Virus record (IMG/VR): IMGVR_UViG_3300042881_001491 | Coordinates: 1 to 23,669 of that record | Reading direction: 5' to 3' (one strand) | Length of the DNA stretch: 23,669 nt | Source: a virus | In this document: positions 1-23,669 of the stretch, piece after piece | Position numbering within the stretch: the first letter of the stretch is position 1 | Layout of the letters: the number at the start of each line of letters is the position of its first letter | The notes under the pieces: generated by a model | Seen by the model: the letters and a program-made list of their open reading frames with translations, nothing else | Databases searched by the model: none | Told to the model about the DNA's origin: nothing | Program-made: the position numbers and the translations under genes

Positions 1-1
1 T

Positions 2-346
2 ACTGTAGAACAAGGCGAAAGAATTAGGCGATCGCTGGCTAAGATGAAAGTCCTAAACCGATTAATGGAGTTTGAATATTTTATGGAGATGCCCGAGCTT
101 GGAAAGTCAAGCCTGGTACGCAACCATATCGCTAAACTCAAGTCATCAATCGAACAAATCCGCATCAACCTAAACCACGTCGTTAAAACTAAAGAACAAG
201 ACGTATTAGATGAGTTCTGCGGGGAGTTATTAGATACGATAGAGGTTTTATGCCAAATGGACTTAGAGTCGCTTAAATCGTTTAATAATGACATGAGATT
301 ATTTTTAGAAGAACAATACAAGGAGGTAGAAAATGAAGCTAAGTGA
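2..346 (+). CDS. hypothetical protein, 5' end possibly outside window
   Basis: I do not recognise this protein. It is 100 aa if it starts at the ATG at position 44, but the frame stays open to the left edge (upstream codons read TVEQGERIRRSLAK), and no ribosome binding site precedes position 44, so the gene may begin outside the window. The protein looks all-helical, with many Glu, Lys and Leu residues and no clear motif or membrane segment. Its end overlaps the start of the Xre-type regulator gene by 14 nt, so both probably belong to one early transcript. An early phage accessory protein is the most I can infer. Confidence 0.6.
   Translation, partial: TVEQGERIRRSLAKMKVLNRLMEFEYFMEMPELGKSSLVRNHIAKLKSSIEQIRINLNHVVKTKEQDVLDEFCGELLDTIEVLCQMDLESLKSFNNDMRLFLEEQYKEVENEAK
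321..326 (+). promoter_or_regulatory. Shine-Dalgarno sequence of the Xre regulator gene
   Basis: AGGAGG lies 6 nt upstream of the ATG at 333. Most starts in the window have A-rich leaders instead, so this site is exceptional and supports the chosen start. Confidence 0.7.
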
Positions 347-551
347 TTACAGAAAGAATAGGAATTTGAGTCAGCAAGAAGTTGCTGATAGGATGGGCGT
401 AACACAAGCGTTCGTATCAATGATCGAATCAAACAACAATCCAACAATCAAAACACTAAGAAGTTATTTTAACGCTATGGGCTATACACTAAGTATTGAG
501 CCAAAGTTCGAAGGGTACAAGTCCATACTAAAAAAGAAAGATTATGTTTAA
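333..551 (+). CDS. Xre-family helix-turn-helix transcriptional regulator
   Basis: This 72-aa protein is almost entirely a cro/C1-type DNA-binding domain. The helix-turn-helix covers about residues 13-33 (LSQQEVADRMGVTQAFVSMI), followed by the typical Glu-Ser-Asn stretch and a helix ending LRSYFNAMGYTLSIEP. The form 'NAMGYTLSIEP' also occurs in antitoxin-type Xre proteins, but no toxin partner is recognisable next to it. It probably binds an operator as a dimer and regulates early phage genes. An AGGAGG at 321-326, 6 nt before the ATG, is one of only two good Shine-Dalgarno sequences I found in the window, so its translation may be unusually strong. It overlaps the genes on both sides. Confidence 0.88.
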   Translation: MKLSDYRKNRNLSQQEVADRMGVTQAFVSMIESNNNPTIKTLRSYFNAMGYTLSIEPKFEGYKSILKKKDYV

Positions 552-834
552 CGCTCAAAAAGAATATCAGGAGTTTGACCATTGGCTGTTTGCTAACTGG
601 TGGAAACAAAAAAACGAAACAATGTTTTATAACTTAGAGACCCAAGAGGTAGCAAGCTATGAAAACTTATACAAGCAATGGAAAGCACATCAGCCCAAAG
701 CAATTTGGTTCAACCTGTATTATACCGACCAAGAAGGCTACTACGTCCGTCAAGTTTTTGAAGATGAGATGGGGGCTAACTTCGAAGCTGCAGGCGTAAA
801 TTCATTTATTAAAACAATTAGAGTAGTAATATGA
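544..834 (+). CDS. hypothetical protein
   Basis: A 96-aa protein that I do not recognise. It is rich in aromatic residues (several Trp, Tyr and Phe, including a WW pair near residue 19) and looks soluble, with no signal peptide or membrane segment. Its start overlaps the last codons of the Xre regulator gene by 8 nt and its end overlaps the next gene by 4 nt (ATGA), so it is translated as part of the early operon. Small proteins in this position in phages are often accessory or anti-host factors, but nothing in the sequence shows a function. Confidence 0.65.
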   Translation: MFNAQKEYQEFDHWLFANWWKQKNETMFYNLETQEVASYENLYKQWKAHQPKAIWFNLYYTDQEGYYVRQVFEDEMGANFEAAGVNSFIKTIRVVI

Positions 835-1118
835 GGATGATTTTTAAAAAAAATGGAGAATTAATCCTTCAAGTAGAAAAAAAAAGCAAATTAAAAGTTA
901 AAAAAGAAGCACGCATGAAAATCAAACTATCATCAAAACGAGAACTGCATGGGTACTTAAATATAGGCCCAGATGCTTTTATCAACTGGTTCTACTTTAG
1001 GCTAAACACCAATAAGTCGATACGAAAATTTGGCTTTACAATCGAATTAGATTTGTTAAAGTTGATAAATTTAAGTATATTTACTATCGACAAAGACGAA
1101 CCAAATTTATTTATCTAA
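831..1118 (+). CDS. hypothetical basic protein
   Basis: A 95-aa protein that I do not recognise. The N-terminal third is strongly basic (lysine-rich, residues 5-35), the rest is mixed alpha/beta with aromatic residues (FINWFYFRLN). The basic part could bind nucleic acid, but this is inference only. It overlaps the previous gene at ATGA and is followed by a 32-nt A-rich gap before the ERF gene. A second ATG (codon 29, in KKEARMKI) could be an alternative start that would remove most of the basic stretch. Confidence 0.55.
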   Translation: MRMIFKKNGELILQVEKKSKLKVKKEARMKIKLSSKRELHGYLNIGPDAFINWFYFRLNTNKSIRKFGFTIELDLLKLINLSIFTIDKDEPNLFI

Positions 1119-1150
1119 ACTTATCAACAAACTTAACTTAAAATTAAAAA

Positions 1151-1606
1151 ATGAAAGAGTTAATTAAAAAGATGGTTGCAATCCAGTCAGAACTGAAAGC
1201 ACCAAAAAATCAAGTCAATTCCTTCGGGAAGTACAAGTATCGCTCCTGTGAGGATATTATCGAGGCAGTTAAGCCATTATTAGCAAAGTACCAACTTTAC
1301 ATGAACATTTCCGATGTTGTCATAGAGGTAGGTGGTAAGAATTATGTAGAAGCTATCGCTACTGTTTATGATGGAGAAACTCAAATTAGTGCAACTGGAT
1401 TTGCTCGTGAGTCAACGGATAAAAAGGGGATGGATGATGCACAACAAACCGGTGCTACTTCTTCTTACGCTCGCAAGTACGCTCTAAATGGCTTATTCGG
1501 TATCGACGATACAAAGGATGCAGATGCAACAAATACTCATGGGAACGAATCTAAACCCGAAATCCCACAATTCCCAAAACCTAGAATAGGAAACGCACTA
1601 ATATAA
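1151..1606 (+). CDS. erf: ERF-family single-strand annealing recombinase
   Basis: A 151-aa protein matching the ERF superfamily of phage single-strand DNA annealing proteins. The N-terminal part has the usual amphipathic helix and 'FGKYKYRSCEDIIEAVKPLL' (residues 25-44), and the family signature lies at about residues 101-120 (GATSSYARKYALNGLFGIDD). Proteins of this family coat single-stranded DNA and anneal complementary strands during replication and recombination. The C-terminus is a short polar tail. The partner exonuclease (YqaJ type) is two genes downstream, giving the usual annealer/exonuclease pair. The stop and the next start overlap as TAATG. The start was chosen because the A-rich leader and the conserved N-terminus begin here. 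Confidence 0.92.
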   Translation: MKELIKKMVAIQSELKAPKNQVNSFGKYKYRSCEDIIEAVKPLLAKYQLYMNISDVVIEVGGKNYVEAIATVYDGETQISATGFARESTDKKGMDDAQQTGATSSYARKYALNGLFGIDDTKDADATNTHGNESKPEIPQFPKPRIGNALI

Positions 1607-1800
1607 TGGAAGAAATAGTAGAATACACGAAAACATTTGACCCGGTTAAATATGAAATTAATTGGGAAGAAGTAAAGACCTTAGAAGACATTAAGGACAT
1701 TTTTAACTCATTAGAGGTAGTATTTACAATCCCTGCAGAGATAGCACCACCTAAACAGAAGCTACTCCACGATAAGGGGTTATTAAGAGAAATCCAATGA
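1606..1800 (+). CDS. hypothetical acidic protein
   Basis: A 64-aa acidic protein that I do not recognise, with a central helix (EEVKTLEDIKDIFNSLEVVF) and a proline-containing C-terminal part. It is coupled to the ERF gene upstream (TAATG) and to the membrane-protein gene downstream (ATGA), so it is translationally embedded in the recombination operon. It could be a partner or modulator of the annealing protein; that is inferred only from position. Confidence 0.6.
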   Translation: MEEIVEYTKTFDPVKYEINWEEVKTLEDIKDIFNSLEVVFTIPAEIAPPKQKLLHDKGLLREIQ

Positions 1801-2015
1801 ACGGAGACAAGTTATTAGCATGGGTATTAGTAATTAGTACCTTCCTAGTCGGGGGCAAGGCTCTCGGGTTGCTAGACATCAGCTGGTTGGTTGCATTCGG
1901 GCCTGTGGCAGCGTTAATGATAGTTACCTTAGTATTATTTATTATTAGCTTTATCCTGATGTACACAGTGATCACCAAAAAAGAAAAAGAAGATGGCGAT
2001 AGAACACAAGACTGA
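1797..2015 (+). CDS. small two-helix membrane protein
   Basis: A 72-aa protein with two hydrophobic segments, about residues 7-26 and 29-60, followed by a highly charged tail (KKEKEDGDRTQD). It is probably an inner-membrane protein with the charged tail in the cytoplasm. The family is not recognisable. It overlaps the upstream gene (ATGA) and the exonuclease gene downstream by 23 nt, so the charged tail is encoded in DNA shared with the exonuclease start. Its place between the annealing protein and the exonuclease is odd for a membrane protein; superinfection exclusion or host takeover would be possible roles, without direct evidence. Confidence 0.65.
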   Translation: MNGDKLLAWVLVISTFLVGGKALGLLDISWLVAFGPVAALMIVTLVLFIISFILMYTVITKKEKEDGDRTQD

Positions 2016-2637
2016 AGAATGGTTTAGGGCAAGAAGCGGTAAGTTTACTCCAAGTGAGTTGCATAAGCTAATGACCGAACCTAAAAGCAAAGCGGATATT
2101 CTATCGGTAGGGGCAATAACCTATATCAAAGAAAAGATAGCAGAAACATTAATCGAGAACTTACCAAATGAAAATGAATTTACAAATGCTGCGACAGCTT
2201 GGGGTAATTCTTACGAGGATGAGGCTATCTCTCTTTTCGCAGACCAAAGCGATACTGAAATCATTAAACCAGGTTTTATTGACTGTAATGACTACTTCGG
2301 TGGAACTCCTGATGGTATTGCCGCAGATGGTTCATTTGGTATTGAGGTTAAGTGCCCTTACAATCCTACTATTCACTTGGATAATCTTGTTCTCGATCCT
2401 TTGGACTTCCCGAAAGCTCGTAAAGAATATTATTACCAAATACAAGGCTATGCGTTATTAACTGGTATCAAGGATTGGTATTTCATAAGTTATGACCCAA
2501 GACAGCAAGACCCACTAAAGATTCGCCATATACTTGTAGAAATGGATAAGGATACTCAGAAGAAAATCCGAGAGAAACTAAAAATTGCTAACGAATACAA
2601 ACAAAAATTAATAAACAATCTAAAACAATTAAAATGA
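1993..2637 (+). CDS. YqaJ-like / lambda-type 5'-3' exonuclease
   Basis: A 214-aa nuclease of the PD-(D/E)xK superfamily, YqaJ/lambda Red alpha type. Visible family motifs: W10 with R12, R14 and S15 (EWFRARSGKFTPSELHKLM), G71-E75 (AWGNSYEDEA), D107 in GGTPDG, the catalytic E118-V-K120 in GIEVKCPY, and Q149/Q151 in YYYQIQGYALLTG. All expected catalytic positions (Glu75, Asp107, Glu118, Lys120, Gln151) are present, so it should be active. Such enzymes resect double-stranded DNA ends to expose single strands, which the ERF protein encoded two genes upstream would anneal. The length agrees with the family. It overlaps the next gene by ATGA. Confidence 0.93.
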   Translation: MAIEHKTEEWFRARSGKFTPSELHKLMTEPKSKADILSVGAITYIKEKIAETLIENLPNENEFTNAATAWGNSYEDEAISLFADQSDTEIIKPGFIDCNDYFGGTPDGIAADGSFGIEVKCPYNPTIHLDNLVLDPLDFPKARKEYYYQIQGYALLTGIKDWYFISYDPRQQDPLKIRHILVEMDKDTQKKIREKLKIANEYKQKLINNLKQLK

Positions 2638-2912
2638 GTACAGAAAAGAAAACCCAGTACTGTGGTTCAGCACAAGAGTTAGGCGACAGCTTATTAATCG
2701 ACCTGAACATTAACCAACTAAGAGAAATCTTATCTAATCCTGACAATGCTCAGTTCAAGAGAGAGTTTACTACTAAGGACGGACAAACTCAGGAGGTAAT
2801 CAAGTTAAAAGCGGTTAAACGTAAGGAGATGCAAGGTTATTCAACCCACTTCCTATGCTTAAATGACTATGTTAGAGGCGAGAAAAAAGAAGAAAAAGAT
2901 CTCCCTTTCTAA
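2634..2912 (+). CDS. small protein with SSB-like acidic C-terminal tip
   Basis: A 92-aa protein with an N-terminal part of mixed helix and strand (ELGDSLLIDLNINQLREIL) and a central strand-rich part around residues 45-75. Its last residues, EEKDLPF, resemble the acidic tip (DDIPF-type) by which bacterial single-stranded DNA-binding proteins recruit partners. I do not recognise a full OB fold, and the protein is shorter than typical SSBs. Between a YqaJ exonuclease and replication genes, a single-stranded DNA-binding or recombination mediator role is a reasonable inference. It is coupled to the upstream gene (ATGA), and its end overlaps the downstream gene by about 50 nt. Confidence 0.7.
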   Translation: MSTEKKTQYCGSAQELGDSLLIDLNINQLREILSNPDNAQFKREFTTKDGQTQEVIKLKAVKRKEMQGYSTHFLCLNDYVRGEKKEEKDLPF

Positions 2913-3300
2913 GGTCAAGTTTACCGACGATTATCGTTGGGACTTAGCTTTTGAAGCCATAAAGGAATTAACAGGAGTTAGCCCGAACGCCATTAGAAGG
3001 TCTAGTAGGGTTACTCCACTTCCTGCGGCTAGGATGATGCTTGCTTATCTTATGTACAAGGAACTTGGAATGAGTCCTGCTTATATCGGTCATCAGATGA
3101 ACAAAGATAGAAGTGCTGCTTATTATGAGATTCAAGCCTTAGAAGAGTATAAGCAAACAGACCCATACAAAAGCTATTACGAAGCATTTAACGAACTATT
3201 TTATAAGAAATTAAAAGACTTAGGTTATTGTTGCCACTGTTGCGGAGCCTTAGAGCCTGTAATGAAGGGAGACAGACCATTAAAACCAAACAAACAATGA
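2863..3300 (+). CDS. DnaA domain-IV-like DNA-binding protein with Cys cluster
   Basis: A 145-aa protein. Residues about 24-95 resemble the C-terminal DNA-binding domain of DnaA: a helix pair (RMMLAYLMYKELGMSPAYIG) followed by a recognition region (NKDRSAAYYEIQALEEY), comparable to 'ARxIAMYLxRELTxxSLPEIGRxFGGRDHST'. The C-terminus carries a CCHCC cluster (residues 123-127) that could bind a metal but is too compact for a standard zinc ribbon. There is no AAA+ ATPase. The start at 2863 (alternative ATG at 2869) places about 50 nt of overlap with the preceding gene. The next gene encodes a second DnaA-IV-like protein. Role inferred: origin recognition or early regulation. Confidence 0.7.
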   Translation: MTMLEARKKKKKISLSKVKFTDDYRWDLAFEAIKELTGVSPNAIRRSSRVTPLPAARMMLAYLMYKELGMSPAYIGHQMNKDRSAAYYEIQALEEYKQTDPYKSYYEAFNELFYKKLKDLGYCCHCCGALEPVMKGDRPLKPNKQ

Positions 3301-3860
3301 TACACGACCCAAAACCAGTAGATTTAGAATTATTAAAAGACACTTGCTGTAAAGTATTTGAAGTAAATATTGACGACCTGTTAAGCCCATGCAGAAGAAG
3401 AAATGTAATGGATGCAAGGAGAGCTTTATTTTATATACTTAGAACCGAATATGGTTACAGCGAATTAGGTATCTCACGAGCCACAGGAGGAGCTAGAGAC
3501 CACTCTACAATCATCCATTCTAATTGCACCACAGGCGACATCTTAGATACCGACTATCAATTTGCTACAAGGTATAAGACGTTCTACGAGAGTTTTACAC
3601 TAAGGCAATACGTAAAACCATTACCACCAAAGCCAAAGACATACAAGCTAAAAGTTAAGCCCATCTATGAGTATTATACCGATGAGATGATCGCCCAGTC
3701 AAAGATTAAGATGGAGAATAGGATTAAGATGATTTCTGATGGGTACAAGCAAAAGATTTACGATTTCTTTATTAGAAGCAATAGCTTTTTGAATACTCAA
3801 GACAAATTTGGAATATCAAGACGTTTATTAGATAACATCATAATCGAGAAATTAAAATGA
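3297..3860 (+). CDS. DnaA domain-IV-like protein (DnaA_C helix-turn-helix)
   Basis: I start this 187-aa protein at the ATG at 3297, where it overlaps the previous stop as ATGA; the frame is open further upstream (from 3228), but that would overlap the previous gene by 73 nt. Residues 8-80 are a clear DnaA domain-IV match: 'CCKVFEVNIDDLLSPCRRRN', then ARRALFYILR, and the signature ARDHSTIIHS (66-75), equivalent to RDHSTVLHA of DnaA. In DnaA this domain contacts DnaA boxes. The remaining 110 residues are basic and helical and unrecognised, with a second possible helix-turn-helix near the end (FGISRRLLDNIIIEKL). No ATPase domain is present. It probably binds the phage origin or promoters. Confidence 0.85.
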   Translation: MIHDPKPVDLELLKDTCCKVFEVNIDDLLSPCRRRNVMDARRALFYILRTEYGYSELGISRATGGARDHSTIIHSNCTTGDILDTDYQFATRYKTFYESFTLRQYVKPLPPKPKTYKLKVKPIYEYYTDEMIAQSKIKMENRIKMISDGYKQKIYDFFIRSNSFLNTQDKFGISRRLLDNIIIEKLK

Positions 3861-4489
3861 CCGGCTACTACTACACTATGCCTGCTGACGTAATGTTCGA
3901 TAAAACTATCTCTGACCAGTCTAAATTGGTATATACTCTTATTGCAAATTTCTGCGATAGATACGGGGTTTGTACTGTTACTAATAAGCGATTAGGAGAG
4001 CATTTAGGTAAGTCAGATAGAAGCTTATCGAGAGTCATTTCTGAGCTTTCAGAAGCAGGTTATATTGACGTAAAAGTAGATGTTTTAGATGCTAATAAAA
4101 GGACAATTACCCTCACGACAAATCTGTCTACCCCTCACGACAAAAATGACGTGACCTCACGACAAAAATGTCTACATAATAATAATATATATAATAATAA
4201 TAAATATATTGTCGAGATAGAGGAAATTGTGAAGTATTTGAATGAGAAAACAAACTCTAAATACCGTACCGGAAATGAGAACACCAAGAGGTCTATAAGC
4301 GGAAGGTTAAACGAAGGCTTTACCGTAGAAGATTTTAAAACTGTTATAGACAACCAGGTTGCGAGATGGACGGGAACGGAATACGAGCAGTACCTAACAC
4401 CAAATACTTTATTTAGTCCTAGCAAATTCGAAAAATATCTTAACTTTGCTAATAGACCAAAAGAAGAAAAACCAAAAATCAAAGCATAA
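3857..4489 (+). CDS. phage replication initiator, winged helix plus conserved C-terminal domain
   Basis: A 210-aa protein of two domains. Residues 1-85 form a winged helix-turn-helix (HTH_36 type; TNKRLGEHLGKSDRSLSRVI), as in phage replication initiators. Residues about 120-197 match the conserved phage C-terminal domain often named Phg_2220_C (EEIVKYLNEKTNSKYR, LNEGFTVEDFKTVIDNQVAR, and LTPNTLFSPSKFEKYLN). The linker (about 86-117) is asparagine-rich and is encoded by the repeat array and AT tract described separately, as in lambda O, whose gene contains the origin. The protein likely binds these repeats and hands over the helicase encoded directly downstream (ATGA-type overlap at 4489). It is coupled to the upstream gene (ATGA). 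Confidence 0.87.
   Translation: MTGYYYTMPADVMFDKTISDQSKLVYTLIANFCDRYGVCTVTNKRLGEHLGKSDRSLSRVISELSEAGYIDVKVDVLDANKRTITLTTNLSTPHDKNDVTSRQKCLHNNNIYNNNKYIVEIEEIVKYLNEKTNSKYRTGNENTKRSISGRLNEGFTVEDFKTVIDNQVARWTGTEYEQYLTPNTLFSPSKFEKYLNFANRPKEEKPKIKA
4111..4166 (+). repeat. three 12-bp direct repeats at 22-bp spacing (iterons)
   Basis: CCTCACGACAAA occurs exactly at 4111-4122, 4133-4144 and 4155-4166. Start-to-start spacing is 22 bp both times, two helical turns, so all copies face the same side of the DNA. Copies 2 and 3 share five further bases (AATG after the 12-mer and more), and copies 1 and 3 both continue to TGTCTAC. Because 22 is not a multiple of 3, the copies are read in three different frames (LTTN, PHDK, TSRQ), so the repetition is selected at the DNA level, not as a protein repeat. 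These look like initiator-binding iterons. Confidence 0.85.
4173..4210 (+). other. AT-rich tract next to iterons, candidate DNA unwinding element
   Basis: Directly after the third repeat the sequence is nearly pure A/T for almost 40 bases (ATAATAATAATATATATAAT and on), interrupted only by one C near its start. It is the most AT-rich stretch seen within any gene of the window. Together with the iterons it has the layout of a replication origin: initiator sites beside an easily melted region. A partial inverted copy of the repeat core (TTGTCG, 4209-4214) closes the tract. Confidence 0.65.
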
Positions 4490-5844
4490 TGACCAGAATA
4501 CAACCACACAATATCGAAATAGAGGAGCAAGTCTTGGGGATTATTTTAAACAACCCTAAAGCATTTGTAACCGCTATAAACATTATTAACGCTAATTGCT
4601 TTTACAAGAATGAACACCAGACTGTATTTAACGCTTTTACTAGCCTGTATACTCAAAGCAAACCAATCGACCTAATATCGGTTACTACTTACCTAAGAAA
4701 CACCCATAACTTAGAGTCTATCGGAGGGAACTTCTTCCTGATGGAGCTTATGGAGCGTTCAGGATCCTATTCGTCCTTTGAGTTCTTCTGCCATACACTA
4801 CTTGAATTAAACGAGCGTAGAGAAGGAATTGAGAAGTCATCAAAGTTAATTAACAGCCTATACGACCTATCGACCGATTTAGACGAGAATATGGTAATGG
4901 CAAATGAGGTGGTTTTAAGCCTATCTAACGAAGTATCTAATGTCGGCGGTGTCCAACTATCCACTTCACTACTTGAGATGATTAGAGAGCAGGAAAATGA
5001 GCTTAGAGGGGAATTCTCAGGTTGCAAGAGCAGATACACTGATTTAGATAGGGTAATAGTAGGCTTTAAGAACCAACAAGTTGCGGTATTAGCAGGTAGA
5101 CCTGGAATGGGTAAGACTACCTTCGGAATTAATATTGCTTATAGGCTCGCAAAGTACGATAAGACCCCAGTTGGTTTCTTTAGCTTAGAGATGAGTAGTG
5201 TTGAGCTAACTAAGAAGTTTGCAGCAATCGAATCTCAGATTTGTAATTCTCGGATGACTATGTTGCCTGAAAAGCAGGTTTTAGATTACTTTAGTGCTAT
5301 TCAATCTATCGGTGATTTGCCAATCTTTATTGACGATAAACCCGGTGCTACAATAGACGAGATTAGGGCGAGAGCAATCACAATGAAGCGTAAGCATGAC
5401 GTGAAGTTAATCGTTATCGATTACTTGCAACTTATCACTACCAAGTCTAAAGGAGGCAATAGGGAACAGGAGATTTCCGAGATTAGTAGAAAGGTAAAGC
5501 TATTAGCTAAGGAGCTAAACATCCCTATCATCGCTATTTCCCAATTAAGCCGTCAGGTAGAGCAATCAGACCCTAAAATACCTTTCCTACACCACCTAAG
5601 AGAATCAGGAAGTATCGAGCAAGATGCGGATATGGTATTGATGCTTTGGAGACCTGAGTACTACGACTACCCTGAGTTTGAATACGACGGCAAGATGGTA
5701 GACTCTCGTGGAATGGTAGTCACCTATGTACGTAAAAATAGGAATGGAGAGACAGGGAAAGCCCTTATGAAGTGTAATTTGGCTTATGCAAGTTTCTACG
5801 ATAATAATGTTGATAATTTCATGTTGCCTAATTACGATTTTTAA
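4489..5844 (+). CDS. dnaB: DnaB-like replicative DNA helicase
   Basis: A 451-aa hexameric helicase of the DnaB family, close to normal full length. The N-terminal helical domain (residues 1-100, starting with PHNIEIEEQVLGIIL) interacts with primase in DnaB. The C-terminal RecA-like domain has Walker A at 203-211 (GRPGMGKTT), motif H1a (GFFSLEMSS), Walker B ending at D311 (VKLIVIDYLQL), H3 (IPIIAISQLSRQVEQ), H4 (LRESGSIEQDADMVLMLW) and the basic KNRNGETG loop. It unwinds DNA at the phage fork. The gene follows the initiator gene with overlapping stop and start, the common initiator-helicase pairing. No separate primase or helicase loader is recognisable in the window. Confidence 0.96.
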   Translation: MTRIQPHNIEIEEQVLGIILNNPKAFVTAINIINANCFYKNEHQTVFNAFTSLYTQSKPIDLISVTTYLRNTHNLESIGGNFFLMELMERSGSYSSFEFFCHTLLELNERREGIEKSSKLINSLYDLSTDLDENMVMANEVVLSLSNEVSNVGGVQLSTSLLEMIREQENELRGEFSGCKSRYTDLDRVIVGFKNQQVAVLAGRPGMGKTTFGINIAYRLAKYDKTPVGFFSLEMSSVELTKKFAAIESQICNSRMTMLPEKQVLDYFSAIQSIGDLPIFIDDKPGATIDEIRARAITMKRKHDVKLIVIDYLQLITTKSKGGNREQEISEISRKVKLLAKELNIPIIAISQLSRQVEQSDPKIPFLHHLRESGSIEQDADMVLMLWRPEYYDYPEFEYDGKMVDSRGMVVTYVRKNRNGETGKALMKCNLAYASFYDNNVDNFMLPNYDF

Positions 5845-5880
5845 TTTAACTTAGTATCGTCAATAGTAAAGAGTGAATTT

Positions 5881-5998
5881 AGTCAGGTGGCGGAATGATA
5901 GACGCACTGAGGGCAAGAAAGTTGGCGCACAACTGAGGTATTGGAGGATGTTGCCTGTTGAACCAATACAATTGCAGGTTTGAGTCCTGCCCTGACTA
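5881..5998 (+). tRNA. tRNA-like RNA (Leu-type outer arms, anticodon arm not recognisable)
   Basis: The ends form a 7-bp acceptor stem AGTCAGG (5881-5887)/CCTGACT (5991-5997) with discriminator A5998 and no encoded CCA. A D arm (GCG 5890-5892/CGC 5903-5905) with the Leu-like sequence GCGGAAT.GATAGACGC follows, and a 5-bp T arm GCAGG/CCTGC (5974-5990) with loop TTTGAGT. The D loop has GA for the usual GG and the T loop has T for C56, so the G19-C56 contact may be replaced by A19-U56. Between the D and T arms are 68 nt instead of about 32. They contain hairpins AGTTG/CAACT (5920-5934) and GTATTGG/CCAATAC (5938-5969) but no normal anticodon stem-loop. It may be a degenerate, inserted or repurposed tRNA. 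Confidence 0.6.
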
Positions 5999-6021
5999 CT
6001 AAAAATTAAATAAATAACAAG

Positions 6022-6189
6022 ATGGATCAGAACAAAGCAATTCAAATTTTAGTAGAGGTAGCGTTAGTTGCTCAAGCTAAAGGAGTATTGTCGTTAGAGG
6101 ACGCAGTACTGGTAAAGGAAGCTATTGATGCTTTTAAATTACCAAGTGAGGGAGAAGAAGTGAGCGGAGATGACGCTAAAGAGGATTAA
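6022..6189 (+). CDS. small helical phage protein
   Basis: A 55-aa protein, MDQNKAIQILVEVALVAQAK and on, with a pattern of two amphipathic helices (residues 4-20 and 25-39; LSLEDAVLVKEAIDAF) and an acidic tail. Short phage proteins with the form 'A..ILv.va..AqkkG.lsLeeA..v..AI' are common and of unknown role, and this one fits. It starts 23 nt after the tRNA-like RNA and ends overlapping the next gene by 20 nt. It is too short to have been found with usual length cut-offs. Confidence 0.65.
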   Translation: MDQNKAIQILVEVALVAQAKGVLSLEDAVLVKEAIDAFKLPSEGEEVSGDDAKED

Positions 6190-6376
6190 CTATAACGTAG
6201 AAATCCTTGAACGGCTAAGAGAATATCTTTTAGCTAATCCAAACGTGAGGTTTTGTCAAGCCTTATACAATTTACGGATTGTAGACAAGCAAGACAGGTA
6301 TAGCGAAGAATCATCCAGAACTCTATCGAGGTTACGGGAAAGTTTAGAGGACGACGATGAGGATTTCTTATACTAA
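6170..6376 (+). CDS. small conserved phage protein (RFxQALxNL type)
   Basis: A 68-aa protein. The middle, NPNVRFCQALYNLRIVD, followed by RYSEESSRTLSRL, resembles a short family seen in many phages ('RFgQaL.NLgI......F..ES..tL'), whose function is unknown to me. It is acidic at the C-terminus (EDDDEDFLY). A GGAG sits immediately before the ATG at 6170, too close for a normal Shine-Dalgarno sequence. The gene overlaps both neighbours by 20 nt. Confidence 0.65.
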   Translation: MTLKRINYNVEILERLREYLLANPNVRFCQALYNLRIVDKQDRYSEESSRTLSRLRESLEDDDEDFLY

Positions 6377-6578
6377 CGTAGAGGAGTTAATAGGAAGCGT
6401 TTGGAAGTTTAACAATTCAGGTGGCTGTGAAGTCGAACTGATAAGCGTAGGGAAGGCGGTTAGTAAGGTCTCCGGTAAAGTTCTTATTTTCCGCCATCTC
6501 ACCTACGATAAACCTAATTTTGCAACAAACGAGGCCGATTTTAAAAGAAGTTTTAATTGGGCCGATAGGATAAAGTAA
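6357..6578 (+). CDS. hypothetical protein
   Basis: A 73-aa protein that I do not recognise. It appears to be a small beta-rich domain (VEELIGSVWKFNNSGGCEVE, VSGKVLIFRHLTY) with a C-terminal 'FKRSFNWADRIK'. Such a pattern of short strands ending with a conserved Trp is typical of small SH3-like phage proteins, but I cannot confirm that. It overlaps the upstream gene by 20 nt; its stop codon lies inside the base of the long hairpin that follows. Confidence 0.6.
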   Translation: MRISYTNVEELIGSVWKFNNSGGCEVELISVGKAVSKVSGKVLIFRHLTYDKPNFATNEADFKRSFNWADRIK

Positions 6579-6641
6579 GTAGGAGTAGTGAGGGTTAACT
6601 TAACAATTGGTGTGTATTTTCTCAATCGCTACTTCACTTAC
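6575..6641 (+). other. long imperfect hairpin in the gap before the 44-aa gene
   Basis: GTAAGT (6575-6580) pairs with ACTTAC (6636-6641), and after one bulged A, GGAGTAG (6582-6588) pairs with CTACTTC (6629-6635), giving 13 bp with one G-U pair. TGAG (6589-6592) then pairs with CTCA (6621-6624) across a 4-nt bulge. The hairpin starts in the stop codon of the upstream gene and fills most of the 77-nt gap. There is no U-tract, so it is not a typical intrinsic terminator; an mRNA processing or stability element is more likely. Confidence 0.5.
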
Positions 6642-6655
6642 CTAAATTATTAACC

Positions 6656-6790
6656 ATGAAAGTTTACGAAGCATTGGCAGAGCAAATCAAAAAGAATAAG
6701 CAGATTGAGGCATTAATGCAACTCAAAAAGCAGAAGGAGTACGAATTGAGAGAGATTAGATTGACTCTAAGAAAACTAATTCAGAAATGA
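6656..6790 (+). CDS. small coiled-coil protein
   Basis: A 44-aa, highly charged, all-helical protein (MKVYEALAEQIKKNKQIEAL and on) with leucine/isoleucine spacing compatible with a short coiled coil. It is not recognised. Support for its being real comes from the ATGA overlap of its stop with the start of the following gene at 6787 and from the otherwise empty stretch it fills. It follows the long hairpin by 14 nt. Confidence 0.55.
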   Translation: MKVYEALAEQIKKNKQIEALMQLKKQKEYELREIRLTLRKLIQK

Positions 6791-7260
6791 CAATATCACA
6801 CGACAACATAGACTGGTGGAAAAAGAATATGAGCGTAAGTACCGATTATACAGAAGATGATCTAACTCTTTTATTTAACGCTGCTAATAATGCAAGGTTC
6901 CCTAACGATCCATTACAGAAAGCTGCTAAAGAGTATTTAAACGGCAAGAGAGTATTTGAGAGCGGCTCTCAGCGAGACGACGATACTAATAAGCCATTAA
7001 CAACAGCCCTCACAGCGTATGCGAGATTGCGTTATGGTTATCACCTACGTAAAGGCTCTAATAACTACGGAAAGGATAATTGGAAGTTAGGTCAGCCAAG
7101 TGAGGCTTTATTGGAAAGTTTAGATCGACACCTAGCTCAGTATTTATCAGGAGACCGGTCAGAAGACCACTTATCGGCTATTATGTTTGGAGTGGTAATG
7201 TTGATGCAGAATGAGGAAAAAGAGGGGATTCCTGTTGATAATTATTTTACGAAAGTTTAA
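6787..7260 (+). CDS. DUF5664-like putative dATP/dGTP diphosphohydrolase-type protein
   Basis: A 157-aa protein. Residues about 80-145 fit the family once called DUF5664 and now listed as the N-terminal domain of dATP/dGTP diphosphohydrolases: a G..KYG..NW-like element (GSNNYGKDNWKLGQPSEALL, 90-109), RH (114-115), a GDRSEDHLSAI element (122-132) and a hydrophobic helix (MFGVVMLM). The pattern of conserved His, Glu and Asp suits a helical NTP pyrophosphohydrolase acting on nucleotide pools. The N-terminal 70 residues are unrecognised and polar. It is the last gene of the early operon, coupled to the 44-aa gene (ATGA) and followed by the convergent junction. Activity is inferred from the family only. 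Confidence 0.72.
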   Translation: MTISHDNIDWWKKNMSVSTDYTEDDLTLLFNAANNARFPNDPLQKAAKEYLNGKRVFESGSQRDDDTNKPLTTALTAYARLRYGYHLRKGSNNYGKDNWKLGQPSEALLESLDRHLAQYLSGDRSEDHLSAIMFGVVMLMQNEEKEGIPVDNYFTKV

Positions 7261-7270
7261 GTTTAATTAG

Positions 7271-7278
7271 TATATTTG
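7271..7278 (+). promoter_or_regulatory. Bacteroidota-type -7 box (TATATTTG)
   Basis: TATATTTG matches the Bacteroidota -7 consensus TAnnTTTG exactly. No good -33 TTG is present at the expected 19-21 nt upstream (7247-7250 reads TTAC), so the promoter is uncertain. It would start transcription near 7284-7286, giving a transcript of about 80 nt that ends at the terminator 7337-7363. Confidence 0.4.
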
Positions 7279-7284
7279 GTTAAT

Positions 7285-7363
7285 AGTTGTGGTTATCGTC
7301 TAGAGGTTTTTATTGGTTATCCTTTAGACAAAGATTGGGGGCTTATCGCCCCCTTTCCTTTTT
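7285..7363 (+). ncRNA. candidate small RNA or structured 3' UTR at the operon junction
   Basis: This gap between convergent operons holds two hairpins in a row. The first is 9 bp, GTCTAGAGG (7298-7306)/CCTTTAGAC (7321-7329), with one G-U pair and a 14-nt loop; the second is the terminator stem. A -7 box lies just upstream, so an independent small RNA is plausible; otherwise this is the 3' UTR of the early transcript. The first 19 nt (TTGTGGTTATCGTCTAG, 7287-7303) are complementary to the leader of the tail chaperone gene at 15140-15156. No convincing ORF is seen in the gap. Confidence 0.45.
7337..7363 (+). terminator. intrinsic terminator at the end of the early operon
   Basis: A perfect 6-bp G/C stem, GGGGGC (7337-7342) and GCCCCC (7348-7353), with a 5-nt loop TTATC, is followed by a T-rich run TTTCCTTTTT (7354-7363). 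It terminates rightward transcription. On the other strand the same stem is followed by AATCTTTG, which is a weak T-tract, so it could also slow leftward late transcription. The RusA stop codon starts within the T run. Confidence 0.85.
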
Positions 7364-7751
7364 ACACTGGCTCGATCTCTATTACCAGCTTGTCAGCACC
7401 TTCCTGATACGCATAAACCAACTCCCGCACGTACCTCACATTATCATCTTTAAATATTTGTCCTTTAGCTAAGTCTAGAAAGCATTTAGCCCACAACCCG
7501 CACTTATTATCTAAGTCCCAATTTTTAAGCTCTCTATGGTAGGTTATTTTGACTCTAACAGGCTCTTCTATTAACCCTATCTCAGCAAAGTCCTTACACC
7601 ACAAGAATTGTTTTAACTCATGGACGATACGTTGGCGTACCGAGTAATGGATGCCTGCATAAATTGCATTGTAACCCAAATAAATCTTACGCTTTTTGAG
7701 CTTGCCAATTTCAATAAATGTAGGCGGGTTATCATAAGTTAGCTTAATCAT
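7362..7751 (-). CDS. rusA: RusA-like Holliday junction resolvase
   Basis: A 129-aa protein resembling RusA-family endonucleases, which cleave Holliday junctions and branched DNA as dimers. The typical acidic pattern is present: D79-L-D81-N82 (WDLDNKCGLWAKCFLDLAKG) and D102-D103 (GQIFKDDNVRYV), followed by a C-terminal strand (KLVIEIEPV). The length is close to the family's usual 120 aa. It is the last gene of the late operon, overlapping the 63-aa gene by 4 nt, and lies after the lysis genes rather than in the replication module; late expression would suit debranching of DNA before packaging. The family is identified by motif only. Confidence 0.8.
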   Translation of the reverse strand: MIKLTYDNPPTFIEIGKLKKRKIYLGYNAIYAGIHYSVRQRIVHELKQFLWCKDFAEIGLIEEPVRVKITYHRELKNWDLDNKCGLWAKCFLDLAKGQIFKDDNVRYVRELVYAYQEGADKLVIEIEPV

Positions 7752-7939
7752 TTTCGGATGCTTAGGAAGTCTATAATGGCTTCTATTTCGTCACAAATCT
7801 TCACCTGAAGAGCATACTTCTGAGGAGCGTTACTTTCTTCTAATAGGTTATGAAGCTCGCCCAGGGTCAGCATATACTCCGCCAAATCCCCAAAGGTTAA
7901 CTTCTCAGTTTGTTCCTCTTGTTTGTCCTTTACAGCCAT
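7748..7939 (-). CDS. hypothetical helical protein
   Basis: A 63-aa protein, largely helical and acidic (LTFGDLAEYMLTLGELHNLL), with no membrane segment or known motif. It overlaps the RusA gene at ATGA and the upstream small membrane protein gene by 10 nt, so it is translated as part of the late operon's distal end. I do not recognise it. Confidence 0.55.
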   Translation of the reverse strand: MAVKDKQEEQTEKLTFGDLAEYMLTLGELHNLLEESNAPQKYALQVKICDEIEAIIDFLSIRK

Positions 7940-8106
7940 TCTGCTAATTTTATACCTACAGCTACTAAAAATGTCACCAGCATTGCAGAAAACAGAATAA
8001 TCAAATCATCTCTTTTTTGCCTTTTACTATTCTTTCTCTGCTCTATTAGAAAATCTGCGTATTTACTAAGTATTTCTGCCTGCTCGTTGGTTAACTTACT
8101 TCTCAT
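7930..8106 (-). CDS. small single-span membrane protein
   Basis: A 58-aa protein, starting at the ATG at 8106 that overlaps the stop of the metallophosphoesterase gene as ATGA. A GTG two codons upstream (8112) is a less likely start. The N-terminal half is a charged helix (LIEQRKNSKRQKRDD); the C-terminal half is one hydrophobic segment (LIILFSAMLVTFLVAVGIKL) ending with AEWL. It probably sits in the inner membrane with the basic part in the cytoplasm. Lying just after the lysis region, it might assist lysis, but no family is recognised. Confidence 0.6.
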   Translation of the reverse strand: MRSKLTNEQAEILSKYADFLIEQRKNSKRQKRDDLIILFSAMLVTFLVAVGIKLAEWL

Positions 8107-8846
8107 AACCACTCAATCTTAGATCCTAAATCCATAGGGATAAACAAAGCTATCTTTCCGTCGATTACAATACCACATCCTAAAGTAGGTTTCTTAGCAT
8201 ATACTTTCCCATAAGCCATCGCATAAGCCTTTACATCAACCCCACATCCTACGTTAAGACCAAATATCATATCTCTTTCACTTGCACTATACATTACCCC
8301 GCCAAATGAGTGAATATGGCCAATAACTGTCGATTGACGATTATCTCTTGCTCTGTTGACTGCACCCATCTGACCGCTACTTCCTGTACCATGTTGGTAG
8401 ATAACATTATCAATCTCGTGTGAGTGCTTCCAAGTCCAACCTTCGGGATAACCCATCATCTCATTATAAGTCTTAAACATAGCTTTAGGTAAGCCTGCAG
8501 TTTGTAACTTACGATGGGGTAGACTCGAATGGTTTCCTATACAGCCATAAACTTCAGGGAAAGCCTTCCACCATTGCTCATGTTCTTTACGAGCTAAATC
8601 CAACTCACTACCAGCTGAATGGCCATCAGGGTCACTCTCATGATAACTAATAGCGTGAAAGTCAGTATCGTCACCAATGTCAACAATCGTGTTAACCTGG
8701 AACTTATTAAAGACTTCGTAAATGAATTTAAAATAATCTGGATGAGTAAATGGAGCGTGGCGATCGCCAATAATTCCAACGACATTTGAGTTTCTAAAGC
8801 TCTTTACTAAATCGTACTCACCAGAGTTTAATCTTGGACGAAACAT
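8103..8846 (-). CDS. calcineurin-like metallophosphoesterase
   Basis: A 247-aa protein with all the metal-binding motifs of calcineurin-like phosphoesterases in order: D28-R-H30 (GIIGDRHAP), D56-I-G-D59-D60 (DIGDDTDFH), G-N105-H106 (CIGNHSSLP), H152 (YQHGTG) and G-H177-I-H179 (VIGHIHSFGG). It should therefore bind two metals and hydrolyse a phosphomonoester or diester; the substrate cannot be told from sequence. The family includes SbcD/Mre11-type nucleases, cyclic nucleotide phosphodiesterases and protein phosphatases, but the length and lack of capping domains leave this open. It lies between a spanin-like gene (29-nt overlap) and a small membrane protein. Late expression suggests a role in DNA repair, host shutdown or nucleotide signalling. 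Confidence 0.88.
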   Translation of the reverse strand: MFRPRLNSGEYDLVKSFRNSNVVGIIGDRHAPFTHPDYFKFIYEVFNKFQVNTIVDIGDDTDFHAISYHESDPDGHSAGSELDLARKEHEQWWKAFPEVYGCIGNHSSLPHRKLQTAGLPKAMFKTYNEMMGYPEGWTWKHSHEIDNVIYQHGTGSSGQMGAVNRARDNRQSTVIGHIHSFGGVMYSASERDMIFGLNVGCGVDVKAYAMAYGKVYAKKPTLGCGIVIDGKIALFIPMDLGSKIEWL

Positions 8847-9315
8847 AATTTTTTAGGTTTGATTTTAACACTAAGATAAATACTATAATGCTAATAATCA
8901 AGAATGTAAGCCAATCTAAATTAAATGACTTTCCTTTCGCAACAACTTCTTTACCTTTATTCTTCATATAAATATTGCGATATTCTACCTTTTTCTCGTA
9001 TATTTTAACAGGAACAGCCTTTTCTCGCTCTATAGACTTAATGTAGTATCTGCCACCCTTGTATAAAATAGTTACCTTACCGCCATTTTTTGTTGATAAA
9101 TTAATAGTGGTATCTCTTGCAGGTTGAGCAAAAGAGTAGGTAATTGTATCGGATTTGATGGTGATTAAGGTATCGACTACTCGCTCAGTAACTACCTTTG
9201 TCCTATCAATGTATACGCTATCAATCTTGGTTACTGTCCGAGTTTTGAATATCCCGCAGGAAGCCAATAATAAGGAAAGCGATAATAATAGTAACCATTT
9301 ACTTTTTGTCCCCAT
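8818..9315 (-). CDS. unimolecular spanin-like lipoprotein
   Basis: A 165-aa protein with both membrane anchors of a u-spanin. The N-terminus is a lipoprotein signal (WLLLLSLSLLLASCG, lipobox LASC with C20 as lipidated Cys), and residues about 134-150 form a transmembrane helix (LTFLIISIIVFILVLKS) followed by a short basic tail. The periplasmic middle part is rich in beta-branched residues and charged. Such proteins (as T1 gp11) tie the outer and inner membranes together and fuse them to finish lysis in Gram-negative hosts. Its neighbours fit: a holin-like protein (17-nt overlap) and the DUF5675 protein. The alternative is an unrelated phage lipoprotein with a C-terminal anchor. Confidence 0.72.
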   Translation of the reverse strand: MGTKSKWLLLLSLSLLLASCGIFKTRTVTKIDSVYIDRTKVVTERVVDTLITIKSDTITYSFAQPARDTTINLSTKNGGKVTILYKGGRYYIKSIEREKAVPVKIYEKKVEYRNIYMKNKGKEVVAKGKSFNLDWLTFLIISIIVFILVLKSNLKNYVSSKIKLW

Positions 9316-9466
9316 CCTTAGCAGCTAATAATCCTATACCACAAGTAATAGCAATAACAGCATCTGCCCAATTAGTCTTACCTAAGAAAACACTTACTGC
9401 TGCCCCTACCATAATAAACCAACCAAAAAGGCTAGTCTTCCAACTTTTTCCTAATAACTTTTCCAT
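9299..9466 (-). CDS. putative holin, small two-helix membrane protein
   Basis: A 55-aa protein (MEKLLGKSWKTSLFGWFIMV and on) with two hydrophobic helices, about residues 11-28 and 33-48, separated by a polar GKTNWAD turn and ending in KDGDKK. Short phage proteins of this layout ('W.tSlfGw......GktnWa.......GlgllaAKD') are common near lysis genes and are usually called holins or hypothetical membrane proteins. The position between the lysis-type genes and the spanin-like gene supports a holin. It is shorter than common length cut-offs. It is coupled to the upstream basic-protein gene by TAATG and overlaps the spanin gene by 17 nt. Confidence 0.68.
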   Translation of the reverse strand: MEKLLGKSWKTSLFGWFIMVGAAVSVFLGKTNWADAVIAITCGIGLLAAKDGDKK

Positions 9467-9603
9467 TACCCTTGACGATTATATTTCTTCTTATAGGTCT
9501 TAGAACCTTTGATTTGTGAATCGCTCTTTCTGTGGCGACCTGGTCTTCTAACCTTTGGTTTCTTTTTGAATAACTTAATATCCGATATTTTAGCTTTAGC
9601 CAT
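9466..9603 (-). CDS. small very basic protein
   Basis: A 45-aa protein, about 40% Lys/Arg (KKKPKVRRPGRHRKSDSQIK), with no hydrophobic segment. Short proteins with a 'KPKxRRPGRHxK' core are widespread in phages of Bacteroidota-type hosts, usually next to tail or lysis genes; their role is unknown to me. A nucleic-acid or cell-wall binding role is possible from charge alone. Its start overlaps the end of the DUF5675 gene by 8 nt, and its stop overlaps the holin-like start (TAATG). Confidence 0.6.
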   Translation of the reverse strand: MAKAKISDIKLFKKKPKVRRPGRHRKSDSQIKGSKTYKKKYNRQG

Positions 9604-10051
9604 GGTTTATTATAATTTCTATTTCATGGACTGACGTCCCTAATAACTGCGTTAAACGTTTCTCCTCGCTACCAAATACCCAATTAACGATACCTCTAAT
9701 AGTAGGGTGAACCTTATTGACATTTCTTTGACGTGCGACAAGCGGACAGCCCTCTGTATTATGGTGAGTATTGCCTCCATGCAGGCGTACGCCTTCGAAG
9801 CCCGGTACATCGTGAATTAATGGCATAGGTCGCTTAAAGCGATTGCTCATAGTCACCGATACCTTATATTTTCCTGTAGGGATAGCTGTTTGTCCTTTTA
9901 CTTTGCGGTTTATAATATCCGTTAACGCATGGGATGATCGTAGACCTCTGTCCTTATCCTCTAGCGTAAAACAAAAGAACTTTCCATCGATGTATAGGCT
10001 ACCTAATGTTTCTGTTGGTGTAAAAAATTCCCTAACAAGTTGTAGTTTCAT
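9596..10051 (-). CDS. DUF5675-family protein, possible lysis or cell-wall enzyme
   Basis: A 151-aa protein fitting DUF5675. Visible hallmarks are GSLYIDGKFFCFTLED (17-32), GQTAIPTGKYKVSVTMSNRF (53-72), FEGVRLHGGNTHHNTEGCPL (85-104). The H91-G-G...T-E-G-C102 layout resembles the H...SxGC catalytic pattern of L,D-transpeptidase (YkuD) folds, so a cell-wall cleaving or linking role is plausible, though not proven for this family. No signal peptide is visible, as in holin-dependent endolysins. It stands between a coiled-coil membrane protein (ATGA overlap) and the holin and spanin-like genes, and no other endolysin is present in the window, which makes it the best endolysin candidate. Confidence 0.8.
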   Translation of the reverse strand: MKLQLVREFFTPTETLGSLYIDGKFFCFTLEDKDRGLRSSHALTDIINRKVKGQTAIPTGKYKVSVTMSNRFKRPMPLIHDVPGFEGVRLHGGNTHHNTEGCPLVARQRNVNKVHPTIRGIVNWVFGSEEKRLTQLLGTSVHEIEIIINHG

Positions 10052-10335
10052 TTGCCCATCAAGTCTTTAATAAAATTTAATATACCTAATCCTACTAATG
10101 TTACTAAGGCGTAAAAGTAGGACTTATACTTCTTCAAATCGGCTTCCACCGACTCTACTGTTTTCTTTGTAATGTTATAATCTTCGACTAACCCACGTTG
10201 GTCAGGGAATGAGGAATTGCCTGCTAAAAGCGTATGGACATCCTTAATCATTTCCTTTAATTCGGTAAGCTCTTCTTTGATGCTTTCTATTTCTTGAGCC
10301 ATAACGTCTAATCTATTCTTTTCGTGGGTTGTCAT
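10048..10335 (-). CDS. coiled-coil protein with C-terminal membrane helix (XhlA-like)
   Basis: A 95-aa protein: an acidic coiled coil over about residues 10-36 (AQEIESIKEELTELKEMIKD), a short non-helical break with Pro, then a second helix and a transmembrane segment at 73-88 (YFYALVTLVGLGILNF). This layout is like XhlA-type phage proteins that associate with the membrane at lysis, but the sequence itself is low-complexity and the match is only architectural. It follows the distal tail gene by one base and overlaps the DUF5675 gene by ATGA. A tail-associated role would be an alternative. Confidence 0.6.
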   Translation of the reverse strand: MTTHEKNRLDVMAQEIESIKEELTELKEMIKDVHTLLAGNSSFPDQRGLVEDYNITKKTVESVEADLKKYKSYFYALVTLVGLGILNFIKDLMGK

Positions 10336-10336
10336 T

Positions 10337-12625
10337 TTATGATAGAACTGTAGTTGTTAACACTGTTTTACCTGAGTCATCTGTATAGTTAATTGAGTAT
10401 AATGTTGCATCGAAAGTTGAGTTCTTTAGGCTGATATTATAATCCAGCATGATATAGTTTTTGCTAGACTGGTTTAATATAGTGTAGGAGAACTTCTGGC
10501 CTATTGTAAAGTTTGGATTAGACTTAAATTGTCCCTGAATCCTAGTAGCTAAGAGTCCATTGTTTTTTAGCACATAACGACCTAGCGTGGTTAAGCTATT
10601 TTTGAGATTTGTATAATCAATAAGATTATAATCTAAGTCGTCGAAATTATACGTTATTCCAGATGCTGGATTGCCATAAATATCTAATACGTGATTTCCA
10701 AAATACGATGTAGGTAAGAAAGGTGTTACCCTAGCTGGATTAGCCGTAGATGGCAGTGTCGCTAAATTGTATTGGGTTCCATCAAAATTAAACACCCCGC
10801 TTTTATTTGTTATATCGTTGTCAGCAGCAGCAACATTTTCATAGTATATAGTGAATTTTTGGTTTTTAGGCAAAACAGAATCAGAATGGCCTTTAAATGT
10901 CTGCATGTTTAAATACTGTACATAAAGAGCATATTCATCAAGAGCCTGAGATACTCCAGCCTGTGTTCTATAAGGAGCGTACATACGAACCCTAATCTTT
11001 CCTGAGCTAGGTATATCTAATGATGCTCTTAGGAAATAAGATAATCTATCCGAGTCCCCATCAAAGTTTGTAGTCAATGTTGGCTCTATAAGGTAATTAG
11101 TTACACTTGGCGTAGCTGCAGTTAAATCAGTGCCCACGTAAACAAACTTACCATTAGTTTTATTATAAAAGAATGTAGCCTCTACACCATTCTCGTCAGT
11201 TGCAGTAAGAGATATAGCTAATCTTGTAGTTGGTCTATAGTTTGCTACGTTAGGTGCAGCTTTTAATCTACCGTCTGTAATAGCGGAGAATCCTATAGCA
11301 ACATAGTCGCTTGGATTTACGTCTAATGGCTGAGATTGCAGATAATCAGTATAGGTAAGTGTATCTCTAACTTTAAATCTGGTCTCAAACTTAAAATCAG
11401 TAGGAGTGGCTGTATTTGTAGATGAGTATGGGTAGAATGGTCTAATAAATGGATAAATTGAAATAGTACCAGCCGGAGAAAGCTCTTGATATTGATATTG
11501 ATATTCCTTTAAAGCATTATCATACCACCTAGCGATAGAATAAGTCCAAGTATTTCTAAATATACCACCACCCTGAGCTATCGTTGTAAACTTAAGGAAT
11601 ACTGGGGCATTAAATAAATAGTTGGGTAGGTTTACGTTGGTGCTATTATTATTGTCGTATACGAAGTTTCTCTTAGGTAATGTAAAATATACAAGCTGAG
11701 ATCTAGATAAGTTTTTAAAGTCACTAGAATTAACCGCCACAACTGTATCTGTTTCTGTTACGTCACTCAATTGAGTATATGATACAGTATCATTAAATTC
11801 GTTAAATGAAGTTATCTCATATCTAGAAACCGTTCTGGAATTGCTATTGAACCAGTCGTTATACGATACAATATAGAATACATTATTCTTGAAGAAACAA
11901 ACAAGCTCGTATTGACTACAAATACCAGATAATACATCGTACATGTTTTGGTATCTACCGATCTCGGCTAAGAAAGCATTTTTCTGTACGTATATTGAAT
12001 TTAATCCTAGTGGATAAGACTCAGTACCGGACTCTTTGGTATATACGTTTGTAAGGTCTAAATTAAAGTCTATATTGGTAAACAGCGTAGTCTTACCGAA
12101 GTAACAGGCCTTTAGGAATATCTCTAATAATGTAACAGTATCGTTAGTATTGAATTTTACCTTTTTATCAGAATCCGCATCAACAAAATCATAAAAGCGT
12201 TTGGCTTTAAGTAACGCAAAATCAGAAAATTGTAGACTAATGTTGATTGGGTATATCTCAGATAAACTAAAATCGGTACTATTTAGGTAATACCCCTGCC
12301 ATTTAATATCATAGGATGCACCATTCTTTACCTTTATCTCAAGTAGCATAGAATCAGGGTCGGATCCTATAAAGTCTAAGATGTCAAAAGTATCAGTTTC
12401 CTTTAGCTGTACATTTACTGTGGCTAAGGTTGATATAATTGGCCTATAGGATGATTCACCATCTCTATCGGTTTGTATGGTAACAGGGTCATTAGATCCA
12501 TTTATCTCATAAACCGTACTACTATATCCCTTCTTGTAAATTGTAGCTATGTACTGACCAGTTGTGTTTTGGTAAACATCCGAAAAGGTTAACGTGTACT
12601 TAGCTCCGTACCCTGTATATGCCAT
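10337..12625 (-). CDS. distal tail / baseplate hub-type protein
   Basis: A 762-aa protein directly after the tape measure gene (stop and start overlap, TAATG). Position and composition suggest a distal tail or tail-tip protein: the N-terminal region (YTLTFSDVYQNTTGQYIATI, residues 10-29) is beta-rich like a Dit-type ring domain and is followed by hub-like stretches (LQFSDFALLKAKRFYDF around 131-147), then a long Thr/Ser/Tyr-rich beta region typical of adhesion parts. There is no signal peptide, and I see no lysozyme or peptidase motif. No family can be named with certainty. It probably forms the tail tip and may help recognise the host, with the separate fibre encoded upstream. Confidence 0.72.
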   Translation of the reverse strand: MAYTGYGAKYTLTFSDVYQNTTGQYIATIYKKGYSSTVYEINGSNDPVTIQTDRDGESSYRPIISTLATVNVQLKETDTFDILDFIGSDPDSMLLEIKVKNGASYDIKWQGYYLNSTDFSLSEIYPINISLQFSDFALLKAKRFYDFVDADSDKKVKFNTNDTVTLLEIFLKACYFGKTTLFTNIDFNLDLTNVYTKESGTESYPLGLNSIYVQKNAFLAEIGRYQNMYDVLSGICSQYELVCFFKNNVFYIVSYNDWFNSNSRTVSRYEITSFNEFNDTVSYTQLSDVTETDTVVAVNSSDFKNLSRSQLVYFTLPKRNFVYDNNNSTNVNLPNYLFNAPVFLKFTTIAQGGGIFRNTWTYSIARWYDNALKEYQYQYQELSPAGTISIYPFIRPFYPYSSTNTATPTDFKFETRFKVRDTLTYTDYLQSQPLDVNPSDYVAIGFSAITDGRLKAAPNVANYRPTTRLAISLTATDENGVEATFFYNKTNGKFVYVGTDLTAATPSVTNYLIEPTLTTNFDGDSDRLSYFLRASLDIPSSGKIRVRMYAPYRTQAGVSQALDEYALYVQYLNMQTFKGHSDSVLPKNQKFTIYYENVAAADNDITNKSGVFNFDGTQYNLATLPSTANPARVTPFLPTSYFGNHVLDIYGNPASGITYNFDDLDYNLIDYTNLKNSLTTLGRYVLKNNGLLATRIQGQFKSNPNFTIGQKFSYTILNQSSKNYIMLDYNISLKNSTFDATLYSINYTDDSGKTVLTTTVLS

Positions 12626-14445
12626 TAATAGTAATTATTTCTTGCGTTAGAAGATCTATTCATTAAGATAACCAAATCGTTACCACTAACTCTTGTCTCT
12701 AGTACTGGTTGAGATGCAGTAGTCATTGCAGCAGAATTAGTCATTGATGTATTAGCGGCTGTATTTACTCCGCCAAAGCTAAAACCAGAAGGAGGAGCGG
12801 CTGTATTAGTAGAACCAGATCCACCTCCAGCAATACTCCTAGCACCCGCCCTAGCAGCACCAGCTAATGCTAATAATGCAATACCAGCACCAATCGCCTG
12901 AAGTGGGTTTAATGATTTTAGTGCTTTTTTTATACCCTCTATTGCGATACCAATACCTATAGCCATTCTACCTAACTGCTCTGCCATCGATGCAATACTA
13001 TCTAATAATGCCCCGCCAAATCCCTTTCCTATATTATCTCCAGAAGCTAAAGCATCACCTATTGCCATTACTGAATTAGATATAGCGTCTTCAATACCAA
13101 ATTCAAAGGTATCTTGAACTCTCTGCTTTAGTCTTTCCATTTCAGCTATTGACTCATCAGTAAACTGCTTTATCATCTTAGGAACCATCTCAAACAGAGG
13201 TAGGCTGAAAGGGAATTTTGTTACAGCTAGATTTAGTTCATTGAATTTAGTGGTTAACTTTGCTACAGTGTCCTGCGTGCCATCTATTTTTTGTAGGTTA
13301 ACTATTAGGTCACCTAATGCTTCAACTGATTGCTTTTTAACATCAAATGGAGTAATACCAGGAGTCTTTTGAATATCACTAATCCTAGATTGATAAGCGT
13401 TTAAAGCCTCAATAACAGACTTCATTCTCTCATCTACAATAAGTGTGCTTCTCTCAAGTGGTGCTAATGGGCCTTCTTTCTTTTTAGTGCCGCCCAGCTT
13501 AGAAATAGAATCTGTAAACCCCTCTAATCTTTTCTTGCTTGCATCTAACTGTGCTGATATTTTTGTAAACCCATCTGCGAAATTCTCCATCCCCTTGATG
13601 GCAAACATATCCTTGTATCCCTTAACGAATCCACCAAAATCTAAATTTAATATGGATTTATTTAGGTCTTCATTCTTTACTACAAGTGACTTCATTACTA
13701 TACCCAACTTCTGTAATATAGTAACTTGATCTTGCACTTTCGCGTCTTGTAGATCGTATAATTGAGCTTGTAGCTTGGTATAATATGCGGCCTCTGCGGA
13801 TGCCTTAGCTTGTAATAAAATACTTTGGGTTAACCTATCTGTTGTATCAATGTTTTTCTTGCTATTTACATTGTTTACCGTTAGGCTATTATTATAAATA
13901 TCGTAATTATTGTTTAGCTGATTTACCGCATCTTGTCTTTGTGTTAGCGACTTTGTTTGGTCTCCAGCTATAGCAAGTAGAGACTTTAGTGTTACTATCT
14001 CTGTTTCTGCAGATGCTCTTGATTGGTTAACACTAGATGAGTATTGGTTTATAGCAGATGTTAATTTATCTACCCCTTGAGCTGTATAAGCCCAAATTGT
14101 TAACCCAGCTGTTAGTAATGAACCGAGTAGTGATATAGCAGCCCCAACACCCTTAGATACATTTGTTAAAAGAACTAATTGGTCTATTAAGATAGGTATG
14201 TTGTTTGATATTGCGAGAATACCAAGCCTAAAATCTTGTGCAAAGAAACCAGCATCTCTCAATACCTGACCAAAAGCAAATGCGACTAATCTACCACGAT
14301 TAGCATTAGCCTCCATGTTTTTAGTAGCAGCAGCAGCTCCATCAGCACTTTTCTTAAATTTATCCAAATCTGCTTGTACATTTTTTAAGCTAGCCTGCAA
14401 TGCACTTATATCTGCTGTTACCTTGACACTAAAATTACTATCCAT
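12625..14445 (-). CDS. tail tape measure protein
   Basis: A 606-aa protein. Evidence: N-terminal coiled coil (SVKVTADISALQASLKNVQA), several hydrophobic stretches (LGILAISNNIPILIDQLVLL near residue 75, AAISLLGSLLTAGLTIWAY near 103), a central helical region, and a Gly/Ala-rich membrane-like segment near 480-530 (LQAIGAGIALLALAGAARAG). This is the usual layout of phage tape measures, which set tail length and pass into the host membrane on DNA injection. At about 1.5 angstrom per residue, a tail of about 90 nm is expected (inference). It lies directly after the G/G-T chaperone genes, as in lambda. It is a short tape measure, consistent with a short siphovirus tail. Confidence 0.9.
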   Translation of the reverse strand: MDSNFSVKVTADISALQASLKNVQADLDKFKKSADGAAAATKNMEANANRGRLVAFAFGQVLRDAGFFAQDFRLGILAISNNIPILIDQLVLLTNVSKGVGAAISLLGSLLTAGLTIWAYTAQGVDKLTSAINQYSSSVNQSRASAETEIVTLKSLLAIAGDQTKSLTQRQDAVNQLNNNYDIYNNSLTVNNVNSKKNIDTTDRLTQSILLQAKASAEAAYYTKLQAQLYDLQDAKVQDQVTILQKLGIVMKSLVVKNEDLNKSILNLDFGGFVKGYKDMFAIKGMENFADGFTKISAQLDASKKRLEGFTDSISKLGGTKKKEGPLAPLERSTLIVDERMKSVIEALNAYQSRISDIQKTPGITPFDVKKQSVEALGDLIVNLQKIDGTQDTVAKLTTKFNELNLAVTKFPFSLPLFEMVPKMIKQFTDESIAEMERLKQRVQDTFEFGIEDAISNSVMAIGDALASGDNIGKGFGGALLDSIASMAEQLGRMAIGIGIAIEGIKKALKSLNPLQAIGAGIALLALAGAARAGARSIAGGGSGSTNTAAPPSGFSFGGVNTAANTSMTNSAAMTTASQPVLETRVSGNDLVILMNRSSNARNNYY

Positions 14446-14758
14446 TGTTATCTAATTTCTTAACGACTTTCTCGAACTCGTCCTTTGTTAATGGTTCTTG
14501 TTTAGGCTTTTGGGGTTTGCCTATATTATCTGTCCAAAGTGGGTGTATCTCTTGTGGCTTTTTTTGATCCTGCTTCTTTGCAACATTTGCATTGTAAATC
14601 ATTGATACCACAGTCCTTGTATGTTCCCACTCTTGGGTATTTCTTTTAATTTGACCATAAGCGTATCTGTTATAGTTTGCCCACGTCATATCGAAGAATT
14701 GGTCGGGAAGAAGCCCCACTTCACATATAGCAAAGTCTAGAACCTCTTCCCAGCCTAT
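14438..14758 (-). CDS. tail assembly chaperone T part, expressed by -1 frameshift from the G gene
   Basis: The frame from 14758 to 14438 (106 codons) begins inside the A7 heptamer of the G gene and reads IGWEEVLDFAICEVGLLPDQ before continuing to FFDMTWANYN. Annotated alone it would start at a GTG at 14719, but the extended frame has no start and is well conserved in character, so it is expressed as a G-T fusion of about 226 aa. T parts of this kind bind the tape measure and tail tube during assembly. The region FFDMTWANYNRYAYG and the lysine-rich C-terminus fit known T-type partners. It overlaps the tape measure start by 8 nt. Confidence 0.8.
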   Translation of the reverse strand: MGWEEVLDFAICEVGLLPDQFFDMTWANYNRYAYGQIKRNTQEWEHTRTVVSMIYNANVAKKQDQKKPQEIHPLWTDNIGKPQKPKQEPLTKDEFEKVVKKLDNNG

Positions 14759-15117
14759 TTTTTTGGCGATTTACCGCCTTTAGAATTAGATTCGATTGCT
14801 TGTTGTATCTCAGTAACTCCTTGTGTAGCTTTAACCGATTCCTCAAATACCTGAGTGATTTCCGTGATTTGCGAAATAGGCATATCGTCTACCCACATAA
14901 CCACATCCTCATACGTAAAGTCCTCAGTCTCTTTCTTAATAAAGCAGTTGTTCTTTAATCCGCAATAAACCAAATCAGCACATAGCTTAATAGGGTTTTG
15001 CTCATTGAACTCTACTACACCGGTATTGTTGAGCTTTGAATACTCGATTAATGCGTAGTTACCGAATTTAACACCACGCTTCTTACCACCTAATTCTAAT
15101 TGAATATAACCTGTCAT
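14755..15117 (-). CDS. tail assembly chaperone G
   Basis: A 120-aa protein with an N-terminal beta hairpin (YIQLELGGKKRGVKFGNYAL) and a helical C-terminal part (YEDVVMWVDDMPISQI, ITQVFEESVKATQGVTEIQQ), typical for lambda-G-like tail chaperones located between the tail tube and tape measure genes. Its last codons, CCA AAA AAA TAG, contain a frameshift heptamer. An AAGGAG Shine-Dalgarno sequence (15124-15129), 6 nt before the ATG, is one of only two good ones in the window, so this gene is translated efficiently, as expected for a chaperone made in excess over the fusion. Its leader may pair with the small RNA at the operon junction. Confidence 0.85.
   Translation of the reverse strand: MTGYIQLELGGKKRGVKFGNYALIEYSKLNNTGVVEFNEQNPIKLCADLVYCGLKNNCFIKKETEDFTYEDVVMWVDDMPISQITEITQVFEESVKATQGVTEIQQAIESNSKGGKSPKK
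14758..14764 (-). other. -1 ribosomal frameshift heptamer A AAA AAA
   Basis: On the coding strand the G gene ends CC[A AAA AAA] TAG; the seven A's are in register with the zero frame, the canonical X XXY YYZ slip site. A slip of -1 reads ATA GGC TGG and enters the T frame. This is the conserved way to make G and G-T proteins in a fixed ratio. Confidence 0.88.
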
Positions 15118-15123
15118 AATTTT

Positions 15124-15156
15124 CTCCTTTTAATAGTAGTTGTGGCTACCGTCTAG
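15124..15156 (-). promoter_or_regulatory. G gene leader with Shine-Dalgarno sequence and antisense target
   Basis: On the minus strand the 48-nt leader between the tail tube and G genes holds CTAGACGGTAGCCACAA (15156-15140), a small hairpin GTAG/CTAC with loop CCACAA (15150-15137), CTACTATTAA, and the AAGGAG at 15129-15124. The first 17 nt are complementary to 7287-7303 with two G-U pairs. Binding of an RNA here would lie about 10 nt from the ribosome binding site. Confidence 0.5.
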
Positions 15157-15165
15157 GAGAGTTAA

Positions 15166-15576
15166 TTAAACAGTTCCTTTTGTTAATGCTCCAGTACCTT
15201 GGAAAGATACGCTGAAACCTGAAGGACTCTCCATATCAGCAGTCTGAGAGATAGAAGATACGTAAGCGTTACCGCTCAATACCATGTCACCAGCAGTTGA
15301 AGTAGAGAAAGAAACCACTACAGTTTGTCTGTCTAATAACATCTGTACAAGCTCATCAGTTTCTACGCTACCAGAAGAAGCATAGTCGATAAGACCATCA
15401 GAAGATAAAGTCCAGCTACGTACACCAGCAAAGAACTCAGCCCATCCGGCAGAATCTTTAGTAGTAGCATCAGGCATATCCACACTAATCTCTAGAGAAG
15501 CGGTAGTAGCCTTTAAGATTGGGTTACCGGGGTTTCCGATTTTGATAACCAAGTTTGTTCCGTTAATTAAAGCCAT
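15166..15576 (-). CDS. major tail tube protein, second copy
   Basis: A 136-aa protein of the TP901-1-type tail tube family: beta-rich, beginning MALINGTNLVIKIG, with TTKDSAGWAEFFAGVRSWTL (38-57) and DGLIDYASS. It is clearly a paralogue of the next upstream gene: same length, same start (MAL.NGT.LV), the shared DSAGW.EF..G.RS.T core and GL.DYA. The tail tube subunit stacks in rings to form the siphovirus tail. Two copies suggest either a tube made of two subunits or one decorating/terminal variant. It lies directly before the G chaperone gene. Confidence 0.82.
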   Translation of the reverse strand: MALINGTNLVIKIGNPGNPILKATTASLEISVDMPDATTKDSAGWAEFFAGVRSWTLSSDGLIDYASSGSVETDELVQMLLDRQTVVVSFSTSTAGDMVLSGNAYVSSISQTADMESPSGFSVSFQGTGALTKGTV

Positions 15577-15602
15577 TGTTTTGTTTTATTTTTAAGTTAA
15601 TA

Positions 15603-16013
15603 TTAAGCGATTGATGTTGCAAATACTTCTGTTCCTTGAAGCGTTCCTGAATAAGTTACTACATCTTCCATAGGAGCGTCAATAGTCATACTAGATACGT
15701 AAACATATCCGTTGAATACTAATGAACCAGATAGATTCGTAGTGAATTTAACTAAGAATTTGGTTTTGTTTTCGATAGCTGCCTCAATCCATGCAGGATC
15801 AATATAATCAGCGTAATCTACTAAGCCTTCAAAGTCAAATGTAAATGATCTTGTACCCATAATAAATTCGCTCCAACCAGCTGAATCGCGAGATGTTACG
15901 TCAATAGGGTTTGCTTCTAAGTTTAAGGTGAAGCTACGTGAGTGACCAAAAGCATAATTTGTGCCTCCGTCTACTGCGTATAATACTAAGTCTGTTCCGT
16001 TTACTAATGCCAT
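15603..16013 (-). CDS. major tail tube protein, first copy
   Basis: A 136-aa tail tube-type protein: MALVNGTDLVLYAV, then VTSRDSAGWSEFIMGTRSFT (39-58) and EGLVDYADYI, and a C-terminal strand region ending LQGTEVFATSIA. It shares length and core motifs with the gene 26 nt downstream, so the two arose by duplication. Which is the principal tube subunit cannot be told; the first is adjacent to the tail terminator, which fits classical order. The start is ATG at 16013, one base from the terminator's stop codon. Confidence 0.82.
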   Translation of the reverse strand: MALVNGTDLVLYAVDGGTNYAFGHSRSFTLNLEANPIDVTSRDSAGWSEFIMGTRSFTFDFEGLVDYADYIDPAWIEAAIENKTKFLVKFTTNLSGSLVFNGYVYVSSMTIDAPMEDVVTYSGTLQGTEVFATSIA

Positions 16014-16014
16014 T

Positions 16015-16443
16015 TTATAATTGTTCTACTATATTTCTAATTCTAATTATTTTTCTAACCTCATAAAATCCCTGATACTGAGTTTCTGTATAGGTCGTTG
16101 ACTCCAAGCTGTTTGTAATAACCTTAAAGTCAGGAGCTGCATCCGGAAGAGAACTGCGATTAATGAGTAGCTGCATAACCTGATTTGAGATATTGTCCGC
16201 ATCAGACTTGCTATAGTTAGTACCATCTGTGCCAGTAAATACTTGTACGGTTACTACGCAGTTGCTATTGAAGTTGCTCTTTGTAGACTCATCAACAACA
16301 CTAATATTTGAAATCTGGATATAGGGATAGTTAGCAGTATCAATAACATTATCATAAACAGCAACATAGTTACCGTTAATACTAACTGCATTATTTAGCT
16401 TAGTGTAATAAGCCTTCCTTAAGCTATATCCTACGTCTTTCAT
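16015..16443 (-). CDS. tail terminator / tail completion protein
   Basis: A 142-aa protein in the place where siphophages encode the tail terminator (gpU or DUF3168-like), just before the tail tube genes. The N-terminal helix (SLRKAYYTKLNNAV), strand-rich middle (YPYIQISNISVVD, NCVVTVQVFTGTDG) and C-terminal strand (EVRKIIRIRNIVEQL) fit that fold. The assignment rests mainly on position and size. A 32-nt gap with no visible signal separates it from the small fibre-associated gene. Confidence 0.68.
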   Translation of the reverse strand: MKDVGYSLRKAYYTKLNNAVSINGNYVAVYDNVIDTANYPYIQISNISVVDESTKSNFNSNCVVTVQVFTGTDGTNYSKSDADNISNQVMQLLINRSSLPDAAPDFKVITNSLESTTYTETQYQGFYEVRKIIRIRNIVEQL

Positions 16444-16475
16444 AATACTATCGTCACTTTCGCTATCGCTTCGTG

Positions 16476-16790
16476 TTAGTTGTTAAATGGTGGAGGTAAA
16501 GTAGCGTCTACTGGATTCTTTTGTAGCTCGATTTGAGAAGCAAGACCAGCATCAATTGATTCAACGTCTAAGTTAGCTTCTAACCAGCTTTCTACTTCTT
16601 CTTTAGTCAAATCTTCGTAGCTTACAAATTGTTCAGGAGTAGGCTCACCAACAGGGCAAGTACCGTATAATTCTGCACTATATTCACCTTCAACTGCACT
16701 TCTTCTCCAGTGGATATTGTACACCACATCTTTCATTGAACCTTCGCTAATTTTTACGTCCATAGCGTTGACGATCCATTTAAATTCCAT
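16476..16790 (-). CDS. small conserved phage protein next to tail fibre
   Basis: A 104-aa protein. Its start, MEFKWIVNAMDVKISEGSMK, and the following VVYNIHWRRSAVEGEYSAEL resemble a short phage family found beside tail fibre genes ('f.W.i..m........dvV..vhWr......'; I believe DUF7936), whose role is unknown. The C-terminus is proline-rich (ATLPPPFNN). Its start overlaps the fibre stop (TAATG), so it is coupled to the fibre and may assist its folding or attachment. Confidence 0.68.
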   Translation of the reverse strand: MEFKWIVNAMDVKISEGSMKDVVYNIHWRRSAVEGEYSAELYGTCPVGEPTPEQFVSYEDLTKEEVESWLEANLDVESIDAGLASQIELQKNPVDATLPPPFNN

Positions 16791-19700
16791 TATTTTAATT
16801 TTGCTTTTAATTCTTCAATTTGTGCTTGTTGCTCTTGTATAGCTTTTACCAAGATTGGTATTAAATCCTGTCTAACAGATTTGTATTTCTCATCTGATTC
16901 TTTTTCAGAAACCTTAAATTCATCTATCAAGTCAGGGAATACCTCTTCAAATTCTTGAGCTATAAATCCTCTATCGTTTTTAATCCCCTTACCAGCTCCA
17001 TCTTTCCAATCGAATACACGTGGTTTAAGCATCATTATTTTGGATAGAGCATTATCAATATCTCTTATATTTTCTTTTAATCTAATATCAGATAAGGCAC
17101 TTATTGTTGTGTTTGTTGCAAAGACTGTTCCGGAACCTGAAACGTAGAATCTATATGTTGAATTATTTGTATCCCAAACGTGTAGTGTGTTTGTGCTGTT
17201 AACAATAGAACTGAACAACTCACCAGAATTACCAGATGTACCATATATCATTACACCATTTGCTGTCAATGCATCTGATGTCTTACCAATTAAAACTCGA
17301 CCCCCACTGGTGATACGCATACGTTCAGAGTTATTCACATTAAATGTAATACCTAAACTACCTGCGCTATTATCCCTCAAGAATCCTAAGTGAGCAGCTG
17401 GGTTACCACTTGTGCCATACCACATACCCATTTTTGCCTGCTCTGAATTGACTGCTCCACCTGAACCATTCGCGAATCCAGCTTTAAAGTTTGCATCAGA
17501 CGCTCCAGCAGTAAATAATGCCGCAACGGTGTTAGCTCCAGATGATGGATTACAATGAAGAAGAACCGATGGAGATGAAGTGCCTATACCCAATCCAGTA
17601 CTCGTAAGTCTCATCTGCTCTGCATTCGCATTTGCAAATACAACGCCGTCTCCACCAGCGTTTCCTATCGCTAAAATATCTCCTTTTGTTCCATTAAGCG
17701 GGTTAGCACCTGATCCATTCCAGTAATTCATTACCGGTAAGAATAGAGATGAAGAAGATCTTTGAAGGTAAACAACATCATTTACAGTCAAGCTACCAGC
17801 TACGTGAAGCTGCGTATTAGGGTTACTAGTTTGTATACCTACGGCTCCAGAGTCCCCAGTAATTGTTAAACTTTTGGTAAATGTACCTGAATTTTTTCTT
17901 GTTGATATTGTAAAATTATAAGCATCTCCTCCATCAAATTCCATTCCCATTAATGATCCGTAACCACCCCCACTTTGGTCGGCAATTAATTCAATACCGC
18001 CTTGAAGTATTGTTAACTTATTACCAGGTGAGGAAGTGCCAATTCCCACGTTACCATCGCCTCTAACTCTAAGATAATTAGCCGTCTCAGACCAATTTGT
18101 AACCAAGAAGCTGTAGTCGGAGCTATTTGTTCCTGCTGCAACGTGAACTCCGTATGATTGACCAGTTGTACTTCCTCCCTTGACGTAAACAGTATTTGAG
18201 TTGTTATCTCCCTGAATAGCTAGTTTACCGGCAGTTGTATATCCAGTATTGTTTAATAATAGATTGCCATTTGAAATAAGTGACATGGCAGTAGTCGTAT
18301 TGTTAACTACAAAGTGTATCGGGTCCCCGGTAATTTGTCTTATATATGCACCAACACCAGCCAGAGTACCAGAACTTTCATTATATCCAATTATAAGTCC
18401 GTAAGAGTTATTTTTGTTTACGCCAATCCATTTTTGAGTACCGGTTCCTGATGATGATATTTGTACAGCTAAGTTGCTATCTATGCTAGTAGCTCCACCG
18501 GCCAGCATAACTCCAGAAGATTTTATATCACCAGTAACATCTAATCTCACCGATGGGGCAGCATTGCCAATGCCTATTTGACTTCCATTATCGTAAATAA
18601 CGCTATTCCCAACAGTTGTGCTTCCAGTAAATCTTGTTAAATATCCAGAAGTACCAGTTCCAGTTACAGGGTTAGTTAGCAAAGGTTGGCCACCTAATCC
18701 AGCTAAAGTATAAGTAGGAATATTTAAAGTAGCTCCAACAAGTGTTGCTGAACCGCTATTTCCAGTAGTAGTTAATGTTAAAGCGTTTTGTTTATTATTG
18801 AAAGTACTCCAGTCGGTAGAAGATAAAGCTCCTCTATTAGTAGCACTTGCAGTAGGGATATTTAAAGTAATATCTCCGCTTGAAGTAATTGGACTGTTAG
18901 AAACCGATACATCAGTTCCAGTAGTACCTAAGGCCAAACCAACACTTGTAACCGTTCCTACGCTCCAAGATCTATTTGCAGTTAAGTCATAAGACGTACC
19001 ATTGATAGATAATGTTCTTACGTTAGTTACAGGAGTATATCCTAAGCCAGTAGTAACATCTGAGCTAGTTAAAGCTAAAGTACCACCTAAAGTCAAGTTG
19101 CCTGAACCTGTAACACTTCCGCTCAAGCTCAAACCGCTAACAGTTCCAGTTCCACTTACGCTAGTTACAGTACCTACATTCCAGCTTCTGTTAGCCGATA
19201 GATCGTATTCTGTTCCGTTGATGGTAAGTGTACGAGTATTATCTACCTTAGCATTTAAAGCATTTTGTAGGTCTGTTTGGTTAGATAAAGTTCCTGTGAT
19301 AGAACCCCAAACCGCATTAGGCTCAGAAATCTTCACATAAACGCTACCAGACCAACGATAAACAAAATTGGTATCTAAGGTGATATAAATCTTTCCAGTC
19401 TCTCCAGTCGCGGGTAATGCAGCGTAGTTAGCAACCTCAACTACATCATCTACGTAGCTTGGTAATTGAGTAGAAGGAACTTTACCAGCACCGTCTAAGC
19501 TCGCATATCCATTAGCCACTCCCTTGTTTGCTACGTTCTCAGGAGTATATCCTAAAGCAGCTTGTTTATTGTTAAATGTATTCCAGTCGGTAGAGCTTAA
19601 GTAACCATCAGCAGACGCTCCAGATTGAGTAATACCGATAGTTCCAGAACCAGTGATTGTTCCGCCTGTAAGAGGTGCAGAAGTACCAACTGAGGTAACT

Positions 19701-20515
19701 GTACCAACACTCCAAGATCTATCAGCAGAAAGGTCGTAACCTACGCCATTGATAGTCATGATTCTTGAGTTAAGTGCTGGAGTATATCCTAATGCAGTAG
19801 TTACGTCTCCTGATGATAATACAACTGCTCCAGTTCTAGTATTGAAAGATGTTACACCTACATTTACGCTATACGTTCTATTGGCTGATAAATCAAAGGT
19901 CTCACCATTAATTGTAATTGTTCTTGTATTAGGTACTTTATTAGTAAATGATTCGTAATCTACTGAAGATAGATAACCATCTTGTATTGCACTAACTTGT
20001 CCTAATTTGGTTTTAATCGAAGCATTTGTTTCGTCACCTGTATTTGTTCCTGAAGTCGACCCGCTTACGTTAGATGCAGTTAAAGTGCCAGTGAATAAAC
20101 CATTGCCGTCTACATGCAGTTTTTGAGTAGCAGTAATCCCGATACCAATTCCAGAAACGCTCTCAGAGATAATACTTGAGCCAATAGCTGAAGAAGAAGT
20201 AAACTTAGGGATAAATGTTGCAGTACCGCTACCTGTAATCAATCCAGACTCCGAAAGGTTTTGCCAATCTACTGCACTTCCAGTTGAAACTAGAATTTGT
20301 CCATTAGTTCCTGGATTATTATTTGTATCATAAAGTGGGCCACTAAGCCTGAAATTGCCATCGACAAATACAGTAGTAGCAGACAGATATAACGGGGTGT
20401 TATTGCCCAAACCATCAGTAATCTGCTTAAGAGACACTGTGATTGGCCCATTATCTGTTATTTTTAATAACGCATCATACGTAGATGCTATGGTTTGTCC
20501 GGTTAGTGATGCCAT
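16790..20515 (-). CDS. tail fibre protein with C-terminal S74 intramolecular chaperone
   Basis: A 1241-aa protein. N-terminal region (about 1-90) probably attaches to the tail; residues about 190-680 are built of repeats: four copies of a module with the core TINGxxYDLSANRSWSVGTV plus recurring LGYTP and SSTDWNTFNNKQ units, typical of trimeric beta-structured fibres. A Gly/Ser/Asn-rich stalk follows. The C-terminal 100 residues are a peptidase S74 chaperone: LSDIRLKENI with S1142 as the expected self-cleavage Ser, then MLKPRVFDWKD, RGFIAQEFEEVFPDL and a terminal coiled coil (EQQAQIEELKAKLK). The chaperone drives trimer folding and is then released. The fibre likely determines host binding. 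It sits unusually inside the head-tail connector module. Confidence 0.92.
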   Translation of the reverse strand: MASLTGQTIASTYDALLKITDNGPITVSLKQITDGLGNNTPLYLSATTVFVDGNFRLSGPLYDTNNNPGTNGQILVSTGSAVDWQNLSESGLITGSGTATFIPKFTSSSAIGSSIISESVSGIGIGITATQKLHVDGNGLFTGTLTASNVSGSTSGTNTGDETNASIKTKLGQVSAIQDGYLSSVDYESFTNKVPNTRTITINGETFDLSANRTYSVNVGVTSFNTRTGAVVLSSGDVTTALGYTPALNSRIMTINGVGYDLSADRSWSVGTVTSVGTSAPLTGGTITGSGTIGITQSGASADGYLSSTDWNTFNNKQAALGYTPENVANKGVANGYASLDGAGKVPSTQLPSYVDDVVEVANYAALPATGETGKIYITLDTNFVYRWSGSVYVKISEPNAVWGSITGTLSNQTDLQNALNAKVDNTRTLTINGTEYDLSANRSWNVGTVTSVSGTGTVSGLSLSGSVTGSGNLTLGGTLALTSSDVTTGLGYTPVTNVRTLSINGTSYDLTANRSWSVGTVTSVGLALGTTGTDVSVSNSPITSSGDITLNIPTASATNRGALSSTDWSTFNNKQNALTLTTTGNSGSATLVGATLNIPTYTLAGLGGQPLLTNPVTGTGTSGYLTRFTGSTTVGNSVIYDNGSQIGIGNAAPSVRLDVTGDIKSSGVMLAGGATSIDSNLAVQISSSGTGTQKWIGVNKNNSYGLIIGYNESSGTLAGVGAYIRQITGDPIHFVVNNTTTAMSLISNGNLLLNNTGYTTAGKLAIQGDNNSNTVYVKGGSTTGQSYGVHVAAGTNSSDYSFLVTNWSETANYLRVRGDGNVGIGTSSPGNKLTILQGGIELIADQSGGGYGSLMGMEFDGGDAYNFTISTRKNSGTFTKSLTITGDSGAVGIQTSNPNTQLHVAGSLTVNDVVYLQRSSSSLFLPVMNYWNGSGANPLNGTKGDILAIGNAGGDGVVFANANAEQMRLTSTGLGIGTSSPSVLLHCNPSSGANTVAALFTAGASDANFKAGFANGSGGAVNSEQAKMGMWYGTSGNPAAHLGFLRDNSAGSLGITFNVNNSERMRITSGGRVLIGKTSDALTANGVMIYGTSGNSGELFSSIVNSTNTLHVWDTNNSTYRFYVSGSGTVFATNTTISALSDIRLKENIRDIDNALSKIMMLKPRVFDWKDGAGKGIKNDRGFIAQEFEEVFPDLIDEFKVSEKESDEKYKSVRQDLIPILVKAIQEQQAQIEELKAKLK
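18943..19930 (-). repeat. four coding repeats in the tail fibre gene
   Basis: A module encoding TINGxxYDLSANRSWSVGTVTSVG-like sequence occurs at about 19868-19929, 19688-19770, 19160-19240 and 18943-19023. The last three are the most alike, the first is diverged (TFDLSANRTYSVNV). Such repeats lengthen fibres and permit recombination between copies. Confidence 0.75.
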
Positions 20516-20528
20516 TTATATTTTTGCT

Positions 20529-20560
20529 CTAATATAGTAAAAAAAATTAACTTTTGCAAC
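20529..20560 (-). promoter_or_regulatory. Bacteroidota-type promoter for the tail fibre gene
   Basis: On the minus strand GTTG (20560-20557), exactly 20 nt of A/T-rich spacer, then TATATTAG (20536-20529), close to the TAnnTTTG consensus (7 of 8). It lies 14 nt before the fibre ATG (20515) in the only gap of this part of the late operon. It would give a very short leader. Confidence 0.45.
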
Positions 20561-20576
20561 ATTATTTTTCAAGAAA

Positions 20577-21074
20577 TTATTTCCAGAAGTTTTTAATAAA
20601 CTCCATTCCTTTTTGGTCTATTGTATTTAGGAAATAGTATCTTCCTCTTATTGGCCCCTCTTTAAAATAAAAGTTAGGGTTATCGCTTCTATATGGTGCA
20701 GCTACTGCATTTGCGTCTATCCCACTTTCCCATCCAGTTTTTATCGTAAATGGATAACTAGGATATTGTCTTGTACCAAATTCCAAGTAGATGAATTCTC
20801 TTATTGGTTTGGCGATAGCTGTGCCCGTTATTACACTATTTGTAGACGATATTTGATAATATATTGGGTCTATTGTTAACTGAACCCTTTGATCTAAATT
20901 ATCGCCTCCGTATTTGCTATTTGTCGAGTTTGTAATTCCAACAACAGCTTCCTGAACCTTTCTCTCCGCTCTTGACTGGATATTTTCTACAAACTTCTTG
21001 TAATCATTAATTACAGTATTTGCATCTCCTGATTTGCTACTGAATGACCGACTTGTATTTCTAACTACTGCCAT
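20577..21074 (-). CDS. HK97 gp10-like head-tail joining protein
   Basis: A 165-aa protein. The motif EFIYLEFGTRQYPSYPFTIK (residues 93-112) is the typical centre of HK97-gp10-like proteins, preceded by an N-terminal helix (NDYKKFVENIQSRAERKVQE). These proteins act in completing the neck or tail. It follows the head-tail adaptor with stop and start sharing a base (TAATG) and precedes the fibre gene after a 61-nt gap containing a promoter candidate. In standard genomes the tail terminator gene comes next, so the fibre with its partner interrupts the order. Confidence 0.8.
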   Translation of the reverse strand: MAVVRNTSRSFSSKSGDANTVINDYKKFVENIQSRAERKVQEAVVGITNSTNSKYGGDNLDQRVQLTIDPIYYQISSTNSVITGTAIAKPIREFIYLEFGTRQYPSYPFTIKTGWESGIDANAVAAPYRSDNPNFYFKEGPIRGRYYFLNTIDQKGMEFIKNFWK

Positions 21075-21472
21075 TACTTTCTAAGCCAACCAACTATCTT
21101 TAAGTAAAATTTACGCTCATCTTCGATGATAACCGAGTGGATGATGTAATCGTTACCTCTGTATCTAATCTTATATTTCTTATCAATGAACTGGCTATTC
21201 TCAGCCCAAGTTGTTAATATTTGCTCCCAGATAGTAGGCTCATTCCAAGTCAAAGAATCTCTATATCTAAGAATAAACTCGAACTTGTTATTAGTTACTC
21301 TCTCCCCACCCTGAACCGATAATCCTCCATCATAAGGTTGTACCTTAGCGAATGTCTGATACGATGCTTGGTAAGTAGGTTTAGTACCACCAGTCTCATC
21401 ATACGTCAGTGAGTAGGTAACCAGTTCTATAATTTCCCTAAAGTCAGATGTCTTATGGAATGTTCTTCTCAT
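21074..21472 (-). CDS. head-tail adaptor (SPP1 gp16-like / head-tail joining)
   Basis: A 132-aa protein. N-terminal MRRTFHKTSDFREIIELVTY followed by YQTFAKVQPYDGG, FEFILRYRDSL and KYKIRYRGNDYIIHSVIIED fits the phage head-tail joining family (small beta barrel that closes the head after packaging): the 'a.v.p..g......r......f..R......i.....i.y.g..y.I..v......r' pattern. Its stop overlaps the gp10-like start, and its start overlaps the connector gene's end by one base, the normal order of connector, adaptor, gp10. Confidence 0.85.
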   Translation of the reverse strand: MRRTFHKTSDFREIIELVTYSLTYDETGGTKPTYQASYQTFAKVQPYDGGLSVQGGERVTNNKFEFILRYRDSLTWNEPTIWEQILTTWAENSQFIDKKYKIRYRGNDYIIHSVIIEDERKFYLKIVGWLRK

Positions 21473-22023
21473 TAGAATAAATAAACTCTTCTGTAACTAG
21501 CTGCTGTTTGTTTTGCACTGTTTGACAACTCAGTAACCTGAGAGGCATCCATAACATTTTCTCTAAATTCAAAGTCCATACCTACCTGCTTCATGATAGC
21601 AACTTTCAAGTCACCCGGAAGTGGGTTATATCCAGCTACATATTCAATCTCAATAGGGTTGATGATACCTCCATAGAAACGAATGTTCTTGAAGCTATTA
21701 CCGGTAACTAAATAATCAGTACCCGCAGTAAGCGTAGTTTTAACTCCTGACTCATCAATAGACTTAACGTGGGTTATAGATTGTATTGGCCCGTAAGGAA
21801 TATCAATATTTTCTGCAACCTGTTGGAATGTAGCCACTAGTGTTTTAGTAGCAAAACTACAACCTGTATAACGCTCCATCTTTGATCTAGCACCTGTAAT
21901 TAGGGTAGCCAATAGAGTGTCCCAAGAACCGTAGTCGATGTTAAGGTAATCCTTCATCTCTTGTACGGTAACTGGTTCAGATACTAAATCTGTTTTAATT
22001 TGAACGTCAAGTCCTAAAGTCAT
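21472..22023 (-). CDS. head-tail connector (HK97 gp6-like)
   Basis: A 183-aa protein. The N-terminal segment SEPVTVQEMKDYLNIDYGSW (residues 15-34), followed by TLLATLITGARSKMERYTGC, is the signature of gp6-like connector proteins that form a ring under the portal. The middle has a beta insertion (DIPYGPIQSITHVKSIDESG) and 'VTGNSFKNIRFYGGIINPIE', ended by a helix (PGDLKVAIMKQVGMDFEFRE). It lies between a small protein following the capsid gene and the adaptor, in classical order. Confident by motif and context. Confidence 0.88.
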   Translation of the reverse strand: MTLGLDVQIKTDLVSEPVTVQEMKDYLNIDYGSWDTLLATLITGARSKMERYTGCSFATKTLVATFQQVAENIDIPYGPIQSITHVKSIDESGVKTTLTAGTDYLVTGNSFKNIRFYGGIINPIEIEYVAGYNPLPGDLKVAIMKQVGMDFEFRENVMDASQVTELSNSAKQTAASYRRVYLF

Positions 22024-22229
22024 TATTTAGTCTTTTTAGCGGTTTTTAATTCTTTTGTTTTAACAACTGGCTTCTCTTCTTTTTCTTCTAGGATCTCTAA
22101 GATCTTTACGAATTTCTTGTTTAGTAAGAGTTCAGCTCTCTCGTCACTTACTTCAAACTTCTCTCCCTCTCTAACGAATCTTTCTAATTCTAAGTCTCTG
22201 TAAGCCTTAACTACTTCAATCTTTGTCAT
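22023..22229 (-). CDS. small phage protein between capsid and connector
   Basis: A 68-aa protein: VKAYRDLELERFVREGEKFE (residues 8-27), VSDERAELLLNKKFVKILEI and a lysine/glutamate-rich tail. The pattern 'ayrD.e......G..fevs.eRA..L...g.v' recurs in small phage proteins at this exact place between the capsid and connector genes; the function is unknown. Its leader lies just after the large hairpin at 22245-22288. Confidence 0.7.
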   Translation of the reverse strand: MTKIEVVKAYRDLELERFVREGEKFEVSDERAELLLNKKFVKILEILEEKEEKPVVKTKELKTAKKTK

Positions 22230-22244
22230 AACTATTTATTTTTT

Positions 22245-22288
22245 GAAAGTAGGGGAGGAAACGATCCTCCCAGTAGAAAACTACTTTC
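22245..22288 (-). other. intergenic alternative hairpins after the capsid gene
   Basis: On either strand GGGAGGA (22253-22259) and TCCTCCC (22265-22271) form a perfect 7-bp stem with a 5-nt loop. GAAAGTAG (22245-22252) can pair with CTACTTTC (22281-22288) to extend it across a 9-nt bulge, or AGTAG (22272-22276) can pair with CTACT (22281-22285) as a separate hairpin, so two folds exclude each other. No U-run follows, so it is not a simple terminator; a role in capsid mRNA stability or in lowering downstream expression is likely. Confidence 0.6.
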
Positions 22289-22304
22289 CAAACTACTTTA
22301 TAGA

Positions 22305-23375
22305 TTAGGCAACGTTACCTAAGTCAGCAAATACGAATGCATCTGGACGGTCGATAGCTAATACCTCACGAGCCTCGATACGAACAGTAACTAAGTTTTT
22401 CTGTACGTTATCTGAATCTTGCTCGAAGAATTCAACTTTCAGGTCGTCAACAACTACACGCTTCGCCATGTTCCAGTCACCTAACAATACTTTATCGTCA
22501 GCTACGAAAGATGATTTGAATACAGGGATACCAGCGATAGCAACTTCGCCACCAGCAGTGATAGTGAAACCACCAGGTACTGAGTAATCAGCAGGTTTAG
22601 TTTGTAACAAACGAGCCCATTGCTTAGGGTTAACTACGATACCGTTTACTGAGAAGTCAGCAGACTCTAAGTTAGCTACGTAGTCGATGATTTGTTCAGC
22701 ATCTACAGTTGCAGAAGTGGTAGTAGAACCAGTAGCAGCACCAGTTAAGTCGGTGTAGAATTTGCTATCTTCAGCTTTGTAGAAGTCACGTAATAACATA
22801 TCAGGCAAAGCAGACTGCAAGAAAGGTAAGTCTTGCAACATAGATTTGTCGATACGAGCGTAACCAGCGATGTAACGAGCAGTGTAAGTAACAGCAGTTA
22901 AATCGTAGTCAATTTGAGTTTTAGCATCACCTGGAGTAGATTGTACTGAGATAGAACCTTCAGCACCAGTTTCACGATACAGGGTATAGATACCAGTAGC
23001 AGAAGCTACAGCAGGGATCAAGTCTCTGAAGTTGATTTTACGGTTAGGAACCATAGCAACACCTGGTTGGTAAGTGCGGATAGCATCACCAGTCAAGTTG
23101 TTAGCAACAGTCATAGTACCAACAGCCTTCATGCTCATAGCAACTTTGTTACCCAAAGATACTTCTCTGATAGACTCGAAGTTTTTAGCGATCAATTCGC
23201 CAAAAGATGATTTAAAAGATTTTTCTTCCATTTTTTGTTCAGTAGATTTTTGTAATTTTTGTTCAACCTCGTCTAAGCGAGCGTTAATTTCTTGTGCTTT
23301 CTCGCTGATTTTAGCTTCAACATTAGCGTTGATTGCTTCTTTCAACTCAGCAGCTTTTTGTTCAACTTTTTCCAT
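22305..23375 (-). CDS. HK97-family major capsid protein
   Basis: A 356-aa protein. The N-terminal 55 residues are a charged coiled coil (AQEINARLDEVEQKLQKSTE), the usual delta-domain scaffold removed by the prohead protease. The body is HK97-fold: N-arm and E-loop region (GTMTVANNLTGDAIRTYQPG around 86-105), P-domain spine (RYIAGYARIDKSMLQDLPFL, 168-187), and A-domain (ADFSVNGIVVNPKQWARLL 232-250; AGIPVFKSSFVADDKVLLGD; VTVRIEAREVLAIDRPDAFV). It builds the icosahedral shell. It overlaps the upstream acidic partner by 14 nt and is followed by a 75-nt gap with hairpins. No Shine-Dalgarno sequence is visible despite its need for very high expression. Confidence 0.93.
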   Translation of the reverse strand: MEKVEQKAAELKEAINANVEAKISEKAQEINARLDEVEQKLQKSTEQKMEEKSFKSSFGELIAKNFESIREVSLGNKVAMSMKAVGTMTVANNLTGDAIRTYQPGVAMVPNRKINFRDLIPAVASATGIYTLYRETGAEGSISVQSTPGDAKTQIDYDLTAVTYTARYIAGYARIDKSMLQDLPFLQSALPDMLLRDFYKAEDSKFYTDLTGAATGSTTTSATVDAEQIIDYVANLESADFSVNGIVVNPKQWARLLQTKPADYSVPGGFTITAGGEVAIAGIPVFKSSFVADDKVLLGDWNMAKRVVVDDLKVEFFEQDSDNVQKNLVTVRIEAREVLAIDRPDAFVFADLGNVA

Positions 23376-23669
23376 TTTGATATTCTTGAATTAGACTATT
23401 TAATAATACTTCATACTCATCCTCCATCTCGGCTTCTACCATAGGTTCTTCTGCAAGTGCAGCTTCTACTACGATTTCTTCCTCAACTTCTGGCGCTTCT
23501 TCTTCCATCTCTGGCATTTCCTCTTCCATCGGGTTTTCATGCTCCTCAGTATCCTCTACTTCGATAGTTACCGTAACGGTAGCCTTATCTTCGGATGGCT
23601 CAGGAGTTTCAACTGATGCTTCTTTGAGTTCTGCTAGTTCTTTCTGAAGTTGCAAGAATTGAAGTTCTA
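23362..23669 (-). CDS. acidic C-terminal part of a probable prohead protease/scaffold, cut by window edge
   Basis: The frame is open to the right edge (codons there read ELQFLQLQKELAELKE), so the gene begins outside the window; a TTG at 23655 that could start it is unlikely. The visible 102 residues are very Glu-rich (ENPMEEEMPEMEEEAPEVEE), with two short helices at the ends. Acidic helical tails of this kind are typical of prohead proteases with a fused scaffold. The place just before the capsid gene fits. No catalytic residues are visible because they lie outside the window. Confidence 0.6.
   Translation of the reverse strand, partial: ELQFLQLQKELAELKEASVETPEPSEDKATVTVTIEVEDTEEHENPMEEEMPEMEEEAPEVEEEIVVEAALAEEPMVEAEMEDEYEVLLNSLIQEYQNGKS

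Follow-up and report, generated by a model that had tools for sequence, protein, structure and literature searches.

Between positions 4111 and 4210 of a viral DNA from an uncultivated phage clade, three direct repeats followed by an A/T tract very probably form a replication origin of iteron type, embedded in the phage's initiator gene where this codes for the linker of the protein. The DNA analysed, here called the window, is 23,669 nt long (IMGVR_UViG_3300042881_001491, positions 1-23,669). Embedded iteron-type origins are a known kind of system, with lambda, P22 and 80alpha as examples, and what is new is the occurrence of such an origin in the present phage clade, together with a switch by which all three repeats have changed in concert. 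The result is a precise and testable origin for a clade that probably infects Bacteroidota, and a literature search of incomplete coverage found no described origin for phages of this phylum.

The repeats and the gene that contains them

The 12-mer CCTCACGACAAA occurs at 4111, 4133 and 4155 with an exact spacing of 22 and 22 bp, just as the initial annotation had described, and the similarity between the copies reaches beyond the 12-mer to about 18 nt. Nine bp after the last 12-mer begins a pure A/T run of 35 nt, the longest in the window, where the next longest is 19; the tract described as lying directly after the repeats thus adjoins them with a short gap. By nearest-neighbour energies, no 40-mer of the 23.7-kb window is less stable than the one that begins at 4171. 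The features of the locus, all on the + strand, are the following.

3857..4489, +: initiator gene, 210 aa, winged helix and Phg_2220_C (HTH_36 8.9e-8; Phg_2220_C 5.4e-27; phrog_428 4.3e-45)
3905..4066, +: coding sequence of the HTH_36 domain (residues 17-70), presumed to bind the iterons (Pfam; winged-helix fold in the model, Z up to 10)
4111..4132, +: iteron 1, a 22-bp unit with core CCTCACGACAAA at 4111-4122
4133..4154, +: iteron 2, core at 4133-4144
4155..4175, +: iteron 3, core at 4155-4166
4176..4210, +: A/T tract, presumed DNA unwinding element, coding for an asparagine-rich linker (longest A/T run and least stable 40-mer; no synonymous AAC in the tract in nine sequences)
4226..4444, +: coding sequence of Phg_2220_C (residues 124-196), presumed helicase-loading domain (Pfam; confident helical model; DnaD-like PHROG matches)
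4489..5844, +: gene of the DnaB-type replicative helicase (DnaB_C 3.6e-80, DnaB 7.5e-24; neighbour kept in relatives)

The repeats begin at offsets of 254, 276 and 298 from the start of the initiator gene, from which follows that the three copies fall in three different codon phases. When the protein and the codon pool of the gene are kept and synonymous codons are redealt in 2000 trials, the longest equal-spaced triple is at most 7 nt, to be compared with the 12 nt observed. Plain base shuffles likewise give at most 7 nt, and other blocks of 633 nt in the window at most 5. The triple is therefore far from chance. The 11-mer CTCACGACAAA has no further exact copy anywhere else in the window, and a second repeat cluster was found neither in the window nor in a related, probably circular genome (G003, below). 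The repeat units of the window also contain a dyad around CA-AAAA-TG, weaker than that of lambda, which is only suggestive of the symmetry expected for dimer binding: it is not significant for any single block, while a joint test over the copies gives P=0.034.

Both domains of the initiator are above their Pfam cut-offs, Phg_2220_C with 94 bits against a cut-off of 27, and residues 3-205 match phrog_428, 'replication initiation protein', over the full length of the profile (4.3e-45). Weaker PHROG matches are to DnaD-like helicase loaders (phrog_1701, 5.7e-10; phrog_186, 2.5e-9) and, in the N-terminal part, to O-like initiators. The model of the protein consists of a winged helix, a low-confidence stretch at residues 98-114 and a helical C-terminal domain. 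A fold search with the N-terminal model returns generic winged helices with Z up to 10, while the C-terminal domain has no convincing match in the PDB, with which a relation to DnaD is still compatible; sequence searches of the PDB gave nothing useful. Repeats and A/T run together occupy roughly codons 85 to 118, so that the putative origin sits between the two domains of the initiator, and the low-confidence stretch, which belongs to a low-complexity linker predicted to be disordered, is coded by the last iterons and the A/T tract.

The helicase gene, said initially to follow just after the repeats, is indeed the next gene and encodes a full-length DnaB with N and C domains, and it starts at 4489, 279 bp past the A/T run, overlapping the stop codon of the initiator gene by one base. 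Upstream of the initiator lie ERF and YqaJ recombination genes, and two genes for helix-turn-helix proteins resembling DnaA domain IV. The product of 2863-3300 matches Bac_DnaA_C at 2.1e-6, below the Pfam cut-off, and that of 3297-3860, directly upstream of the initiator, at 5.9e-11; both are without an AAA+ domain, and both genes are kept in relatives. They may encode initiation helpers or regulators. A gene for a separate helicase loader was not seen among the early genes examined, a set that covers part of the small ones.

After the helicase gene, at 5882-5996, there is a tRNA-like stretch of about 115 nt, whose ends GTCAGG/CCTGAC are complementary and which contains GGTGGCGGAATGATAGACGC, resembling a D arm, and GCAGGTTTGAGTCCTGC, resembling a T arm. 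Neither ARAGORN nor Rfam gives a match for it, and it is possibly a degenerate or interrupted tRNA of leucine type.

Conservation and concerted change of the repeats

Relatives close to the initiator over their full length occur on 12 viral contigs, with 55-100% identity. The comparison of repeats in related phages, proposed at the outset, comes out in favour of the origin: all close relatives that have linker sequence, over the whole range of 55-100%, retain the three copies with their 22-bp spacing as well as an A/T-rich tract. When the window is compared with relative L008, synonymous differences amount to 0/18 in the repeats and 0/8 in the tract, against 18/59 and 16/51 in the two flanks. 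Similarly, between L004 and L009 the iterons are 97% identical, while most other blocks of the gene are 53-71% identical and the 3' end 80%. Selection on the repeats thus acts at the DNA level. In the tract, all asparagine codons of nine sequences are AAT (53/53), while elsewhere in the same genes there are 85 AAT and 41 AAC. From this follows that the asparagine-rich linker looks like a by-product of the origin, as had been proposed. The A/T tract is, moreover, the least stable 40-mer in each of eight related loci. An inverted TTGTCG past the tract was considered as a further half-site and rejected, as it is absent from L006, L007 and L009.

In four relatives of about 55% identity (L010-L013), the three copies have jointly changed to CCTATACNCAAAAA. 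The sequence of these copies is CCTATACGCAAAAA or CCTATAC(T/C)CAAAAA; register, 22-bp spacing and distance to the A/T tract are unchanged, and the peptides that the copies encode differ between copies in spite of the concerted change in the DNA. The presumed start of the recognition helix changes along with the repeats, from SDRSLSR to SESTISR or SEGTISR. This is consistent with binding sites that co-evolve with the initiator, and, with only one clade contrast, it is no proof of it. The switch between the two clades amounts to a natural experiment on the specificity of initiator for origin. L006 and L008 have 85-100% nucleotide identity before and over the iterons and 54-81% in the blocks coding for the C-terminal part, so that the part that binds DNA seems to move as a unit with its sites.

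The contig recorded for L009 (G003; L179, L180) measures 29,292 bp. It has an 18-bp repeat at its ends, across which a capsid gene is split, and is therefore probably a complete circular genome. By comparison with this relative, probably complete at 29.3 kb, the window is likely to be part of a genome about 29 kb long. G003 contains exactly three iterons, in one place and beside its least stable 40-mer. GC skew, by which the start of replication was to be mapped, follows gene orientation in the window and in G003 and gives no clear signal at the site. An origin with DnaA boxes of oriC type was rejected as well: TTWTNCACA occurs once in the window, at 17331, which is fewer than expected by chance, and never near the site.

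A gene for DnaB adjoins the initiator gene in L002, L003, L006, L008, L009 and L014, and is one gene away in L004, L005 and L007. The helicases are 88-96% identical where the initiators are only 56-65% identical (window 4489-5844 and 3857-4489, respectively, compared with L008 and L009), which means that the initiator changes much faster than the helicase, by divergence or by exchange. At the junction between the two genes, L004 has a gene for a C5-cytosine methyltransferase (L004:1243-2355) and L007 a gene for a Mom family protein; L007 also has a PAPS-reductase-like gene between its two DnaA_C-like genes, and the coordinates of the DNA-modification genes in L007 are 3636-4271 and 1728-2429. 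Next to the putative origin, the junction resembles a hot spot for insertions.

Mechanism, known origins and rival explanations

Initiation at 4111-4210 could proceed as follows. The winged-helix domain, probably as a dimer, would bind the three 22-bp iterons, which are about two helical turns apart and would therefore lie on one face of the DNA. The complex of initiator and iterons would strain and melt the adjoining A/T tract of 35 bp, the Phg_2220_C domain would help to place the phage DnaB, product of the next gene, on the opened strands, and primase and polymerase of the host would follow. A stronger version of this scheme, which we regard as rather unlikely, is that the initiator with its winged helix and Phg_2220_C alone opens the origin and loads the phage DnaB without a separate loader, possibly aided by the two proteins resembling DnaA domain IV, and that iteron type and recognition helix switch jointly as a specificity code. 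If true, this code would be readable across hundreds of phages.

With three evenly spaced direct repeats about two helical turns apart and an adjoining A/T-rich element, the site resembles iteron origins. The initial annotation compared the layout with that of lambda O, and the comparison stands as far as the origin itself goes: in lambda ori, iterons spaced by about 20-24 bp precede an A/T-rich region in the middle of gene O, and O binds as a dimer to these iterons, which are imperfect inverted repeats (PMC7466680). In lambda, however, there are four iterons, the loader P recruits the DnaB of the host, and no Phg_2220_C is described for O; a loader gene of P or DnaC type, partner of the initiator in a lambda O/P module, is here replaced by the gene for DnaB itself. 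The proteins were also said to differ from those of lambda, and this is true only in part, as the N-terminal part of the initiator has weak similarity to O-like PHROGs. The closest gene layout is that of Salmonella phage P22 18/12, where the origin is annotated inside initiator gene 18 and the DnaB-like gene 12 follows, just as the putative origin here lies inside the initiator gene with a phage DnaB directly downstream. The P22 initiator is annotated as O-like and is absent from the matches to the initiator of the window, and the P22 origin is annotated by similarity to lambda.

The initiator of Staphylococcus phage 80alpha ORF20/ORF21 is homologous to that of the window (45% over residues 128-201), and the 80alpha record has a replication origin annotated inside the homologous gene. 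A deletion there is not complemented in trans, ORF20 and ORF21 together make a plasmid replicate, and an embedded origin has been suggested (PMC5499656). 80alpha differs in that it relies on the helicase of its host, with a gene for a DnaC-like loader next to the initiator gene, in that this host is staphylococcal, and in the N-terminal domain and the repeat sequences. Among lactococcal phages, the initiators of TP901-1 and Tuc2009 bind direct repeats within their own genes (PMC8965321) and r1t ORF11 shares Phg_2220_C with the initiator of the window (49%), and in Bacillus phage SPP1, oriL has direct repeats and an A/T-rich unwinding element in gene 38 (gp38), in a phage with its own DnaB (PMC6316719). 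These four phages have Bacillota hosts and different repeat sequences, and SPP1 has in addition a second origin and a separate loader, gp39.

The repeats could instead be an operator, through which the initiator or a protein resembling DnaA domain IV regulates the initiator-helicase operon while replication starts elsewhere. A winged-helix protein can act in regulation through clustered sites, and genes for DNA-binding proteins lie just upstream; yet the site is in the middle of the gene, the adjoining A/T tract is kept as a melting minimum, the probably circular G003 has no other repeat cluster, and homologous genes elsewhere hold origins. An operator in place of an origin is therefore improbable, and autoregulation could coexist with origin function. 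Still less probable is a site for partition, incompatibility or packaging. Such sites are likewise built from short direct repeats, but none of the early genes examined could be recognised as a partition gene, and the repeats lie where known embedded origins do, within the initiator gene and with the A/T tract towards the helicase. As for protein-level repetition or low-complexity coding without any role for the DNA, to which the low-complexity linker lends some plausibility, the initial annotation had excluded it by the three reading frames of the copies. That argument is borne out by synonymous shuffles that never come close, by the frozen synonymous sites over the repeats and by the concerted switch in L010-L013 with peptides that differ between copies, and this explanation is refuted. 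The embedded iteron origin, proposed from the window and now backed by conserved spacing, suppressed synonymous change, concerted switch and conserved melting minimum, is the reading that we retain.

Host and wider initiator family

That the phage infects Bacteroidota, as first proposed, is probable from its capsid protein, whose nearest relatives are in Cellulophaga phage phi10:1 (41%) and Flavobacterium phage 11b (34%). For initiator and helicase, the nearest matches lie in other phages, mostly of Bacillota, and in records of gut phages. A scan of genomes for prophages gave initiator relatives mainly in Bacillota and none in Bacteroidota, and is not decisive for the host. An exchange of the replication module with phages of Bacillota or the gut may have taken place.

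A wider scan for triple repeats, with periods from 14 to 35 allowed, covered 111 dereplicated sequences, made up of homologues of the initiator together with lambda O and P22 gene 18. In 24 of the 111, the initiator gene has a triple repeat beyond that of synonymous shuffles, and in 16 of these 24 the period is 22 or 23 bp: five from the clade of the window, one the lambda O control (period 23, z 5.2) and ten from elsewhere, some of them interrelated. The scan is insensitive, in that it flags neither 80alpha, r1t and phage 77 nor P22; from this follows that unflagged sequences say nothing, known origins such as those of 80alpha and P22 being among those missed. Across the family the repeat sequences differ completely, as exemplified by CCCCGAACTTAAGTTCGCC in L080 and TTACCCAAAGGGGAAATTCCAT in L066. 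Origins of this kind may thus be read from sequence, as 22-23-bp repeats in the initiator linker that are out of frame and unexplained by synonymous recoding. Iterons of 22-23 bp and unrelated sequence are found in the initiator genes of other uncharacterised phages at L080:3286-3348, L066:3113-3180, L053:3222-3287 and L018:2329-2387, and these four clusters are candidate origins.

Follow-up and report, generated by a model that had tools for sequence, protein, structure and literature searches.

A short intergenic element in the genome of an uncultivated virus raises the question of whether a phage can encode a small RNA that acts in trans on the synthesis of its own tail assembly chaperone, and with what effect. 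The window, by which we mean the whole stretch of DNA analyzed here, is a record of 23,669 bases. Its plus-strand block, coding for a DnaB-type helicase and other proteins, ends with a gene for a dATP/dGTP-diphosphohydrolase-like protein (6787-7260), and facing this block is a RusA-like gene (7362-7751), the last of the minus-strand structural genes. The candidate small RNA (sRNA; 7271-7363, plus strand) sits at the junction of the two blocks. Cultured phages offered only remote protein relatives of the window genes: the presumed target gene, G, is 28.7% identical to its counterpart in Cellulophaga phage phi10:1, and the capsid protein is 41.4% identical to that of phi10:1 and 34.1% identical to that of Flavobacterium phage 11b. 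Because these are the nearest cultured-phage proteins, we infer a Bacteroidota host.

The presumed target, which immediately follows a major tail protein gene (15166-15576; PHROG 1407), encodes the 120-aa G component of a G/GT-type tail assembly chaperone (14755-15117, minus strand). The end of G carries a putative -1 frameshift site, CCAAAAAAA-UAG (14755-14766), and the -1 frame, open for 106 codons, would supply the T part of the G/GT product (14438-14758, minus strand). The same CCAAAAAAA, followed by UAG or UAA, ends the gene in 14 of 14 sequences examined; the -1 frame is open for about 105 codons in 13 of them, and the remaining one meets the contig end. A conserved programmed frameshift yielding G and GT is therefore predicted. 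A tail gene, a slippery site and an open -1 frame make up what we take to be the layout of G/GT tail assembly chaperones. Since the gene order and the conserved frameshift site match this layout, the label of tail chaperone, given in the original prediction, is well supported at the level of sequence. The G protein matched no Pfam family, and its AlphaFold model was too poor (pLDDT 49) to serve as a search query; a remote relative of G occupies the equivalent position in phi10:1.

At its upstream edge, the sRNA locus carries a promoter-like box, TATATTTG (7271-7278), of the Bacteroidota -7 type. The consensus for this element is TAnnTTTG, and a -33 element was not found in Flavobacterium johnsoniae (PMC7366714). 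The box occurs once in the window, counting both strands, and TAT(A/T)TTT(G/A) stands at the equivalent place in all 16 distinct relatives; no -33 TTG/TTTG box at the expected spacing was found in the six groups scanned. The predicted RNA (7283-7363) is about 75-80 nt long, with an inferred 5' end at about 7282-7284 and a 3' end within the T tract, although no transcript data exist. In 15 of 16 distinct sRNA sequences, the predicted fold comprises an unstructured 5' seed, a hairpin and a terminator. In the window, these are the seed UAGUUGUGGUUAUCGUCUAG (7284-7303), hairpin 1 (7298-7306 with 7321-7329) and the intrinsic terminator GGGGGC-UUAUC-GCCCCC-UUUCCUUUUU (7337-7363; hairpin 7337-7342/7348-7353). 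The strong terminator foreseen in the original prediction was thus recovered, but its two hairpins came down to a single internal hairpin plus that of the terminator. Hairpin 1 is supported by a covariation of 0.631 against 0.331 ± 0.053 in shuffled alignments, none of 500 shuffles being as high. Box, seed and terminator are conserved across the 16 distinct sRNAs (again without RNA data), and GATTGGGGG...CCCCCTTTC is unchanged among relatives. The seed motif GUGG lies 3-4 nt past the box in most groups and 10 nt past it in the group of the window. Because this places GUGG near the transcription start expected from a Bacteroidota -7 box, the 5' end of the sRNA is probably free, an inference made in the absence of transcript data. 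No match to Rfam 15 reached the gathering score, the best weak matches being far under the cut-offs, and in cultured phages the sRNA DNA gave only short matches in the terminator region; the sRNA belongs to none of the known Rfam sRNA families and represents a separate RNA family.

Two further features of the locus were observed. The seed motif recurs in imperfect form (TTGGTTATCCTTTAG, 7311-7327) inside the sRNA's own hairpin, and the conserved UUGGUU that this copy contains may extend pairing to the leader or bind another partner, for example a host RNA. Ahead of the terminator, AAAGATTGGGGGC (7330-7353) is near-invariant in relatives and reads GCCCCCAATCTTT on the minus strand, and the element may thus serve as a terminator for the opposing late transcript as well.

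The sRNA and the leader of G are about 7.8 kb apart on opposite strands, a plan shared by the linked contigs described below. Within the window, TAGTTGTGGTTATCGTCTAG (7284-7303) can form 20 contiguous pairs with minus-strand positions 15156-15137, 18 of them Watson-Crick and two G-U, and TTAA can pair further beyond a 3-nt bulge. The 17-position pairing proposed originally was confirmed and proved slightly longer, and the proposed pairing of TTAATAG after a 3-nt bulge is the same alignment, written as 17 + bulge + 7. A run of 20 was reached in none of 300 dinucleotide shuffles of the window and by none of 300 random 27-mers of the real window; the largest run was 19 in each case. Taken from this genome alone, the complementarity is moderately improbable by chance and no more than suggestive, and it is comparison that settles the matter. 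When eight phage sequences were scanned end to end, the 5' half of the sRNA found its best non-self site in the leader every time, with z scores of -4.6 to -7.3 for the leader site versus -3.1 to -4.6 for the next-best site. No other phage target comparable to the leader was found in these eight genomes.

Among uncultivated contigs, protein searches recovered the tail gene in about 45 and the RusA-side junction in about 25; among bacterial genome contigs, no confirmed relative was found. All ten contigs that span both loci carry both elements, like the window. By its own criterion, the original prediction would have fallen if the two sites had diverged in relatives and lost their pairing. Instead, in all ten contigs, as in the window, pairing is retained despite sequence change, through compensatory changes. 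Written 5' to 3' as leader and sRNA, the window has CUAGACGGUAGCCACA and UGUGGUUAUCGUCUAG; L016 with L055, on the same contig, has CCGAGCGAUAACCACA and UGUGGUUAUCGCUCGG; L035 with L058 has UCGGGCGAUAACCACA and UGUGGUUAUCGCCCGA; and L033 with L065 has CUGACAGUAACCAC and GUGGUUACUGUCAG. Intermolecular covariation was computed over a 16-bp block in nine cognate pairs, eight of them distinct. In this block, 97.7% of cells were paired and seven base pairs had changed on both sides; covariation was 0.408, versus 0.223 ± 0.030 in 500 shuffles, none of which was as high, and it was lost when the partner was slid by 1-3 columns. As the shuffle control leaves relatedness in place, we rely mainly on the slid control and the double changes. 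The 16-bp core is imperfect in two linked pairs, with one mismatch in L030 and one at each end in L033. With opening costs included, the cognate set of six types gave a net binding energy of -112.4 kcal/mol against a mean of -72.1 for 720 re-pairings, tied with one other combination for the minimum.

The circuit was not met in full everywhere. Some leader types lack an sRNA on their own contig, for example L027, with a predicted seed of GUGGUUACUAUUCAGAG, and L013/L019. Contigs that encode distant relatives of the diphosphohydrolase-like protein and have no G homologue, as checked in two of them, carry no sRNA at the end of that gene. Cellulophaga phage phi10:1 has its G gene almost immediately behind the stop codon of the tail protein, leaving no room for a leader.

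The target site lies in a structured 48-nt leader (15118-15165, minus strand) that fills the gap between the major tail protein gene and G. Predicted folds share a two-tier hairpin plan in 26 distinct leaders, and in all 26 the Shine-Dalgarno region is one arm of the outer stem. In the window, the anti-Shine-Dalgarno arm UCUCCU (15155-15160) pairs with the Shine-Dalgarno arm AGGAGA (15123-15128) around an inner hairpin, GGUAG-CCACAA-CUACU (15135-15150), and the sRNA target site, CUAGACGGUAGCCACAACUA (15137-15156), ends 20 nt upstream of the AUG. The outer stem occurs as UCUCCU/AGGAGA, UCUUCG/CGAAGA, UAUCCU/AGGAUA or UCUCUG/CAGAGA. Most leaders have an inner hairpin of 5 bp with the loop CCACAA or CCACAU, leaders of the GAUAG type adopt an alternative inner fold at minimum energy, and CCACA is invariant. 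Covariation of the leader hairpin was 0.487 versus 0.248 ± 0.033 in shuffled alignments, with 99.1% of cells paired. The aligned arms were cut by hand from predicted folds, so the paired percentages lean toward those structures; covarying changes are less affected. Prediction and covariation together indicate that the outer stem sequesters the Shine-Dalgarno region. Comparison among these phages demonstrates both inferred RNA structures and their mutual base pairing, and the putative sRNA has two features of a trans-encoded base-pairing RNA, a location away from its target and conserved complementarity with compensatory changes.

What would this pairing do? We consider it probable that the phage-encoded sRNA activates, in trans, translation of the phage's own G/GT tail assembly chaperone. 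The sRNA would be made from the end of the rightward block, via its own promoter or by transcript processing, and the free leader mRNA would fold into the two-tier hairpin, masking the site at which ribosomes bind to start G. Contact would be made between GUGGUUA, at the unstructured sRNA 5' end, and the invariant CCACA loop; from there, pairing would extend via the inner stem to reach the anti-Shine-Dalgarno arm. An AGAGG, GAAGG or GUAGG segment of the sRNA putatively mimics the partner of that arm, and the Shine-Dalgarno region and AUG would be released for 30S binding. A model of loop-loop kissing, in which the sRNA would begin with a hairpin, was also considered and rejected: 15 of the 16 distinct sRNA folds leave the seed unpaired, which favors contact between an unstructured seed and the leader loop. 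The loop of hairpin 1 holds a conserved UUGGUU, which may lengthen the pairing to leader sequence upstream of the leader hairpin; in co-folds, which are predictions only, this loop can carry the duplex into the region of the stop codon that ends the upstream tail gene. Transcription, activation rather than repression, timing, and purpose (licensing or timing chaperone synthesis) are inferred.

The original prediction named no sign for the regulation, and activation is proposed here from the position of the duplex. In every pair, the bound core lies at about -42 to -22 from the AUG and ends about 20-24 nt upstream of it; site positions and co-folds agree that the sRNA covers the anti-Shine-Dalgarno arm and the loop and never the Shine-Dalgarno sequence or the AUG. 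With the bound positions blocked, the ribosome site was predicted to open at a lower cost in all eight cases, 0.7-3.9 instead of 4.8-8.3 kcal/mol, although the relief was small for L025 (4.8 to 3.9); a control block of equal size in the coding sequence gave no drop. Activation is predicted from this fall in opening cost with the Shine-Dalgarno sequence and AUG uncovered. It is further favored because the sRNA bears a Shine-Dalgarno-like segment (AGAGG, GAAGG, GUAGG) able to take over the anti-Shine-Dalgarno arm, and because its 5' end is probably free. Some points count against this reading. Reliance on Shine-Dalgarno sequences is regarded as low in Bacteroidota generally, and the effect of the sRNA may for this reason act through the general structure of the ribosome-binding site. 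The leader could, moreover, be opened by ribosomes as they complete the tail gene upstream of it.

The same pairing might instead repress G, the long duplex near the ribosome site blocking 30S loading or recruiting RNase III and so delaying or limiting G synthesis. Its length would suffice for RNase III, and most characterized phage antisense RNAs, OOP and sar among them, repress, according to a review (PMC12197685). However, in every pair the core site stops 20-24 nt short of the AUG and leaves the Shine-Dalgarno sequence free, and a covarying stem already hides the ribosome site, which would be superfluous for a repressor; we regard repression as unlikely. Less credible still is a duplex that mainly directs processing, in which cleavage of the leader would separate the tail protein and G cistrons and set their relative stability. 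The site does lie between the two cistrons, and the predicted duplex may reach toward the stop codon of the upstream gene, but processing leaves the covarying outer stem with the Shine-Dalgarno region unexplained, and there are no cleavage data. The strong conservation of the CCACA loop and inner stem might also mark a protein-bound RNA element, with the antisense RNA merely antagonizing binding. We give this little credence: a seed-binding site explains the loop equally well, the covarying complement of 14-20 bp extends conservation past the loop, and no candidate protein was found.

Wobble pairs bear on the strands involved. The sRNA stem, read on the plus strand, contains 14 G-U and no A-C combinations; the leader contains nine G-U and one A-C, and the intermolecular pairing eight and two. 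These counts fit a plus-strand sRNA and a minus-strand leader and not the opposite strands. Two alike sequences in intergenic DNA might simply be two copies of one protein-binding site, for a repressor or another protein, without RNA function, an outcome that the original prediction had named as a possible refutation; it is scarcely tenable, since the differences between the copies are wobble-compatible on the proposed strands, each copy sits within its own covarying RNA hairpin and both sites change together between phage groups, and a DNA-binding protein explains neither the strand-specific wobbles nor the hairpins.

Translational activation by the sRNA has parallels among known systems. Among described systems, IsrK of prophage Gifsy-1 comes nearest by analogy; its short form binds in trans and promotes 30S binding, is predicted to destabilize a helix hiding a ribosome site (orf45) and activates translation of a phage gene (PMC4825925). 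Both are small RNAs encoded by a phage or prophage that would bind an mRNA in trans and open a helix over a ribosome site to turn translation on. IsrK, however, targets the read-through form of its own transcript, leading to an antiterminator, whereas the target here is a separate tail chaperone transcript encoded 7.8 kb away; IsrK is enterobacterial and the window phage Bacteroidota-like, and no sequence relation was found. Anti-antisense activation is known for DsrA, RprA and ArcZ with rpoS and for RNAIII with hla. There, as proposed here, pairing of the sRNA to the anti-Shine-Dalgarno side of a leader hairpin makes the ribosome site accessible, but these systems are host-encoded, have several targets and depend on Hfq in E. 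coli, whereas the window sRNA is phage-encoded and a single conserved target was found. Judged by the predicted structures and their covariation, two features of such activation are present, a leader stem over the ribosome site and sRNA pairing to the anti-Shine-Dalgarno side that leaves the Shine-Dalgarno sequence and AUG free; a rise in translation is inferred. The sRNA would, by this analogy, be an anti-antisense activator with an unusual target.

Other phage RNAs share only parts of this arrangement. STnc6030 of phage BTP1 pairs with the mRNA of a tail-structure gene, but it is antisense to the tailspike gene, repressive and involved in superinfection exclusion (PMC12197685). OOP and aQ of lambda and sar of P22 also control genes of their own phage, but they are cis antisense RNAs that repress regulators rather than structural morphogenesis genes. 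VpdS (VP882) and PreS are trans-acting sRNAs of phage origin that depend on Hfq and whose reported effects are mainly on host RNAs (PMC12197685); for the window sRNA, neither Hfq dependence nor a host target has been shown. This 2025 review of phage sRNAs describes mostly regulator repressors, antisense RNAs and RNAs directed at host genes (PMC12197685). Within the open-licence literature searched, including parts of that review, no sRNA that acts in trans on a tail assembly gene of a phage was found.

Characterized phage antisense RNAs are mostly repressors of regulators, and trans-acting phage sRNAs with a conserved virion-assembly target of their own are hardly known. We put at about even the chance that a dedicated, one-target phage RNA licenses chaperone translation in the opposing late mRNA, tail assembly awaiting its signal. 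If so, Bacteroidota-like phages would control the timing of virion morphogenesis at the RNA level and in trans. The sRNA and its target can be traced across many phages, with compensatory evolution visible between loci 7.8 kb apart, and a regulatory circuit can therefore be inferred from metagenomes alone. The system offers a direct way to ask by what means phages keep tail chaperone synthesis timed or balanced, and how sRNA activation operates in a phylum whose Shine-Dalgarno use and RNA chaperones differ from those of E. coli.

Some observations stand apart from these questions. A looser pattern scan found look-alike elements with TATATTTG, AGUGGUUAACUGACAU and a GGGGGC terminator at L123:1123-1187 and L119:3972-4036, both on the minus strand. 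Neither contig has a G homologue, both were set aside as relatives, and no self-complementary target was found for L123 in the available sequence; the element is possibly another small RNA, of a different phage lineage lacking the G gene. A further hit, L120, was a chance match inside other sequence. In the window, the major tail protein gene at 15166-15576 neighbors a paralogue at 15603-16013, both on the minus strand and both PHROG 1407. Finally, a gene for a 1241-aa protein, whose C-terminal part is a Peptidase_S74 chaperone domain, contains a 124-nt direct repeat (18938-19061/19685-19808) with 72% identity between the copies.
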